Shown here piece after piece: positions 1-64,000 of a stretch of 64,000 nt of DNA. The notes under the pieces are model-generated. The model searched no databases and was not told the origin of the DNA. It saw only the letters and a list, made by a program, of their open reading frames with translations. The stretch is from Sphingomonas sp. HMP6 (lineage in GTDB: Bacteria > Pseudomonadota > Alphaproteobacteria > Sphingomonadales > Sphingomonadaceae), in the NCBI RefSeq assembly GCF_013374095.1, contig NZ_AP022672.1:1859501-1923500 (forward strand), read 5' to 3'. A program made the position numbers and the translations under genes. How positions within the stretch are numbered: position 1 is the stretch's first letter; each line of letters begins with the position of its first letter.

Positions 1-790
1 CGAACGGATTGGCGCTGCGGATGTGCGAGTCGAGCGGGCGGAAGGTGAGGATGTAGCCGACGGTTGCGAACGCACAGTCGATCACGAACATGAAGCCGAT
101 CAGCCAATTGGCGAGCGCGACCGGATTGTGCAGCACATCCGACAGATTACCGCGCACGAAATTGCCGAACCCGCCGGGCACGACGGCGAGCATGAAGGCG
201 AGGAAAAAGGCTTTCACCCCCCAGCTGCGCAAATGGTTGTAGATCGCCTCCCGGTCTATCTCTTCCTTCAGCCCCATCAGCCATGCGCCGAGCGCCCAGG
301 CGCCGTCCTTCGGCTGTACCAGGCGGCGGTCAAGCCAGAGCACGTAGGGGATCGAGCCGAGGAACAGGACCGGCGCGGCGGTGCCGAAGCACCACATCGC
401 GAACGGGAAACCGCCCCATTGGTTGCTCCAATAGAATCGCCCGGTGAAATAGATCAGCGCGATCCCGGCCCAGGTGAGCCACAGGCCGGCAAGCTTGGTC
501 AGCGAAATGTCGAGCGTCTCGCGCCATGGCTTGGGTGCGGACCAGTCGATCCCGGTCGAGGGGCTCTGCTGCACCTTGTCGACGAAGATCGACCACAGCA
601 CCATCGGCACGCCGCATGCGACGATATTGGTCAGCGCCGCGAACGGACCGTCCATGCCGTAATGACGGGCAACCGCGACCCACAGGAACAGGCCCGCCAA
701 TCCCGCCAGCCCGCAGCCGGTGCTGACGGCGGATTTCGGGCGGGGATCGGCAGCCTTGGCCGCACGCGCGAGGGCGGTATCGTGGAACAT
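1..790 (-). CDS. Partial integral membrane protein, isoprenylcysteine methyltransferase-like
   Basis: The gene runs off the left edge of the window, so only the first 263 residues are visible. Translation from ATG at 790 gives a polytopic membrane protein with hydrophobic stretches at about residues 25-45, 53-70, 98-116, 130-150, 195-212 and 228-250. The last visible residues (RPLDSHIRSANPF) match my recollection of the region before the catalytic part of bacterial isoprenylcysteine O-methyltransferase-like proteins, but the methyltransferase motifs would lie outside the window. No clear ribosome binding site precedes the start. The family call is tentative; 'integral membrane protein' is safe. 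Confidence 0.55.
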   Translation of the reverse strand, partial: MFHDTALARAAKAADPRPKSAVSTGCGLAGLAGLFLWVAVARHYGMDGPFAALTNIVACGVPMVLWSIFVDKVQQSPSTGIDWSAPKPWRETLDISLTKLAGLWLTWAGIALIYFTGRFYWSNQWGGFPFAMWCFGTAAPVLFLGSIPYVLWLDRRLVQPKDGAWALGAWLMGLKEEIDREAIYNHLRSWGVKAFFLAFMLAVVPGGFGNFVRGNLSDVLHNPVALANWLIGFMFVIDCAFATVGYILTFRPLDSHIRSANPF

Positions 791-857
791 GGCCGCATGG
801 GTAGCGCGGGAGTGGTTAGCGGCGGGTAAAGGTTCCCCTTCGTCACCCCTTTCCCTC

Positions 858-961
858 CACCCCGGCGAACGCCGGGGCCCAGTTGCGACCGGCTGGTTTT
901 TTCCAGGCCGCCGCTCCGACTGCACCTGTTGCGCTACTGGGCCCCGGCGTTCGCCGGGGTG
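858..961. repeat. Palindromic repeat, type B (CACCCCGGCG class)
   Basis: Two 25-nt arms, at 858-882 and 937-961, are inverted copies of each other (CACCCCGGCGAACGCCGG and its complement) around a 54-nt spacer. Each arm is itself a small hairpin. Related copies occur at 11282-11390 and 21931-22034. It lies between the membrane-protein gene and the 3-hydroxyisobutyrate dehydrogenase gene. Confidence 0.9.
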
Positions 962-992
962 GTTCAGCCTAAGCGGCTCGGTCGCGCCTCGC

Positions 993-1868
993 CTACCCCC
1001 GCAGCATCTTGATGATGCCCGAAAAGTCCAATCCCCCCTGCCCCGCGTCGGCGAAGCGCTGGTAAAGCTCCGCAGCCTTCGCGCCCATCGGCGTGTCGGC
1101 GCCGGTGTCGGCGGCAGCGGCAGCGGCGAGTTTAAGGTCTTTCAACATCAACATGGTCGCAAAGCCGCCCTGATAATCATGGTCGGCGGGCGTATCGGGG
1201 CCGACGCCGGGGACCGGGCAATAGCTCGTCATCGACCAGCTTTGCCCTGAGGCGACGCTGGAAATGTCGTAGAAGGTCTGCGCGTCGAGTCCGAGTTTTT
1301 CGGCGAGCAGGAACGCCTCGCACGTCGCCACCATCGTCGCGCCGAGCAGCATGTTGTTGGCGATCTTCGCGGCCTGCCCGGTGCCGTTGGCACCCGCGTG
1401 GATCACCGCTCTGCCCATATCCGACAGGATTCGCTCGGCGCGCTCGAACGCCGCGTCGCTGCCGCCGACCATGAAGGTGAGCGTGCCGGCATTGGCAGCG
1501 CCGATCCCGCCCGAGACGGGGGCGTCGACGGCGGTCGCGCCGTGCGTGTGTGCGCTTTCGGCGACGCGTTTGGCGGTGGCGACGTCGATGGTGGAGCAAT
1601 CGATCAGGAGCGTTGCGGGGGCGAGCGTGGGGAGCAGATCGGCATAGACCGCCTCGACATGGGTGCCGGCGGGCAGCATCGTGACGATCGCCTCGGCGCC
1701 GTCGGCGGCCTCGGTCGCGGACGCGGCGGGCAGGCACCCGGCGGCCTTGGCGCGGGCGAGCGCCTCGGGCGAGAGGTCGAAAGCACGGACATCATGCCCC
1801 GCCTTCGCCAAATTCGCGGCCATGCCGCCGCCCATGTTGCCGAGGCCGATAAAGGCGATGCGTGTCAT
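993..1868 (-). CDS. mmsB: 3-hydroxyisobutyrate dehydrogenase
   Basis: This enzyme oxidises 3-hydroxyisobutyrate to methylmalonate semialdehyde with NAD in valine degradation. The 291-residue product starts with the dinucleotide-binding motif FIGLGNMGGGMAANL (residues 6-20) and carries the family lysine in TGQAAKIANNML in the second half. The start at 1868 is preferred over an upstream ATG because GGAGAAG lies 4 nt before it and the product begins directly at the Rossmann motif. It is the last gene of a minus-strand set with enoyl-CoA hydratase, 3-hydroxyisobutyryl-CoA hydrolase and acyl-CoA dehydrogenase, which supports the substrate. Methylmalonate semialdehyde dehydrogenase (mmsA) is not in the window. 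Confidence 0.93.
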   Translation of the reverse strand: MTRIAFIGLGNMGGGMAANLAKAGHDVRAFDLSPEALARAKAAGCLPAASATEAADGAEAIVTMLPAGTHVEAVYADLLPTLAPATLLIDCSTIDVATAKRVAESAHTHGATAVDAPVSGGIGAANAGTLTFMVGGSDAAFERAERILSDMGRAVIHAGANGTGQAAKIANNMLLGATMVATCEAFLLAEKLGLDAQTFYDISSVASGQSWSMTSYCPVPGVGPDTPADHDYQGGFATMLMLKDLKLAAAAAADTGADTPMGAKAAELYQRFADAGQGGLDFSGIIKMLRG

Positions 1869-1884
1869 GTTTCTTCTCCGAACC

Positions 1885-1960
1885 GTCATCCCAGCGAAGG
1901 CTGGGATCTTTGCGAGCGGTGTACGCCCTTCGCCGAGACCCCGGCCCTCGCTGGGGTGAC
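1885..1960. repeat. Palindromic repeat, imperfect (GTCATCCCAGCGAAGG class)
   Basis: The left arm GTCATCCCAGCGAAGGCTGG and the right arm ending CCCTCGCTGGGGTGAC are imperfect inverted copies. It occupies the gap between the enoyl-CoA hydratase stop and the mmsB start. Confidence 0.75.
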
Positions 1961-1971
1961 GCGTTTCTAGG

Positions 1972-2745
1972 TTACTTCCCCGTCCACACCCCTTGGCGCT
2001 TCTCGACGAAGGCGCTCATCCCCTCGCTCTGATCTTCGGTACCGAACAGCGCGTGGAACAGCCGCCGTTCGAACTGCACGCCCATGCTCAGCCCCGTTTC
2101 GAACGCGGCGTTGACCATTTCCTTGTTGGCCTTCACCGCAAGCGGGGCCATCGACGCGATCGTCGCGGCAGTCTTGACCGCATCCTCGACCAGATCGGCG
2201 GCAGGGATCACGCGACTGACGAGGCCAGCACGCTCGGCCTCGGCGGCATCCATCATGCGACCCGTCAGGCACATTTCCATCGCCTTGGCCTTGCCGACCG
2301 CGCGCGTAAGGCGCTGCGACCCGCCCATGCCGGGGGAGACGGCGAGCTTGATCTCGGGCTGGCCGAACTTGGCGGAGTCGGCAGCGAGGATGAAATCGCA
2401 CATCATGGCGAGCTCGCACCCGCCGCCCAGCGCATAGCCCGCGACCGCCGCGATGATGGGTTTGCGCGTCGCGGTGAAGCGATCCCACCCAGCGAAGAAA
2501 TCATGGCCGTACATGTCGGCAAAGCCCTGCGCCTGCATCTCCTTGATGTCGGCGCCCGCCGCGAAGGCCTTTTCGCTGCCGGTGATGACCGCGCAGCCTT
2601 GGCCCGGATCGGCATCGAACGCCGCCATTGCCGCGAGCAGATCGGCGAGGATCTGACTGTTGAGCGCGTTCAGCGCCTGCGGGCGATTGAGCGTGACGAG
2701 CGTCACGGCGCCGCGCTGTTCGATGAGGAGGGTTTCGTAGGTCAT
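1972..2745 (-). CDS. Enoyl-CoA hydratase
   Basis: The crotonase-fold product of 257 residues hydrates 2-enoyl-CoA; in this context the likely substrate is methacrylyl-CoA of valine degradation. Both catalytic glutamates are present: E111 in [12 protein letters not shown] and E131 in [12 protein letters not shown], with the oxyanion-hole region [10 protein letters not shown] at 61-70. The open frame extends upstream to 3042, but the start at 2745 fits the family and its ATGA overlaps the stop of the preceding hydrolase gene, so the two are probably translationally coupled. The sequence resembles short-chain ECHS1-type hydratases, so broader use in fatty-acid oxidation is possible. Confidence 0.93.
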
Positions 2746-3785
2746 GCAGGCGTCCATTCGTCTGATGGGGGGAGCGGCGCGAAAATCTGGTCGAGCACGT
2801 GCGGCGTCACGTCCTCGGGCGTCGCGGGGTTCCAGATCGGGGCATTGTCCTTGTCGACGATCACCGCGCGGACGCCCTCCAGAAAGTCGTGGCGCTGCAC
2901 GACTCGGCTGCCGATTGCATATTCCTGGCGCATTTCGTCCTCGAACGTTGCCATCGTCGCGCCTTCGTGGAGGAGACGGAGCGAGACTTTCATCGTTTGT
3001 GGCGATTTGGTCTTGAGCGTGGCGAGCTGCTGCGTGGCCCATTCGCCGCCATCGGCTTCCAGTGCCGCGTAAATATCTTCCAGTTCGTCCGAGGCGAAGA
3101 GACGGTCGATATCCCCGCGTTGTTCCACGATACGGGCAAGCGGCGCGCCGACGCCGAACGCCTTGATCGCGGCGTGCAGATCAGCCTGCCCGCCCGCCGC
3201 CAACGCCGCCTTCACCTCGTCCAGCCGATCGCTCGGCACGTAATGCGTGGCGAGGCCAAGCGCGAGGCAATCCGCCCCATCGGCGCGATATCCGGTCAGC
3301 GCCATGAACTGCCCGACCCGCCCCGGCAGCCGCGACAGATACCAGCCGCCGCCGACATCGGGGAACAAGCCGATGCCGGTCTCAGGCATGGCGAGCTTGG
3401 TGTGCTCGGTCGCGATGCGGAAATTGCAGGGGCACGCTAGACCGACCCCGCCGCCCATCGTGATGCCGTCCATGAACGCGATCGTCGGCTTGGCGTAGGT
3501 GAACAGCGCGTGGTTCATGCGATATTCGGTTTGGAAGAATTCGCGCGCCTCGGCCCCGTCCTTCGCGCCGGATTCCGCGAGCATCCGGATATCGCCGCCA
3601 GCGCAGAAGCCACGGCCTTCGGCGTGATCTATTACCACCGCCTCAACGGCAGGGTCGGTGCGCCATGCGGTCAGCGCGTCGAGGATCGCTTCGCACATCG
3701 GGGTGGTGAGCGCGTGGAGCGCCTTGGGCCGGTTGAGCCGGATGCGGCCGATTTTGCCCTCGACGAAGGTGAGGACGTCACTCAT
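2742..3785 (-). CDS. 3-hydroxyisobutyryl-CoA hydrolase
   Basis: A crotonase-fold hydrolase of 347 residues that releases free 3-hydroxyisobutyrate from its CoA ester, the step between enoyl-CoA hydratase and mmsB in valine degradation. HIBCH signatures are visible: [10 protein letters not shown] (60-69), GGGVGLA (111-117), and the acidic pair E135 ([11 protein letters not shown]) and D143. The frame is open 28 codons further upstream, but that stretch is the reading of a palindromic repeat, so the start at 3785 is chosen. The stop overlaps the start of the hydratase gene by 4 nt. Confidence 0.93.
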
Positions 3786-3797
3786 GCCGCCACCCCC

Positions 3798-3883
3798 GTC
3801 ACCCCGGCCTTGTGCCGGGGTCCACCGCGCCACAAGCCGCCGGTCAAGTTTAGGAGTGGACCCCGGCACAAGGCCGGGGTGAC
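3798..3883. repeat. Palindromic repeat, type A (GTCACCCCGGCCTTGTGCC class)
   Basis: Arms GTCACCCCGGCCTTGTGCC and GGCACAAGGCCGGGGTGAC are perfect inverted copies around a central spacer of about 48 nt; they extend further with GGGGTCCAC and GTGGACCCC. The same element is found at 30002-30089, 40892-40979 (inside imuB) and 59464-59573, with different spacers. Confidence 0.95.
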
Positions 3884-3903
3884 GAAAGGGGTAAAGCGCG
3901 CGC

Positions 3904-5061
3904 TCACTGCCGCGTCAGCTCCCGCCCGACGATCATCCGCATGATCTGGTTGGTGCCCTCCAGGATCGAATGCACGCGCAAATCGCGCCAGAAACGTTCG
4001 ATCGGATAGTCCATCAGATAGCCATAGCCGCCATGCAATTGCAGCGCGCGATCCGCCACCGCAGAGCCGGTGTCGGTCGAGAGCCGCTTCGCCATTGCCG
4101 CGAACTTGGTCTTATCGGGCGCGTTGGCGGTGACCTTCGCCGCCGCCATGTAGAGCAGCGCGCGCGCCGCTTCGAGATCAGTCGCCATATCGGCGAGCAT
4201 GAACTGCGTATTCTGGAGATCGGCGATCGCCGTGCCGAACTGCTTGCGGTCGCGGGTGTAGCCGATCGCTTCATCGAGACAGCGCTGCGCCCCGCCGAGC
4301 GAGCAGGCACCGATGTTGAGCCTGCCGCCGTCGAGGCCCATCATCGCGATGCGGAAGCCCTCGCCCTCACCGCCCACCATGTTTTCGGCAGGCACGCGCA
4401 CGCCGTCGAGGATCACCTGCCGGGTCGGCTGCGAATGCCAGCCGAGCTTGCGCTCGTTCGCGCCGAAGCTGACGCCGGGCATGTCCTTTTCGATCACTAG
4501 GCAGGACACGCCCTTGGGGCCATCCTCGCCGGTGCGCACCATCGTGACGTAGAGGTCGTTCTCGCCCGCGCCAGAGATGAACTGCTTCGTCCCGGTGACG
4601 ATCCAGTCGTTGCCGTCCTTGACCGCCTTGGTTTTCAACGCGGCGGCGTCGGAGCCGGAACCCGGCTCGGTCAGGCAATAACTGGCGATGCGGTCCATCG
4701 TGACGAGCGAGGGCAAATACTTGTCCTTCACCGTCTGGCTGCCGAAGCGGTCGATCATCCACGCCGCCATATTGTGGATGCTGATGAAGGCGCTGGTCGA
4801 GGGACAGCCATACGCCATCGCCTCCATGATCAGCGCCGCCTCAAGCCGCCCGAGCGCGATGCCGCCCGATTCCTCCGACACATAGATCGCCGCGAAGCCG
4901 AGTTCCGCCGCCGCCTTGATCGTGTCGCGCGGGAAGATGTGTTTTTCGTCCCATTCCGCGGCGTGCGGGGTGATCCGGTCGGCGGTGAATTTGCGGGCGA
5001 GATCCTGGATTTCGCGCTGGTCGGGAGTGAGGTCGAACTGGGTCTGGTCAAGCTGGCTCAT
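3904..5061 (-). CDS. Acyl-CoA dehydrogenase, isobutyryl-CoA dehydrogenase-like
   Basis: A 385-residue flavoprotein catalysing alpha,beta-desaturation of acyl-CoA. The family blocks SYCLTEPGSGSDAAALKTKA, GTKQFISGA and RDRKQFGTAIADLQN are present, and the catalytic glutamate is E368 in ILEGTNQIMRM, the position used by short-chain and isobutyryl-CoA dehydrogenases. The N-terminal block around VSEESGGIALGRLEAALI and STSAFISIHNMAAW resembles ACAD8. Placement upstream of the hydrolase, hydratase and mmsB genes on the same strand supports isobutyryl-CoA as substrate; 2-methylbutyryl-CoA is a possible alternative. Confidence 0.92.
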   Translation of the reverse strand: MSQLDQTQFDLTPDQREIQDLARKFTADRITPHAAEWDEKHIFPRDTIKAAAELGFAAIYVSEESGGIALGRLEAALIMEAMAYGCPSTSAFISIHNMAAWMIDRFGSQTVKDKYLPSLVTMDRIASYCLTEPGSGSDAAALKTKAVKDGNDWIVTGTKQFISGAGENDLYVTMVRTGEDGPKGVSCLVIEKDMPGVSFGANERKLGWHSQPTRQVILDGVRVPAENMVGGEGEGFRIAMMGLDGGRLNIGACSLGGAQRCLDEAIGYTRDRKQFGTAIADLQNTQFMLADMATDLEAARALLYMAAAKVTANAPDKTKFAAMAKRLSTDTGSAVADRALQLHGGYGYLMDYPIERFWRDLRVHSILEGTNQIMRMIVGRELTRQ

Positions 5062-5111
5062 GCAGCGCGGTCTATCGCGCTTGGGCGGCGATTCCTACCC
5101 CGTGCAGCGCT

Positions 5112-6119
5112 CTAGCGCGCGGCAATCGCGCTGGTTGGAGCTTGCAGCACACGCTCGGCAAACAGGCGGTTGGCGCGCGCGATGTCATTGCGTTCGTAAT
5201 ACAACGGGCCGGGGAGTCGGCGCTGCCACGCCAGCGCTTCGAGCAAGGTGCCGTTGGCGCTGTCGAAATCGCCTTTCTGGTCATAGATCGGATCGGCATA
5301 GGCTTCATCCGCGGTCACGATCGTCCAGCCGTCACGCCTTAGCGCCGCAATCAGATCGCCGATGTAGCGCGCGGCGATGTCGGTTTCGTGGAGCAGCATG
5401 ACGTGCGGCACCTGTCGCCCCGCGACGCGACGCAGGAGTGCGTCAGAGAAATCGGCCGATTGCACCATCGTTTCCACGTACAGATCGCGCAACGCAGCAT
5501 CATCGATCGGCTTGCCCGCTTGTTTCGCGGCGATCGTCTGCCCCTCGATGTTCCAGTCCGAGCCATCGACCGTAACCCAGGCAATCTGAAGCCCGCGCGC
5601 GGAGAGGCCGTCGAGCACCGCGCGGCGCTTGCGCGCATCGCGCCCGCCCTGGTTGAGGCCGGGAAAACGGAACCACGGGCGATAGGTGCTGCGCCCCTTC
5701 AGCACCGCCTCCGCCTTGTCGATATCGGCGAGGAACGCGTGCGCCGACATGCCGCGTACGTCGCGATGCGCCCAGCTATGGTCGGCGATCACATGCCCGG
5801 CGGCGGCATAAGCGGCGAGCCGCGCGGCACCGTTACCGTCTTTACCGATTCGGCCGGGATTGGCGAAGAACGCCGCTTGCGTCACGCCGCTGTCGCGCAG
5901 AGCGGCGATCAGCCGGGCGGTGCGTTCGCTGGTGGTGTAGAAGGCGCCGGGACCGCGCGGGACATCGTCGAAGGTCAGCGCGATGCGCTTGGCCGTGGCT
6001 ACCGGCTCCGCAACCAGCGCAGCGGCGGGGGCGACCGCCCCCGGTTCGACCGCCGCCGCCAGCGACAAAGCGACCAGCACCAGCCCGGCGACGAACATCA
6101 TCTGGCGCAGTGGTGTCAT
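5112..6119 (-). CDS. Secreted polysaccharide deacetylase family protein
   Basis: The 335-residue product has an N-terminal signal segment (hydrophobic residues 8-23) and a NodB-type carbohydrate esterase 4 domain. TFDD at 49-52 supplies the catalytic aspartate and metal ligand, and HSWAH (H114, H118) the histidine pair; RFPGLN near 152-157 is motif 3 and LLHETD near 244-249 resembles motif 5. It probably removes acetyl groups from a periplasmic or cell-wall sugar polymer; substrate unknown. It is a separate transcription unit between the valine set and the rut operon. Confidence 0.88.
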   Translation of the reverse strand: MTPLRQMMFVAGLVLVALSLAAAVEPGAVAPAAALVAEPVATAKRIALTFDDVPRGPGAFYTTSERTARLIAALRDSGVTQAAFFANPGRIGKDGNGAARLAAYAAAGHVIADHSWAHRDVRGMSAHAFLADIDKAEAVLKGRSTYRPWFRFPGLNQGGRDARKRRAVLDGLSARGLQIAWVTVDGSDWNIEGQTIAAKQAGKPIDDAALRDLYVETMVQSADFSDALLRRVAGRQVPHVMLLHETDIAARYIGDLIAALRRDGWTIVTADEAYADPIYDQKGDFDSANGTLLEALAWQRRLPGPLYYERNDIARANRLFAERVLQAPTSAIAAR

Positions 6120-6214
6120 CGGGCGGGGCTCATAGGGTTAATTCTGCCCTAACCCTACCGCTCGCGCAAAGCCTTATGGTCAGGCGTGCGCGCGAAATCG
6201 GGACAGTCGCGGCG

Positions 6215-7285
<1,071 letters not shown>

Positions 7286-7288
7286 GGA

Positions 7289-8089
7289 TTACCCTTCCGC
7301 GATTTCGCCCGCCAGCCAGGCGAGCACGAAGCTGTTGAAGGCGTCCGGATCGACGACATTGACCGCATGCCCGCCATGTTCGGCGCGGCAGAACCCTGCG
7401 ATCGGCAGGCCATTGGCGAGCGCCACCCCGGCGTTCGACGGCACGAGCATGTCGTCGTCCGATACCACCACCAGCACCGGACGGTGGATGTCGCGCAGGC
7501 GTTCCGACACATCAAACGCGGCGAGCGCGGCGATGCGCTTCTCCATCGTTTCCGCGCCGGGGAAATGCGCGAGTTGGTCGGGCAATTCGGCCTCCAGCAG
7601 CGCGTCGTTCGCGGAGATCCAGTTGGGCGGATAGAGGAATAGCGGCTGCGCGCGCAGATACGCCTCCGGCCCACTGCCGCGCAGCAGCGCAAGCCGCGCG
7701 GCGAAGCAGCGCAGAAAATGCGGATCGGGCGACGCCCAACCGTTGACCACCACCAATTTGTCGATCCGCTGCGGTGCCAGTAGCGCCAGCGCGAGCGCTG
7801 CAACACCGCCAGCGGCATGGCCGACGATTGTCGCTACGGGGATATCGAGCGCGTCCATTAGCGCCAGCATGTCTGCGGCAAAATCCTCGACCGAAACCGT
7901 ATCGGACAGCGTGCGGTCGCTCCGCCCGGTGCCGCGATGATCATAGGCGATGACGCGGTACTGCTCAGCCAGCGCGGGGATGTTGGGTGCCCAGTAATTC
8001 GCCGAGCCGCCGAGGCCCGAGGACAGGATCAGCGGTGGCGCATCCTCCGCTCCGTGGACTTCGTAATAAAGGTCGGCCGCCTCAGCCAA
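7289..8089 (-). CDS. rutD: Alpha/beta hydrolase, RutD (carbamate hydrolase-like)
   Basis: The product assists the late steps of Rut uracil degradation (aminoacrylate/carbamate hydrolysis). Reading from TTG at 8089, which overlaps the rutC stop, gives 266 residues, the usual RutD length, starting [13 protein letters not shown]. No ATG or GTG fits; the longer upstream frame would overlap rutC by more than 100 nt. The nucleophile elbow reads VGHAAGG (88-94), with alanine where alpha/beta hydrolases have serine, as is known for RutD proteins. The oxyanion region [13 protein letters not shown] and the late histidine in AEHGGHAVN are present. Confidence 0.9.
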
Positions 8090-8465
8090 GGTGCGCGACC
8101 GATGCGATCTCGACCAGGCAATCGGGCTTAACCAGATCGGCGCGGATGCAGTAACGCGCGGGCTTCGCACCCGGGAAATACTCGGCGTAGACCGCGTTGA
8201 ACGCGGCATAATCGGCGAGATCCTTTAGAAAGATGTGGTTCATCGCCACGTCCTCCAACGTAGCCCCAGCCGCTTCCAGCGTGATCTTGATGACGTCGAG
8301 CACATGCCGCGTCTGCGCCGCCGCATCACCGACGTGCAGCACCGCACCGCCCTCGCCCAGCGCGAGCACGCCCGAGACATAGACGGTGTTCCCGGCCTTC
8401 GCGCCCGCCGAATAGGGCGCGATCGGGGTGGGGAATTGCGGAGGATTGATGGCTTCGAACGGCAT
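8082..8465 (-). CDS. rutC: Aminoacrylate deaminase RutC (RidA family)
   Basis: A 127-residue RidA/YjgF-type protein that deaminates 3-aminoacrylate in the Rut pathway. Typical blocks are [19 protein letters not shown] near the N-terminus, [20 protein letters not shown] in the middle, and the binding arginine and glutamate in [18 protein letters not shown]. It lies between rutB and rutD and its stop overlaps the rutD start. Confidence 0.95.
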
Positions 8466-8495
8466 ATCGGGTTCCTTAAGTAAGTGAGGTGCCGT

Positions 8496-8569
8496 GCTCC
8501 TGCGCAGGCAGGAGCCCAGGGTTGCTGGGGGCGGCGCCTGGAACCCAGGGCTCCTGCCTTCGCAGGAGC
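8496..8569. repeat. Palindromic repeat, type D (GCTCCTGC class)
   Basis: Two hairpin arms, GCTCCTGCGCAGGCAGGAGC and GCTCCTGCCTTCGCAGGAGC, each followed or preceded by CCAGGGTT-like complementary segments, form a larger palindrome. It sits between rutB and rutC inside the operon, so it is probably transcribed. Confidence 0.85.
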
Positions 8570-8585
8570 GCGGTGGTAGTCGGAA

Positions 8586-9314
<729 letters not shown>

Positions 9315-9430
9315 CGGCGCTCCTGCAATAGCGCAACATCCTGTCGCGATTGCCCGATCAGCGCAAGGCGGCATCTTGCGCCGCACCACGCCCCGCGCTA
9401 ACCGCAGCTATCGCTCTGGGCGAAAAGTGA

Positions 9431-9504
9431 GCGGGTGTAGTACAATGGTAGTACAGCAGCCTTCCAAGCTGAATACACGGGTTCGATTCCCGTCACCCGC
9501 TCCA
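9431..9504 (+). tRNA. tRNA-Gly (anticodon TCC)
   Basis: A 74-nt cloverleaf: acceptor arms GCGGGTG (9431-9437) and CACCCGC (9494-9500), D-arm with AATGGTAGTA, anticodon loop CTTCCAA giving TCC, T-arm with GGTTCGATTCC, discriminator T and encoded CCA (9502-9504). It reads glycine GGA/GGG codons and lies 8 nt upstream of mtnB. Confidence 0.97.
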
Positions 9505-9512
9505 ACCGCCGC

Positions 9513-10127
9513 ATGAGGGCCGTTCCTTTTTGCGAAGCGCGCGACCAGATCGTCGCGGTCGGGCGGTGGCTCGACGGCAAGGGCTGGGCGCCGGCGACAT
9601 CGGGCAATTATTCGGTGCGGCTGGACGATGGCAGCTTCGCGGTCACCGTGTCGGGGCGGCACAAGGGGCGGCTGACGCCCGAGGACGTGATGCGCGTGGA
9701 TGCGGGCGGCGAATCGCTCGACGGGAAGCGACCTTCGGCGGAAACCGCGCTGCACCTCGCTTTGTATCGCGCCTTTCCGGAGGCTGGCGCTGTGCTGCAC
9801 AGCCATTCGCCCGCCGCCGTCGGGCTGAGCCGCGCGATTGTCGGCGATGGCTATACACTTGCAGGCCACGAAATGCTCAAGGCGCTGCCCGGCATCACAA
9901 CCCACGAGACTTCAGTCACCCTTCCAATCGTCGCGAACAGCCAAGACATGGCGGTGATCGACGCGGCCATCACCCCGCGCCTGCTGGCACCGTGGGCGAT
10001 CCCGGCCTATCTGATCCGCAGCCACGGCCTGTATGGCTGGGGGCAGGACATGGCCGAGGCCGAGCGCGTGATCGAGGCGGTCGAGTGGATGATCGCCGCC
10101 GAACTGGCCGAGAGGAGCTTTCGATGA
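9513..10127 (+). CDS. mtnB: Methylthioribulose-1-phosphate dehydratase
   Basis: A class II aldolase-fold zinc enzyme of 204 residues that dehydrates 5-methylthioribulose-1-phosphate in methionine salvage. The block GWAPATSGNYSVR (25-37) and zinc ligands H96 and H98 (VLHSHSP) are typical, with a further histidine in LIRSHGLYGWG. Its stop overlaps the mtnD start (ATGA), and mtnD, mtnC and mtnA follow. Confidence 0.95.
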   Translation: MRAVPFCEARDQIVAVGRWLDGKGWAPATSGNYSVRLDDGSFAVTVSGRHKGRLTPEDVMRVDAGGESLDGKRPSAETALHLALYRAFPEAGAVLHSHSPAAVGLSRAIVGDGYTLAGHEMLKALPGITTHETSVTLPIVANSQDMAVIDAAITPRLLAPWAIPAYLIRSHGLYGWGQDMAEAERVIEAVEWMIAAELAERSFR

Positions 10128-10660
10128 GCCGCTTGCAAGTGTTCGACGATGCGGACGGCGCGACGCCGTTGCTCGATACGCAGGATGAAGCCGCGATTGC
10201 CGATGCGCTGCGCGAGATCGGCGTGATGTTCGAACGCTGGCCGCTCAAACCGCTCGCTGCCGACAGCGACATCCTCACGGTCTATGCCGACGAGGTCGCG
10301 CGGTTGACGACGCAAGGCGGCTATCGCTCGATCGACGTGGCGCGGATCGCGCCCGATCATCCCGAACGCGAAGCGATGCGCGGCAAATTCCTGTCCGAAC
10401 ACACGCACGGCGAGGATGAAGTGCGCTTCTTCGTCGAGGGCGAGGGGCTGTTCACGCTCCACCACGATGCCCGCGTGTTCAACATGCTGTGCAGCGCGGG
10501 CGACTTGATTTCGGTGCCCGCAGGGATGCGGCACTGGTTCGACATGGGGGCGGCACCGCGCTTCACCGCGATCCGGCTGTTCGTGAACCCCGACGGGTGG
10601 GTCGCCGCCTTCACCGGCAGCGATATCGCGACGCGCTTCCCCCGGCTGGAACCCGCGTGA
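10124..10660 (+). CDS. mtnD: Acireductone dioxygenase
   Basis: A cupin-fold metalloenzyme of 178 residues that converts acireductone plus oxygen into 2-keto-4-methylthiobutyrate and formate (iron form) in methionine salvage. The four metal ligands are visible: H93, H95 and E99 in [13 protein letters not shown], and H137 in AGMRHWFD. The start ATG at 10124 follows AGAGGAG and overlaps the mtnB stop; its own stop overlaps the GTG start of mtnC. Confidence 0.95.
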
Positions 10661-11313
10661 AGGCGATCCTGACCGATATCGAGGGGACTACATCGAGCAT
10701 CGCTTTCGTGGCGGACGTGCTGTTTCCGTATGCGCGCGCGCGGCTGGCCGACTATGTCGCGACGCATCCGGCGGAGACAGCGGCGATCCTGGCCGAAGTC
10801 GCCGCGACCGAGCCGGGCGATCCGGTCGCGACGCTGATCCGTTGGATCGACGAGGACCGCAAGGCGACGCCGCTGAAGTCGCTGCAGGGTATGATCTGGG
10901 CGGACGGCTATGCGAGCGGCGCGTTCCGAGGGCATGTCTATGACGATGCGGTCGCGGGGTTGCGGCGTTGGCATGCGGCGGGGGTGCGGCTGTACGTGTT
11001 TTCGTCGGGATCGGTGGCGGCGCAGAAGCAACTGTTCGGTTTTAGCGAGGCGGGGGATTTGACGCCGCTGTTCTCGGGCTATTTCGATACGACGACGGGG
11101 CCGAAGCGCGAGGCGGGGTCTTACACGAAGATCGCGGCGGCGATTGGGGAAGCGCCTGCGGACGTGCTGTTCCTCTCCGACACGCCCGAGGAAGTGGCGG
11201 CGGCAAGGGGGGCGGGTATGGACGCGCGGTTGATCGGTCGGGCGGGGGGTAGCGGAGATGTTTCTGATTTCAGTGAGATAGTCACCACCCCGGCGAAGGC
11301 CGGGGCCCAGTAG
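10657..11313 (+). CDS. mtnC: Enolase-phosphatase E1
   Basis: A HAD-superfamily enzyme of 218 residues that enolises and dephosphorylates 2,3-diketo-5-methylthiopentyl-1-phosphate. It starts with GTG at 10657, overlapping the mtnD stop by 3 nt, and shows motif [10 protein letters not shown] with D7 and E9, the [11 protein letters not shown] motif and [12 protein letters not shown] near the C-terminus. The last residues, TTPAKAGAQ, are the translation of the left arm of the palindrome at 11282-11390, and the stop codon is inside the repeat, so the native terminus has been replaced or extended. Confidence 0.94.
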
Positions 11314-11390
11314 CGAAACGGGTGTTGGTGAGCGCCACCGTCAATTGATAGACATCCGCGGCTGGGCCCCGGCCTTCGCCGGGGTGGTGA
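11282..11390. repeat. Palindromic repeat, type B
   Basis: Arms TCACCACCCCGGCGAAGGCC and its complement at the right end are separated by about 50 nt; each arm is a hairpin (CCGGCGAAGGCCGG-like). It overlaps the 3' end of mtnC by 32 nt and supplies its stop codon, ending 11 nt before mtnA. Confidence 0.93.
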
Positions 11391-11401
11391 GAAGGTAGTA
11401 A

Positions 11402-12433
11402 ATGATCCTCGAAGGCATCCACCAACGTTCGATCAAGCGCACCGCCGATGGCGCGGGCGCGTGCATTCTCGATCAGCGCGAACTGCCCTGGGCGGTGAAG
11501 TGGGTCGAACTCCGCTCCGCCCGCGAGGCCGAAGTCGCGATCCGCGAGATGTGGACGCGTGGCGCGCCGCTGATCGGGGCGACCGCCGCCTACGGGCTGG
11601 CGATGGCGCTGACTGAGGATACGTCGGATGCCGCGCTCGATGCGGCGTACACGCTGCTGCTCGATGCGCGGCCCACGGCGGTGAATCTGAAATGGGCGCT
11701 CGACATTGTGGTGGAGGCGGTCCGTCCCCTTCCCCATTCCGAGCGCGCGCCCGCCGCCTTCGCGCGCGCCGATGCGATTTGCGACGAGGATGTCGCGCTC
11801 AATCGTGCGATAGGCGAGCACGGCCTCGGCCTGCTCCGCGACCTGCATGCACAGCACCCCGGACGTCCGCTCAACATCCTGACGCATTGCAATGCCGGGT
11901 GGCTGGCGACGGTCGATTACGGCACTGCGACCGCGCCGATCTACCTCGCGCACGATGCCGGGATTTCGGTGCATGTGTGGGTCGATGAGACGCGTCCGCG
12001 CAACCAGGGCGCGCTGCTGACGGCGTTCGAACTGGCCGGGCACGGCGTGCCGCACACCGTCATCACCGACAATGCGGGCGGGCATCTGATGATGACGGGC
12101 CAAGTCGACGCGGTGATCGTCGGCACCGACCGCGTGACCGCGAACGGCGATGTCTGCAACAAGATCGGCACCTATTTGAAAGCGCTGGCGGCGAAGGACA
12201 ATGCCGTGCCGTTCTACGTCGCCTTGCCCTATACGACCTTCGATCCCAATACCGCGACTGGCGCCGACGTGCCGATCGAGGAACGGTCTGGCGAGGAAGT
12301 GACCTGGGTCGCGGGCGAAGGCGGACGGATTCGGGTCACCGCGTCGAGCGCCGCCAACCCCGCCTTCGACGTAACCCCGGCGCGGTTGGTGACGGGATAT
12401 CTGACCGAGCGCGGTCTGGTCGCCACGGTATGA
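11402..12433 (+). CDS. mtnA: S-methyl-5-thioribose-1-phosphate isomerase
   Basis: Converts methylthioribose-1-phosphate to methylthioribulose-1-phosphate, feeding MtnB. The 343-residue product keeps the family blocks RGAPLIGATAAYG (53-65), the catalytic cysteine C163 in NILTHCNAGWLATV and the catalytic aspartate D243 in VIVGTDRVTANGD. It is the fourth gene of the mtn cluster, after a palindrome; its stop overlaps the start of the GT39-like gene by 4 nt. Confidence 0.95.
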   Translation: MILEGIHQRSIKRTADGAGACILDQRELPWAVKWVELRSAREAEVAIREMWTRGAPLIGATAAYGLAMALTEDTSDAALDAAYTLLLDARPTAVNLKWALDIVVEAVRPLPHSERAPAAFARADAICDEDVALNRAIGEHGLGLLRDLHAQHPGRPLNILTHCNAGWLATVDYGTATAPIYLAHDAGISVHVWVDETRPRNQGALLTAFELAGHGVPHTVITDNAGGHLMMTGQVDAVIVGTDRVTANGDVCNKIGTYLKALAAKDNAVPFYVALPYTTFDPNTATGADVPIEERSGEEVTWVAGEGGRIRVTASSAANPAFDVTPARLVTGYLTERGLVATV

Positions 12434-13722
12434 GCATTGCCGGGCGCTTCGCGGCACTCTCCACCGGTTCACGCTTCCGCTGGGCGATCGCCGGGATCGT
12501 GCTGTTCGCTTTCGTGCTCCGCGTCGGCGCGCGCGCAGCCGGCGGTGCCGCCGGTTTCTGGGCCAACAGCTATTATCTGTTCTTCACGCTCGCGCAGCAG
12601 CTTGCGAGCGGCCACGGGTACGCCTTTCCCGGTTTCGCGCCCACCGCGTTTCGCGTGCCCTTTTATCCTATCTTCATCGCGGCGGTGACACAGGGGCGGC
12701 AGGATTTCTGGGCCTTGCTGATCGCGCAGGCTTTGGTGTCGGCGGGGACCGTGGCGTGCGTTGCGTGGCTCGCACAGCTTTGGTTCGGGCGCGCGGTGGC
12801 GATCGTCGCAGCGGGGATCGCGGCGCTTTATCCGTATTATCTGTGGCACGACACCGCGCTGCAGGAGACGGGACTGTTCACTTTCCTCGCCACGCTGGCG
12901 ATGGCATTGGTCGTAGCGACGCAGCGGCGGCGTGGGTTCGTCGTCGCCTTGCTGACGGGGCTGATGCTGGGGCTCGCAATCCTGACACGCGCGACCTTGA
13001 TGCCGTTCGCGGTGTTTGCGGTTGTTTGGCTCATCCTGCCAGACGGCGCGGGAACCGCGCTGCGGCGGCGCGCGCTGACGGCGGCCCTGTGTTTCCTTGC
13101 GCTTGGCGCGACGCTGTCGCCCTGGCTGATCCGCGCGCAGCAGATTACAGGGCGCTATACGCTCGGCACCGAATTCGGCGCGGCGGTGTTCGGCGGCAAT
13201 AATGCAGCGACCTTCCGCTTCTATCCGCGCCAGAGCATCGATCTCAGCCGTCACGCCGGCTTTCGCGCGCTGACCCCGGCGGACCGCATGCAATTGCGGC
13301 CGTTGCGCGGGAACGAAGCGGCGGTGAGCGACTGGTATCTGCAACGCGGCCTGACCTACATCGTCGCCGATCCGGGCCGTTTCGTCGTTGGCGCGATCCG
13401 CAAAAATCTCGCTGCGTTCGGCGTATTGCCGAGTCCGCGGCATGACTGGAAAACCGACGGATTGGTGGCGCTGGCCTATGGTCCAATGCTGCTGCTCGGC
13501 CTGGTAGGGATGTGGCGGACGCGGTGGCGGTGGCGCGAATTCCTGCCGGTCTATGCCAATTTCGTCCTGTTCGCGGGGATTACCGGCGTGCTGTGGGGGC
13601 ATTCGAGCCACCGCGCCTTCCTCGACGTCTATTTCATCATCTTCGCCGCCAGTGTGCTGGTCGCCTTTCTGCCGAAGATCAGGGCCGCCTTGCCATCCGC
13701 TCGAGCGCCGCATCCAGCGTAG
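12430..13722 (+). CDS. GT39-like integral membrane glycosyltransferase
   Basis: A 430-residue polytopic protein, about ten predicted membrane segments, with a GT-C/PMT-type layout: an N-terminal segment followed by a loop (NSYYLFFTLAQQLASGHGY), then ALYPYYLWHDTALQETG and AILTRATLMPF. GT39 enzymes transfer sugars or phosphosugars from polyprenyl carriers in the membrane; donor and acceptor here are unknown. The ATGA start overlaps the mtnA stop, so it is probably co-transcribed with methionine salvage although no functional link is evident. Its 3' end overlaps the convergent aminotransferase gene by 44 nt. Confidence 0.78.
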   Translation: MSIAGRFAALSTGSRFRWAIAGIVLFAFVLRVGARAAGGAAGFWANSYYLFFTLAQQLASGHGYAFPGFAPTAFRVPFYPIFIAAVTQGRQDFWALLIAQALVSAGTVACVAWLAQLWFGRAVAIVAAGIAALYPYYLWHDTALQETGLFTFLATLAMALVVATQRRRGFVVALLTGLMLGLAILTRATLMPFAVFAVVWLILPDGAGTALRRRALTAALCFLALGATLSPWLIRAQQITGRYTLGTEFGAAVFGGNNAATFRFYPRQSIDLSRHAGFRALTPADRMQLRPLRGNEAAVSDWYLQRGLTYIVADPGRFVVGAIRKNLAAFGVLPSPRHDWKTDGLVALAYGPMLLLGLVGMWRTRWRWREFLPVYANFVLFAGITGVLWGHSSHRAFLDVYFIIFAASVLVAFLPKIRAALPSARAPHPA

Positions 13723-14821
13723 CGTCCTGCTTGGCGAAGCACAGCCGCACGACGTTGGTGACGGCATCCTCGGCGTAGAAGGCCGAGACCGGGATCGTTG
13801 CGACGCCAGCTTCCTCGATCAGCCATTCGGCGAAGGCGACGTCGTCCATCGCGATGCCCGATGCGGCAAGATCGATGTTCAGGAAATAGGTCGCCCGGCT
13901 CGGCAGCACGGCGTAGCCAAGCTTGCTCAGCCCCGCCGCGAGCCGATCGCGCGAGCGCTGATAGTCCGCGCGCATCTCCGCAAAATAGGCCGCGTCCTTG
14001 CCCAGGCCGAACGCGGCGGCGGCTTGCAGATTGGGCGGGGTGGTGAAGGTGAGGAATTGGTGCGCCTTGGCGAGCACGCTCGAAATCGCGGGCGCAGCGC
14101 ACATCCAGCCGACTTTCCAGCCGGTGAGTGAAAAGATCTTGCCCGCCGACCCGATCTTGACGGTGCGATCGCGCATGCCGGGCAGCGTCATCAGCGAGCG
14201 GTGGATAGCGCCGTCGAACACGACATGCTCCCACACCTCGTCGCAGATCGCGATGGCGTCATGGCTCACGCAGAAATCGGCGAGCAGCACGAGTTCCGCG
14301 GGCGTGATCATCGATCCGGTCGGGTTGAGCGGCGAATTGAGGATGACCAGCCGGGTCCGATCGCTTGCCACCGCGGCAAGCGCTTCCGCTGTGATGCACC
14401 ATTCAGGCGGTTCCAGCCGCACGAGCTTCGCCACCCCCCCTGCACGCTGCACCAGCGGCAGATAGGCGTCGTAGAGCGGCTGGAACATCATCACCTCGTC
14501 GCCGGGCGAGACCAAAGCGAAGATGGCGGCAGCCAGCGCCTCGGTCGCGCCCGAGGTGACGATCACTTCGCTCGGGTCCAGATCGAGCCCCTGATGCGCG
14601 CGGTAATGATCCGCCACCGCCTGGCGCAAAGCGGGGGTCCCCGCCATCGGCGGATATTGGTTCGACTCTTCGAGCAGCGCGCGTGCGGCTTCCGCCAGCA
14701 CATCCTCCGGCCCGCGCCCGTCGGGGAAGCCCTGCCCGAGGTTGATCGCCCCGGTCGCCCGCGCGCGCGCCGACATCGCTTCGAAGATCGTGGTGCCGAG
14801 CGCGGTGTAAATTGGATTCAT
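13679..14821 (-). CDS. Class I/II pyridoxal-phosphate aminotransferase
   Basis: A fold-type I aminotransferase of 380 residues. The PLP lysine is K228 in KIGSAGKIFSLTGWKVGW; NSPLNPTGS (162-170) and AICDEVWEHV (191-200) are the usual cofactor blocks. It resembles the MtnE/YbdL-type methionine aminotransferases, and its position facing mtnBDCA suggests it aminates 2-keto-4-methylthiobutyrate to methionine, completing salvage. That assignment is inference; kynurenine or aspartate transaminase activity cannot be excluded. The start at 14821 (MNPIYTALGTTIFE) is chosen over upstream codons because similarity begins there. Confidence 0.85.
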   Translation of the reverse strand: MNPIYTALGTTIFEAMSARARATGAINLGQGFPDGRGPEDVLAEAARALLEESNQYPPMAGTPALRQAVADHYRAHQGLDLDPSEVIVTSGATEALAAAIFALVSPGDEVMMFQPLYDAYLPLVQRAGGVAKLVRLEPPEWCITAEALAAVASDRTRLVILNSPLNPTGSMITPAELVLLADFCVSHDAIAICDEVWEHVVFDGAIHRSLMTLPGMRDRTVKIGSAGKIFSLTGWKVGWMCAAPAISSVLAKAHQFLTFTTPPNLQAAAAFGLGKDAAYFAEMRADYQRSRDRLAAGLSKLGYAVLPSRATYFLNIDLAASGIAMDDVAFAEWLIEEAGVATIPVSAFYAEDAVTNVVRLCFAKQDATLDAALERMARRP

Positions 14822-14898
14822 CGTGTAGCGCCCGGGGAAAGCTGATCTCGCCCCGTGCCGTATCACACCGAACTCTATGCGTCAGGCCTTCCCCGCGC

Positions 14899-16716
14899 TC
14901 AATTGCCCCGCATCGCGCGGCTGAGCTCGGCATTGGTCGGTTCGTGCTCCGGTTCCGCGACGAGCGTTGCGGTCGCCATCGCCGCGACCTTCATCGCGCC
15001 GGGAGCCGGCCCGTCGAGGAAGCGATACAGCAGCCGCCGCGAATCCGCGGTCATGTCGCGCACCACCGGCATATAGCGGAACAGCTCGAAATTCACCGGA
15101 TCGGTCAATGTCTTGAGCATCGGTCCATAAGCATGGACTTGCGCCGGATCGTCGAGCCGCAGCCAATTGTCCATGCACGGTGCCATCGCGTACCAATTGA
15201 TCAGCACCGCATTGTAGACGTTCGCCCAGGTCGCGGGCGCCTGGTCGAGTCCGTTATCGGGCAGCGTGCGCGCGTACATATAGGTGGTGACTTGCGGGTC
15301 GATCCCGCCGACCGGCACCACTGCGTCCGCGCCTGGCACGAACACGAAGCCGTTGACCTGCCCTTGGCTGCCGATCACGTCGAACGAGACCTGGCCGTTG
15401 GCATCGGTCTGGCTGACCGAGGTGACCGTCACGCTCGACGCCGACGCCGCGATCGTCACCGGAACCCCTGCCCCCACGGGAACACCGCGCGCATAGACTT
15501 GCGCCACCGCAGTCGCGGTGTCGCCCTGATCGAGATAGAGGTTGGGGACGAGCGGAATCGCGCGCAGTGCGGCTTCGGTGGCGAGCACGGTCCCGTTACT
15601 CTGGCGCAGGCACAGATCGGCATCGGCGGCGATTTTCGCAGCGGCAGGATCGAGCTTAAGCGTCACCAGCCCCGACGCACTTTCGTACGCGGCCTGATCG
15701 TAATCGGCATAGGTCAGGCTGCCGAGCGTGGCGAGATCCTTGCCGTCGGAATCGAGCGCGACCACGTCGATCGACCCGAGATCCTGCTTGGTCAGCGCCT
15801 GATCGACTTCGCTGACGCTGTTGCCCAGATCGAGCGTCAGCGTGTCGCCGTCGATCCGCGCGAAGGCCGTGCCGAACGCGGTCGCCCCTTCGCTCGACAA
15901 CAAGGCGCGGTCGCCCGGCTCGTGGATCGGCTCGCCCTTGCGCCACAACCCGACCACGCCGACCACATCGCTACGCGCGGGATTGGGCTGGAACCCGCCG
16001 CCGCGCAATTTGGACTGCAGCGCCGCCGCGCTCGCGGCCTGACGCTGCTTCTGTCTGACCGGATCGCTGGCGTCGCCAAGCGTCGGATCGTCATAATAGA
16101 CCGTGAAATAGGAATTCCACCGCACCGTCAGGCCGAGCACGTCGGGATCCTCGATCGCCGTGGCGAGCGCCTGAAGCGCTGGCGAATCGAACGCGTCGAT
16201 CTGCAGCCCGTCAGTCTTGGCGAAGGCGGTCTGCCAGATGACCGACGCCACGCCTGCGATCATCCGATTGGCCCCGTTGCGGCGGAAATTGATGTAGCGC
16301 GCGGTGAAGCGCGTGGTGCGCGGCGCATAGATCCGGCATCCCCCGGCGATCCCCAGGCTCAGCGTGTCGAAAAACAGCTGCGAACTGAATGCGCCATACG
16401 GCTCGCAATCGACCAGCATGCCTTGAAACCCAACGGGCGCGCCGACGAACGGATCGACGGTGGCGACGCCACCGCCGGTATCGACGCCACTGATCTGCGT
16501 GTCGAAAAAGCTCGATCGGTGCGTGCCGCCGGGGTTCCAATTGCCATTCTCGACCGCGGTAATCGCCTCATCGCGAAAGCCTTGCGCGGTTTCGGCCGGG
16601 ATCTGCGCCCAGGAGGCGGTCGCCTCGTCATACATCGTGCTGTAATTGTTGGTGGTGATCGGGTCCCACGCCACCTTGCCACGGAACAGGATGTGCGGGG
16701 TTTCGAGCACACTCAC
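14899..16716 (-). CDS. VioB N-terminal-half-like protein
   Basis: The 605-residue product starts at GTG 16716, overlapping the stop of the ferritin-like gene (GTGA). No signal peptide or membrane segment. By recollection it matches the N-terminal two thirds of VioB (the iminophenylpyruvate dimer synthase of violacein synthesis): start VLETPHILFRGKVAWD, middle DVLGLTVRWNSYF and VVGVVGLWRKGEPIHEPG, NLYLDQGDTATAVAQVYARG, and a late block LRLDDPAQVHAYG / DMTADSRRLLYRFLDGPAPG. It also contains an Ig-like stretch with SVSQTDANGQVSFDV. Together with the next gene it appears to form a VioB cut in two. Function unknown; violacein synthesis itself is unlikely because vioA, C, D and E are not nearby. 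Confidence 0.7.
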   Translation of the reverse strand: MSVLETPHILFRGKVAWDPITTNNYSTMYDEATASWAQIPAETAQGFRDEAITAVENGNWNPGGTHRSSFFDTQISGVDTGGGVATVDPFVGAPVGFQGMLVDCEPYGAFSSQLFFDTLSLGIAGGCRIYAPRTTRFTARYINFRRNGANRMIAGVASVIWQTAFAKTDGLQIDAFDSPALQALATAIEDPDVLGLTVRWNSYFTVYYDDPTLGDASDPVRQKQRQAASAAALQSKLRGGGFQPNPARSDVVGVVGLWRKGEPIHEPGDRALLSSEGATAFGTAFARIDGDTLTLDLGNSVSEVDQALTKQDLGSIDVVALDSDGKDLATLGSLTYADYDQAAYESASGLVTLKLDPAAAKIAADADLCLRQSNGTVLATEAALRAIPLVPNLYLDQGDTATAVAQVYARGVPVGAGVPVTIAASASSVTVTSVSQTDANGQVSFDVIGSQGQVNGFVFVPGADAVVPVGGIDPQVTTYMYARTLPDNGLDQAPATWANVYNAVLINWYAMAPCMDNWLRLDDPAQVHAYGPMLKTLTDPVNFELFRYMPVVRDMTADSRRLLYRFLDGPAPGAMKVAAMATATLVAEPEHEPTNAELSRAMRGN

Positions 16717-17744
16717 AGCACTGCTCCTTCCGTGGTGGGTTTGTAGAGGAAGGTCGGGCCGGAAACCTTGGTCGGATCGGCAAGCGGGCTGCGGAACGCA
16801 ACCAGCATCGCCATGCGCAGATCGAACATCGCCTGCGCCGCATTGCCCATCCGCCCCGGCTCGCCCGAAATCGCGCGCTGCAATTCATCGACCATCTCCG
16901 CATAAGCGGCATCGCACGCGGCCTGTGCCGCCTGCGCCTCGGGCGGATCGTTGGAGAAATCATGCTCGCCGGGATCGGAGATCGCCGGATACACCGCGTC
17001 CCAATCCACGCCGAGCGGCTCGGGGCCCCAAGTATAGCCCGTCTCGGTCCCCGGTGCCTTAGTCAGCACGCGATCATAGAACACTTCGCCGAAGCGATAG
17101 AAATGCGCGATGTCGTTTTGGAAATCGAGCGGATTGTCGGGCGCGCCTTCACCTTCGGAAATGATCTGCGTGATCGCCAGATTGGCATCGGCATAGCTGT
17201 TCACCGCGAAAATCTGTCCGGCGAAGAACTGGCTGTCGGTGATCTGGTTGCGATCGACATGCCATGCAGCAGGGGGCAGAGTGGCGAGATAGGCGTCGAG
17301 CATGGTGTAGAATTGCCCGATCGTCATCGCCTGCGGCCCGGCGGCGAGCGACGCCTTGAGCACCGGAAAGTCGGGCACCTTCTCGGGTTCCTCGATCTTC
17401 ATCGCCTGCTGCATCGCATCGCGCGACAAAGGCAGCAGGTGAATATCGAGCGGTGTGCCGTGCGGGCCGATATCGCCGGGCAGCGGACCGGGATAGGTCG
17501 GCGGGGTGAGTTTGGGCGCCCCCCCCAGCGCATTCAAAATGTTGCAGGCCAGGCACATGTGGACCATTTCCTGCAGCATCACCGACCGGATACGCGCGCC
17601 CGCCGCCGGGTTCTTGCCCGGCGGGATCGAGAAGAGCGCATAGAGATAGGGCGGCAGCGTGCCGAACTCGACGCCGATCGCGGTCTGGAGCAGATCGTAC
17701 GCATCCTGCAGCGTTTCGAGCGGCCTGGCCTGCAGTCGGATCAT
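16713..17744 (-). CDS. Ferritin-like domain protein, VioB C-terminal-half-like
   Basis: A 343-residue protein with a four-helix ferritin-like domain of the VioB type. Putative metal ligands are E26 (AIGVEFGTLPPYLYALFSI, 22-40), E59 and H62 (MLQEMVHMCLACNILNALGG). In VioB, StaD and RebD this domain belongs to enzymes that couple two imine-derived molecules. The start at 17744 follows GGGGGA and fits the domain; an upstream extension of 48 codons looks non-coding. It is the promoter-proximal gene of the pair and overlaps the 605-residue partner. Substrate unknown. Confidence 0.78.
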   Translation of the reverse strand: MIRLQARPLETLQDAYDLLQTAIGVEFGTLPPYLYALFSIPPGKNPAAGARIRSVMLQEMVHMCLACNILNALGGAPKLTPPTYPGPLPGDIGPHGTPLDIHLLPLSRDAMQQAMKIEEPEKVPDFPVLKASLAAGPQAMTIGQFYTMLDAYLATLPPAAWHVDRNQITDSQFFAGQIFAVNSYADANLAITQIISEGEGAPDNPLDFQNDIAHFYRFGEVFYDRVLTKAPGTETGYTWGPEPLGVDWDAVYPAISDPGEHDFSNDPPEAQAAQAACDAAYAEMVDELQRAISGEPGRMGNAAQAMFDLRMAMLVAFRSPLADPTKVSGPTFLYKPTTEGAVL

Positions 17745-17805
17745 AGCGCATCCCCCCGATGTCTTTCCGACAAGAAAGCACTCTTTGACGATTCGTGGAA
17801 GCAAA

Positions 17806-17833
17806 AATCCGGTCGGATTGGAGTAAATTCCAA
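17806..17833. promoter_or_regulatory. Two overlapping inverted repeats, candidate operator
   Basis: Upstream of the ferritin-like gene lie AATCCG-GT-CGGATT (17806-17819) and TTGGA-GTAAAT-TCCAA (17818-17833), both perfect short palindromes sharing two bases. The 106-nt gap is AT-richer than its surroundings, as expected for a promoter. No regulator is identified. Confidence 0.4.
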
Positions 17834-17850
17834 GTAACACACGGCTTGGC

Positions 17851-19521
17851 TCAGCGTAAAAGGCTCCAGACCTGTTGCGCCCGAACATCGAGGCGACATA
17901 TTTTAGTCAGCCCATGCCGCACCGCATAGACGGCGATACGCGAATCGTAGTCGAGGGCGGCGGGATCGGCAAAATTCCAGTCGGGTGGGTTGAAGGTCGA
18001 AAAACCGTTGATCGTGGGCAAGCGCCAATGTTCGGCCAGCAACATTGCATCGACATTATGCGGATACAGCGCGATATGCTCGGCATTGATATAGGGCGGC
18101 TCGTTCCGCCGCGCGGTGACGACGAAGAAACTGGCGCAGTCCTTCGGCGGGGCCGGGATCGACCATAAGGCCGCACCGTCGAGACTACGGCTGACTTGCA
18201 CCGGCACGTCGCTGCCGAATTGCTCGGCGATCAGCAGTGCGAGCGCGCCCGCCAGCATGATTGGTCGCCGCTTGCTCCAATCCATCGCCCGCCTGCGCCA
18301 CGCCCCGACGACCAGCAGCAGCACCGGCAGAATCAGGAACAACTGGAACCGCAGCACGACGCGCATCCCCTTCGCGCCCGGCACAAGGTCATACACCAGC
18401 GACCAGGCGGAAACGCTGCCGATCCGGATCGTCAGCAGCCAGCACAGCAGGATCGCCGCCGCAAAGGCACGAAAGGCCGGATCGACCGGCGCGCCACCGA
18501 GCGCGCGCCGCCGGACGATCGCCTGCCACAATGCGGCTACCCCGAGCGTGAACAGCAGCAACGGGAGCCCGGTATTATGTTCGCCCTCCGTCATCGCATC
18601 GCCGAGCGACCGGATCAGCCAGCCCCAAACGTAGTTGGACGTCCCGACATTGATCGGATCGAGCGGCCGGACGAGGTAATGCAGCACCGCCTGATACATC
18701 TGTCCGCCAGTCTCGCGGGCCTTGGGCAGATAGACGGTCAGGAACGGGATGACTGCGATCGCGAAGACGATGCCGCCGACCTCGAGCACCAGATGGTGCC
18801 GCACGATCACCCGCAGCAGCGCGATCGGCCGCCACCGCCCGCCCGTCACCGCCCAACACACCGCGAACACCGCGCCAAAGAAGATCGTGAACCACGCCAT
18901 GTAGAAAGCGGTGAACAGCCACGCCGCCAGCAGCAGCGCGAGACCCGCCGCGGCCGCGCACGCCGCCATACGCCGCCCTTCCCGCTCGGCCCGCGGAATC
19001 GCCACCGCCAGCAGCAGCGCCACCGGCAACAGCGCGATGCTCTGCAATTGCGCATGGCCCGCCTGCACCATCAGGCCATTGGCGTTGGTGAAGAGGAACG
19101 CGACGAGCAGTCCCGCGCCACGCCCCCAGCGCAGCGACCGCGCGACCAGCAGATAGGCCGCGAAGAAACCGATCGTCTTGAACGTCGCGATGTTGAGCGT
19201 GTCCGCCAGGAACGGATCAGCGAGCAGCCGCCAGAACGCATAGACCAGGCCGTACAGGAAATAGCCGTCATTATACCCCAGCGTCGCGGGATAGGGGTGG
19301 AAGTAGTTGGTAACGTTCCATGTCGACGCGCCCGCCAGCACGTTGCGCCAATGCTCCAGAATGCTGATCTCGATGATTCCGTCCGCGCGGTCGCTGAACC
19401 CGCGATCGAAGCCACTGGCGATCACCTTGCGGAAAAACAGCGACACGGCGACGACATAGGTCAGCGCAACGAGCACAAGGCCACGCCACACTGGTTTTGA
19501 CGGTGCCCCCTCAACGCTCAT
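17851..19521 (-). CDS. Polytopic membrane protein, GT-C-like, function unknown
   Basis: A 556-residue protein with about eleven hydrophobic segments between residues 12 and 440 and a soluble C-terminal tail of about 115 residues. The first periplasmic loop contains DRGFSDRADGIIEISILEHW and NYFHPYPATLGYNDGY, a layout common in GT-C glycosyltransferases and YfhO-like proteins (acidic pair after the first membrane helix). No confident family name. The start at 19521 is chosen because upstream codons overlap the divergent gene and lack hydrophobic pattern. It is on the same strand as the VioB-like pair, 106 nt upstream of it. Confidence 0.72.
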   Translation of the reverse strand: MSVEGAPSKPVWRGLVLVALTYVVAVSLFFRKVIASGFDRGFSDRADGIIEISILEHWRNVLAGASTWNVTNYFHPYPATLGYNDGYFLYGLVYAFWRLLADPFLADTLNIATFKTIGFFAAYLLVARSLRWGRGAGLLVAFLFTNANGLMVQAGHAQLQSIALLPVALLLAVAIPRAEREGRRMAACAAAAGLALLLAAWLFTAFYMAWFTIFFGAVFAVCWAVTGGRWRPIALLRVIVRHHLVLEVGGIVFAIAVIPFLTVYLPKARETGGQMYQAVLHYLVRPLDPINVGTSNYVWGWLIRSLGDAMTEGEHNTGLPLLLFTLGVAALWQAIVRRRALGGAPVDPAFRAFAAAILLCWLLTIRIGSVSAWSLVYDLVPGAKGMRVVLRFQLFLILPVLLLVVGAWRRRAMDWSKRRPIMLAGALALLIAEQFGSDVPVQVSRSLDGAALWSIPAPPKDCASFFVVTARRNEPPYINAEHIALYPHNVDAMLLAEHWRLPTINGFSTFNPPDWNFADPAALDYDSRIAVYAVRHGLTKICRLDVRAQQVWSLLR

Positions 19522-19621
19522 GCCCGAAGCCCTAGTGACGCCAACGCCATCGCGCAAAAACTTGATCACACGGCCGACCGGCGTTGCGCCCGATCGATCG
19601 CTGCGGCAACACCGCGTAACG

Positions 19622-20635
19622 ATGTCGGAAACAAGCACCCCTGCCCCGCCGCGCCGCGTGTTCATGCTTGGGGCGACCGGCACGATCGGTCAGGCGACGG
19701 TGCGGGCGCTGGTGCAACGCGGGCATCACGTCGTGTGCCTGGTGCGCCCGAGGGCCGAGGCGGGCGGCAAGATGTCGAGCGCCGATATTGCAGCGACTTT
19801 GCCCGGCGCGGAATTGCGTTTCGGCGACGTGACCGATCCGGCATCGCTGGCGGGCGACGGATTTCGCGGGGAACGGTTCGATGTGCTGGTCTCCTGCCTC
19901 GCCTCGCGCACCGGCGCGCCTAAGGACGCCTGGGCGATCGACCACCGCGCGCATGTCGACGCGCTGGCCGCGGCGCAGGCGGCGGGCGTGACACAGATGG
20001 TGCTGCTCTCGGCGATCTGCGTACAGAAGCCGCTGCTGGAGTTTCAGCGCGCGAAGCTGGCATTCGAAGCAGCGTTGATCGCCTCGGGCATGACCTATTC
20101 GATCGTCCGCGCGACCGCCTTCTTCAAATCGCTTTCGGGCCAGATCGAGCGCGTTCGGCGCGGCAAGCCGTTCCTTTTGTTCGGTGACGGCACGCTGACC
20201 GCGTGCAAGCCGATCAGCGACGACGATCTCGGGCGGTATCTGGCGCAGTGTATCGATCTGCACGAGCGGTATAATCGCGTTCTGCCGATCGGCGGGCCCG
20301 GCGACGCGATCACGCCACGCGAGCAAGGCCAGCGCTTGTTCGCGTTGCTGGGGCGCGAGCCGCGCTTCAAAGCGGTGCCGGTGAAGCTGCTCGATACGAT
20401 CATCGCGGTGCTCGGCACGCTGGGCCACGTCGTACCGAAACTGGCCGACAAAGCCGAGCTTGCGCGGATCGGACGCTATTATGCGACCGAATCGATGCTT
20501 GTGCTCGATCCCGCAACGGGGCGCTACGATGCGGCGGCGACGCCCTCTACGGGCACGGAGACGCTGTTCGATTTCTATGCCAAGGCCGTCAAGGGCGAGG
20601 CGTCGGTCGATCGCGGCGACCATGCGGTTTTCTGA
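19622..20635 (+). CDS. bciA: BciA-like divinyl chlorophyllide 8-vinyl reductase family protein
   Basis: A 337-residue atypical short-chain dehydrogenase with the NAD(P) motif MLGATGTIGQATVRAL near residues 15-30. The stretch LEFQRAKLAFEAALIASGM, then SIVRATAFFKSLSGQIERV and CKPISDDDLGRYLAQC, matches BciA/DVR, which reduces the 8-vinyl group of divinyl (proto)chlorophyllide in bacteriochlorophyll synthesis. No other photosynthesis gene is in the window, so either the pathway is encoded elsewhere or this is a homologue with another role. The start at 19622 has no strong ribosome binding site; an in-frame ATG at 19520 is possible but overlaps the divergent gene's start. Confidence 0.75.
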   Translation: MSETSTPAPPRRVFMLGATGTIGQATVRALVQRGHHVVCLVRPRAEAGGKMSSADIAATLPGAELRFGDVTDPASLAGDGFRGERFDVLVSCLASRTGAPKDAWAIDHRAHVDALAAAQAAGVTQMVLLSAICVQKPLLEFQRAKLAFEAALIASGMTYSIVRATAFFKSLSGQIERVRRGKPFLLFGDGTLTACKPISDDDLGRYLAQCIDLHERYNRVLPIGGPGDAITPREQGQRLFALLGREPRFKAVPVKLLDTIIAVLGTLGHVVPKLADKAELARIGRYYATESMLVLDPATGRYDAAATPSTGTETLFDFYAKAVKGEASVDRGDHAVF

Positions 20636-20665
20636 ACCGGTAACCGTGCAGCGGGCAAGGGGCAA

Positions 20666-21910
20666 ATGACTGAAATTTCCACACCATACGATGTCCTGAT
20701 CGTCGGTGCCGGCCACGGCGGCGCGCAAGCCGCGATCGGCTTACGCCAGCGTAAATTTTCCGGGAGCATCGCGCTGCTCGGCGACGAACCCGAACTGCCG
20801 TACGAACGCCCGCCTTTGTCGAAGGAGTATTTGGCCGGGGACAAGCCGTTCGAACGGATTCTGATCCGACCTGCGGCCTTCTGGACAGAGCGCGACGTGA
20901 CGCTGCTACCCGGGCGCACCGTAGTGTCGGTCGATGCCGCCGCCCATAGCGTGACGACGGCGGACGGCGCGATGATCGGCTATAACACGCTGATCTGGGC
21001 GACCGGGGGGAGTCCCAGACGGCTGACCTGTGCGGGGCACGATCTGCGCCGCGTCCACGGGGTCCGCACCCGCGCCGATGTCGACCGGATAATCGCCGAG
21101 CTGCCGCATGTGACGCGGGCGATCGTCGTCGGCGGCGGGTATATCGGGCTGGAGGCGGCCGCCGTGCTGACCAAGCTCGGCAAGCATGTCACCGTGCTGG
21201 AGGCGGCCCCGCGCGTGCTGGCGCGCGTGGCGGGCGAACCGCTCTCGCATTTCTACGAGGCCGAACACCGCGCGCATGGCGTCGACCTACGCACCAATGT
21301 GGCGGTCGATTCGATCATGGGCCAGGACGGCGCGGCGTGCGGCGTGCGACTGGCGGACGGCACCGTGCTGCGCGGCGAGTTGGTGATCGTCGGGATCGGG
21401 ATCATCCCGGCGGTCGCCCCGCTGCTGGCGGCGGGTGCGGCCGGCGGCAATGGCGTGGAGGTTGATGCGCTGTGCCGCACCAGCCTGCCCGATATCTTCG
21501 CAATCGGCGATTGCGCCGCGCATGCCAACGGCTTTGCCGATGGCGCAACGATCCGGCTAGAATCGGTGCAGAATGCCAACGATCAGGCGACTACCGTGGC
21601 GAAGCTGCTGACCGGCGAGGAAGTGCCCTACGACGCGGTGCCGTGGTTCTGGTCGAACCAATATGATCTGAAGCTGCAGACCGTCGGCCTTTCGACTGGA
21701 TACGATGCGCTGGTCGTGCGGGGGGATATGACCGCGCGGAGCTTCTCGGTGATCTATCTGAAACACGGCCACGTGATCGCGCTGGATTGCGTGAATGCCA
21801 CGCGCGATTACGTGCAGGGGCGTGCGTTGGTGCTGGCGCGCGCGGTGGTCGATCCGGCGTTGCTGAGCGATGCGGGTGTGCCGCTGAAGGAGATGGTGGG
21901 GGCGAGCTGA
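20666..21910 (+). CDS. FAD-dependent ferredoxin/rubredoxin reductase-type oxidoreductase
   Basis: A 414-residue two-dinucleotide-domain flavoprotein. FAD site: [18 protein letters not shown] near 9-26, with [17 protein letters not shown] site: [20 protein letters not shown]; second FAD block: [15 protein letters not shown]. It resembles putidaredoxin, rhodocoxin and BphA4-type reductases, which pass electrons from NAD(P)H to a small ferredoxin serving a P450 or dioxygenase. No such partner is adjacent. It starts 30 nt after bciA on the same strand, so co-transcription is likely. Confidence 0.9.
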
Positions 21911-21930
21911 GTCTTATCTCCCCCGCTGGC

Positions 21931-22034
21931 GTTCCCCGGCGAAGGCCGGGGCCCAGTCGCGGGCGTTCGATTATTGAGCGGTTCGCGCACCTGCCACCAC
22001 CAATGCTGCTGGGCCCCGGCCTTCGCCGGGGAAC
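21931..22034. repeat. Palindromic repeat, type B
   Basis: Left arm GTTCCCCGGCGAAGGCCGG and its inverted copy at the right end (ending GAAC at 22034) flank a spacer of about 50 nt. It lies between two convergent genes and could also serve as a bidirectional terminator. Confidence 0.92.
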
Positions 22035-22045
22035 GGCAGCACAAG

Positions 22046-22762
22046 TCAGTAGCCCATCTGCGCCGCCAGTTCGACAAGCGAGCCCGCGCTATACTCCCAA
22101 TCCTGCGCCATCGCCCGGTCCGGCGCCGGGCGGCCACCATATTCCATCGGGCGATCGACATAGGCGGTGCGCAACCCGCACGCGCGTGCCGCCGCAAGGT
22201 CGCTGTGGTGCGCAGCGACAAGGCAAAGCTCACCCGGCGCGAGCCCCAGAATATCCGCCGTGCTAAGATAGGCTTGCGGCAGCGGCTTATAGACTCCGGT
22301 CGCCTCGGCCCCGAGGATGGCATCCCACGGCAGACCGCCGCGCCGCGCCATCTCCAGGATCAACGCGACATTGCCGTTGGACAAAGTGACGATCGGAAAG
22401 CGCGTCTTCAGCCGCGTCAGCCCCGCAACCGCATCGGGCCAGGGATCGAGCCTGCGCCATGCCATCGCCAGATCGGCGACCGCCGCGTCTTCCGCGTGGA
22501 CGCCATGCTGCCCCAACAAAGTATCGAGCGTCTCACGATTGAGCACATCCAGCCGCGTATAGGAGCGGCGGCCCGAGCGGCACTCCTCCATCGCGGGCTG
22601 ATACAAACCACGCCACGCATCGGCGAAGGCGGCGGGGTCGATATCGCTCCGTCCGATCACGCCAAAGAACGCCGCCGCTTCGCGGGCGATGCTGCTGCGC
22701 CAATCGACGACCGTGCCGAACACGTCGAAGGCGAGCGCCTTGATGTCGGGCGTGGGGATCAG
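22046..22762 (-). CDS. Haloacid dehalogenase type II-like hydrolase, CTG start
   Basis: A 238-residue HAD-superfamily protein. The nucleophile D13 lies in ALAFDVFGTVVDW; motif II is VTLSNGN and motif III includes the lysine of GVYKPLP; a late VAAHHSDLAAARACGLRTAYV block is typical of (S)-2-haloacid dehalogenases. The first GTG in frame (22723) falls after the nucleophile, and no ATG, GTG or TTG exists upstream for at least 30 codons, so the only sensible start is CTG at 22762, which overlaps the hisC stop as CTGA. Physiological substrate unknown; many such proteins are general phosphatases or glycolate-forming dehalogenases. Confidence 0.82.
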   Translation of the reverse strand: MIPTPDIKALAFDVFGTVVDWRSSIAREAAAFFGVIGRSDIDPAAFADAWRGLYQPAMEECRSGRRSYTRLDVLNRETLDTLLGQHGVHAEDAAVADLAMAWRRLDPWPDAVAGLTRLKTRFPIVTLSNGNVALILEMARRGGLPWDAILGAEATGVYKPLPQAYLSTADILGLAPGELCLVAAHHSDLAAARACGLRTAYVDRPMEYGGRPAPDRAMAQDWEYSAGSLVELAAQMGY

Positions 22763-23850
22763 CCGACGATCTCGCGCAGCGCAGCCATCACGCCGCGCGT
22801 CTCTTCCTCGGTGCCGATCGTGATGCGCAAGCCATTGCCAAGCCCCTGTCCCGGCAACCAGCGCACGATATAGCCGCGCTCCATCAGCGCCTTATACGCC
22901 GTCTCGGCGGTCACCGCGCCTTCGAACAGAACCAGCACGAAGTTCGCCGCACTCGGCACGGCGCGCAGGCCCGCATTGCCAAGCTTGGCGATTTCGTCGT
23001 TGAACCACGCCCGCCACACGCGGTTATGCTCACGCGAGGCGGCGATGAAGGCCGCGTCGCCCAGCGCCGCGACCGCCGCTTCCTGCCCCGCCGTCGTGCA
23101 GCAGAAGGGCGCGCGGATGCGATGCATCGCGCCAATCGCCTCGGCCGAGCCATAGCCCCAGCCGACCCGTTCGGCGGCAAGACCGTGGATCTTGGAGAAG
23201 GTGCGCGTGACGATCACGTTCGGCTGGGTGCGTGCGAGGTCTAGACCGCCGTCATCCTCCTCGGGCGACAGATATTCGGCATAAGCCTGATCGAGCACCA
23301 GCATCACGTGCGACGGCAAACCGGCGTGGAGCCGCGCGATCTGCCTGGCCGGGGCATAGGTTCCGGTCGGGTTGTTGGGGTTGGCGACGAACACGATGCG
23401 GGTGCGGTCGGTCACCGCGGCAAGGATCGCATCAACATCCGTCGCATGATCGCGGTCGTCCGCAATCACCAGCGTCGCGCCGACGCGGCGAGTCGCGATT
23501 TCATAGACCGCGAAGCCATAACGGACCTGAATCACTTCATCGCCCGGCCCGGCATAAGCCCCGGCGATGAGGTGCAGAATCTCGTCCGACCCGGTGCCGT
23601 AGATCACGCGGGCGGGATCTAGATCGTGATGCGCCGCAATCGCCTCGCGCAGCAGCGCCGCGCCCGCATCGGGATAGCGCGCGAGGTCGGTCGAATGCGC
23701 CGCGAACGCGCTCTGCGCCTGCGGGCTGGTGCCGAGCGGATTTTCGTTGGACGAGAGTTTGACCACGGGCGCGCCGCTGTCGCTGCTCGACCGCCCCGGT
23801 ACGTACGGGGCGATGTCCATGATCCACGATTTGGGTTGGGGTGCGTTCAT
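22759..23850 (-). CDS. hisC: Histidinol-phosphate aminotransferase
   Basis: A 363-residue fold-type I PLP aminotransferase. VVKLSSNENPLGTSP near 29-43 is the HisC N-terminal signature; VFVANPNNPTGTY, LVLDQAYAEYL and the PLP lysine in TRTFSKIHGLAAERVGWGYG follow. HisC converts imidazole-acetol phosphate to histidinol phosphate; in this clade the same subfamily often also handles aromatic amino acids. The frame continues far upstream, but that part reads through a palindromic repeat, so the start at 23850 (MNAPQPKSWI) is used. The stop overlaps the putative CTG start of the dehalogenase-like gene. Confidence 0.9.
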   Translation of the reverse strand: MNAPQPKSWIMDIAPYVPGRSSSDSGAPVVKLSSNENPLGTSPQAQSAFAAHSTDLARYPDAGAALLREAIAAHHDLDPARVIYGTGSDEILHLIAGAYAGPGDEVIQVRYGFAVYEIATRRVGATLVIADDRDHATDVDAILAAVTDRTRIVFVANPNNPTGTYAPARQIARLHAGLPSHVMLVLDQAYAEYLSPEEDDGGLDLARTQPNVIVTRTFSKIHGLAAERVGWGYGSAEAIGAMHRIRAPFCCTTAGQEAAVAALGDAAFIAASREHNRVWRAWFNDEIAKLGNAGLRAVPSAANFVLVLFEGAVTAETAYKALMERGYIVRWLPGQGLGNGLRITIGTEEETRGVMAALREIVG

Positions 23851-23896
23851 GGCAGAGCGCTTAGCGGGGAAAGCCGTCGCCTTCAATTCCTGCAAA

Positions 23897-24041
23897 TCCT
23901 CCCCCAACGGGGGAGGGGGACCGCCAGCCTTCTTCAGGCTGGTGGTGGAGGGGTAGTTACGGAGCGCAACGCTTGCGGCTACCCCTCCACCACTTGCTGA
24001 AGAAGCAAATGGTCCCCCTCCCCCGCTTCGCGAGGGAGGAG
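23897..24041. repeat. Large palindromic repeat, type E (CCTCCCCCAACGGGGGAGG class)
   Basis: A 145-nt element: outer arms TCCTCCCCCAACGGGGGAGG and the complementary right end, then inner arms around CCAGCCTTCTTCAGGCTGG and TGGTGGAGGGGTAG / CTACCCCTCCACCA. A second copy lies at 57380-57517. It sits in the gap between hisC and the upstream helicase gene. Confidence 0.92.
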
Positions 24042-24049
24042 TAAGAAGA

Positions 24050-25792
24050 TTACCCCCGCGGCCGCTTGTGCCCGCCAGCGCCAGCGCCAGCCCCCGATGG
24101 GCGCAGCGTCGGACGCTGATGCCGCACCGGCGCAGGCCCGTTGGGGCGACGTCCGGCGCTGGGCCGCTCGGCATCTGCCGGGCCGCCCTGGACTTGCTCG
24201 AACTGTACGGCACCTTCGGCTTCCTCGCCCACGGTGCGCTTGATCGCCGCCATGAACTTCGCCGCGATGCCGCGTGGCACCTGGAACATGGTCTCGTTCG
24301 CGGCGATGCGGATCGCGCCGACTTCATTCTTGGTGATGTGACCGCGACGGCAGATCAGCGGCAGGATCCAGCGCGGATCGGCATTCTGGCGACGGCCGAT
24401 GTCCATGCGGAACCACACCGTATCGTCAAAGCCCTCGCGGTGATGCTCCTTGCCCGCCTCGCGCTGCGATCCGCCCGCGCTGCTCTGCTCGATCATTTCC
24501 TCAGGCGCGGGCATCCGCGCGCGATAGCTGCGCACCAATGCTGCCGCGATATCCTCGGGGGTCTTCTTCTCGAGCAATTGCTGCGCCAGCGCGCGATCGT
24601 CCTCGTCAACTTCGACGTCTTCCATCAACATCGTCATCAGCCGCGATTTGTCGGCATGGCGGATGTCGTCGACGGTCGGCGCGTTCATCCATTCGACCGC
24701 GATGCGTGCGCCGCGCAGCATCATTTCGACGCGACGCTTGCGCTGATACGGCACGATCAGGATCGCCGTACCCTTCTTGCCCGCACGACCGGTGCGGCCC
24801 GAGCGATGCTGCAGTGTCTCGGCATCGCGCGGCAATTCGACGTGAACAACCAGCGAAAGCGAGGGCAAATCGATCCCGCGCGCGGCAACGTCGGTCGCGA
24901 CACAAACGCGGGCGCGCTTGTCGCGCAGCGCCTGCATCGCGGCGTTGCGCTCATTCTGACTATGCTCGCCCGACAGCGCGACCGCCGCGAAACCGCGTTC
25001 GATCAGCCCGGCATGCAAATGCCGCACATTGTCGCGCGTCGCGCAGAACAGCATCGCGGTCTCCGCCTCGTGCAAACGCAGCAGGTTGACCACGGCATTC
25101 TCGATATCGGCGGGCGCGACGGTGACAGCCTGATAGCTGATGTCGCCATGCCCGCGATCCTCGCCCACCGTCGAGATGCGCAACGCATCCTTCTGATAGC
25201 GCTTGGCGAGCGCGACGATCGACTTTGGCATCGTTGCCGAGAACATCAGCGTGCGGCGCTGGTCCGGCGAGGCGTCGAGGATCAGTTCGAGATCCTCGCG
25301 GAAGCCCATGTCGAGCATCTCATCGGCTTCGTCGAGAATGACCGCCTTGAGGTTCGACAGATCGAGCGCGCCGCGTTCGATATGGTCGCGCAAGCGGCCC
25401 GGCGTACCGACCACGATATGCGTGCCGTGCGCCAGACTGCGGCGCTCGCGGCTGGCGTCCATGCCGCCGACGCACGTCGAAATGCGCGCGCCGACCTTTC
25501 CGTACAGCCATTCGAGTTCGCGGCTGACCTGCAGCGCGAGCTCGCGCGTCGGCGCAATGACGAGTGCCAGCGGCGCGCGCGGCGGGGGCAAGAGACCGTC
25601 TTCGCCAAGCAATTGCGGCGCGATGGCGAGACCGAAGGCGACGGTCTTGCCGGAGCCGGTCTGCGCCGAAACGATCAGATCGCGGCCTTCCGCCTCGGGC
25701 TGGATAACGGCCGCCTGGACCGGGGTGGGCGCGGCATAGCCACGGGCAGAGAGCGCTTCACCGAGAAGCGTTGGGAGATTTGAAAAGGGCAT
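24050..25792 (-). CDS. DEAD-box RNA helicase with DbpA-type RNA-binding domain
   Basis: A 580-residue ATP-dependent RNA helicase. Motifs in order: AQTGSGKT (I), PTRELA (Ia), TPGR (Ib), LDEADEML (II), SATMP (III), ATDVAARGID (V) and HRSGRTGRAG (VI). The C-terminal half carries a DbpA RNA-binding domain (FRMDIGRRQNADPRWILPLI, then GAIRIAANETMFQV) and a basic glycine-rich tail. DbpA acts in 50S ribosome assembly through 23S rRNA hairpin 92; the broader DeaD class is also possible. The start at 25792 gives MPFSNLPTLLGEAL and has GGAA upstream. Confidence 0.93.
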   Translation of the reverse strand: MPFSNLPTLLGEALSARGYAAPTPVQAAVIQPEAEGRDLIVSAQTGSGKTVAFGLAIAPQLLGEDGLLPPPRAPLALVIAPTRELALQVSRELEWLYGKVGARISTCVGGMDASRERRSLAHGTHIVVGTPGRLRDHIERGALDLSNLKAVILDEADEMLDMGFREDLELILDASPDQRRTLMFSATMPKSIVALAKRYQKDALRISTVGEDRGHGDISYQAVTVAPADIENAVVNLLRLHEAETAMLFCATRDNVRHLHAGLIERGFAAVALSGEHSQNERNAAMQALRDKRARVCVATDVAARGIDLPSLSLVVHVELPRDAETLQHRSGRTGRAGKKGTAILIVPYQRKRRVEMMLRGARIAVEWMNAPTVDDIRHADKSRLMTMLMEDVEVDEDDRALAQQLLEKKTPEDIAAALVRSYRARMPAPEEMIEQSSAGGSQREAGKEHHREGFDDTVWFRMDIGRRQNADPRWILPLICRRGHITKNEVGAIRIAANETMFQVPRGIAAKFMAAIKRTVGEEAEGAVQFEQVQGGPADAERPSAGRRPNGPAPVRHQRPTLRPSGAGAGAGGHKRPRG

Positions 25793-25928
25793 GATATTCC
25801 GGATCTGGGGGCGGCGGGGGCGCGCGCCAAAGCGAGCCTTTAGCACGGGTGTGCGGGAAATGCACGGGGGAGGTTTGCGCTACAGCCCAGCATTGAAAAT
25901 TGGGGTTGTCGGAAGCTATGGCTAGCGA

Positions 25929-26512
25929 GTGGACCGCCAGAAAAAGCCATACGATAGAATCTTACTCATCCTCGATCTCGATGAGACCCTGATCTATGCC
26001 TCGGAGACCGAGCAGCCGATTTTACGACGTATGGCTATCACGTATATCGGCGCCCCTTCCTCCACGAATTCCTGGAGGAGTGCGCACGCAATTTTGAGAT
26101 CGCTGTCTGGTCGTCTGCGTCGGATGAATATGTCAGGTCTGTCGTTGAGAGCATTTTCCCTGATCCTTCTTTACTCCATTTCGTTTGGGGAAGAAGCCGC
26201 GCCTCGTTGCGACGAACCTCTCCTTACGACGATGGGAATTTCTTCGATCCATGGGACCACCTTCACTATCGGAAGCCACTGTCAAAGGTTCGACGAGGGG
26301 GGTGGAATTTGGAGCGGGTGTTGATCGTCGACGATACGCCGGAAAAGTGCGTCCAAAACTTCGGAAACGCCATCTATCCTAAACCCTTCGAAGGGTCTCT
26401 CGAGGACAACGAGCTAAGATTACTAACTGCCTATCTCAAAACCCTGAAGGACGAAGCAAACGTGCGGCGACTGGAGAAGCGCCGCTGGCGTGACTTCGTC
26501 TTACCGACCTAA
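25929..26512 (+). pseudogene. Frameshifted FCP1/NIF-type HAD phosphatase
   Basis: From GTG at 25929 the frame encodes KKPYDRILLILDLDETLIYAS, the DxDxT motif of FCP1/NLI-interacting-factor phosphatases. Near 26016-26019 the coding signal moves to another frame, consistent with loss of one base: DFTTYGYHVYRRPFLHEFL, then FEIAVWSSASDEYV, FDPWDHLHYRKPL and VLIVDDTPEKC, continuing to the stop at 26512. Neither frame alone spans the domain. Joined, the protein would be about 194 residues with the whole catalytic core. The gene is visibly poorer in GC than its neighbours and uses codons such as AGA, TTA and ATA, so it looks acquired. A sequencing error is the alternative to true decay. Confidence 0.85.
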
Positions 26513-27687
26513 ACCACCATTCCCGCCGCCCAGCCGCTCGCCCAGGCCCATTGGAAATTGTAGCCCCCTAACCAGCCCGTAACATCGACCGCCTCGCCGA
26601 TCGCGTACAAGCCCGGCACCTTACGAGCCTCCATCGTCTGCGACGATAGCTCGGCGGTCGAGATGCCGCCCGCCGTCACCTCGGCCTTGGCGAAGCCTTC
26701 GGTGCCGTTGGGGGTGAAGCGCCAATCGGCGAGTTGCGCCGCCGCCGCCGCGACCGCCTTGTCGGTGTGGGTGCCGAGTTCGCCGTCAATGCCGATCCGG
26801 TCGGCCAACGTATCGGCAAGCCGCGCGGGCAGATGATTGCCGAGCGTATTGTCGAGTCGCGCCCGCGGACGGGCGTGCTTGACCGCGACGAGCCAGCCGG
26901 GGGCGAGATCCGGCAGAAAATCGATCCCGACCGGCTCGCCGTGCCGCCAGTAAGACGACACTTGCAGGATCGCCGGGCCGCTCAGCCCTTTGTGCGTGAA
27001 CAGCGCGGCCTCGCGGAACTTGGCCTTGCCCGCCTTAGCGACGACCTCCGCCGCGACGCCCGAGAGCGAGCGGAACAGCGTTTCGTCGCCGCCCAGCGTC
27101 AGCGGCACCAAAGCGGGGCGCGGCTCGACCACTTTCAGGCCGAATTTCCGCGCCAGATCATAGGCAAAACCGGTCGCGCCCATTTGCGGGATCGATGGAC
27201 CGCCGGTCGCGATGACGAGTTTCGGCGCAGTGGCGGTGCGGTCCCCCGCGGTGACGCGATACTGGCCGTCGGCGTGCGCCACATCGCGGATCGGGTGGCC
27301 GAGCGCGATCTCGACCGCTCCCCGGTCACATTCGTCCTGCAACATCGCGACGATCTGCTTGGCCGAGCCGTCGCAGAAGAGTTGCCCGAGCGTCTTTTCG
27401 TGCCAGGCGATGCCGTGGCGTTCGACCAGAGCGAGAAAATCCTGCGCGCTATAGCGGCCTAGCGCCGACTTGGCATAATGCGGATTGGCCGACAGGAAGC
27501 GATCCGCTGCCGTGTGGAGGTTGGTGAAATTGCACCGCCCGCCGCCCGAAATCAGGATCTTCTTGCCGATCGCATCGGCATGATCGACCAGCAAAACGCG
27601 CCGCCCGCGCTGGCCGGCGGTGAAGGCGCACATCAGCCCGGCCGCGCCCGCGCCGAGGATGATGGTGTCGTAGGTCATTTCGTTCAT
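26509..27687 (-). CDS. BaiN/HI0933-type FAD-dependent oxidoreductase
   Basis: A 392-residue flavoprotein with N-terminal FAD motif IILGAGAAGLMCAFTAGQRG, the family signature KKILISGGGRCNFTN (about 42-56), and the C-terminal VTAGGIS and YAIGEAVDVTGWLGGYNFQWAWASG. Substrate is unknown for most members; some reduce conjugated double bonds. The ATGA start overlaps the sensor kinase stop, so it is probably expressed with the two-component system. Its 3' end overlaps the convergent phosphatase pseudogene by 4 nt. Confidence 0.93.
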   Translation of the reverse strand: MNEMTYDTIILGAGAAGLMCAFTAGQRGRRVLLVDHADAIGKKILISGGGRCNFTNLHTAADRFLSANPHYAKSALGRYSAQDFLALVERHGIAWHEKTLGQLFCDGSAKQIVAMLQDECDRGAVEIALGHPIRDVAHADGQYRVTAGDRTATAPKLVIATGGPSIPQMGATGFAYDLARKFGLKVVEPRPALVPLTLGGDETLFRSLSGVAAEVVAKAGKAKFREAALFTHKGLSGPAILQVSSYWRHGEPVGIDFLPDLAPGWLVAVKHARPRARLDNTLGNHLPARLADTLADRIGIDGELGTHTDKAVAAAAAQLADWRFTPNGTEGFAKAEVTAGGISTAELSSQTMEARKVPGLYAIGEAVDVTGWLGGYNFQWAWASGWAAGMVV

Positions 27688-29240
27688 GCTGCCGCCCAGA
27701 GCGCAATTTGAAACGAAGCGCCAGCGGCAACGCGCGCCGCCACGATCGTCCCGCCGCTTGCCGCCAGCAGGGATCGCGCGATGGCTAGGCCCAGCCCCGC
27801 CCCGCCTTCCTCGCGCCGACCGGTGAAGAAGGGTTCGAAAATACGCTCGATATCCGCCGCCGCCACGCCGGGGCCATCATCCGACACCGATACGCGAACG
27901 CCGTCCGCCGCCTCAATGCCGATCGTGACGCGAGTCGCACCCGCCTGCCGCGCATTTTCGACGACGGTCTCCAGGATCGTCTCGATCGCCGCGCTTGTCA
28001 CCCGCGCATCGGGCACCGCGCCAGCAATCACCTCCACCGCGAACGAATCCCCCCGAAACGAATCGGCGACCCGCCGCGCCGCCGCCACGACATCAGCGCG
28101 CGCATCGGCATCGATCGTCGCCATGTCGGCGCGGGCGAGATCGAGCAGCCGCTGCACCAATCGCGCGAGCCGGTCCGCATCCGCCGTCGCATTGCCGAGG
28201 AAGCGCGCGCGTTCCGCCGCGCTCATCTCCGCGCCGTGATCGCCGAGCAGTTCGAGCGCGCCGCGAATCCCGGCGATCGGCGTCTTGAATTCGTGGCTCA
28301 CTGCCGCGGCAAAATCCCGCAAGTAACGCGAGCGCCGCTCGATCCGCTCGGCCATACGGCGGAAATTGTCGTAAAGCTGCGCGATCTCGATCGCGGCGGT
28401 GACCGGCGTTTCCGGCACCACCGGCACCCCGCGCGCGACATCGTCGCTGGCGCGCGCCAGCGCGGAGATCGGCCGTGCGATGCCGCGCGACAGCAAACCT
28501 GCCAGCACCAGCAACGTGAGGAAGATCACCCCCGTCCCCAGCAGGATCGCCACCCGGTCCTGCCAGATGCCGATGAACAGCCCGCGCGGGGAGCGCGTCA
28601 CCATCACCACGCCGATCACCCGCCCACCGGCGATTACCGGACGGGCATGATGCACGCGGATCGCATAGGCGCGGCTGAGCATCGCGCGCCAATCGGCCAT
28701 TTCCGTCGCACTGCGTTCGCGCAGGACCGTCGCCGGACGCCCGCGCAACGCGGCGCGCACCTCGGCCAGTTTCCCAAAATTCAACCCGGCATCATCGCGC
28801 CCAAGCACCACCGTACCGTGGCGGTCGAGCAGCCGTGTCGCGGTCAACGTCACCGCGACGGCATCGCTGACGATCGGACGAAGCGCCTGCGCGACCTGCG
28901 CGGAATGTGGGTCGGGCGGCCCTGCCACCCGCCCGCGTGGCGCGCGCGGCAGCACCGGGTCTGTGCGCAAGTCGATCCCCGGCACCTCAGGCGCAAGCGG
29001 GCGCGGCGCTGGGTCCGGCGCCCCGTTCCGCCACGCCGATTTATACGCCGCCGCAAGCACCACGCTTTGCGCGATCAGTTCGGATTCGGTCTGCTGGACG
29101 ATCGTGTTCTCATACACCCGCAGTGACAGCGCCGCGACGCCCGGCAGCGTCGCCACGAACAATAACGTCCCGAACAAGATCACGCGCAGCCGCAGCTTCG
29201 GCCAATGCGCCTTGGCAAAATCCTTCAGCGCCCCGATCAC
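27684..29240 (-). CDS. Membrane sensor histidine kinase
   Basis: About 518 residues: membrane helix near 17-40, a periplasmic sensor region of roughly 220 residues, second helix (AILLGTGVIFLTLLVLAGLL), HAMP (SRGIARPISALARASDDVARG), HisKA with phosphoacceptor histidine in SHEFKTPIAGIRGALELL, and HATPase motifs VVENARQAGATR, VSDDGPGV and GAGLGLAIARSLL. The layout resembles CreC-like kinases. The start is either GTG 29240 or TTG 29252, the latter overlapping the regulator stop (TTGA); 29240 is listed. It pairs with the response regulator immediately upstream. Confidence 0.9.
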   Translation of the reverse strand: MIGALKDFAKAHWPKLRLRVILFGTLLFVATLPGVAALSLRVYENTIVQQTESELIAQSVVLAAAYKSAWRNGAPDPAPRPLAPEVPGIDLRTDPVLPRAPRGRVAGPPDPHSAQVAQALRPIVSDAVAVTLTATRLLDRHGTVVLGRDDAGLNFGKLAEVRAALRGRPATVLRERSATEMADWRAMLSRAYAIRVHHARPVIAGGRVIGVVMVTRSPRGLFIGIWQDRVAILLGTGVIFLTLLVLAGLLSRGIARPISALARASDDVARGVPVVPETPVTAAIEIAQLYDNFRRMAERIERRSRYLRDFAAAVSHEFKTPIAGIRGALELLGDHGAEMSAAERARFLGNATADADRLARLVQRLLDLARADMATIDADARADVVAAARRVADSFRGDSFAVEVIAGAVPDARVTSAAIETILETVVENARQAGATRVTIGIEAADGVRVSVSDDGPGVAAADIERIFEPFFTGRREEGGAGLGLAIARSLLAASGGTIVAARVAAGASFQIALWAAA

Positions 29241-29248
29241 ATCAAGGC

Positions 29249-29953
29249 TCAAGCGCAACTGCCGATGCGATATCCGATCCCGGCACGCGTCTCGATCAGA
29301 TCGACCTCGGGAAATTTGCCCCGAAGATTGCGGACATGGCTGTCGATCGTGCGGTCGGTGATCGCAAAGCCCGGACCGTGCAGCCGATCGATGATCGCAT
29401 CGCGCGAGAACACCTTGGTCGGGCTGGTCGCGAACAGCAGCAAGAGCTGGAATTCGGTCGCGGTCAGCAACACGGGCGCATCGTCGAAGCGCGCCTCCCA
29501 CGCCTCGGTATCGAGCGACAGGCGCGCGTGGGTTACTGCCTGGGGCGGCAGGGCAGGTGCAGTCCCGCGCTTCAGGATCGCACCGACGCGCGCCACCACT
29601 TCGCGCGGAGAGAAAGGCTTCACGACATAATCGTCGCCGCCGATTTCGATGCCGACGATCCGGTCGATCTCGTCATCGCGCGACGACAGGAACAGGATCG
29701 GCAGCGCCGCCCCCGCCCCGCCCCCGATGCTCGTATCTCCGCGCAATTTGCGGCAGAGGTCGAGGCCGTTCAAACGCGGCATGTTGATGTCGAGCACCAT
29801 CAGATCGGGCATCCGCCGCGCGAGCGCCGCCAGCGCATCCTCGCCATCGACCGCCTCCGCCACGCTCATACCCGCCTTGCCGAGCGCGAAGGCGAGCAAT
29901 TCGCGGATGTGCGGGTCGTCATCGACGATCAGGATGTGGCTCATGGACGGCAT
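29249..29953 (-). CDS. OmpR-family response regulator
   Basis: A 234-residue two-domain regulator: receiver domain with the acidic pocket VDDDPHI, phosphoacceptor aspartate in LMVLDINMPRLNG, threonine/serine at LFLSSRD and lysine in VVKPFSPREV; then a winged-helix DNA-binding domain (TATEFQLLLLFATSPTKVFS, DRTIDSHVRNLRGKF, GIGYRI). The start at 29953 is chosen for AGGA 6 nt upstream; a second ATG lies three codons later. It is transcribed with the kinase and the BaiN-like gene. Target genes are unknown. Confidence 0.93.
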   Translation of the reverse strand: MPSMSHILIVDDDPHIRELLAFALGKAGMSVAEAVDGEDALAALARRMPDLMVLDINMPRLNGLDLCRKLRGDTSIGGGAGAALPILFLSSRDDEIDRIVGIEIGGDDYVVKPFSPREVVARVGAILKRGTAPALPPQAVTHARLSLDTEAWEARFDDAPVLLTATEFQLLLLFATSPTKVFSRDAIIDRLHGPGFAITDRTIDSHVRNLRGKFPEVDLIETRAGIGYRIGSCA

Positions 29954-30001
29954 GTGTGGTCCTCGTTCGCGCGTCGTCAATCACTTCCGGGCGCCCCTTT
30001 C

Positions 30002-30089
30002 GTCACCCCGGCCTTGTGCCGGGGTCCACCCATCAACGAGAAGCAACGCCCGAGGGGCACGGTGGACCCCGGCACAAGGCCGGGGTGAC
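30002..30089. repeat. Palindromic repeat, type A
   Basis: Arms GTCACCCCGGCCTTGTGCC (30002) and GGCACAAGGCCGGGGTGAC (ending 30089), perfect inverted copies, with a spacer unlike those of the other type A copies. It lies between the divergent response-regulator and thiolase genes. Confidence 0.95.
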
Positions 30090-30186
30090 GGATATGGTTT
30101 AGGCGAGCCCCATCCACCGCTGATGCCGCGCTTGTGGAGAAAAGGTGCAGACGGTACGCCGCACAATCCATTCGAAAGGCCCGAAC

Positions 30187-31383
30187 ATGCGCGAAGCCGC
30201 GATCGTCTCCACCGCCCGCACCCCCATCGGCAAGGCTTACCGCGGCGCGTTCAACGCGACAGAAGCGCCCGTGCTGGCGGCGCATGTGATGAACGCGGCG
30301 GTCGAGCGCGCAGGGATCGACCCCGCGCGGATCGACGAGATTTTCTGGGGCGTCGGCAATCAATGGGGCAGCCAGGGCGGCAATGCCGGGCGGATGGCGA
30401 CCTTCGCGGCGGGCCTGCCGCAGAGCGTGCCCGCCTTCACGCTCGACCGCAAATGCGGCTCCGGGCTGACGGCGGTGGCGCTCGCCGCGCGGAGCATCAT
30501 CTGTGACGAAATGGATGTCGCGCTGGCAGGCGGCATGGAATCGGTGAGCTTCACCGTGACCAAGGATGCCCCGCGTTACGTTAACCAATCGGTCACGAGC
30601 AAGGAACCCGCCGCCTACATCCCGATGATCGAAACCGCCGAGATCGTCGCCGAGCGCTATGGCATCAGCCGCGCGGCGCAGGATGCCTATGCCGCGATGA
30701 GCCAGCAGCGGGCCGCACGCGGGCTGGAAACGGGGGCATTCACCGCCGAAATCGCGCCGATCACGGTGGAGAAGGCGATCTTCGACAAGAGCGGTGAGCG
30801 CACCGGCAGCGAAACGGTGACGCTGTCGCAGGACGAGGGGATCCGTGCGGGCACGACGGCTGAGGGGCTGGCCGGGCTCAAGACCGTCTGGCCGGGCGGC
30901 GAATTCACCGGCGCGGGGCAGAACATCACGGCGGGCAATGCGAGCCAGCTATCCGACGGTGCCTCGGCGCAGATCGTGATGGACCACGCGACGGCCAAGG
31001 CCGAGGGGCGCGAGATTCTCGGCATTTATCGTGGTTTTCAGGCGGCGGGCTGCGCGCCCGATGAAATGGGCATCGGCCCGGTCTTCGCGATCCCGAAATT
31101 GCTGGCGCGCGCCGGGCTGTCAGTCGCCGACATCGGGCTGTGGGAATTGAACGAAGCGTTCGCGTCGCAATGCCTGTATTGCCGCGATTTCCTCGGGATC
31201 GATCCGGAGAAATACAACGTCAATGGCGGCGCGATCGCGATCGGGCATCCGTTCGGGATGACGGGATCGCGGCTGGTCGGTCATGCGCTGATCGAGGGTC
31301 GGCGGCGTGGGGTCCGCTATGTTGTGGTGTCGATGTGTACGGCGGGCGGAATGGGGGCGGCGGGACTGTTTGAAGTCGCGTAG
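30187..31383 (+). CDS. Acetyl-CoA C-acyltransferase (thiolase)
   Basis: A 398-residue thiolase with active-site cysteine C90 ([12 protein letters not shown]), the histidine in [17 protein letters not shown] and second cysteine C384 ([13 protein letters not shown]). It condenses or cleaves 3-ketoacyl-CoA in fatty-acid or amino-acid breakdown. The start at 30187 follows GAAAGG and begins the domain ([13 protein letters not shown]); upstream codons lie in non-coding sequence. It stands alone between a repeat and a hairpin cluster. Degradative versus biosynthetic role cannot be decided here. Confidence 0.92.
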
Positions 31384-31390
31384 CGCGAGC

Positions 31391-31476
31391 ATTTAGCGAA
31401 GCTAAATCGAGCCACCAGCTACGCGACCGGCCGGCGGCGCTACAGCGCCGACCGACGACGCGGCTTCGCCGCGTCG
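31391..31476. terminator. Cluster of three hairpins between convergent genes
   Basis: Three perfect short hairpins follow one another: ATTTAGC-GAA-GCTAAAT (31391-31407), CGGCGCT-AC-AGCGCCG (31435-31450) and CGACGCGGC-TTC-GCCGCGTCG (31456-31476). They lie between the thiolase and the convergent lipoprotein gene and could terminate both, although no long T-run follows. Confidence 0.5.
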
Positions 31477-31492
31477 CCACCGGCACCCACCC

Positions 31493-33121
31493 CTACCGCT
31501 TCGTCTCCGTCAAAAACAAAAACGAATAATCCGACGCATAAGGCTGCGGTGCGCCGCCCACGACCCTCGACACCTTGCGCAAACCACCTTTAGCCGCAGC
31601 CTGCAGCCCCGGCGGTGACGCGATCGACGTGTAATTGGCATGGCAATCCATGCACCCGGCCTGCGTCTGCTGGAACGACTCCAGCGTGGCATCGGCGAGG
31701 ATCTGCGCGGTCCCGCCCGCTGCACCCTTGGGCGAGGGGGTACCCTGCGGCAGCGGCAGGCGCTGTCCGGCGGGAAGCGGATTGCCGCTGTCGGTCGGCC
31801 ATTGCACACCGACCAGCCGGTAATAATTGAACACCGATTTCGCGGGCAGCAAGCTCCAGAAATAGGCCGTCACGCCGTTCGCCGTCGCCGATACCGGCGT
31901 CACCCGCGTGATCTGCATTGGCGCGGTGAAGGGCTGGCATGTGCCGCCGGGCGCCGGCGGACAGGGTGTCGGCGGCGCGTTATGCACGCATTTGAACGCA
32001 TTGGTCTTCGGGTCGCATTTGGGATCGAAGAAGGTGTAGCCCGGCGACGGTTTCTGATTGGGATTGGCGGGTAAGGTCGGCGCGACGAAGCCCCCGCCCG
32101 CCGCCTCGTCCGGCGTATTGTCGATCTGCTCGAACGTCGCCCAGATCCATTGGTGGAACGCCACCGTCTTGCGCGCGATGTGCAAGCCGACGAGGCCGAC
32201 GGTCACTTGCCGCCGGGCCTTGGTGACGGGGTCGACGATTTCGGCGATCGCGGTCTTGTAGCGGTAATCGAGCGAATGGTCGGCGGGCAGCGGCGTCCAT
32301 GACGCCTTCACCTCCATCGCCCCGACATGGTCGCCATAAGTCTTGATATTGCCCTCGCAATCGGTGTCGTCCCACCCGTTCGACTGGCCTTCGGGCATGG
32401 TCAGGCCGCCGCGCATCAGCGCCCCCGGCGGCGGCGGTCCGGGTGGGCCGTCGCTGAGATACTTTCCGGGCTGGCTGGCGCAGGCCAATTGGCCGGCCGC
32501 CGTGGTCAGATTCTGTGTCGTGATGAATTCATATTCGTCGCGATTCATCATGATCTCGTAATAGGTGAGATCACCGCGCGCGTTGGTCAGCCAGTGATGG
32601 CCGCTGCCCGCCTGATAGATGTCGCTGAGGTCCGCCGCGCCGAATTTGGATGTGCGGCTCAGCACCTTCGAGGTCGGACGCTTGGCCTGCCAAGTGCCCT
32701 TCATCGGCCCCTTCATCGGCGTAGCGGTGAAGACGGCGGACGCCTCCATATAGCTTTCCCAGACCTTCGGGCTGGTGTCTCCGGGCGTACCGAACGATGC
32801 GGGCAGCGCCTTGGGATTGGGATAGCCAGGATTACTAGGGTCGGCCTGCCAGTTGAGCGCGACAAACTCCTGCCACGCGAAGCAATAGACGCTGGTGTCG
32901 TCGCGCGCCGGACTGGAGACCAACGCCGATTCGAGCGTCTTTGGGCCGGCCGTGCAAGGATTGGTCGTGACCGGTGTAGCGGCGGCTGTTGTAACCGTAC
33001 CGCTCGCGTTCGAACCGCCCGCTCCGCCCGCAGTACACCCGCCGACCACGAGGCCGAGCGTCACCACGCCGACCATCGCCACTCGAGTCGATTTGCAGAT
33101 TGCGTCTAACCCCAACATCAC
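31493..33121 (-). CDS. Lipoprotein with a single c-type heme motif, function unknown
   Basis: A 542-residue exported lipoprotein: signal helix TRVAMVGVVTLGLVV with lipobox VGGC (cysteine 29). Residues 490-494 are CMDCH, a CxxCH heme-attachment motif, so it may be a monoheme cytochrome c. Recognisable blocks without a named family are YCFAWQEFVALNWQADP, HHWLTNARGDLTYYEIMMNRDEYEF and RKTVAFHQWIWATFEQIDN. Several other cysteines (CDPKTNAFKC, PCPPAPGGTC) suggest disulfides. No partner gene is adjacent. Role in electron transfer is inference from the motif only. Confidence 0.8.
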   Translation of the reverse strand: MMLGLDAICKSTRVAMVGVVTLGLVVGGCTAGGAGGSNASGTVTTAAATPVTTNPCTAGPKTLESALVSSPARDDTSVYCFAWQEFVALNWQADPSNPGYPNPKALPASFGTPGDTSPKVWESYMEASAVFTATPMKGPMKGTWQAKRPTSKVLSRTSKFGAADLSDIYQAGSGHHWLTNARGDLTYYEIMMNRDEYEFITTQNLTTAAGQLACASQPGKYLSDGPPGPPPPGALMRGGLTMPEGQSNGWDDTDCEGNIKTYGDHVGAMEVKASWTPLPADHSLDYRYKTAIAEIVDPVTKARRQVTVGLVGLHIARKTVAFHQWIWATFEQIDNTPDEAAGGGFVAPTLPANPNQKPSPGYTFFDPKCDPKTNAFKCVHNAPPTPCPPAPGGTCQPFTAPMQITRVTPVSATANGVTAYFWSLLPAKSVFNYYRLVGVQWPTDSGNPLPAGQRLPLPQGTPSPKGAAGGTAQILADATLESFQQTQAGCMDCHANYTSIASPPGLQAAAKGGLRKVSRVVGGAPQPYASDYSFLFLTETKR

Positions 33122-33233
33122 AGCCCCCGCCTACTGATTGTTCATGGTCGATCGTTCCACTTGTGTAACACACAGTTTGAAGGATCGACCAGATAATCTC
33201 GCTCCGATCCTGTTCGATCCAACGCCCGGCGCG

Positions 33234-33782
33234 TCACACCGCCACTTCGCGCCACGCCCCCTGCGTAATCCCGTCGAGGGTCCACTCCCCAACCCGCCAG
33301 CGCACCAGCCGCAAGGTCGGCAACCCCACCGCCGCCGTCATGCGCCGCACTTGCCGATTGCGCCCCTCGCGGATCGTGAGTTGCAGCCAGCAGTCGGGCA
33401 CGCTCTTGCGAAACCGCACCGGCGGATCGCGCGGCCACAGCTCGGGCGGGTCGATCCGCTCGACCTCGGCCGGGCGCGTCATCCCGTCCTTCAGCAACAC
33501 GCCCTTGCGCAGCGCCGCAAGGCTCGCCTCGTCGGGCTCCCCCTCTACCTGCACCCAATACGTCTTGGGCAGTTTGAACCGCGGGTCGGCGATACGCGCC
33601 TGCAGGCGCCCGTCATCGGTCAGCAGCAACAGCCCCTCGCTATCGCGGTCGAGCCGCCCCGCCGGATAGACTCCCGGCACGGCCAAAAACTCCGACAGCG
33701 TCGCGCGCGCCGTGTCGGACCCGGCATCGGTGAATTGCGAGAGGACGCCATACGGCTTGTTGAACAGGAGAAGCCGCGCCAT
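33234..33782 (-). CDS. rluE: 23S rRNA pseudouridine synthase RluE
   Basis: A 182-residue RsuA/RluB/E/F-family pseudouridine synthase without an S4 domain, as in RluE. It starts [19 protein letters not shown], has the catalytic aspartate D45 in [20 protein letters not shown], and ends with the family motif [22 protein letters not shown]. RluE modifies U2457 of 23S rRNA in Escherichia coli. The frame is open upstream into the neighbouring gene; 33782 is the family-consistent start, 8 nt after the stop of the hydrolase-OsmC gene. Confidence 0.9.
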
Positions 33783-33790
33783 CAGACGCG

Positions 33791-34987
33791 CTATAGCAGC
33801 CGCGTCTCGATCCGGGGATGGTTTTCGAGCGTGCGGTGTACCGGGCATTTGTCGGCAATGACCAGCATCCGCATCCGCTGCGCTTCGCTCAAATCGCCTT
33901 CCAGCCGGATGACGCGTTCCAGCACCTCGATCTGCGGCTGACCCGTCGCACAATCGGCGCAATCGTCGGCATGGCGGCGACTGTGGTTGAGCGTCACCGA
34001 CACGCCGGTCAGCGGGATGCCCTCTTTCTCCGCCACCAGCCGCAGCGTCATCGCGGTACAGGTGCCAAGCGCCGACAGCAGCAGATCATACGGCGTCGGC
34101 CCGAGATCGCTGCCGCCCACCGCAAGCGGTTCGTCAGCCAGGAAGGTGTGGCCCGATGAATCGACGATCTGCACGAACTTCGCCTCGGTCGAGGTAACGC
34201 GGACATGTCCCTCGGGCACTGCATCGATAGGCATGGCTGGGCCGAGAAAAGGCTGCACCCAGGCGGCGATGATCATCGCGGCATAGCTCGCCTGCTCAGG
34301 ATCGGTCAGCAAATGATCCGCGCCGTTCAAGGCCACGAAGCTCTTGGGATGCTTCGCCGCCTCGAAAATCGCGCGCGCATTCTCGATCCCGACGGTCGCA
34401 TCGGTCGCCGAATGCAGCACCAGCAGCGCCCGCTTCAACCGCCCGAGCCGCGCCGCCTGATCCTGCCCCGCGACCGAGTCGAGGAAATCGCGCCCGATCC
34501 GGAATGGCCGCCCGCCGATCGACACTTCGGTCTGCTGATCGCCGATATCCTCGGTACCCTTGATGAGATGCAGGACATGCGCGGGATCGAACGGCGCGGC
34601 GATCGTCACGACCGCCTTTACCGAGGGAATCTGCTCCGCCGCCGCAATCACCGCCGCGACGCCGAGCGAATGGCCGATCAGGATCGCCGGCGCGCCTATG
34701 CTGCTTTCCAGATACGCCGCCGCCGCGACCAGATCATCGACATTGGCGGTGAAATGGCTGTCCGCGAACGCCCCTTCGCTGTCGCCGAGACCCGTGAAAT
34801 CGAAGCGCAGCGTCGCGATCCCCTGCTCGGCGAGCGCAAGACTCACCCGCCGCGCGCCGTGGCTACGCGCGGTGCAGGTGAAGCAATGCGCAAACACCGC
34901 GACCGCGCGAACGCGCCCCGGCGGCAGCTCGATCGACCCGGCGAGCATCACCCCGGCGGCATTGGGGAACCGGACCTCATGCTTCAT
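33791..34987 (-). CDS. Alpha/beta hydrolase-OsmC fusion protein
   Basis: A 398-residue two-domain protein. Residues 1-250 form an alpha/beta hydrolase with nucleophile serine in [15 protein letters not shown], an aspartate in [13 protein letters not shown] and histidine in [12 protein letters not shown]. Residues 260-398 form an OsmC/Ohr-type domain with two cysteines, one in [16 protein letters not shown] and one in [12 protein letters not shown], the redox pair used against organic peroxides. This fusion is a known architecture of unknown exact function. It lies just upstream of rluE with an 8-nt gap. Confidence 0.93.
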
Positions 34988-35092
34988 GGCAAACGCCCTC
35001 CTGCCCGGCAGATAGCACGACCGCCTGTATACGCGCCAAGCGGACAGCGGCGCGCACCCTTTCGGGAGCCGACGCGTCCTCCGCCCAGCGGT

Positions 35093-36433
35093 TTAGTCCG
35101 CGAACAACAGCACCGGCGTCTCCAGATACTTCTTCAACGCCTGGACGAAGCTCGCCGCATCCCACCCATCGACCACACGGTGATCGCAGCTGATCGACAG
35201 GTTCATCAGTTTCGCGCGCACGATCTCGTCGCCCATAAAGACCGGACGCTCGACGATCTTGTTCGGACCGATGATCGCGACTTCGGGGCGGTTGATCACC
35301 GGTGTCGTCGCGATCCCGCCGAGCGGCCCGAGCGAGGTGACGGTCAGCGTGCCGCCGCCCATTTCCTGCGGGGTGAGCTTATTGGCGCGCGCCGCCTCGG
35401 CCAGCCGCAGGATTTCGGTCGCGAGCTGCCACACGTTGCGGTCCTGCGCATCGCGGATGACGGGGACGGTCAGCCCGGCATCAGTCTGTGTCGCCATGCC
35501 GAGATGGACGCTGCCGTGCCGCGTGACCACGCCCGCTTCGTCATCGTAGCGCGCGTTGATCATCGGGAAGGCGGGCACCGTCTTGCAAATCGCCGCGATC
35601 AGCAACGGGAGCATCGTCAGCTTTGGCCGCTGCCCGCGATTGGCGTTGAGATCGGCGCGCATCGCCTCGAGCGCGGTGACGTCCACTTCATCGACATAGG
35701 TGAAATGCGGGATCGCGCGCTTCGACGCCGCCATATTCTCGGCGATGCGGCGGCGCATCCCGATGACCTTGACCGCTTCGTCGGCGCGGGCGTGCGACGC
35801 GTGCGGGGCGTGGTAGCCCTGCCCCTGGCCGTAGCGCAGGAACGCGTCGAGATCGCTGTGGCGGACGCGGTCGCTTTCGGTCTTCACGTGCGCCAGATCG
35901 ATGCCGAGATCGGCCGCGCGCGCGCGGACGGCGGGAGAGGCGAGGACTCGCTCTTCTCCCCTCCCGCCCGCGGGAGGGGCTGGGGGTGGGCTCGCGCCAT
36001 CAACGGGGCCGTCGGTGGCGAGCGCGCGCCCGCCCCCTCCCGCAAGCGGGAGGGAGGAAGAAGGTGCCTCTACCCCCGGATTCTCCGCCTCATATTGCTC
36101 CGCCACCTCTTCCTGCTCGCTGGAAAGCGGTGCGGCCTTCACCTCATCCGTCACCGGCTCCAACGCAGGCGCTTCGGACGCCGAGAAATCCCCTTCGGTC
36201 TCGATCACCACCAGCGCGGCACCGATCGAGACCTGATCGCCGACTTCACCCGCCAGTTCGATCACGGTCCCCGACACCGGCGATTCCATCTCCACGGTCG
36301 CCTTGTCGGTCATCATGTCGGCGATTTGCTGGTCCTCCTCGATCCGATCGCCAACCTTGACGTGCCAGGCGACGATCTCGGCCTCGGAAATGCCTTCGCC
36401 GATATCGGGGAGTTTGAAGGTGAAGCGTGCCAT
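35093..36433 (-). CDS. bkdB: 2-oxoacid dehydrogenase E2 (dihydrolipoyl acyltransferase)
   Basis: The transacylase core of a branched-chain 2-oxoacid dehydrogenase complex, 446 residues. Lipoyl domain 1-80 with lipoyl lysine K44 (MMTDKATVEME), an Ala/Pro/Gly-rich linker, peripheral subunit-binding domain about 164-200 (ASPAVRARAADLGIDL), and catalytic domain ending with SCDHRVVDGWDAASFV (HxxxDG). The linker residues 125-161 are the in-frame translation of a palindromic repeat (35951-36059). It follows E1-beta by 39 nt. E3 (lipoamide dehydrogenase) is absent from the window. Confidence 0.92.
   Translation of the reverse strand: MARFTFKLPDIGEGISEAEIVAWHVKVGDRIEEDQQIADMMTDKATVEMESPVSGTVIELAGEVGDQVSIGAALVVIETEGDFSASEAPALEPVTDEVKAAPLSSEQEEVAEQYEAENPGVEAPSSSLPLAGGGGRALATDGPVDGASPPPAPPAGGRGEERVLASPAVRARAADLGIDLAHVKTESDRVRHSDLDAFLRYGQGQGYHAPHASHARADEAVKVIGMRRRIAENMAASKRAIPHFTYVDEVDVTALEAMRADLNANRGQRPKLTMLPLLIAAICKTVPAFPMINARYDDEAGVVTRHGSVHLGMATQTDAGLTVPVIRDAQDRNVWQLATEILRLAEAARANKLTPQEMGGGTLTVTSLGPLGGIATTPVINRPEVAIIGPNKIVERPVFMGDEIVRAKLMNLSISCDHRVVDGWDAASFVQALKKYLETPVLLFAD
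35951..36059. repeat. Palindromic repeat inside the E2 linker
   Basis: Two hairpin arms, CCCTCCCGCCCGCGGGAGGG and CCCTCCCGCAAGCGGGAGGG, are about 70 nt apart with complementary flanks (GGGGTGGGCTCGCGCC / GGCGAGCGCGCGCCCGCCCC). The element is fully open in the E2 frame and encodes S125-E161. Confidence 0.85.
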
Positions 36434-36472
36434 CTCAATAAATCCGTATGTGGGTGGGGGCCGCGGGGGACG

Positions 36473-37531
36473 TCAGGCCTTCATGATCTTCTTGAGCGCC
36501 TCGCCGATCCGCACCGGCCCGGGGAAATACGCCCATTCGAGGCTATGCGGATAGGGCGTGTCGAAGCCGGTCACGCGCTCGATCGGGGCTTCGAGATGGT
36601 AGAAGCAGCGTTCCTGGACTTGCGCCGACAGCTCCGCGCCAAAGCCGCTGGTCCGCGTCGCCTCATGCACGATCATGCAGCGTCCGGTCTTTTGCACCGA
36701 CGCTGCGATCGTCTCGATGTCGAGCGGCACAAGCGTGCGCAGATCGATCACCTCGGCATCGACGCCCGCTTCCTCGATCACGGCGAGCGCGACATGCACC
36801 ATCGTGCCGTAGGCGAGCACCGTCAGCGCCTCGCCCGCGCGGACCACCTTCGCCTTGCCGAGTTCGATCTTGTAATAGCCGGTCGGCACGTCGCCGGCGG
36901 GATGCTGCGACCAATTCTGCGTCGGCTTGTCCCAATGGCCGTCGAACGGGCCGTTATAGATGCGCTTGGGCTCGAAGAAGATCGTCGGGTCATTGTCCTC
37001 GATCGCGGCGATCAACAGGCCCTTGGCGTCATACGGCGTCGATGGGATCACCGTCTTGATGCCCGAGACGTGGGTGAAGATGCCTTCGGGGCTCTGCGAG
37101 TGCGTCTGCCCGCCGAAGATGCCGCCGCCGAAGGGCGAGCGCACCGTGATCGGCGCGGTGAATTCGCCCGCCGAGCGATAGCGCAGCCGCGCCGCCTCCG
37201 ACACGAGCTGATCGAGTGCGGGATAGATATAATCGGCGAACTGGATTTCGGGCACCGGGCGCAGGCCGTAAGCACCCATCCCGACCGCGACGCCGATGAT
37301 GCCGCATTCGGTGATTGGCGTATCGAACACGCGCGTCTTGCCGTATTTCGCCTGCAACCCCGCGGTCGCGCGGAACACGCCGCCGAAATAGCCGACATCC
37401 TCGCCCATCACGACGATGTCGGGATCGCGCGCCATCATCACGTCCATCGCCGAATTGATCGCCTGGATCATGTTCATCCGGGTGGAAGTCGGGGCCTCAT
37501 CCGGGCGCGCGCTGTCGATCATGTCGTTCAT
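36473..37531 (-). CDS. bkdA2: Branched-chain 2-oxoacid dehydrogenase E1 subunit beta
   Basis: A 352-residue transketolase-like subunit of the thiamine-dependent decarboxylase. Typical blocks: INSAMDVMMARDPDIVVMGEDVGYFGGVFRAT, VFDTPITECGIIGVAVGMG, and RSPFGGGIFGGQTHSQSPE near 139-157. It forms the alpha2-beta2 E1 with the product of the gene at 38379-39680, decarboxylating valine-, leucine- and isoleucine-derived keto acids; that specificity fits the valine-degradation genes at the left end. The ATGA start overlaps the stop of the Tat-type hydrolase. Confidence 0.93.
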   Translation of the reverse strand: MNDMIDSARPDEAPTSTRMNMIQAINSAMDVMMARDPDIVVMGEDVGYFGGVFRATAGLQAKYGKTRVFDTPITECGIIGVAVGMGAYGLRPVPEIQFADYIYPALDQLVSEAARLRYRSAGEFTAPITVRSPFGGGIFGGQTHSQSPEGIFTHVSGIKTVIPSTPYDAKGLLIAAIEDNDPTIFFEPKRIYNGPFDGHWDKPTQNWSQHPAGDVPTGYYKIELGKAKVVRAGEALTVLAYGTMVHVALAVIEEAGVDAEVIDLRTLVPLDIETIAASVQKTGRCMIVHEATRTSGFGAELSAQVQERCFYHLEAPIERVTGFDTPYPHSLEWAYFPGPVRIGEALKKIMKA

Positions 37532-38382
37532 ATGGCCGTATTCCGCACGATGAAGGTGTCGCCGCCCGCCGCCTTGTAGCGCGCCAGCGCGGCCTTGCTG
37601 CTGTTCCGATCAAAGGCGTAGCCGGCGAGGAAATCCTTCACCGGTGCCTGCACGCGCGCCAATGGGGTGGGTTCGGCGACCAGCCCGTGATCCGCCCCGT
37701 CCACCACGATGGCGAACTTGCCGCCCGACGGGCTCGATTCGATCGGGAAGAGATGGTCGGCGGGATTTTCGGCAAAGCCAGGAACGACGTCCTTCGTGCC
37801 GGTGATCAGCAGCGTCGGCACGGCCAGCGTCGCGTATGCATTGGGCTGAACCAGCACGGGGATCTTGCCGGGGGTGGAGAAGCCCAGCACCGCCTTGACT
37901 GCGGGATTGCGGAGTGCGCCGAAATAGCCAAGCGACCCGCCGAGGCACAAGGCGAGGAGCGTGCCGAAGCTGTGCCCCGCGGCAATCACCGGCAGGCCGG
38001 GCAGCGCGGCGCTGGCGTACGCGGCGGCCGCCTTCATATCGAACAGCCGCTCCGAAAAACCCGCCTGGGGGCTGAACTTGTCGCGATCGGGATAGTGCAC
38101 CGAATCGACGTGAAGCGGCGCGAACACCGCAAAGCCGTTGGCGGTGAGCAGATCGACCAGCAAGCCATAGCGCTCCGGCCACGAACCATGCCCGGTCGAG
38201 AACAGCACAACGCCCTTCGGCTTGGCCGGGCGCCACACGGTCAATTTGGTCGATCGCTTGGCCGACACCGCGAGATCAACCGTTTGCGGGTTCACCTTCG
38301 TATCGGCGGCGATCGCCGGGAAGAACGGCGACAGCGCCAATGCGCCGCCCGCGCCGAGCAGGAAACGACGATCGATCATCAT
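37528..38382 (-). CDS. Exported alpha/beta hydrolase within the 2-oxoacid dehydrogenase operon
   Basis: A 284-residue alpha/beta hydrolase with a twin-arginine-like signal (MMIDRRFLLGAGGALALSPF, cleavage near AIAAD). Nucleophile serine in VIAAGHSFGTLLALCLGG, aspartate in LITGTKDVVPG, histidine in DGADHGLV. It resembles dienelactone hydrolase or PAF-acetylhydrolase-like proteins; substrate unknown. The start overlaps the E1-alpha stop and its stop overlaps the E1-beta start, each by 4 nt, so it is translationally coupled between two subunits of one cytoplasmic enzyme. The export signal makes a direct role in that enzyme unlikely. Confidence 0.87.
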   Translation of the reverse strand: MMIDRRFLLGAGGALALSPFFPAIAADTKVNPQTVDLAVSAKRSTKLTVWRPAKPKGVVLFSTGHGSWPERYGLLVDLLTANGFAVFAPLHVDSVHYPDRDKFSPQAGFSERLFDMKAAAAYASAALPGLPVIAAGHSFGTLLALCLGGSLGYFGALRNPAVKAVLGFSTPGKIPVLVQPNAYATLAVPTLLITGTKDVVPGFAENPADHLFPIESSPSGGKFAIVVDGADHGLVAEPTPLARVQAPVKDFLAGYAFDRNSSKAALARYKAAGGDTFIVRNTAI

Positions 38383-39680
38383 GCCTTCCGCGCCCACGGT
38401 CGGCCGCTGGCGGTCTCCTCGGCGATCATCTGCGCTTGCTGCTCGCGCAAATGCCACGGCATTTCCTCAAACACACCGTCGAACAGCGTGTCGAGCGGCT
38501 GATGCAGGCCGTGGCCGAGGATGCCATTGGCCTCGGCTTCCTTCTGCGCGCGCTTTACCGATTCGGCGAGTTCGAGATCCTGCGCGGCGTGGCGCACCTC
38601 ATCCCATTCGCCGATCGCGATCAGATGCTCCTTCAACCGCTTGATCGGGTCGCCGAGCGGCCACGCCGTCGGCTCGCCCGCCGAGCGATATTGGCCGGGG
38701 TCATCGGAGGTCGAATGCCCTTCGGCGCGGTAGGTGAAATGCTCGATCAGCGTCGGCCCCTGATTGGTGCGCGCGCGCTCCGCTGCCCAGGCAGTGGCGG
38801 CATAGACCGCCAGCGCGTCATTGCCATCGACCCGCAAGCCGGCGATCCCGTAGCCGACCGCACGCGCCGCAAACGTCGTCGATTCCGCACCGGCAAAGCC
38901 CGAGAACGATGAGATCGCCCATTGATTGTTGACGACGTTGAAGATCACCGGCGCGCGATAGACGCTGGCAAAGGTGCAGGCCGAATGAAAATCCCCCTCG
39001 GCGGTCGATCCTTCGCCGCACCACGTCGCCGCGATCCGCGTATCACCCTTGGCCGCGCTCGCCATCGCCCAGCCGACCGCTTGCGGATATTGCGTGGTGA
39101 GGTTGCCGGAGATCGAGAAGAACCCGGCTTCCTTGACCGAATACATGATCGGCAACTGCTTGCCCTGCAAACGATCCGCCGTGTTCGAATAGATCTGGTT
39201 CATCATGTCGACCATCGACCAGCCGCGCGCGATCAGCAGGCCTTGCTGGCGATAGGACGGGAAGCACATGTCCTCATAATCGAGCGCATACGCCGCCGCG
39301 ACCGCGACCGCTTCCTCGCCGGTACACTTCATGTAGAAGCTGGTCTTGCCCTGGCGTTGCGCGCGAAACATGCGTTCGTCGAACGCGCGGACCAACGCCA
39401 TGCTGCGCAACATCGCGCGCAGCGTATCGGGCGACAGGCGCGGGTTCCACGGGCCGACTGCCTGCCCCGAATCATCGAGCACGCGGACCAGATCGAAAGC
39501 GAGATCACGGAAGCTGTCGGCGGCATCGGCGGTGTCGGGCCGACGTGCCTGCCCGGCCGGGGGAATCGGCACTTGCGTGAAATCGACCGTGTCGCCGGGC
39601 CGGAACTTGGGTTCGGGCACATACAGCGACAGTGGGGGCAGATTGGGCTTCAAATGGGCAGGGACGCGGTCGCTTGCCAT
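38379..39680 (-). CDS. bkdA1: Branched-chain 2-oxoacid dehydrogenase E1 subunit alpha
   Basis: A 433-residue thiamine-diphosphate-binding subunit. Key blocks: TSFYMKCTGEEAVAVAAAYAL, MCFPSYRQQGLLIARG, and the ThDP/Mg motif GEGSTAEGDFHSA followed by VIFNVVNNQWAIS. HFTYRAEGHSTSDDPGQYRS carries the phosphorylation-loop histidine and serine region. The long N-terminal extension (PNLPPLSLYVPEPKFRPGD) is usual for bacterial branched-chain E1-alpha. It is the first gene of the E1-alpha, hydrolase, E1-beta, E2 operon. Confidence 0.94.
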   Translation of the reverse strand: MASDRVPAHLKPNLPPLSLYVPEPKFRPGDTVDFTQVPIPPAGQARRPDTADAADSFRDLAFDLVRVLDDSGQAVGPWNPRLSPDTLRAMLRSMALVRAFDERMFRAQRQGKTSFYMKCTGEEAVAVAAAYALDYEDMCFPSYRQQGLLIARGWSMVDMMNQIYSNTADRLQGKQLPIMYSVKEAGFFSISGNLTTQYPQAVGWAMASAAKGDTRIAATWCGEGSTAEGDFHSACTFASVYRAPVIFNVVNNQWAISSFSGFAGAESTTFAARAVGYGIAGLRVDGNDALAVYAATAWAAERARTNQGPTLIEHFTYRAEGHSTSDDPGQYRSAGEPTAWPLGDPIKRLKEHLIAIGEWDEVRHAAQDLELAESVKRAQKEAEANGILGHGLHQPLDTLFDGVFEEMPWHLREQQAQMIAEETASGRPWARKA

Positions 39681-39849
39681 GGTCTCTCCAGCGGGAACGT
39701 GCTCTCATTCAAACAGTCGGCACGCGGATTCGTTCTATCACGCCGTTGTTATAAAATTTCGCGGGGCTTGGCGAGAGGGTCGCGTGAGCGGAATGCGACG
39801 GCCTGTCCCGTTCCGGTGACGGAGCAGCTTGACTCAGTAGGACGAAAGA

Positions 39850-39864
39850 GAACAAAATAGGAAC
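39850..39864. promoter_or_regulatory. LexA (SOS) box upstream of imuA
   Basis: GAAC-AAAATAG-GAAC, the reverse of GTTC-N7-GTTC, is a perfect match to the alphaproteobacterial LexA operator. It ends 26 nt before the imuA GTG start, as expected for damage-inducible imuA-imuB-dnaE2 cassettes. Confidence 0.88.
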
Positions 39865-39890
39865 AGTCCTGCTTCTGCGAGTCGTGTCCT

Positions 39891-40700
39891 GTGTCCTCCG
39901 CCGCCCGTCCCCATGCCGCAATCGTCGCCGAATTGCGCGAAAGCCTGAAGAAGGTCGCGGGCGACGGCTTGCGTCGGCGCCCGGTGCTGCCGTTCGGGAT
40001 CGCTACGATCGACGAGCGCTTGGCGACGGGCGGTCTGCGGCTCGATTCGCTCCACGAAATCGCCGCCGCCAGCCCCAGCCCGTCGGATGATGCCGCCGCA
40101 ACGCTGTTCATGGCCGGGATCGCGGCGCGCGCCTGGGGGCCGGTGCTGTGGGTGGTGCGACGGCGCGATCTGTTCGCGCCCGGCCTCTATCAAGCGGGGC
40201 TCGCACCCGAACGGCTGATCTATGCCGAGGCCGCCGACGATGCCGAACTGCTCGCCCTGATGGAGGAAGGGCTGCGTCACCGTGGCCTTGGCGCGGTGGT
40301 CGGCGAAGTGAAGCGCGCCGCCATGCCCAATACGCGCCGCCTGCAACTGGCGGCGGAGGGCGGCAAAACGATCGCCTTGCTGTTGAAACGCCATGCGCGG
40401 GCGGCTTCTGACCAGACCGGAAAAGGGGGGCGCGGTGGCAATCCGCTCGCCGTCCCGTCCGCCGCCGTGACGCGCTGGCGGATCGCGTCCGCCCCCTCGG
40501 CAGCACTGCCGGTCGGAGCGGCGGGAGTCGGACGCGCGATGTGGGGGGTGGAGCTGGTCCGCCAACGCGGCGGCGAATCCGCCGAATGGACGATGGAGGC
40601 ATGCGATGAAACGGGTCGCCTCGCTCTACCTGCCCGATTGGCCGATCGAACGGATCGTTCGGCTGACGGCGCAGGCCGAGCGTATCGCCGCGCCGCCTGA
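39891..40700 (+). CDS. imuA: ImuA, SOS mutagenesis accessory protein
   Basis: A 269-residue RecA-like/SulA-related protein of the damage-inducible translesion cassette. It shows LPFGIATIDERLATGGLRLDSLHEIAA near 33-59, the RecA-like entry, then VLWVVRRRDLFAPGLYQAGL and PNTRRLQLAAEGGKTIALLL. It starts with GTG 26 nt after a LexA box and overlaps imuB by 95 nt. ImuA is thought to link ImuB and DnaE2 to RecA or the clamp. The C-terminal part after about residue 235 lies in the overlap and reads as low-complexity. Confidence 0.9.
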   Translation: MSSAARPHAAIVAELRESLKKVAGDGLRRRPVLPFGIATIDERLATGGLRLDSLHEIAAASPSPSDDAAATLFMAGIAARAWGPVLWVVRRRDLFAPGLYQAGLAPERLIYAEAADDAELLALMEEGLRHRGLGAVVGEVKRAAMPNTRRLQLAAEGGKTIALLLKRHARAASDQTGKGGRGGNPLAVPSAAVTRWRIASAPSAALPVGAAGVGRAMWGVELVRQRGGESAEWTMEACDETGRLALPARLADRTDRSADGAGRAYRRAA

Positions 40701-42492
40701 GGCCGTGCTTTCAGTGGGGCCGTCCGACCCTGCCCGACCCGCCGCCCCCCATGTCGGCGGCTGGCGTCCCGGTGCGCGCTGGGCACGGAGCGAGAGCGCG
40801 CATCCGTTCAAGCCGATGTCCCCGGACGAGGGCGCGACACCGGTCAGGGATGCGCGGGCGGGTGGGCAGAACCATGCCCCACAAATACACCGTCACCCCG
40901 GCCTTGTGCCGGGGTCCACCGCGCAGCACGCTCTGCCTTCCGCGTTGAGGAGTGGACCCCGGCACAGGGCCGGGGTGACGAAAAATAGCATTGGTAGAGA
41001 AGCCCCTCTCCCCCTCGTCACCACCCAACAACAAGGCAACAAACTCGTCATCGCCGCCGCCTCCCCCGCGGCGCGCGCGCTCGGGATCAACCCTGGCATG
41101 GCGGCGACGCAAGCGCGCGCGCTGGTGCCCGAGCTCGACCTCCGTCCCGCCGATCCGCAGCGCGACCGCGCCGCCTTACGCGATCTCGCGCTGCGGGCGG
41201 CGCGGCGCTGGTGCCCGATCGTCGCCCTATCCGGCGAAGACGGCCTGTTCCTCGACATCTCCGGCACCGCGCATCTGTTCGGCGGGGAGGCGCGGATGGC
41301 GCGCGGCATCGTGCGCCTGCTCGCGCGCGCCGGTTTCACCGCACGCCTTGCCGTTGCCGATACGCCGGGTGCCGCCTGGGCACTCGCGCGCTACGCCCCG
41401 CAAATCTGCGAACCCGCCGCGCATTTCGACGCGATCGCCCCGCTCCCCACCGCAGCACTCCGACTCGAGGAACGCGCGATCGACTTGCTCAAGCGCCTCG
41501 GCGTCGACACCGTCGGGCAGCTTGCCGCCCTCCCCCGCGCCCCGCTCGCCCGGCGCTTCGGCGGCGCGCTGATCGCCCGGCTCGACCAAGCCACAGGACG
41601 CCTCCCCGAACCGCTCGACCCCATCATCCCGCCCGAAGCGATCGTCGTGGCACAGCGCTTCGCCGAACCGATCGCCACCGCCGACGCGATCGAGCATTGG
41701 CTGCGCGATCTGATGCCCCGCCTCGTCACCGCACTCGCGCAAGCAGGACAAGGCGCGCGCGCGATCGAATTGGTCGCCGACCGGATCGACGGGGTGCCCC
41801 AACGCCTGCGCATCGGCCTCGCCCGCCCGACCCGCGATGCCACGCATTTGCTGCGCCTGACGCTGCGGCGGATCGAGGAGATAGCTCCGGGCTACGGGAT
41901 CGACGCGCTCACGCTCCACGTCCGCCGCGCCGATCCACTCGGCGCGCAAGCCTTCACCGAAACGCTGGAAGATCGCGCGCCCGATCTCGCGCCGCTGATC
42001 GACACGCTCGCCAATCGCATCGGGCCAGACCATCTGTGGCGCACCACCCCGCACGAAAGCGACGTGCCCGAACGCTCGGTCCTTGCCGTCGCGCCGCTCG
42101 ATCCCCCCGCCCGCGCGATTACCAAACTGAAGGCTGACGATGTGCGCCAGCTCGACCGTTCGCCCGACGTGCATCCCTGGCACCCGCGCTGGCCGCGCCC
42201 GGTGCGGCTGCTGCGGCGGCCCGAGCTGCTCGACAATGTGCTCGCCGAATTGCCCGATCAGCCCCCGCGCCGCTTCACCTGGCGCGGCACGACGCACCGC
42301 GTGGTGCGCGCCGACGGCCCCGAGCGGATCACCGGCGAATGGTGGAAGCGCGCGACCGAGCGCCACAGCGTGCGCGATTATTTCCGGGTCGAGGACGACG
42401 TCGGCGAACGCTTCTGGCTGTTCCGCCGCGGCGACGGCGAACGCAGCGAAAGCGGCGACCTCGCCTGGTTCATGCACGGATCGTTCGGATGA
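40606..42492 (+). CDS. imuB: ImuB, Y-family polymerase-like mutasome protein
   Basis: The scaffold of the ImuA-ImuB-DnaE2 mutasome, 628 residues. Recognisable: start VASLYLPDWPIERIVR, PLVTTQQQGNKLVIAAASPAARALGINPGMAATQARALVPEL (136-177 region), WCPIVALSGEDGLFLDISG, LKRLGVDTVGQLAALP and a C-terminal RITGEWWKRATERHSVRDYF. Between about residues 36 and 134 there is roughly 90 residues more than the family normally has; residues 96-124 are the translation of a type A palindrome (GLVPGST ... SGPRHRAGVT). The frame stays open, so the protein may still work. Confidence 0.92.
   Translation: MKRVASLYLPDWPIERIVRLTAQAERIAAPPEAVLSVGPSDPARPAAPHVGGWRPGARWARSESAHPFKPMSPDEGATPVRDARAGGQNHAPQIHRHPGLVPGSTAQHALPSALRSGPRHRAGVTKNSIGREAPLPLVTTQQQGNKLVIAAASPAARALGINPGMAATQARALVPELDLRPADPQRDRAALRDLALRAARRWCPIVALSGEDGLFLDISGTAHLFGGEARMARGIVRLLARAGFTARLAVADTPGAAWALARYAPQICEPAAHFDAIAPLPTAALRLEERAIDLLKRLGVDTVGQLAALPRAPLARRFGGALIARLDQATGRLPEPLDPIIPPEAIVVAQRFAEPIATADAIEHWLRDLMPRLVTALAQAGQGARAIELVADRIDGVPQRLRIGLARPTRDATHLLRLTLRRIEEIAPGYGIDALTLHVRRADPLGAQAFTETLEDRAPDLAPLIDTLANRIGPDHLWRTTPHESDVPERSVLAVAPLDPPARAITKLKADDVRQLDRSPDVHPWHPRWPRPVRLLRRPELLDNVLAELPDQPPRRFTWRGTTHRVVRADGPERITGEWWKRATERHSVRDYFRVEDDVGERFWLFRRGDGERSESGDLAWFMHGSFG
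40892..40979. repeat. Palindromic repeat, type A, inside imuB
   Basis: Arms GTCACCCCGGCCTTGTGCC and GGCACAGGGCCGGGGTGAC (one mismatch) around a 50-nt spacer. The element is in frame in imuB and encodes residues 96-124. The other three type A copies are intergenic. Confidence 0.95.
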
Positions 42493-42500
42493 GCGCGGCC

Positions 42501-42905
42501 TTACTGGCGCGCATCGATCGCCTTGAGATGACCAGTGGCTGCATAGCGCAGAATCGCGCGATCCGACGTAACGAGCGGACATCCCAGCACCCGCGCCGTG
42601 GCAATCATGATCCGGTCGCACGGATCGCCGTGGATATTGCCTTGCAGCCCCCCCGCATCGCGACCGATCGCGCCGGTGACCGGCACTTCGACAATCTGAT
42701 ACGTTCGCATCGCTTGATCGAGCCAGATTTCCAGCGGACTTTCGAGCGCGATGCGCCGTTTATCGACCAGCATCGCCAATTCCCAGGCGACCATCGCCGA
42801 CATTCGACGTTCGCGCTGTTCTTCGATCGCTCGAAGTGCTTTAGGTCCGAGGCCGCTTGTGCCCTCCGCCAACCAGATCAGTGCATTGGTGTCCAGCAGG
42901 ATCAT
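42501..42905 (-). CDS. PIN-domain toxin, VapC family
   Basis: A 134-residue PIN ribonuclease-type toxin. Acidic active-site residues are D5 (ILLDTNALIWL), E42 (VAWELAMLVDKRRI), D97 (GDPCDRIMIATA) and D115 (PLVTSDRAILRY). VapC toxins cleave RNA, often initiator tRNA or 23S rRNA, and are held inactive by the cognate antitoxin. The start overlaps the antitoxin stop (ATGA). The pair lies on the strand opposite to imuB and dnaE2, its stop 9 nt from the imuB stop. Confidence 0.92.
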   Translation of the reverse strand: MILLDTNALIWLAEGTSGLGPKALRAIEEQRERRMSAMVAWELAMLVDKRRIALESPLEIWLDQAMRTYQIVEVPVTGAIGRDAGGLQGNIHGDPCDRIMIATARVLGCPLVTSDRAILRYAATGHLKAIDARQ

Positions 42906-43189
42906 CGGGACAGGCCGTCATCCCGCAAACGTTCGTCCCATTTGGCGTCCCACTTCGCCTCCCAATCGGGGTCTATCGGGCCCTCGATGTCGCCCAGAAT
43001 TTTGATCGTTCCCTTCATCGCGCCGAACAACGGAGCCCGCGGCTCCGCCTGCGGCGGCACCGATGGCGACACCGTCGCCACCGGCTTTCCACGCTTGGTG
43101 ATGGTGATCGACTCGCCCGTCGCCTGCACCTCGTCCAGCACCGCCAGACACTTGGCCTTGAACTCTGCGGCACCCATCATTTTCGTCAC
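42902..43189 (-). CDS. Phd/YefM-type antitoxin
   Basis: A 95-residue antitoxin. The Phd/YefM core is KMMGAAEFKAKCLAVLDEV then GESITITKRGKPVATVSP, a DNA-binding fold that also represses its own operon; the C-terminal part (DWEAKWDAKWDERLRDDG) would bind the toxin. GTG at 43189 with GGGAG 8 nt upstream is chosen; GTG at 43216 is an alternative. The promoter must lie in the short gap to dnaE2 (43190-43246), so the two divergent units share it. Confidence 0.9.
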   Translation of the reverse strand: MTKMMGAAEFKAKCLAVLDEVQATGESITITKRGKPVATVSPSVPPQAEPRAPLFGAMKGTIKILGDIEGPIDPDWEAKWDAKWDERLRDDGLSR

Positions 43190-43246
43190 GTGCGCTACTC
43201 CCGCCGAACTGGTCACTTCCTATAGTCACTTCGCCGGTTTGCGGCA

Positions 43247-46200
43247 ATGAGCTACCACGAACTGCACGTCACCACGCATTTCTCCTTCCTGCGCGGGGCG
43301 TCGTCGCCGGAGGACCTCATCAAGGCCGCGGTGATCTACGGAATGCCTGCGCTCGGCATTACCGACCGCAATTCGGTCGGCGGCGTGGTCCGTGCGCTCT
43401 ACGCGTGCGAGCAACTGGCGAAAATCGGCTGCCACATCCGCCCGGTCGTCGGCTGTCGGCTCGATCTGGTCGATGGCACCTCGCTGCTCGTCTGGCCCGA
43501 GGACCGCGCCGCCTGGAGCCGCCTCACGCGGCTGCTCACGCTCGGCAAGGGCCGCGCCGATCCGCAAAAGGGCGAGAAAGGGCAATGTTTCCTGCATTGG
43601 GAGGATGTGGCGGAACATGCCGCGGGCCTCGTCGCGGCGCTGGTGCCCGGCCTGTCCGATCCCGGCGATCCGCTCGCCTTGCGCTGGATGGCGGATGTCT
43701 TCGCAAACCGCGGGCACGTCTGCCTGACGCAGCACCGCCGCCCCGGCGATGCGCAGCGTTTGCACGATCTGGCCGCCACCGCGCGGCGCTTCGGCCTCAC
43801 CCCGCTCGCGACCGGCGACGTGCTCTACGACACGCCCGATCGGCGGATGCTGCAGGATATCATCACCGCGATCCGCCACGGCTGCACGATCGACGAACTC
43901 GGTTTTCGCCGTGAACGCAGCGCCGACCGGCATGTAAAGGCCCCGGCCGAAATGGCACGCCGCTTCCGGCATTTCCCGGAAGCCCTCGCCGCCAGCGCCG
44001 CGATCGTCGAGCGTTGCACCTTCTCGCTGCGCGACGTGACGCAGCATTATCGCTACCCCGACGAAATCGTCATCAGCGGCAAGAACCCGCAGGACGCGCT
44101 GGCGACGATGGCGCGCAGCGCGCTCGCCGAACGCTTCGACGGCAACCCGCCGCCCGCTTATACCGATCTGCTGGAGCATGAACTCCAACTCGTCGCGACG
44201 ATGGGCTATGCGCCCTATTTCCTCACCGTCCATTCGATCGTGCAATATGCACGCAGCCAGGAAATCCTGTGCCAGGGGCGCGGCTCGGCGGCCAATTCGG
44301 TGATCTGCTTCGTGCTCGGCATCACCTCGATCGATCCGGTCAAGCACACCTTGCTGTTCGAACGCTTCATCTCGACCGAGCGGCAGGAACCGCCCGATAT
44401 CGACGTCGATTTCGAACATGAACGGCGCGAGGAAGTGATCCAGTGGATCTACGAAACCTATGGCGAACGCCACGCCGCGCTGACCGCGGTGGTCAGCCGT
44501 TTCCGCTCGCGCGGCGCGATCCGCGAAGTCGGCAAGGCGCTGGGTTTGCCCGAGGACATGACTGCCGCTTTAGCCTCGCAAGTGTGGGGCTGGTCGAGCG
44601 AGGGCGTGCCCGAGGAACATGTCGCAGCACTCAATCTCGATCCGACCGAACCGCGCCTCGCGCTCGCGCTCGATCTGGCGACGCAGTTGATCGGCACGCC
44701 GCGCCATCTGTCGCAACATCCCGGCGGCTTCGTCCTCTCGCACGGTCGGCTCGACGAACTGGTGCCGATCGAACCCGCCGCGATGATCGATCGCCGCGTG
44801 GTCGAATGGGAGAAAGCCGATATTGAGGAGCTTGGCCTGATGAAGGTCGATATCCTCGGCCTCGGGATGCTCGGCTGCATACGTCGCGCCCTCGATTTGC
44901 TGCGCGCACACAAGAGCGTCGACCTCCGCCTCGACAGCCCGACCTTGCAGGACAATGACGCCAAGACCTTCGCGATGATTTGCAAGGCCGACACGCTCGG
45001 CACCTTCCAGGTCGAAAGCCGCGCGCAAATGTCGATGCTGCCACGGATGCGCCCGGAAAATTTCTACGACCTCGCCATCCAGGTCGCGATCGTGCGGCCC
45101 GGCCCGATCCAGGGCGACATGGTCCACCCCTATCTCAAACGCCGCGAGCAGCAGCGCGCCAACCGGCTCGCCGGGCGGCCCGACACTATAGACTATCCCA
45201 GCCCCGCGCTCGAATCCGTGCTCAAGAAAACGCTCGGCGTGCCGCTGTTCCAGGAACAGGCGATGCAAGTCGCGATCGTCGGTGCGGGCTTCACCGCTGG
45301 CGAGGCCGACCGGCTGCGCCGCGCGATGGCGACGTTCAAGCAGACCGGCGGCGTCGGCGAATTTCGCGATAAATTGATCTCGGGCATGCTCGGCAACGGC
45401 ATCAGCCAAGATTTCGCCGAACGGCTGGTCAAGCAAATCGAGGGTTTCGGCAGCTACGGCTTCCCCGAAAGCCACGCCGCGAGCTTCGCCAAGATCGCCT
45501 ATGCTTCGTGCTGGCTGAAATGCCATCATCCTGACGTGTTCTGCGCAGCACTGCTCAACGCGCAGCCGATGGGCTTCTACGCGCCTGCGCAAATCGTCCG
45601 CGATGCGCGCGAACATGGAGTGCGGATTGAGCCGGTGTGCGTGAACCGCAGCGATTGGGATACGACCTTACTCCCTCTCCCCGCCGGGGAGAGGGCGGAC
45701 GAGCGCAGCGAAGTCGGGAGAGGGGCAGTCATCAACGGTAGCGTCCAGCACAGCCCCTCTCCCCGACCAGTTTCGGGTCGACCGTGCCCCGCACGGTCGA
45801 GGATCGTCCGGGGGACGATCCGACCCGAAACTCCCCGAAGGGGAGAGAGAGAAGAAAGACTCCCCCTCCGCCTCGGCCTCCGCATCGTCCTCGGCCTCTC
45901 CGGCGAAGAAGCGGGCCGCATCCTCATCGCCCGCGCCGCGCGCCCGTTCGCCTCGGTCGAGGATGTGTGGCGGCGCACCGGCGTCTCGCGCGGCACGCTC
46001 GAAAAGATCGCGCAGGCCGATGGCTTCCATGGCCTCGGGCTCGATCGTCGGCAGGCGCTATGGGCGATCAAGGCGCTCGGCGAGAAACCACTCCCGCTCT
46101 TCGCCGCAACCGAATCCGCCGCCGAGCCGCAGGTCACGCTCACCGCGCTCACCGCGGGCCGCGAAGTTGTCGAGGATTATCGCGCGACGCAATTGTCGCT

Positions 46201-46714
46201 GCGCGCGCATCCGGTCAGCTTCCTACGCGACACGCTCGATGCACGGCGCATCACGCGCTGCGGCGATTTGAAACGGATCAAGGACGGCACCCGCGTTGAA
46301 GTCGCCGGGCTGATCCTGGTGCGGCAACGCCCCGGCAGTGCGAAAGGCGTGGTGTTCGTCACGCTGGAGGACGAAACCGGCATCGCCAACGCGATCCTGT
46401 GGCCCGACCGGTTCGAAGCACAGCGCCGCACCGTGATGGGCGCGGCGATGCTCGGCATCACGGGGCGCGTGCAATGCGAAAGCGGCACGATCCACGTCAT
46501 CGCCGACCGCATTACCGATCTGACCGGCTTACTCCGCCAGATCGGCGACTTGGATTTGCCCAACATGACCATGCCCGGCGACGGCGCGACGCATGGCGGC
46601 ACGATCGACCCGCGCGATAGAAAGCCCGAGTGGAAACCCGACTCCCGCACCGACTATCATTACCGCGAGCGCGCTGAGCCCGTGATCCCGATCAAGAGCC
46701 ACGACTTCCACTGA
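43247..46714 (+). CDS. dnaE2: Error-prone DNA polymerase DnaE2 (ImuC)
   Basis: The polymerase of the SOS mutasome, 1155 residues. PHP domain from YHELHVTTHFSFLRGAS; catalytic palm with CQGRGSAANSVICFVLG and PPDIDVDFEHERREEV; helix-hairpin-helix GEEAGRILIARAARPFASV and a C-terminal OB fold (GLILVRQRPGSAKGVVFVTLEDETG). Residues about 809-868 (ERADERSEVGRGAV ... ETPRRGEREE) are an in-frame palindromic insertion between CVNRSDWDTT and LPLRLGLRIVLGL, which are adjacent in normal DnaE2. No LexA box was seen in the 57-nt gap before the start; the cassette's box lies upstream of imuA. Confidence 0.95.
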   Translation: MSYHELHVTTHFSFLRGASSPEDLIKAAVIYGMPALGITDRNSVGGVVRALYACEQLAKIGCHIRPVVGCRLDLVDGTSLLVWPEDRAAWSRLTRLLTLGKGRADPQKGEKGQCFLHWEDVAEHAAGLVAALVPGLSDPGDPLALRWMADVFANRGHVCLTQHRRPGDAQRLHDLAATARRFGLTPLATGDVLYDTPDRRMLQDIITAIRHGCTIDELGFRRERSADRHVKAPAEMARRFRHFPEALAASAAIVERCTFSLRDVTQHYRYPDEIVISGKNPQDALATMARSALAERFDGNPPPAYTDLLEHELQLVATMGYAPYFLTVHSIVQYARSQEILCQGRGSAANSVICFVLGITSIDPVKHTLLFERFISTERQEPPDIDVDFEHERREEVIQWIYETYGERHAALTAVVSRFRSRGAIREVGKALGLPEDMTAALASQVWGWSSEGVPEEHVAALNLDPTEPRLALALDLATQLIGTPRHLSQHPGGFVLSHGRLDELVPIEPAAMIDRRVVEWEKADIEELGLMKVDILGLGMLGCIRRALDLLRAHKSVDLRLDSPTLQDNDAKTFAMICKADTLGTFQVESRAQMSMLPRMRPENFYDLAIQVAIVRPGPIQGDMVHPYLKRREQQRANRLAGRPDTIDYPSPALESVLKKTLGVPLFQEQAMQVAIVGAGFTAGEADRLRRAMATFKQTGGVGEFRDKLISGMLGNGISQDFAERLVKQIEGFGSYGFPESHAASFAKIAYASCWLKCHHPDVFCAALLNAQPMGFYAPAQIVRDAREHGVRIEPVCVNRSDWDTTLLPLPAGERADERSEVGRGAVINGSVQHSPSPRPVSGRPCPARSRIVRGTIRPETPRRGEREERLPLRLGLRIVLGLSGEEAGRILIARAARPFASVEDVWRRTGVSRGTLEKIAQADGFHGLGLDRRQALWAIKALGEKPLPLFAATESAAEPQVTLTALTAGREVVEDYRATQLSLRAHPVSFLRDTLDARRITRCGDLKRIKDGTRVEVAGLILVRQRPGSAKGVVFVTLEDETGIANAILWPDRFEAQRRTVMGAAMLGITGRVQCESGTIHVIADRITDLTGLLRQIGDLDLPNMTMPGDGATHGGTIDPRDRKPEWKPDSRTDYHYRERAEPVIPIKSHDFH
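45671..45850. repeat. Nested palindromic repeats inside dnaE2
   Basis: The outer element begins with CTCTCCCCGCCGGGGAGAG (45675-45693) and ends CTCCCCGAAGGGGAGAG, with a further CCCCTCTCCCC arm at 45754. Between the last two lies a second element, 45769-45832: arms AGTTTCGGGTCG and CGACCCGAAACT enclosing two hairpins, GACCGTGC-CCC-GCACGGTC (45780-45798) and GGATCGTCC-GGG-GGACGATCC (45801-45821). Everything is open in the dnaE2 frame. Confidence 0.9.
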
Positions 46715-47058
46715 GCTGAACCTCTTGGCATTGCCGAATTTCAGTTTGTATTTCGTTTTTCCAAGAGGCCGTCTCGAATTGCGCGGTCACTAAGCTCGAG
46801 ACCAATGGATGGAAATGGCCTGCCTTCATGGTTGGCTATTTGTTCGACTCGCCATACAATCATGCGGGAGTGACCTATTGGGCCACTCTACCGGTGTCCG
46901 GTCCAAGGATGCTGGCGACGGTTAGGAAGAGCGCGATGCCGAGAGCGGCCCCTTCCACAAGGGCTGCGAGTGACTCTTCCTAACCGCCTTCATCTTTGTC
47001 CACCGACTTCGATAAGGACACAAGAGAAAAGCAAAATAGGCGTTAGTGTTTTAGCCCC
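46715..47058. other. Intergenic region between convergent dnaE2 and fumarylacetoacetase-family gene
   Basis: 344 nt without a supported gene; AT-richer than its surroundings. It contains a long-range hairpin (46919-46986, listed separately). No conserved ORF, tRNA or riboswitch was recognised. Confidence 0.7.
46919..46986. other. Structured hairpin with 13-bp outer stem
   Basis: CGGTTAGGAAGAG (46919-46931) and CTCTTCCTAACCG (46974-46986) are perfect inverted copies. The 42-nt loop holds a second stem, GCGGCCC with GGGCTGC (one G-U/C-A type mismatch) around CTTCCACAA. It could be a terminator for dnaE2, a small RNA, or a relic of a mobile element. Confidence 0.55.
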
Positions 47059-48063
47059 TCAGCCGACCACCGTCTGCTCGATCACCCCGAAGATCGGGTG
47101 ACGCTTGTCGTCCTCGGCCCAGATGCGCACGGTATCGCCGGCGGCCAGGAACGGCGTGTGCGGGCTGCCGGTGCGGAGCATCTCGATCGTGCGCAATTCG
47201 GCGAGGCACGAATAGCCGACGCCGCCCTCGGCGATCGTCTTGCCCGGGCCGCCATCGGCGTCGCGGTTGGAGACGGTGCCAGACCCGATGATCGTGCCTG
47301 CGCACAACGCGCGCGTCTTGGCGGCATGGGCGATCAGCGTGCCGAAATCGAAGGTCATGTCGACGGCCGCATCGGCGCGGCCGAACGGCGTGCCGTTGAG
47401 ATCGACGCACAGCCGCCGGTGCAGCTTGCCGTCCTGCCACCAATCGCCGAGCGCATCGGGGGTCACGAACACCGGTGAGAAGGCGCTGGCCGGCTTCGAC
47501 TGGAAGAAGCCGAAGCCCTTGCCGAGTTCGCCGGGGATGAGATGGCGCAAGCTCACGTCATTGGTCAGCCCGACCAGTCGCACGCTGGCCAATGCTTCGT
47601 CGCGGCTCGCGCCCAGCGGCACGTCGCCGGTGACGACCACGACTTCGGCCTCGAAATCGCAGCCCAGCTCCTCTTCCGCGAACGGGATCGGGTCGCGCGG
47701 TGCGAGGAAACCGTCGGAGCCGCCTTGATACATCAGCGGATCGTGCCAGAAGCTGTCGGGCAATTCGGCGCCGCGCGATTGCCGCACCAAAGCGACATGG
47801 TTCACGTACGCCGAGCCATCAGCCCATTGATACGCGCGCGGCAGCGGCGACGCGGCGGCATGTTCGTGGAAGCGCCGCATCGGAATCATCTCATGTTCCA
47901 GGTCGGTCGCCAGATTTTGCAGATCGGGCAGCAGCCGATCCCAATCGTCGAGCGCGGCCTGCAGCGTCGGCGCGATGTGCGCCGCATCCGCGCACCAGGC
48001 GAGATCGTTCGATACGACAACGAGTTGCCCGTCGCGACCCGATTTGAGGCTGGCAAGTTTCAC
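47059..48063 (-). CDS. Fumarylacetoacetate hydrolase family protein
   Basis: A 334-residue FAH-family enzyme. Metal-binding acidic residues lie in ELGCDFEAEVVVVTGDV, and IIGSGTVSNRDADGGPG and the C-terminal AAGDTVRIWAED are typical of the two-domain class close to fumarylacetoacetases of tyrosine/homogentisate degradation. The start GTG 48063 is chosen for AGGAGAG directly upstream; the frame extends further without similarity. No homogentisate genes are adjacent, so the exact substrate is open. Confidence 0.88.
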   Translation of the reverse strand: MKLASLKSGRDGQLVVVSNDLAWCADAAHIAPTLQAALDDWDRLLPDLQNLATDLEHEMIPMRRFHEHAAASPLPRAYQWADGSAYVNHVALVRQSRGAELPDSFWHDPLMYQGGSDGFLAPRDPIPFAEEELGCDFEAEVVVVTGDVPLGASRDEALASVRLVGLTNDVSLRHLIPGELGKGFGFFQSKPASAFSPVFVTPDALGDWWQDGKLHRRLCVDLNGTPFGRADAAVDMTFDFGTLIAHAAKTRALCAGTIIGSGTVSNRDADGGPGKTIAEGGVGYSCLAELRTIEMLRTGSPHTPFLAAGDTVRIWAEDDKRHPIFGVIEQTVVG

Positions 48064-48215
48064 GCGCACTCTCCTAACGGTTTTCCCAAGCATAACCCAC
48101 TCGCCTCGCTTGTCATCCCCGCGAACGCACGGATGGCGACGAAGAGTTACGCTTGACGCTCCCGGAAACTCGCCGCACACACCTCAAAACAAAGTTGCAA
48201 GAGAGGACCTATCCC

Positions 48216-49376
48216 ATGTCATCGACGCTCGACACCGTCCCCGGCCGCTTCGCTTATAACGAGGATCATGAGGCGTTCCGCCAGACCGTGCGCAGCTTCC
48301 TGCAAAAGGAAGGCGTGCCGCACGTCAACGAATGGGAAGAGAACAAGCTCGTCCCCAAATCCTTCTGGATGAAGGCGGGCGAGATCGGGATGCTCTGCCC
48401 GACTGCACCCGAGGCATATGGCGGCCTGGGTCTCGACTTCGGCTATAACGCGATCGTCGATGAAGAGATGGCGTATAACGGCGTGCCCGCAGGCTTCTCG
48501 CTCCAGTCCGACATCGTCGCTGGCTATATCGAGACCTATGGCTCGGAAGAGCAGAAGCAGCAATGGCTGCCCAAGATGGTCTCGGGCGAAGTGATCACCG
48601 CCATCGCGATGACCGAACCCGGCACCGGCAGCGACCTGCAGGCGATCCGCACCAGCGCCAAGAAGGACGGCAATCACTACGTCATCAACGGCTCCAAGAC
48701 GTACATCACCAATGGTCAGAACACCGATCTGACGCTGGTCGTCGCCAAGACCGATCCCGATGCGAAGCCCGCGTGGAAGGGCATGTCGATCATCCTGGTC
48801 GAAAGCGACCGCGATGGCTTCAAGAAGGGCCGCAAGCTCGACAAGATCGGGCAGGATGCCGCCGACACGTCGGAGCTGTTTTTCGAGGACGTCCGCGTGC
48901 CGATCACCAACTGTCTGGGCGAAGAGGGCAAGGGCTTCATCTATCTGATGAGCCAATTGCCGCAGGAACGCCTCAGCATCGCGGTGTCGGTCCAGGCCTC
49001 GGCACAAAAGGCGTTCGACGAGACGGTCGAATTCACCAAGACGCGCAAGGCGTTCGCCGGAATGGTGTTCGATTTCCAGAACACGCGCTTCGTGCTGGCG
49101 GATTTGAAGGCCAAGCTGCAGGTCGGCTGGGCCCACCTCGACTGGGCGATCGCGCGCCATTTGAAGGGCGAGCTGACCAATGAGGAAGGTGCCGCCGCCA
49201 AGCTATGGCACACCGACCTACAATGGGAAGTGATGGACAAGTGCCTGCAATTGCACGGTGGTGCGGGCTATATGAACGAATATCCGATTGCGCGGGCATG
49301 GCGTGCGGCGCGCGTGACGCGCATTTTCGGCGGCACGAACGAGATCATGAAGGAACTGATCGGGCGCTCGCTCTGA
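48216..49376 (+). CDS. Acyl-CoA dehydrogenase, long-chain-type
   Basis: A 386-residue acyl-CoA dehydrogenase. Blocks TAIAMTEPGTGSDLQAIRTSA, GSKTYITNGQNTDLTLVV and CLQLHGGAGYMNEYPIARAWR are present. At the usual EGT site it has FGGTNEIMKE, so the glutamate is missing there; instead E251 in SQLPQERLSIAV occupies the helix-G position used by long-chain and isovaleryl-CoA dehydrogenases. Start 48216 follows GAGAGGA. It is a monocistronic unit ended by a hairpin terminator at 49386. Confidence 0.93.
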   Translation: MSSTLDTVPGRFAYNEDHEAFRQTVRSFLQKEGVPHVNEWEENKLVPKSFWMKAGEIGMLCPTAPEAYGGLGLDFGYNAIVDEEMAYNGVPAGFSLQSDIVAGYIETYGSEEQKQQWLPKMVSGEVITAIAMTEPGTGSDLQAIRTSAKKDGNHYVINGSKTYITNGQNTDLTLVVAKTDPDAKPAWKGMSIILVESDRDGFKKGRKLDKIGQDAADTSELFFEDVRVPITNCLGEEGKGFIYLMSQLPQERLSIAVSVQASAQKAFDETVEFTKTRKAFAGMVFDFQNTRFVLADLKAKLQVGWAHLDWAIARHLKGELTNEEGAAAKLWHTDLQWEVMDKCLQLHGGAGYMNEYPIARAWRAARVTRIFGGTNEIMKELIGRSL

Positions 49377-49385
49377 CATAAAAAT

Positions 49386-49410
49386 GGCCCGGCGGGGATG
49401 CCGCCGGGCC
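49386..49410 (+). terminator. Rho-independent-type terminator hairpin
   Basis: GGCCCGGCGG-GGATG-CCGCCGGGCC forms a 10-bp GC stem with a short loop, 9 nt after the acyl-CoA dehydrogenase stop; it is preceded by AAAA and followed by TTGAGGTTT, a weak T tract. Confidence 0.75.
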
Positions 49411-49426
49411 TTGAGGTTTCGCCTAG

Positions 49427-51063
49427 CCCGGATTATTCATCGGGAGCGATAATCGGTGGTGGCGATCGTGGTCTAAGTCTTTGGTTTGGAGTAGAGAAAG
49501 GGTGCTTACGCCATCCCTCTGCTCCAGACAGAAAGTGCCACGACCGCCATGGCCGACGATAGTGGGTTCTCCTTCACCTTCCCAGCCATTCGTGGTCGAA
49601 AAATCACCGCCGCGTTCGACGGCGGTCGGCTGACGTCGGACGGCGGCGTGCTACTGCTCGCACAGGCCGAGCGGCGGTTGGGGATCGCGGATCGGCTCGC
49701 CGCCTGCATCGCTGATCCGCGCGATCAGGGTCGGGTGATCCACCGGGTCGCCGACATCTTGCGCGCCCGCATGCTCGCGATCTCGTGTGGGTATGAAGAC
49801 GCCAATGATCTCGACGCCCTGCGGCATGATCCAGGGTTCAAGCTGGCGCTCGGCAAACTGCCGGGTGATCCGTTCGGGCTGGCCAGCCAGCCGACGATGA
49901 GCCGGTGGGAAAACGCGCCGACTACGCGCGAGTTGATCCGTCTGACCGGTACGCTGGTCGACCTTTATTGCGCGAGCTACCCCGTGCCACCTGCGGCGGT
50001 GACGCTCGACATCGATGATACCGTCGACGTCGTACACGGCGCGCAGCAGCTCTCTTTCTGGAACGGCCACTACGGCGAGCGCTGCTTCCTGCCGATCCAT
50101 GTCTACGACACCGCTACCGGGCGGCCGGTTGCGATGCTGCTGCGCACCGGCAAAACGCCGTCGGGCAAGGAAGTCGCCGGCCATGTTCGCCGGCTCGTGC
50201 GACGTATCCGTCGCCACTGGCCCGATACCCGGATCACGCTGCGCGGCGATGGTCATTACGGTCGGCCAGAGCCGATGGCCTGGTGCGAGGCGAACGGAAT
50301 CGACTACATCTTCGGGCTGCCCGGCAACCGCACGCTCCACGCCGATCCCGTCATCGTTCGGGAAGGCGATGCCTGCGCGACCGACCGGGCATTGCAGGGA
50401 CTGGTCGAACTAAGGCGTTACGCAGAGACGCGCTACGCTGCGAAAACCTGGGGGAATACCGAACGTCGCGTCGTTGCTCGCATCGAGGCGAGCAGCCTCG
50501 GCCTCGACATCCGCCTCGTTGTCACCTCGCTTGCCGAGGGCAGCGCTGAACGGATCTATGACACGCTTTACTGCGCCCGCGGCCAGGCGGAAAACTTGAT
50601 CAAGCTGCATAAAACGCAGCTGAAGAGCGACCGAACCTCCTGCTGCTCGGCCAACGCCAATCAGATGCGGCTCATCCTTCACACCGCCGCCTACTGGCTG
50701 ATGTGGGCCGTGCGGCACGCTATGCCCGCAACCGCCACGCTCCGCACCGCCGAGTTCGCGACCATCCGCCTGCGGCTGCTCAAGGTCGCCGCGCGCGTCG
50801 TCGAAACCACCAGCCGCATCCGCATCGCCTTCGCAAGCGCCTGTCCCGATGCCGCGCTGTTCCGATCCATCGCGCTCAACTTGCGCACCACGGGACCATG
50901 ATCGATGCGGCAGTGGCCGCCAAACGAACCCCGCCCATCAACTCCGCCCCAAACTGTGAACCCGCGATGAGACAGGCGCTTGGGACCCATGCGCCCTGCC
51001 TGCGGCTACACGACGCCTGCGCTGACCCATCGGCTGAGAAACGCTGCCGGTGAATAGATCAGG
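49427..51063 (+). mobile_element. IS1380-family insertion sequence, copy 1
   Basis: A 1637-bp element bounded by comparing this copy with the one at 61437-63073: sequence identity stops just outside. Left end CCCGGATTATTCATCGGG and right end, read inward, CCTGATCTATTCACCGGC are imperfect inverted repeats. CTAG lies directly outside both ends (49423-49426, 51064-51067), consistent with a 4-bp target duplication; CTAG could instead be part of the ends. It carries one transposase gene. Confidence 0.9.
49549..50901 (+). CDS. IS1380-family transposase, copy 1
   Basis: A 450-residue DDE transposase. TSDGGVLLLAQAERRLG, DQGRVIHRVADILRARMLAI and SCGYEDANDLDALRHDP are IS1380 signatures; catalytic aspartates lie in LDIDDTVDVVHG and LRGDGHYGRPEPM, with the late region GQAENLIKLHKTQLKSDRTS containing the glutamate. 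The protein is intact and identical to copy 2, so the element is probably still active. Confidence 0.95.
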   Translation: MADDSGFSFTFPAIRGRKITAAFDGGRLTSDGGVLLLAQAERRLGIADRLAACIADPRDQGRVIHRVADILRARMLAISCGYEDANDLDALRHDPGFKLALGKLPGDPFGLASQPTMSRWENAPTTRELIRLTGTLVDLYCASYPVPPAAVTLDIDDTVDVVHGAQQLSFWNGHYGERCFLPIHVYDTATGRPVAMLLRTGKTPSGKEVAGHVRRLVRRIRRHWPDTRITLRGDGHYGRPEPMAWCEANGIDYIFGLPGNRTLHADPVIVREGDACATDRALQGLVELRRYAETRYAAKTWGNTERRVVARIEASSLGLDIRLVVTSLAEGSAERIYDTLYCARGQAENLIKLHKTQLKSDRTSCCSANANQMRLILHTAAYWLMWAVRHAMPATATLRTAEFATIRLRLLKVAARVVETTSRIRIAFASACPDAALFRSIALNLRTTGP

Positions 51064-51115
51064 CTAGGGAGCAAACCTGGCGTAATCATAATAGGATGAT
51101 GTCGCGGGTAGCGAC

Positions 51116-51319
51116 TTACATCGCGTTACCTTCGACAGCGGCATTGCCGTCGACCGTGTTGGTCTCGACTGCGTTGTCGAAGCCACCGGTCTCCATGTCG
51201 TTTGACACGATTTCGTTGCTGACGTTCATCTCGACCGTGTTGTTGGTCGCACCGCCACCGCAAGCGGCCAGCGTGAGTGCCACTGCTGCGGTCAGCGTGA
51301 TCGCGAAAACTTTCTTCAT
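51116..51319 (-). CDS. Small Asn/Val-rich lipoprotein
   Basis: A 67-residue predicted lipoprotein: signal KKVFAITLTAAVALTLAAC with lipobox LAAC at 16-19, followed by a low-complexity tail rich in N, E, V, T and D (NNTVEMNVSNEIVSN, NAVETNTVDGNAAVEGN). GGAG stands 8 nt before the ATG. No named family; short asparagine-rich lipoproteins of this kind recur in sphingomonads. It begins just inside the region bounded by the two insertion sequences. Confidence 0.82.
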   Translation of the reverse strand: MKKVFAITLTAAVALTLAACGGGATNNTVEMNVSNEIVSNDMETGGFDNAVETNTVDGNAAVEGNAM

Positions 51320-51562
51320 GGTCGTATCTCCAATTACTATCGGGCCCCCAAGTGGCATCCCCGATGCCACCCCATAGACCTGGGACAATGCCTACCAACG
51401 CAATAGGCTTTCGATCAACGAGATTCTTTCGCATCCGCAACAATTTTTCCAGAGGCTCCGGCTGCACCGCGCCACCGGAGAATTGCCGGCAAGCGATTGA
51501 CACTATCGCCCAATCCCGGAATGTTGTTCGAAACCCAGGGTTTGGGACGTAAGGGGATCTAG

Positions 51563-53011
51563 ATGGCGTATCGGATTTTGGGCTCGCGCCGTCGCGCGTT
51601 GCAGACGGCGGTCGCGGCCACGGTTTTGCTTGCCGGCTGCGCCACCGATGGCGGGGCGAAACCTGCCACTGCGTCATCCAGCGCGAGCAAGCCCGGCCCC
51701 GGCATGGGCAAGGGCTATAGCCACGACCCTTTCCCCTCGACCTACAAGGCGTATCCCGGCGTGCCGACGCTCGTCACCCACGTCACGATCTTCGACGGCG
51801 AAGGCGGGCGGATCGACGATGGATCGGTGCTGTTCGCCGATGGCAAGATCGTGCAGCTCGGCCAGACCATCGCGGCGCCAGCGGGCGCGACCGTCATCGA
51901 CGGCACCGGCAAGACGCTGACCCCCGGCATCATCGACATCCACAGCCACCTCGGCGACTATCCCTCGCCCGGCGTCCAGGCCAATTCGGACGGCAATGAA
52001 GCGACCGGCCCGGTCACGGCGGATGTCTGGGCCGAACATAGCGTCTGGCCGCAGGACCCCGGCTTCAGCCGCGCGCTAACCAATGGCGGCGTCACCACGC
52101 TGCAGATCCTGCCCGGATCGGCCAATTTGATGGGCGGGCGCTCGGTCGTGATCAAGAACGTCTATGCCCGCACCGAACAGGGCATGAAATTCCCCGGCGC
52201 GCCGTACGGCCTGAAAATGGCGTGCGGCGAGAACCCCAAGCGCGTCTACGGTAGCAAGGGCCGCCAGCCCGCGACCCGGATGGGCAATGTCGCGGTCGAT
52301 CGCCAGACTTGGGCCAAGGCTGTCGAATATAAGCGCAAATGGGACAAATACGAAAAAGACGGCGGCGAAGCGCCCGGCCGCGACATCGCAATGGACACGC
52401 TGCGCGGCGTCCTTTCGGGCGAAATCCTCGTCCAGAACCATTGCTACCGCGCCGATGAAATGGCCATCGTCATGGATATGGCGAAGGAGTTCGGCTATCA
52501 TGTCGCGGCGTTCCACCACGCGGTCGAATCCTATAAAATCGCCGATATCCTGAAGGCCAACAACACCTGCTCGGCGGTGTGGGCCGACTGGTGGGGCTTC
52601 AAGATGGAATCGTACGACGCGATCGGCGAGAACCTCGCTTTGCTCCAAAAGAACGGCGCCTGCGCGATGATCCATTCCGATGACGCGAACGGCATCCAGC
52701 GGCTGAACCAGGAAGTCGCCAAGGCGCTCGCCTCCGGTCGGCGCGCCGGGATCGACATTTCGGACGCGGTCGCTTGGGAATGGCTGACCTACAACCCGGC
52801 CAAGGCGCTCGGCATCGCCGACAAGACCGGCAGCCTGAAACCCGGCAAGATGGCCGACGTGGTGCTGTGGAACGGCAATCCGTTCAGCGTCTATACCCGG
52901 CCTGAAAAGGTGTGGATCGACGGGGCCCTGCTCTACGATTCATCCAATCCAAAGTTGAGACCGGTGTCCGATTTCGAACTTGGCCAGCCCGGCTCGGGAG
53001 ATGTGAAGTGA
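51563..53011 (+). CDS. Exported amidohydrolase (imidazolonepropionase-like), lipoprotein
   Basis: A 482-residue metal-dependent amidohydrolase exported as a lipoprotein (lipobox LLAGC near residue 25). Metal ligands typical of the superfamily are all visible: HSH in TPGIIDIHSHLGDY, a histidine in ILVQNHCYRADEM, histidines in VAAFHHAVESYKIADIL and aspartate in CAMIHSDDANGIQRL. It probably hydrolyses a cyclic amide or peptide-like substrate in the periplasm. It overlaps the next amidohydrolase gene by 4 nt (GTGA), suggesting that the two products work together. Confidence 0.9.
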   Translation: MAYRILGSRRRALQTAVAATVLLAGCATDGGAKPATASSSASKPGPGMGKGYSHDPFPSTYKAYPGVPTLVTHVTIFDGEGGRIDDGSVLFADGKIVQLGQTIAAPAGATVIDGTGKTLTPGIIDIHSHLGDYPSPGVQANSDGNEATGPVTADVWAEHSVWPQDPGFSRALTNGGVTTLQILPGSANLMGGRSVVIKNVYARTEQGMKFPGAPYGLKMACGENPKRVYGSKGRQPATRMGNVAVDRQTWAKAVEYKRKWDKYEKDGGEAPGRDIAMDTLRGVLSGEILVQNHCYRADEMAIVMDMAKEFGYHVAAFHHAVESYKIADILKANNTCSAVWADWWGFKMESYDAIGENLALLQKNGACAMIHSDDANGIQRLNQEVAKALASGRRAGIDISDAVAWEWLTYNPAKALGIADKTGSLKPGKMADVVLWNGNPFSVYTRPEKVWIDGALLYDSSNPKLRPVSDFELGQPGSGDVK

Positions 53012-54303
53012 AGCGCCTCCTGCTCCTCAGCGTCGCGTTCCTCGCGACCCCCGCCGTCGCGCAAAGCGTCGCGATCACCAATGCCAAGCTCGTCATCGGT
53101 GACGGCTCCGCACCGATTGAGGGCGGCACCGTCGTCGTCCAAAACGGGCGCGTGATCGCTGCCGGCAAGTCAGTCGCAGTCCCGGCCGGCATGCCGGTCG
53201 TCGATGCAGGCGGCAAATGGGTCACCCCCGGCATCGTCGCGGGCTTCACGCGCATGGGCATCGTCGAATCCGACGGGATCGAGGAAACCAACGACACCGC
53301 CGCGCGCGGCAGTCCGTTCCACGCCGCCATCGATGTCGCGCCTGCCGTCAATCCCGCGACCTCCTCGATCCCGCTCAACCGCGCCGAGGGCATTACGCGC
53401 GCCATTGTAGCGCCCGACAATGACGGGTCGATCTTCGCCGGTTTGGGCGCGGTGATCGATCTCGCCTCGGATCGCGCGCCGATCACCAAGGCGCGCGCTT
53501 TCCAGTTCATGGAATATGGCGGCGGCGGATCGCGCTCTGGCGCTAGCCGCCCGGCGATGATCGCGATGTTCCGCAACGCGCTGGCGCAAGTGAAGGATTA
53601 TGTGCGCAGCCCCGCCACCTATGCCGACCAAGGCAAGGACGCGCTACTGACGCGTGCCGATGCCGCCGCTTTGGTACCGGTCGCCAACGGCACGATGCCG
53701 CTGCTGATCCATGTCGAGCGCGCCTCCGATATGCTGGCGCTGATCGATCTGAAGCGTGATTTTCCGGCGCTGAAGCTGGTGTTCGTCGGGGCCGCCGAAG
53801 GCTGGCTGGTCGCCTCCGAACTCGCCGCCGCGCGCATCCCCGTCATCGCCTCCGCGCTGACCGATTTGCCCGCCAGCTTCGATCAGCTCGGTTCGACGCA
53901 ATCGAACATCGGACGGATGAAGGCGGCGGGCGTCATGGTCGGCATCGGCACGATTAACGATGACGAAGCGCGCCAGGCGCGGCTCGAAAAGCAATATGCC
54001 GGCAATCTGGTCGCGCTGACCAAGCTGCCGGGCGCGACCGGGCTCGACTGGAACGCCGCCTTCGCAGCGATCACCTCGGTGCCGGCCGAGGCGATCGGCA
54101 TGGGCGGCGAGATTGGTTCGCTGAAAGCCGGTCGCCGCGGCGATGTCGTGATCTGGGACGGCGATCCGCTCGAGCTCGGCAGCGGCGTGGCGGCGGTCTA
54201 TATCGACGGTGTGAAACAGCCGCTGCGCACGCGCCAGGATGCTTTGCGCGATCGCTACATGCTGCCGGGTGAAGGGGGGCTGCCGAAGGCGTATGAGCGG
54301 TAA
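53008..54303 (+). CDS. Amidohydrolase-like protein lacking the HxH metal motif
   Basis: A 431-residue secreted protein (signal KRLLLLSVAFLATPAVAQS) homologous to the upstream gene over the amidohydrolase fold. Where the active paralogue has DIHSHLG it reads AGFTRMG, and where that has AFHHAVES it reads VFVGAAEG; only PLLIHVERASD keeps a histidine. It is therefore probably catalytically dead or uses a different centre, and may be a partner subunit of its coupled neighbour. GTG start at 53008 with GGGAG upstream. Confidence 0.88.
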   Translation: MKRLLLLSVAFLATPAVAQSVAITNAKLVIGDGSAPIEGGTVVVQNGRVIAAGKSVAVPAGMPVVDAGGKWVTPGIVAGFTRMGIVESDGIEETNDTAARGSPFHAAIDVAPAVNPATSSIPLNRAEGITRAIVAPDNDGSIFAGLGAVIDLASDRAPITKARAFQFMEYGGGGSRSGASRPAMIAMFRNALAQVKDYVRSPATYADQGKDALLTRADAAALVPVANGTMPLLIHVERASDMLALIDLKRDFPALKLVFVGAAEGWLVASELAAARIPVIASALTDLPASFDQLGSTQSNIGRMKAAGVMVGIGTINDDEARQARLEKQYAGNLVALTKLPGATGLDWNAAFAAITSVPAEAIGMGGEIGSLKAGRRGDVVIWDGDPLELGSGVAAVYIDGVKQPLRTRQDALRDRYMLPGEGGLPKAYER

Positions 54304-54484
54304 CCGCACGGAAGCTCCGTTGCGGCCGATCCTCCGATTTCCCTTACGCGCGTAGAACATGGTTCGCGATCTCGCGCCTATAATGAGGTGAATGGGGCGC
54401 GGCATGCCCCGCCGCATGGGCGTAGAAAGTCATGAACGTGAAGCATCTGCGGGGTGGGGTGGTCTTGACCGGCCATGAGCGTCG

Positions 54485-55717
54485 GTGGATTTCCCGCGCG
54501 TGCTGAAGCGCATTCCGGTGCACGACGTGACGCTCGGCATGTACGTCCATGCGATTGACGGACCGTGGCTGAAACAGCCGTTCTGGCGCTCGCGCTTTTT
54601 GCTCACCCGCGCCGATCAGCTTGCAGAGTTGCGGGACAGCAACGTCGCCGCGGTGGTGATCGACCTCAACCGCTGCGTCACACTCGGACGACCGGACACC
54701 GCCGGGCGCAGCCGCCGGGCGCTGGTACGCCAGGCGGCCGAACGGCGCGCGGCGGATTTCAAGGCGGCCAAACACGTCACCGACGACGCCCGAACCTTCA
54801 TGAAGACCGTCTTCGACGGCGCCCATCGCGGCACGGGGATCCAGTCCGACGACCTCGACGCCGTGGTCGAGTCGATCACCGCGGCGCTGGAACGCAACCG
54901 GACCATGCTGCTTGGCATGATGCGGTTGAAGACGCGCGATTCGTACACCTATTTTCATTCGGTCGCGGTCGGCACGTTGATGATCAACTTTGCCCGTGAA
55001 TTGGGCCTGCCCGAAGATGAGGTCAGACTGATGGGCCTTGGCGGGTTGTTCCACGATATCGGAAAGATTCGTATCTCAAAGGGCGTACTCAACAAGCCCG
55101 GTCAGCTGACCGCCGCTGAATGGGACGAGATGCGGGGTCATCCAGCGATCGGACACGCGCTGCTGTCGGCGGGGGATGTCCCGCCAACCGCGCTCGATGT
55201 CTGCCTCCACCACCACGAAAAAGTCGATGGCAGCGGCTACCCCTTCGGCCTTGCGGGGGACGACATCAGCCTGGCTGCGCGGATGGGGGCGATTTGCGAC
55301 GTGTACGACGCTTTGACCTCGGAAAGGCCCTATAAGGCACCCTCCTCCCCAATCGCTGCGGTAGCGGCAATGGCCAGTTGGGCGGGGCATTTCGATCCCG
55401 ACCTGCTCTTCACCTTCATGAAAAGCATCTGCGTCTTTCCGGTCGGGATGCTCGTCCGGTTGCGCTCGGGTCATCTTGCAATGATCCGCGACAATGGTCG
55501 GTGCGCCGGCCGCGCCCGGCTGGAGGTGTTCTACGACATTGCGGAGGAGCTGTTCCTTAAACCCTCGGAGCTCTTCCTGTCCGAAATCGACACGAGCAGG
55601 GAAATCCTCGAGACACCCGATCCGTGCGATTACGGGATGGCGAACTGGCCGGAAATCAAGGAGCGTTTGCTGACGGGTCTCAATCCGGTATCGCGCACGG
55701 ACCGTACTGAGCGCTAA
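54485..55717 (+). CDS. HD-GYP domain cyclic-di-GMP phosphodiesterase
   Basis: A 410-residue signalling protein. N-terminal DUF3391-like region (1-140: IPVHDVTLGMYVHAIDG, FLLTRADQLAELRDS), then an HD-GYP domain with YFHSVAVGTLMINFA, GLFHDIGKIRISKGVLNKPG and HHHEKVDGSGYPFGLAG, which hold the HD pair and the GYP motif. HD-GYP enzymes hydrolyse cyclic-di-GMP to GMP. The start is GTG 54485; an out-of-frame ATG lies 9 nt upstream. No membrane segment, so it is cytoplasmic. Confidence 0.93.
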   Translation: MDFPRVLKRIPVHDVTLGMYVHAIDGPWLKQPFWRSRFLLTRADQLAELRDSNVAAVVIDLNRCVTLGRPDTAGRSRRALVRQAAERRAADFKAAKHVTDDARTFMKTVFDGAHRGTGIQSDDLDAVVESITAALERNRTMLLGMMRLKTRDSYTYFHSVAVGTLMINFARELGLPEDEVRLMGLGGLFHDIGKIRISKGVLNKPGQLTAAEWDEMRGHPAIGHALLSAGDVPPTALDVCLHHHEKVDGSGYPFGLAGDDISLAARMGAICDVYDALTSERPYKAPSSPIAAVAAMASWAGHFDPDLLFTFMKSICVFPVGMLVRLRSGHLAMIRDNGRCAGRARLEVFYDIAEELFLKPSELFLSEIDTSREILETPDPCDYGMANWPEIKERLLTGLNPVSRTDRTER

Positions 55718-55944
55718 GCGCGCCCCGCCACTCGCGCGATCTTGACTTTTCACCGCCCCGCAAGTAGGTGGCCCCAATCGAGGCGTCATGCAGCGTGATT
55801 AGGCATGCCCATAAGTGGCAGCCCAAGCTCCGCCTCGGTCGTTTTTTAACGGACTTCCCTTTTCACGCGGGGTGTCATCCTCCCCCCGCCATCCGTGCGC
55901 CCGCAAGGCGTGCGTCCATGGCACATGCAATGGACTGAATACTC

Positions 55945-57369
55945 ATGACTTTCGCACAACTCGGCCTCGCCGAGCCGCTCGTCCGCGCGCTCGAAGCCAA
56001 GGGCTATACCACCCCTACCCCGATCCAGAAGCAGTCGATCCCGATCCTGCTCGAAGGCGGCGATCTGCTCGGCATCGCGCAGACCGGCACCGGCAAGACG
56101 GCGGCCTTCGTGCTCCCGTCGATCCAGCATCTCGTGAATAACGAGAAGCGCGTGCTGCCGACGCATTGCCGGATGCTCGTGCTCGCGCCGACGCGCGAAC
56201 TGGCGAGCCAGATCGCCGAGAGCGCCCGCGATTACGGCAAATTCTCAAAAATGTCGGTCGCGACCGTGTTCGGCGGGACCAGCATCAACAAGAACCGTCA
56301 GGACATGAGCCGCGGCGTCGACATCCTCGTCGCCACGCCTGGCCGCTTGCTTGATTTGATCGAACAGCGTTTCGTCAGCCTCGCGATGCTCGAGATTCTC
56401 GTGCTCGACGAAGCCGACCAGATGCTCGACCTCGGCTTCATCCACGCGCTGCGCAAGATCGTCCGGATGCTGCCCAAGCAGCGCCAGACGTTGTTCTTCT
56501 CGGCGACGATGCCCAACGCGATCCGCGAGCTGGCCAACCAGTTCCTCAACGATCCGCAGACGGTCAAGGTCGCGCCCGTTGCGACCACCGCCGAGCGCGT
56601 CGATCAGAAGGTCGTGTTCATCAACCAGGGCGAAAAGCAGGCGATGCTGACGATCCTGCTGCGCGACGAAGCGGTCGAGCGCTCGCTCGTCTTCACCCGC
56701 ACCAAGCACGGCGCCGACCGCGTCGTGAAGCTGCTCGCCGCCAACGGGATCGACTCGAACGCGATCCACGGCAACAAGAGCCAGCCGCAGCGCGAACGCG
56801 CGCTCGCCGAATTCAAATCGGGCAAGGCCAAGGTGCTCGTCGCGACCGATATCGCCGCGCGCGGGATTGACGTTTCGGGCGTGTCTCACGTGTTCAACTT
56901 CGAACTGCCCAACGTGCCCGAGCAATATGTCCACCGCATTGGTCGTACGGCGCGGGCCGGCGCATCGGGCGTGGCGATCAGCTTCTGCGCCGATGACGAG
57001 CGGACGTATCTGCGCGACATCGAGAAATTGACGCGCGTGAAGCCCGAAATGCTGCCGCTGCCCGAAGGCTTCATGGCCGAAGCAGCCCGGATCAAGGCGG
57101 CGCGTCCGGCCGGCTCCGACACGTTCGAGCGCCGCGACGAATCTGGCCGTCACCGCGCGCCGCCCAAGGCGACGCATGCCGCGCGCCCGACCGGTGAACG
57201 TCCGGCTGGCGGCGCACGTCCGTTCAACGCTGGCGGCGGCCGTCCCGGCGGGCAGGGTCGCCCAGCGGGCGGCGGTCGTCCGGGTGGCCAGGGCCGCCCC
57301 GGTGGCAATGGTGGTGGTGGTCGTGGCCAGCAAGGCGGCGGCGGTCGTCGCTCGCCTGCCGCTGGCTGA
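55945..57369 (+). CDS. DEAD-box RNA helicase, RhlE-like
   Basis: A 474-residue ATP-dependent RNA helicase with AQTGTGKT, PTRELA, TPGRLLD, LDEADQMLDLGF, SATMP, ATDIAARGIDV and HRIGRTARAG in order. The tail after residue 400 is a basic, glycine-rich RGG-like region (repeats of GGRPGGQGRP), typical of RhlE-type helicases and likely to bind RNA. The 227-nt upstream gap could be a long 5' leader, as in cold-inducible helicase genes, but no specific element was recognised. Confidence 0.94.
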   Translation: MTFAQLGLAEPLVRALEAKGYTTPTPIQKQSIPILLEGGDLLGIAQTGTGKTAAFVLPSIQHLVNNEKRVLPTHCRMLVLAPTRELASQIAESARDYGKFSKMSVATVFGGTSINKNRQDMSRGVDILVATPGRLLDLIEQRFVSLAMLEILVLDEADQMLDLGFIHALRKIVRMLPKQRQTLFFSATMPNAIRELANQFLNDPQTVKVAPVATTAERVDQKVVFINQGEKQAMLTILLRDEAVERSLVFTRTKHGADRVVKLLAANGIDSNAIHGNKSQPQRERALAEFKSGKAKVLVATDIAARGIDVSGVSHVFNFELPNVPEQYVHRIGRTARAGASGVAISFCADDERTYLRDIEKLTRVKPEMLPLPEGFMAEAARIKAARPAGSDTFERRDESGRHRAPPKATHAARPTGERPAGGARPFNAGGGRPGGQGRPAGGGRPGGQGRPGGNGGGGRGQQGGGGRRSPAAG

Positions 57370-57379
57370 TCTCTTTTAC

Positions 57380-57517
57380 TCCTCCCCCAACGGGGGAGGG
57401 GGACCGTGAGCATTCAGCGAACGGTGGAGGGGTAGCCACAAGCGCTTTCTCTCGTGGCTACCCCTCCACCACCAGCCTGAAGAAGGCTGGCGGTCCCCCT
57501 CCCCGTGCCGGGGAGGA
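57380..57517. repeat. Large palindromic repeat, type E
   Basis: Second copy of the element at 23897-24041: CTCCTCCCCCAACGGGGGAGG at the left, GTGGAGGGGTAGCCAC / GTGGCTACCCCTCCAC in the middle, CCAGCCTGAAGAAGGCTGG, and CCCCTCCCCGTGCCGGGGAGG at the right. It fills the gap between the convergent helicase and nitroreductase genes. Confidence 0.9.
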
Positions 57518-58177
57518 TTAACTGTGCACCCGCAACCACTCCCCTTCCGGAGCCCGTGCACTGCGCAAGCGGTTCGCGGGCTCTTCGGTGTCTTCGAACC
57601 CGATCGCCATGCCGCAGAACAGCATCCGCTCGGGCGGAATGTCGATCGCCGCGCCAACCGTCTCGGGATACATCGCCCAACATTCCTGCGCGCAGGTAGC
57701 AAGCCCCGCCTCGACCGCAAGCAGCATCACGTTCTGCAGATACATGCCAAGATCGGCCCATTGCGGGGGCCCCATCCGCCGGTCGACCGTACAGAACAGC
57801 GCGGCGGGCGCGCCGAAAAACTGGAAATTGCGCGCGAACCACAACCGCCGCGCATCCTTGTCCTCACGCGGGATGCCGATCTCAGCGTACATCGCCTCGC
57901 CGACGCCGAAGCGCCGGTCACGATACGGCGCTGCCAATTCCTTCGGGTAGATGTCGTATGATGGCGTCTCACTCTCGCCGCGCCATAGCTTCGCAGCAAT
58001 CACAGCCTTCAACGCCTCCAGCGGCTCCCCGGCCAGAACATCGACATGCCACGGCTGGAGATTGCCGCCGGTCGCCGCGCGCGCCGCCTTGCTCACGATG
58101 CTGTGCAACACCGCCGGTTCGACCGGATCGGCGCGATATCCGCGCACCGATCGACGCGCCGCAATCGCCTCGCTCAC
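57518..58177 (-). CDS. Nitroreductase family protein
   Basis: A 219-residue FMN-dependent nitroreductase. N-terminal AIAARRSVRGYRADPVE and ARAATGGNLQPWHVDVLAG bind FMN; MGPPQWADLGMYLQNVMLLAVEAGLATCAQE is the family core and MLFCGMAIGFEDTEEPANRLR the C-terminal block. Physiological substrate unknown. The start is GTG 58177 (or GTG 58183), with GGAG upstream; it is divergent from the thiolase gene with a 106-nt gap. Confidence 0.9.
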   Translation of the reverse strand: MSEAIAARRSVRGYRADPVEPAVLHSIVSKAARAATGGNLQPWHVDVLAGEPLEALKAVIAAKLWRGESETPSYDIYPKELAAPYRDRRFGVGEAMYAEIGIPREDKDARRLWFARNFQFFGAPAALFCTVDRRMGPPQWADLGMYLQNVMLLAVEAGLATCAQECWAMYPETVGAAIDIPPERMLFCGMAIGFEDTEEPANRLRSARAPEGEWLRVHS

Positions 58178-58283
58178 GTTCACTCTCCGGTCCTTTCGAT
58201 CATCGGGTACGCCAATCCACCTTGCCCAACGCGCCGGTTCGCGGCAAGAGGTTGCAAACAACAACCGATCTGGAGAGTCGAGC

Positions 58284-59456
<1,173 letters not shown>

Positions 59457-59463
59457 GCACACC

Positions 59464-59573
59464 GTCACCCCGGCCTTGTGCCGGGGTCCACCGTGCCACC
59501 GGCACACGACCAGAAGCAGATCGCACAACCGCGCCAAGCGGATACGTGGGCCCCGGCACAAGGCCGGGGTGAC
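59464..59573. repeat. Palindromic repeat, type A
   Basis: Arms GTCACCCCGGCCTTGTGCC and GGCACAAGGCCGGGGTGAC around a longer, 72-nt spacer. It lies 8 nt after the thiolase stop and 19 nt before the SDR start. Confidence 0.95.
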
Positions 59574-59591
59574 GAATAAGGGAGAACCACC

Positions 59592-60374
59592 ATGAAACTC
59601 GACTCAACCACTGCAGCCGTCGTCACCGGCGGCGCCTCCGGCCTCGGTGCCGCCACCGCGCGCGCGCTTGCCGCCAAGGGCGTCAAGGTCGCGATCTTCG
59701 ATCTTCAAGCCGAAAAGGGCGAAGCGCTCGCTGCGGAAATCGGTGGCGTTTTCTGCGAAGTGAACGTCACCTCCGAGGAATCGGTCGATGCCGGCTTCGC
59801 CAAGGCACGTGCCGCCAATGGTCAGGAAGCAGTGCTGGTCTGCTGCGCCGGCACCGGCAATGCGATGAAGACCGCGAGCCGCTCCAAGGAAGACGGCAGC
59901 ATCAAGCATTTCAGCCTGGCGGCGTTCGACTGGCTCATCCAGATCAATCTGGTCGGCACCTTCCGCTGCGTCGCGAAGTCGGCGGCGGGGATGCTGACGC
60001 GCGATCCCGGCACCGACGGTGAGCGCGGCGCGATCGTGATGACGGCGTCGGTCGCCGCCGAGGACGGCCAGATCGGCCAAGCGGCGTATTCGGCCTCCAA
60101 GGGCGGCGTCGTCGGGATGACGCTGCCAATCGCGCGCGACCTGATGGGCGAAGGCATCCGCATCAACACGATCCTGCCCGGCATTTTCGAAACCCCGCTG
60201 ATGCAAGGCGCGCCGCAGCAAGTTAAGGACAATCTCGCCGCCTCGGTCCCCTTCCCTAAGCGGCTCGGCCTTCCGGCGGAATATGCGCATCTGGCGCTGA
60301 CGATGCTGGAAAATAGCTATTTCAACGGGGAAGACGTGCGCCTCGACGGCGCGATCCGGATGGCACCACGCTGA
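59592..60374 (+). CDS. Short-chain dehydrogenase, 3-hydroxyacyl-CoA dehydrogenase type 2-like
   Basis: A 260-residue classical SDR: cofactor motif VVTGGASGLGAATARAL near 10-26, catalytic serine in IVMTASVAAEDGQIGQ and YxxxK in AAYSASKGG. The sequence, with PGIFETPLMQGAPQQVKDNL, resembles HSD10/type 2 3-hydroxyacyl-CoA dehydrogenase, which oxidises short branched 3-hydroxyacyl-CoA such as in isoleucine degradation. A good ribosome binding site (GGGAGAA) precedes it. With the upstream thiolase it would give 3-hydroxyacyl-CoA oxidation followed by thiolysis. Confidence 0.92.
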   Translation: MKLDSTTAAVVTGGASGLGAATARALAAKGVKVAIFDLQAEKGEALAAEIGGVFCEVNVTSEESVDAGFAKARAANGQEAVLVCCAGTGNAMKTASRSKEDGSIKHFSLAAFDWLIQINLVGTFRCVAKSAAGMLTRDPGTDGERGAIVMTASVAAEDGQIGQAAYSASKGGVVGMTLPIARDLMGEGIRINTILPGIFETPLMQGAPQQVKDNLAASVPFPKRLGLPAEYAHLALTMLENSYFNGEDVRLDGAIRMAPR

Positions 60375-60442
60375 GCGCGGCAGGGCGCAATATTCGCCCA
60401 GACTCGCGCCAGCGCGGCCGGCGGGCCACCGGCCCGTCCGAC

Positions 60443-60465
60443 GACCCGGGATTTATTCCCGGGTC
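60443..60465. terminator. Hairpin between the SDR and DUF1993 genes
   Basis: GACCCGGGA-TTTAT-TCCCGGGTC is a perfect 9-bp stem with a 5-nt AT loop. It is 69 nt after the SDR stop and may terminate that transcript or be a short repeat; no T-run follows. Confidence 0.5.
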
Positions 60466-60489
60466 GCGCTCCTCATTAGAAAGCTTCCC

Positions 60490-60999
60490 ATGACCACCAC
60501 GCTCTTCAGCTTCGTCGACCTGTTTCGCCGCCAGCTCGACACCGCCGCACACCTCCTCACCAAGGGCAGCGCCTTCGCCGCCGAGAAGGGCATCGCCGAG
60601 TCAGACATGCTGGGTTGGCGGCTCGCCGAGGACATGCATCCGCTGTCGTTCCAGGCGATGGTGGTCATCAACTTCTCGCAATCCTGGATCGCGCGCGCGA
60701 TCGACGTGGCGATCCCCGATCCGGTCACCGCCGATCTCGACGTCGCAGGTTATCAGGCCGCGATCACCGCCGCCAAGACGTGGCTCGCCGCGCTAACGCC
60801 CGAACAATTCACCGATCGCGAGGATGTACCAGTCACCGCGCAGCTGGGCCCGAACATGGAGCCCACGCTTCCCGCGGCGCAGTGGGTCACGGTGTTCGCG
60901 GCGACCAACATCGCGTTCCACGCCAACATGGTCTACGCGATCCTGCGGTCGAACGGCGTGCCGCTCGGCAAGCTGGACGTGTTCCCTAGCGGCCTGTAA
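60490..60999 (+). CDS. DUF1993 domain protein
   Basis: A 169-residue protein of the DUF1993 family, which adopts a DinB-like four-helix fold. Recognised from FRRQLDTAAHLLTKGSAFAAEKG, ADMHPLSFQ-type block (LAEDMHPLSFQAMVVINFSQ) and the C-terminal AATNIAFHANMVYAILRSNGVPLGK. No catalytic function is established; a metal site could use H51 and the late histidine. A thioesterase gene follows after 8 nt. Confidence 0.87.
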   Translation: MTTTLFSFVDLFRRQLDTAAHLLTKGSAFAAEKGIAESDMLGWRLAEDMHPLSFQAMVVINFSQSWIARAIDVAIPDPVTADLDVAGYQAAITAAKTWLAALTPEQFTDREDVPVTAQLGPNMEPTLPAAQWVTVFAATNIAFHANMVYAILRSNGVPLGKLDVFPSGL

Positions 61000-61007
61000 T
61001 CAGGCTC

Positions 61008-61436
61008 ATGCCCAAACCTGATACCTGGCGGATCGACCCCGCATCCTATCCGCACAGCGAATCGATCCAGACTCGCTTTCAGGATCTGGACGTGCTCGGC
61101 CATATCAACAATGTCGCTATGGCGGCCTTGTTTGAGAGCGGTCGGGTCCGTTTCAACCGTTCGATGAATCTGGCGGGTTGGTCGGGACACCGCTGGCTCG
61201 TCGCGAAGGTCGAAATCAATTATCTCGGGGAAAGCTTTTTCCCCAGCGATGTCGAGATTTCGACCGGCATTGGCGACATCGGCAATCGTAGCTGGCACAT
61301 TTTGTCAGCAGCGTTCCAGAAAGGTGAATGCGTCGCAACTTGCGATGTCGTGATCGTGATGAGCGCAAGCGGCGGGATCACCACCTTGCCAGACGATTTC
61401 CGTGCCGGGCTGCAAGCGCATAAGGTCCGTCACTAG
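61008..61436 (+). CDS. Acyl-CoA thioesterase (hotdog fold)
   Basis: A 142-residue 4-hydroxybenzoyl-CoA thioesterase-like protein; the signature QTRFQDLDVLGHINNVAM (59-residue start region) contains the catalytic aspartate, with WLVAKVEINYLGESFFPSDVEI downstream. It hydrolyses an unidentified acyl-CoA. The TAG stop (61434-61436) is part of the CTAG at the end of insertion sequence copy 2, so the IS landed exactly at the end of this gene without altering the protein. Confidence 0.9.
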   Translation: MPKPDTWRIDPASYPHSESIQTRFQDLDVLGHINNVAMAALFESGRVRFNRSMNLAGWSGHRWLVAKVEINYLGESFFPSDVEISTGIGDIGNRSWHILSAAFQKGECVATCDVVIVMSASGGITTLPDDFRAGLQAHKVRH

Positions 61437-63073
61437 CCTGATCTATTCACCGGCAGCGTTTCTCAGCCGATGGGTCAGCGCAGGCGTCGTGTAGCCGCAG
61501 GCAGGGCGCATGGGTCCCAAGCGCCTGTCTCATCGCGGGTTCACAGTTTGGGGCGGAGTTGATGGGCGGGGTTCGTTTGGCGGCCACTGCCGCATCGATC
61601 ATGGTCCCGTGGTGCGCAAGTTGAGCGCGATGGATCGGAACAGCGCGGCATCGGGACAGGCGCTTGCGAAGGCGATGCGGATGCGGCTGGTGGTTTCGAC
61701 GACGCGCGCGGCGACCTTGAGCAGCCGCAGGCGGATGGTCGCGAACTCGGCGGTGCGGAGCGTGGCGGTTGCGGGCATAGCGTGCCGCACGGCCCACATC
61801 AGCCAGTAGGCGGCGGTGTGAAGGATGAGCCGCATCTGATTGGCGTTGGCCGAGCAGCAGGAGGTTCGGTCGCTCTTCAGCTGCGTTTTATGCAGCTTGA
61901 TCAAGTTTTCCGCCTGGCCGCGGGCGCAGTAAAGCGTGTCATAGATCCGTTCAGCGCTGCCCTCGGCAAGCGAGGTGACAACGAGGCGGATGTCGAGGCC
62001 GAGGCTGCTCGCCTCGATGCGAGCAACGACGCGACGTTCGGTATTCCCCCAGGTTTTCGCAGCGTAGCGCGTCTCTGCGTAACGCCTTAGTTCGACCAGT
62101 CCCTGCAATGCCCGGTCGGTCGCGCAGGCATCGCCTTCCCGAACGATGACGGGATCGGCGTGGAGCGTGCGGTTGCCGGGCAGCCCGAAGATGTAGTCGA
62201 TTCCGTTCGCCTCGCACCAGGCCATCGGCTCTGGCCGACCGTAATGACCATCGCCGCGCAGCGTGATCCGGGTATCGGGCCAGTGGCGACGGATACGTCG
62301 CACGAGCCGGCGAACATGGCCGGCGACTTCCTTGCCCGACGGCGTTTTGCCGGTGCGCAGCAGCATCGCAACCGGCCGCCCGGTAGCGGTGTCGTAGACA
62401 TGGATCGGCAGGAAGCAGCGCTCGCCGTAGTGGCCGTTCCAGAAAGAGAGCTGCTGCGCGCCGTGTACGACGTCGACGGTATCATCGATGTCGAGCGTCA
62501 CCGCCGCAGGTGGCACGGGGTAGCTCGCGCAATAAAGGTCGACCAGCGTACCGGTCAGACGGATCAACTCGCGCGTAGTCGGCGCGTTTTCCCACCGGCT
62601 CATCGTCGGCTGGCTGGCCAGCCCGAACGGATCACCCGGCAGTTTGCCGAGCGCCAGCTTGAACCCTGGATCATGCCGCAGGGCGTCGAGATCATTGGCG
62701 TCTTCATACCCACACGAGATCGCGAGCATGCGGGCGCGCAAGATGTCGGCGACCCGGTGGATCACCCGACCCTGATCGCGCGGATCAGCGATGCAGGCGG
62801 CGAGCCGATCCGCGATCCCCAACCGCCGCTCGGCCTGTGCGAGCAGTAGCACGCCGCCGTCCGACGTCAGCCGACCGCCGTCGAACGCGGCGGTGATTTT
62901 TCGACCACGAATGGCTGGGAAGGTGAAGGAGAACCCACTATCGTCGGCCATGGCGGTCGTGGCACTTTCTGTCTGGAGCAGAGGGATGGCGTAAGCACCC
63001 TTTCTCTACTCCAAACCAAAGACTTAGACCACGATCGCCACCACCGATTATCGCTCCCGATGAATAATCCGGG
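61437..63073 (-). mobile_element. IS1380-family insertion sequence, copy 2
   Basis: 1637 bp, the same length as copy 1 and apparently identical to it, in the opposite orientation. CTAG is present directly outside both ends (61433-61436, 63074-63077). The two copies enclose 10.4 kb of chromosome in inverted arrangement. Confidence 0.9.
61599..62951 (-). CDS. IS1380-family transposase, copy 2
   Basis: 450 residues, identical to the transposase at 49549-50901, with the same DDE residues (LDIDDTVDVVHG, LRGDGHYGRPEPM). Intact. Confidence 0.95.
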   Translation of the reverse strand: MADDSGFSFTFPAIRGRKITAAFDGGRLTSDGGVLLLAQAERRLGIADRLAACIADPRDQGRVIHRVADILRARMLAISCGYEDANDLDALRHDPGFKLALGKLPGDPFGLASQPTMSRWENAPTTRELIRLTGTLVDLYCASYPVPPAAVTLDIDDTVDVVHGAQQLSFWNGHYGERCFLPIHVYDTATGRPVAMLLRTGKTPSGKEVAGHVRRLVRRIRRHWPDTRITLRGDGHYGRPEPMAWCEANGIDYIFGLPGNRTLHADPVIVREGDACATDRALQGLVELRRYAETRYAAKTWGNTERRVVARIEASSLGLDIRLVVTSLAEGSAERIYDTLYCARGQAENLIKLHKTQLKSDRTSCCSANANQMRLILHTAAYWLMWAVRHAMPATATLRTAEFATIRLRLLKVAARVVETTSRIRIAFASACPDAALFRSIALNLRTTGP

Positions 63074-63101
63074 CTAGGCGGTCGGGAGGGTATCCGGTGG
63101 C

Positions 63102-63509
63102 TCACCGCAGCGCAGCGATCCGCGCTTCGGCCTCCGCCACCTGGTCGATCATCCCCAGCGCTGCATAACGCGTCAGCGCCTCCGCCCAGAACACGATCGC
63201 GGTTTCGTCATCGCCGGTCGCCGACGCCTGCAACGCGGCACAGCGCAGGGCGTCGGCACGCGCCATCGGCGGAACATCGGGATGCGCCTGGTACAAAGCG
63301 AGCACTTCGGCGGCGGGCGTGGCTGCATCTTCGGCCAATCCCCCCTCGATCAGAATTTCGACAAGCTGGCGGATCGCATCGCCCAGCACCACCGTCTCGC
63401 CACCGCGAAGCAAGGCGATCGCGCGGCGTTGATGCAGTGCCGCCTCATAAGAGTCGCCGCTCTCGCGTGCCGCCCGCGCGCTTGCGATCTGGCTGAGTGC
63501 GTCGCTCAT
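63102..63509 (-). CDS. TPR-like helical repeat protein, function unknown
   Basis: A 135-residue alpha-helical protein with alanine-rich helices spaced as in tetratricopeptide repeats (SYEAALHQRRAIALLRGGE, AVLGDAIRQLVEILIEGG-like, DDETAIVFWAEALTRYAALG). No enzyme motif. The start ATG 63509 overlaps the stop of the thioesterase upstream (ATGA). Copy 2 of the insertion sequence ends 28 nt beyond its stop. Confidence 0.78.
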   Translation of the reverse strand: MSDALSQIASARAARESGDSYEAALHQRRAIALLRGGETVVLGDAIRQLVEILIEGGLAEDAATPAAEVLALYQAHPDVPPMARADALRCAALQASATGDDETAIVFWAEALTRYAALGMIDQVAEAEARIAALR

Positions 63510-63886
63510 CCGCGCACAATCAAATAGTTCATCCGGGCCGCTGCAATCGGCTTGGCCGCATCGTCCTGCCACGCGATCGCCTCGACATTAGCGACCCGCC
63601 CGCCCAGCCGCGTGACGCAGCCGCGCGCGAAGGTCGGTTTCTCGCGCCCGCCGCGCATGAAATCGACGGTCACATTGATCGGCTTGATCTGCCCGCCGCC
63701 GTCGGCCGCGAGGGCGTGGCGCAGTGCGACGATTGCCGCCATCTCCAGCAAGCCGCCGATCGCACCGCCGTGGAGATAGCCCGGCCGCCCGAGCACGGTA
63801 TCGGCGCTCGGCATCGTCAGCAGCGTCGGATCTTCGCCAGGTACCGGGGCGATTCCAAGCAGTTGGGCATAGGGTGGTAAGGTCAT
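63506..63886 (-). CDS. PaaI-family hotdog thioesterase
   Basis: A 126-residue hotdog thioesterase; LGRPGYLHGGAIGGLLEMAA is the PaaI signature with the catalytic HGG, and PINVTVDFMRGG the central strand. Substrate is likely an aryl- or acyl-CoA. It overlaps both the following TPR-like gene and the preceding partial thioesterase gene by 4 nt, so three genes form a coupled operon. Confidence 0.9.
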   Translation of the reverse strand: MTLPPYAQLLGIAPVPGEDPTLLTMPSADTVLGRPGYLHGGAIGGLLEMAAIVALRHALAADGGGQIKPINVTVDFMRGGREKPTFARGCVTRLGGRVANVEAIAWQDDAAKPIAAARMNYLIVRG

Positions 63887-64000
63887 GCGCCCGCTCCAGC
63901 AGGGGCGTCGGTGAACATGAAGGTGCCGGCGACATGCGCGAGCGGATCGGCCGGATCGCCGTCATGCGCCTGCCCGCGCACGAACGAGATCGAGCGCGTG
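63883..64000 (-). CDS. Partial PaaI-family thioesterase, C-terminal end
   Basis: Only the last 38 codons are in the window. They read ISFVRGQAHDGDPADPLAHV then AGTFMFTDAPAGAGA, which resembles the C-terminus of PaaI-type thioesterases. The stop overlaps the start of the thioesterase at 63506-63886. Confidence 0.65.
   Translation of the reverse strand, partial: TRSISFVRGQAHDGDPADPLAHVAGTFMFTDAPAGAGA

Follow-up and report, generated by a model that had tools for sequence, protein, structure and literature searches.

How can a DNA polymerase gene hold one palindrome nested within another and still be read in frame from end to end? The dnaE2 gene described here raises this question. Palindromic repeats are common in bacteria and, to our knowledge, how most of them move is unknown. 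All coordinates refer to the window, the whole stretch of 64,000 nucleotides of Sphingomonas sp. HMP6 that was analysed, unless genome positions are given. The inner 64-nt element is called "Y-element", a name coined in this analysis.

The nested repeat and its host gene dnaE2

The gene lies in a genome made up of a single contig of 3.64 Mb. Its product scored 1292 bits against NCBIfam NF004225 (error-prone DNA polymerase, cut-off 939) and contains the Pfam domains PHP, DNA_pol3_alpha, finger, HHH_6 and OB. The original prediction had described a palindrome within a palindrome in this gene, with the right half of the outer element interrupted by a second element of 64 nt. Sequence inspection, inverted repeats and folds located the arms and hairpins at the predicted positions and placed the inner element at 45769-45832, within the right terminal hairpin of the outer repeat. 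The features are:

43247..46714, + strand: dnaE2, error-prone DNA polymerase gene, ORF of 1155 aa (NCBIfam NF004225; Pfam domains)
45671..45847, no strand: outer palindromic repeat, CTCTCCCC type, with the inner element within (inverted repeats, fold, genomic copies; ends by eye)
45671..45695, no strand: left terminal hairpin of the outer repeat, CCCTCTCCCC-GCC-GGGGAGAGGG (sequence)
45716..45763, no strand: inner arms of the outer repeat, GGGAGAGGGGCAGT / ACAGCCCCTCTCCC (inverted repeats)
45769..45832, + strand: inner 64-nt Y-element, three-way junction (DNA search, fold, covariance model, 60-copy alignment)
45769..45778, + strand: Y-element outer stem, 5' half, pairing with 45823-45832 (60-copy pairing, RNAalifold)
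45779..45799, + strand: Y-element first hairpin, 9 bp, CCC loop at 45788-45790 (60-copy pairing, RNAalifold)
45800..45800, + strand: Y-element unpaired junction A (A in 56 of 60 copies)
45801..45821, + strand: Y-element second hairpin, 9 bp, GGG loop at 45810-45812 (60-copy pairing, RNAalifold)
45822..45822, + strand: Y-element unpaired junction G (G in 59 of 60 copies)
45833..45847, no strand: remainder of the right terminal hairpin of the outer repeat, CCCC-GAA-GGGG-AGAG (sequence, orthologue)

The AGAG of the right terminal hairpin has no CTCT partner, and the 64-mer occupies the CTCT position. This exchange of 4 for 64 nt adds a net 60 nt or 20 codons, so the dnaE2 frame survived the inner step, as had been claimed. 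Folding of the inner 64 nt gave a three-way junction of -46.1 kcal/mol (z -6.65), the whole insert reached a z-score of -7.65, and none of 200 shuffles equalled either value. Copies similar to the outer repeat occur elsewhere in this genome (L002, L003, L004, L006). A target-site duplication of TCCCCGA flanking the inner element was considered and dropped; both occurrences are ordinary CTCTCCCC motifs of the outer repeat.

We compared dnaE2 at 30 loci, one from each of the 30 best genomes among 61 searched. In this genome the linker from GFY to RLGLR measures 99 aa, which is 56 residues more than the 43 aa of the shortest orthologues; about 60 had been predicted. Among these best 30, linkers of 43-47 aa were found at 18 loci, and all but six fall between 43 and 60 residues; the six long ones are our genome (G000) with 99, L027 with 75, L028 with 82, L029 with 70, L030 with 94 and L041 with 70 residues. 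The inner element is present in one of the 30, namely this genome. With 18 short linkers and a single filled locus, the alternative of an ancestral protein domain failed. Measured against 100 letter shuffles of each linker, the linker DNA showed fold z-scores of -6.9 here, -3.6 in L027, -11.6 in L028, -6.9 in L030 and -2.1 in L041, and of -3.9, -7.9 and -9.6 for the long linkers in the named records tested (L106, L107 and L110). The linker of L029 is long, yet it lacks a palindrome (z +0.3). Linkers of 43-60 aa gave -0.6 (L031), 1.6 (L035), -2.1 (L039), 0.4 (L040) and 1.1 (L033). The dnaE2 linker looks like a landing site for palindromes, because several relatives have palindromes of other types in it.

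One orthologue bears directly on the order of events. The linker of L028 (genome G021) contains an uninterrupted outer repeat of the CTCTCCCC type at the matching position without the inner element, so the order in which the outer repeat came first and the Y-element second is supported by this comparison. The predicted succession of two insertions at one site thus agrees with L028 and with the 18 linkers of 43-47 aa.

The loop was also mapped on a structural model, as the original prediction had suggested. An AlphaFold2 model of DnaE2 built from 28 sequences (mean pLDDT 74.8, pTM 0.66) gave pLDDT values under 50 for residues 815-867, between two short strands within HHH_6 (791-937); residues 841-862 are encoded by the 64-mer. 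The insert-bearing loop is thus predicted to be disordered and to lie outside the polymerase core, and such a flexible loop would be the simplest reason why DnaE2 tolerates the insert. The insert is probably tolerated by the protein rather than useful to it.

Three observations concern the surroundings. In L041 (G007) the linker contains a palindrome of the CCCGTTCGCCCTGAGCTTGTCGAAGGGCGAACGG type, and two of the Y-elements of this genome sit in hosts of that type. A transposase ORF (window 49549-50901; Pfam DDE_Tnp_1_4, 539 bits) lies downstream of dnaE2 at a distance of about 2.8 kb. Upstream, an ORF like imuB (window 40606-42492; Pfam IMS) has the stretch HPGLVPGS...GPRHRAGVT in its N-terminal part, which looks like an in-frame CGTC-type palindromic insert; if so, two genes of one SOS operon contain palindromes.

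A family of 64-nt elements defined by shape

A search for free-standing copies of the inner element had been proposed as a check, and independent copies do exist. A DNA search found a second copy in this genome between murC and murB, 83% identical and with paired changes. This copy (L005 1501-1564) sits within a longer palindromic repeat and lengthens an open frame upstream of murB. The loop-and-spacing pattern matched 14 times in the genome, and eight of these matches fall at six real places: 85809, 132491, 387573, 645742, 1634617 and 1905269 (dnaE2). A seventh place, 142154, is a weak match. Judged by eye, all six strong places sit in other palindromic repeats.

A first covariance model from five copies, with 43 candidates per genome scored, matched at least 85 of the 121 genus genomes. 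The second, built on 60 copies (13 candidates per genome scored), had matches in at least 74 of 397 family genomes and 22 of 96 genera. In a Pseudomonadota survey, again with 13 candidates per genome, at least 8 of 398 genomes had matches; seven of these, among them the present genome, belong to the genus and the eighth to a different genus of the family. Few candidates were scored per genome, so each of these figures is a minimum and an absence outside the family carries little weight; the match counts of the large searches often take both strands of one place and are not copy numbers. Over nine genomes, 62 of 86 distinct places match over exactly 64 nt; the remaining 24 have matches of 41-69 nt, of which two are truncated at contig ends.

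A rigid scan of 1.36 Mb returned 130 distinct matches with at least 22 of 28 Watson-Crick pairs; its null, at a threshold of 18, gave 100 matches on one strand of block-shuffled DNA. We retained 119 copies with at least 24 of 28 pairs, dropped one more that was out of register, and chose 60 representatives that differ mutually by more than six letters, from loci picked by high model score. Their alignment is gap-free. RNAalifold, with no structure supplied, returned the common form: a 10-bp stem, a 9-bp hairpin with a CCC loop, an unpaired A, a 9-bp hairpin with a GGG loop and an unpaired G. The perfect hairpins of the original prediction stood; its outer stem of 12 bp came to 10 bp in the 60 diverse copies. 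A pairing of 11-54 in model R1 was rejected, as the 60 copies show 11-31 inside the first hairpin, and model R2 was corrected.

Of the 1680 cells (60 copies, 28 pairs), 98.2% are paired, a perfection that is inflated by the selection for at least 24 Watson-Crick pairs. The 10-bp outer stem is paired in 96.3% of its cells, which means that terminal inverted repeats are present. Two-sided changes occur in 25 of the 28 pairs and amount to 517 cells; shuffles gave 142 and slid partners 41-69. One measure of covariation came out weak and close to its control, with 67 further pair types vs 61.0 in shuffles, 13 of 500 of which were as high. What the original prediction had missed is that the defining trait of the inner family is its structure more than its sequence. 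The near-invariant loops CCC and GGG (alignment columns 20-22 and 42-44) are mutually complementary, so that a loop-loop contact within or between copies would be possible.

Strong covariation together with conserved junction and loop letters is also what one would see if the Y-element were a structured RNA, cis-acting or small, whose covariation reflects selection on the transcript. Selection on RNA should favour G-U, but the 60 copies hold 11 G-T cells and 18 A-C cells (the misassigned pair 11-54 left out), a comparison less affected by the selection for pairing, in which the scan treats both kinds alike and the model that supplied the loci need not. Because G-U is not above A-C, the stems are maintained as DNA rather than RNA. 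Copies also lie inside coding regions in several reading frames and on either strand, and 6 loci (19,239 bases) had no match to an Rfam family at its gathering cut-off. We consider the structured-RNA explanation improbable.

The way in which the stems change was followed by linking the 119 distinct sequences to their nearest relatives at 1-4 differences. These links contain 44 compensatory pair changes and 46 single changes, where chance would give 1.9 coupled pairs (maximum 6 in 200 trials). In 18 of 21 sequence pairs that differ at two letters, the two letters are paired. Transitions and transversions stand at 32:12 among coupled and 31:13 among single changes. This fits one mutation being copied to the opposite arm. 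Loss of broken copies could contribute, as selection against them could also yield coupled changes. With wobble pairs so scarce amid 517 compensatory cells, the family also offers natural data on template-switch repair of palindromes.

Copies lie in many other genes. Open frames traverse copies in the loci of CarA, GlyS (two genomes), GcvPB, MetH, LigD and GlcE, and RNase R copies in two genomes at two sites; several of these ORFs are partial and score below the curated cut-off. The copies have a mean of 3.9 stop-free frames out of six and letter shuffles 3.5, an excess too small to build on. This presence in many other genes and genomes was not part of the original prediction, nor was the exchange described next.

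Exchange of four nucleotides for 64

The cleanest case is orthologous. The gcvPB regions of G084 and G020 share 93.9% identity outside gaps, and where one has CTCT the other has the 64-mer. In a wider search for empty hosts, which used exact 8-nt flanks and gaps of 0-14 nt within the sequence collected here, an empty host was found for 49 of 118 copies; in 40 cases the gap was 4, mostly CTCC or GGAG, and the other nine show other gaps only. The distinct empties number 131, with a gap of 4 in 97 and of 5 in 18. Three shuffles with swapped flanks yielded 88 empties, which also peak at gap 4 (38) because the hosts are of few types. A target-site duplication was not seen: four nucleotides are lost in the gcvPB orthologous pair and in 40 of the 49 copies with an empty host. 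Together, the comparisons of filled and empty states show an exchange of a 4-nt target, mostly CTCC/CTCT or GGAG/AGAG in a palindromic arm, for 64 nt.

Two further insertions lie in plain coding sequence without a host repeat, each with a net gain of 60 nt. A second gcvPB copy is common to G084 and G020 and absent from 12 other aligned loci, and a copy in the RNase R gene of G119 is absent from 10 other aligned loci (41 genomes searched per gene). The letters lost at these two sites are guesses based on diverged relatives (AGAC or AGAG; GGAG, CGAG and others). The plain-coding gcvPB element (L288, L289) is identical in 64 of 64 letters between G084 and G020, in a region of 93.9% identity; the chance of this is about 1.8% for independent sites.

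The preference for hairpins emerged when CTCC, CTCT, GGAG or AGAG was set between the flanks of each copy and a hairpin of at least 7 bp that uses all four letters was sought. Such a hairpin formed at 70 of 115 sites. Of 600 random positions given identical treatment 9 formed one, and of 581 random RGAG/CTCY sites 23 did. The 45 sites that failed include the GTCACCCC and CTGAGCTTGTCGAAG repeats (by eye) and the two plain gene sites. An earlier nesting test, in which the flanks were joined without the missing arm, was negative, with 6 of 118 against 2, 4 and 5 with swapped flanks. At the 70 hairpin sites the end letters AG, AT, CG and GG all occur, so no simple rule links element ends to target. 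The gain of 20 codons explains how the repeat entered dnaE2, carA, glyS, gcvPB and the RNase R gene without a frameshift.

Mobility, a possible mover and known systems

G111 has identical 64-mers at five places, G092 at six and G132 at four, and host arms, loops and spacers differ around them. One 64-mer is letter-for-letter common to G025, G092, G132 and G135 and to the G029/G089 copies (L099, L098, L278); some of the cross-species identical copies may be inherited, since L358 and L362 have common outer flanks. L060 and L219, at unrelated places in two genomes, have the same host flank CGGCCGGCGCGGCCAAAGCCGCGACCGACG and Y-elements of different stem sequence. This flank turned out to belong to a host repeat present at both. 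From presence and absence at orthologous places, Y-elements are apparently mobile.

The chief competitor of this reading is that the Y-element does not move separately and is a variant terminal hairpin travelling with the outer repeats. Most copies do lie within such repeats, and identical copies in one genome occupy one host type, but the hosts are of different types, the plain coding sequence of gcvPB and of the RNase R gene also received copies, one host flank is joined to two different Y-elements (L060, L219), and host arms, loops and spacers vary around identical 64-mers. We therefore regard a hitchhiking hairpin as unlikely, though less so than the other alternatives. Formation at each place by replication error, through hairpin-primed or template-switch synthesis and without common descent, would accord with the coupled changes in the closest copies, which point to template switching on stems. 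It leaves the common architecture and the constant 4-nt exchange unaccounted for, is already disfavoured by the identical 64-mers at unrelated loci and in several species, and strikes us as scarcely credible.

The element might instead be a MITE of a known insertion sequence of the Y1/RAYT or IS110 type in the same genomes, and several IS families target REPs according to PMC1525189. An IS110 domain is present in 64 of the 121 genus genomes, this one included; the Y1 (RAYT) domain was found in 12 of the 121 at E 1e-3 and not in this genome. Neither is associated with the Y-element: among the 85 positive genomes 46 contain IS110 and 9 contain Y1, among the 36 negative ones 18 and 3 (p 0.70 for IS110, 1.0 for Y1), and 34 of the 85 positive genomes have neither domain. 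With four nucleotides lost and no target duplication besides, an origin from these known families appears to us as improbable as the structured RNA.

We consider it likely, then, that the dnaE2 inner element is a copy of a mobile family of 64-nt DNA palindromes of the Sphingomonadaceae, which prefers hairpins and is inserted in trans by a putative enzyme. The outer repeat would have entered dnaE2 first, in the loop of the helix-hairpin-helix domain that is predicted to be disordered, and the Y-element would then have replaced CTCT in its right terminal hairpin. The element may move as folded DNA, either an extruded hairpin or a single strand, be recognised via its junction and its CCC and GGG loops, and be inserted in trans by a putative hairpin-acting enzyme; its stems would stay matched through arm-to-arm copying during replication. 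We offer only tentatively the more specific proposal that this is shape-recognised DNA, a fixed three-way junction exchanged frame-neutrally for a hairpin tetranucleotide and maintained by arm-to-arm copying and not by RNA selection; we regard it as possible. Filled and empty states are comparable base for base, the unit is 64 nt and the preferred target is a hairpin tetranucleotide, which brings both a search for the enzyme and an experiment on hairpin targeting within reach.

In the literature searched, where most subscription journals are absent, no three-way-junction repeat that exchanges 4 nt of its target turned up. The closest known systems are the GTAG/CGTC REPs, which Di Nocera et al. 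2013 (PMC3733652) describe as small palindromic repeats, many per genome and often inverted dimers. The same paper reports REPs in DnaE2 and other repair genes and dimers of some families within other palindromes, and it states that CGTC REPs have no dedicated transposase. Y-elements are alike in being small palindromic repeats with many copies, a DnaE2 location and nesting in palindromes. They differ from these 20-40 bp stem-loops in their 64 nt, three helices and paired ends, have no unpaired GTAG or CGTC tag, and replace four target nucleotides. With REPINs, the outer repeat shares the layout of two inverted hairpins, and the Y-element can itself be read as two inverted hairpin units; the difference to REPIN/RAYT systems is that the Y1 domain was found neither here nor in 109 of the 121 genus genomes (E 1e-3).

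Rickettsia palindromic elements, in-frame palindromic inserts in many protein genes according to PMC3733652, are likened to Y-elements on in-frame insertion alone and belong to another lineage. Like MITEs, Y-elements are short, have inverted ends, no gene of their own and many copies, but four target nucleotides are lost instead of a target duplication being made. REP-targeting insertion sequences such as IS621, ISPpu9 and ISRm22 also insert at fixed places in palindromic repeats (PMC1525189); they carry genes, whereas the Y-element is 64 nt without a gene. We place Y-elements among the small mobile palindromic repeats, a known kind, and their mechanism may turn out to be new.
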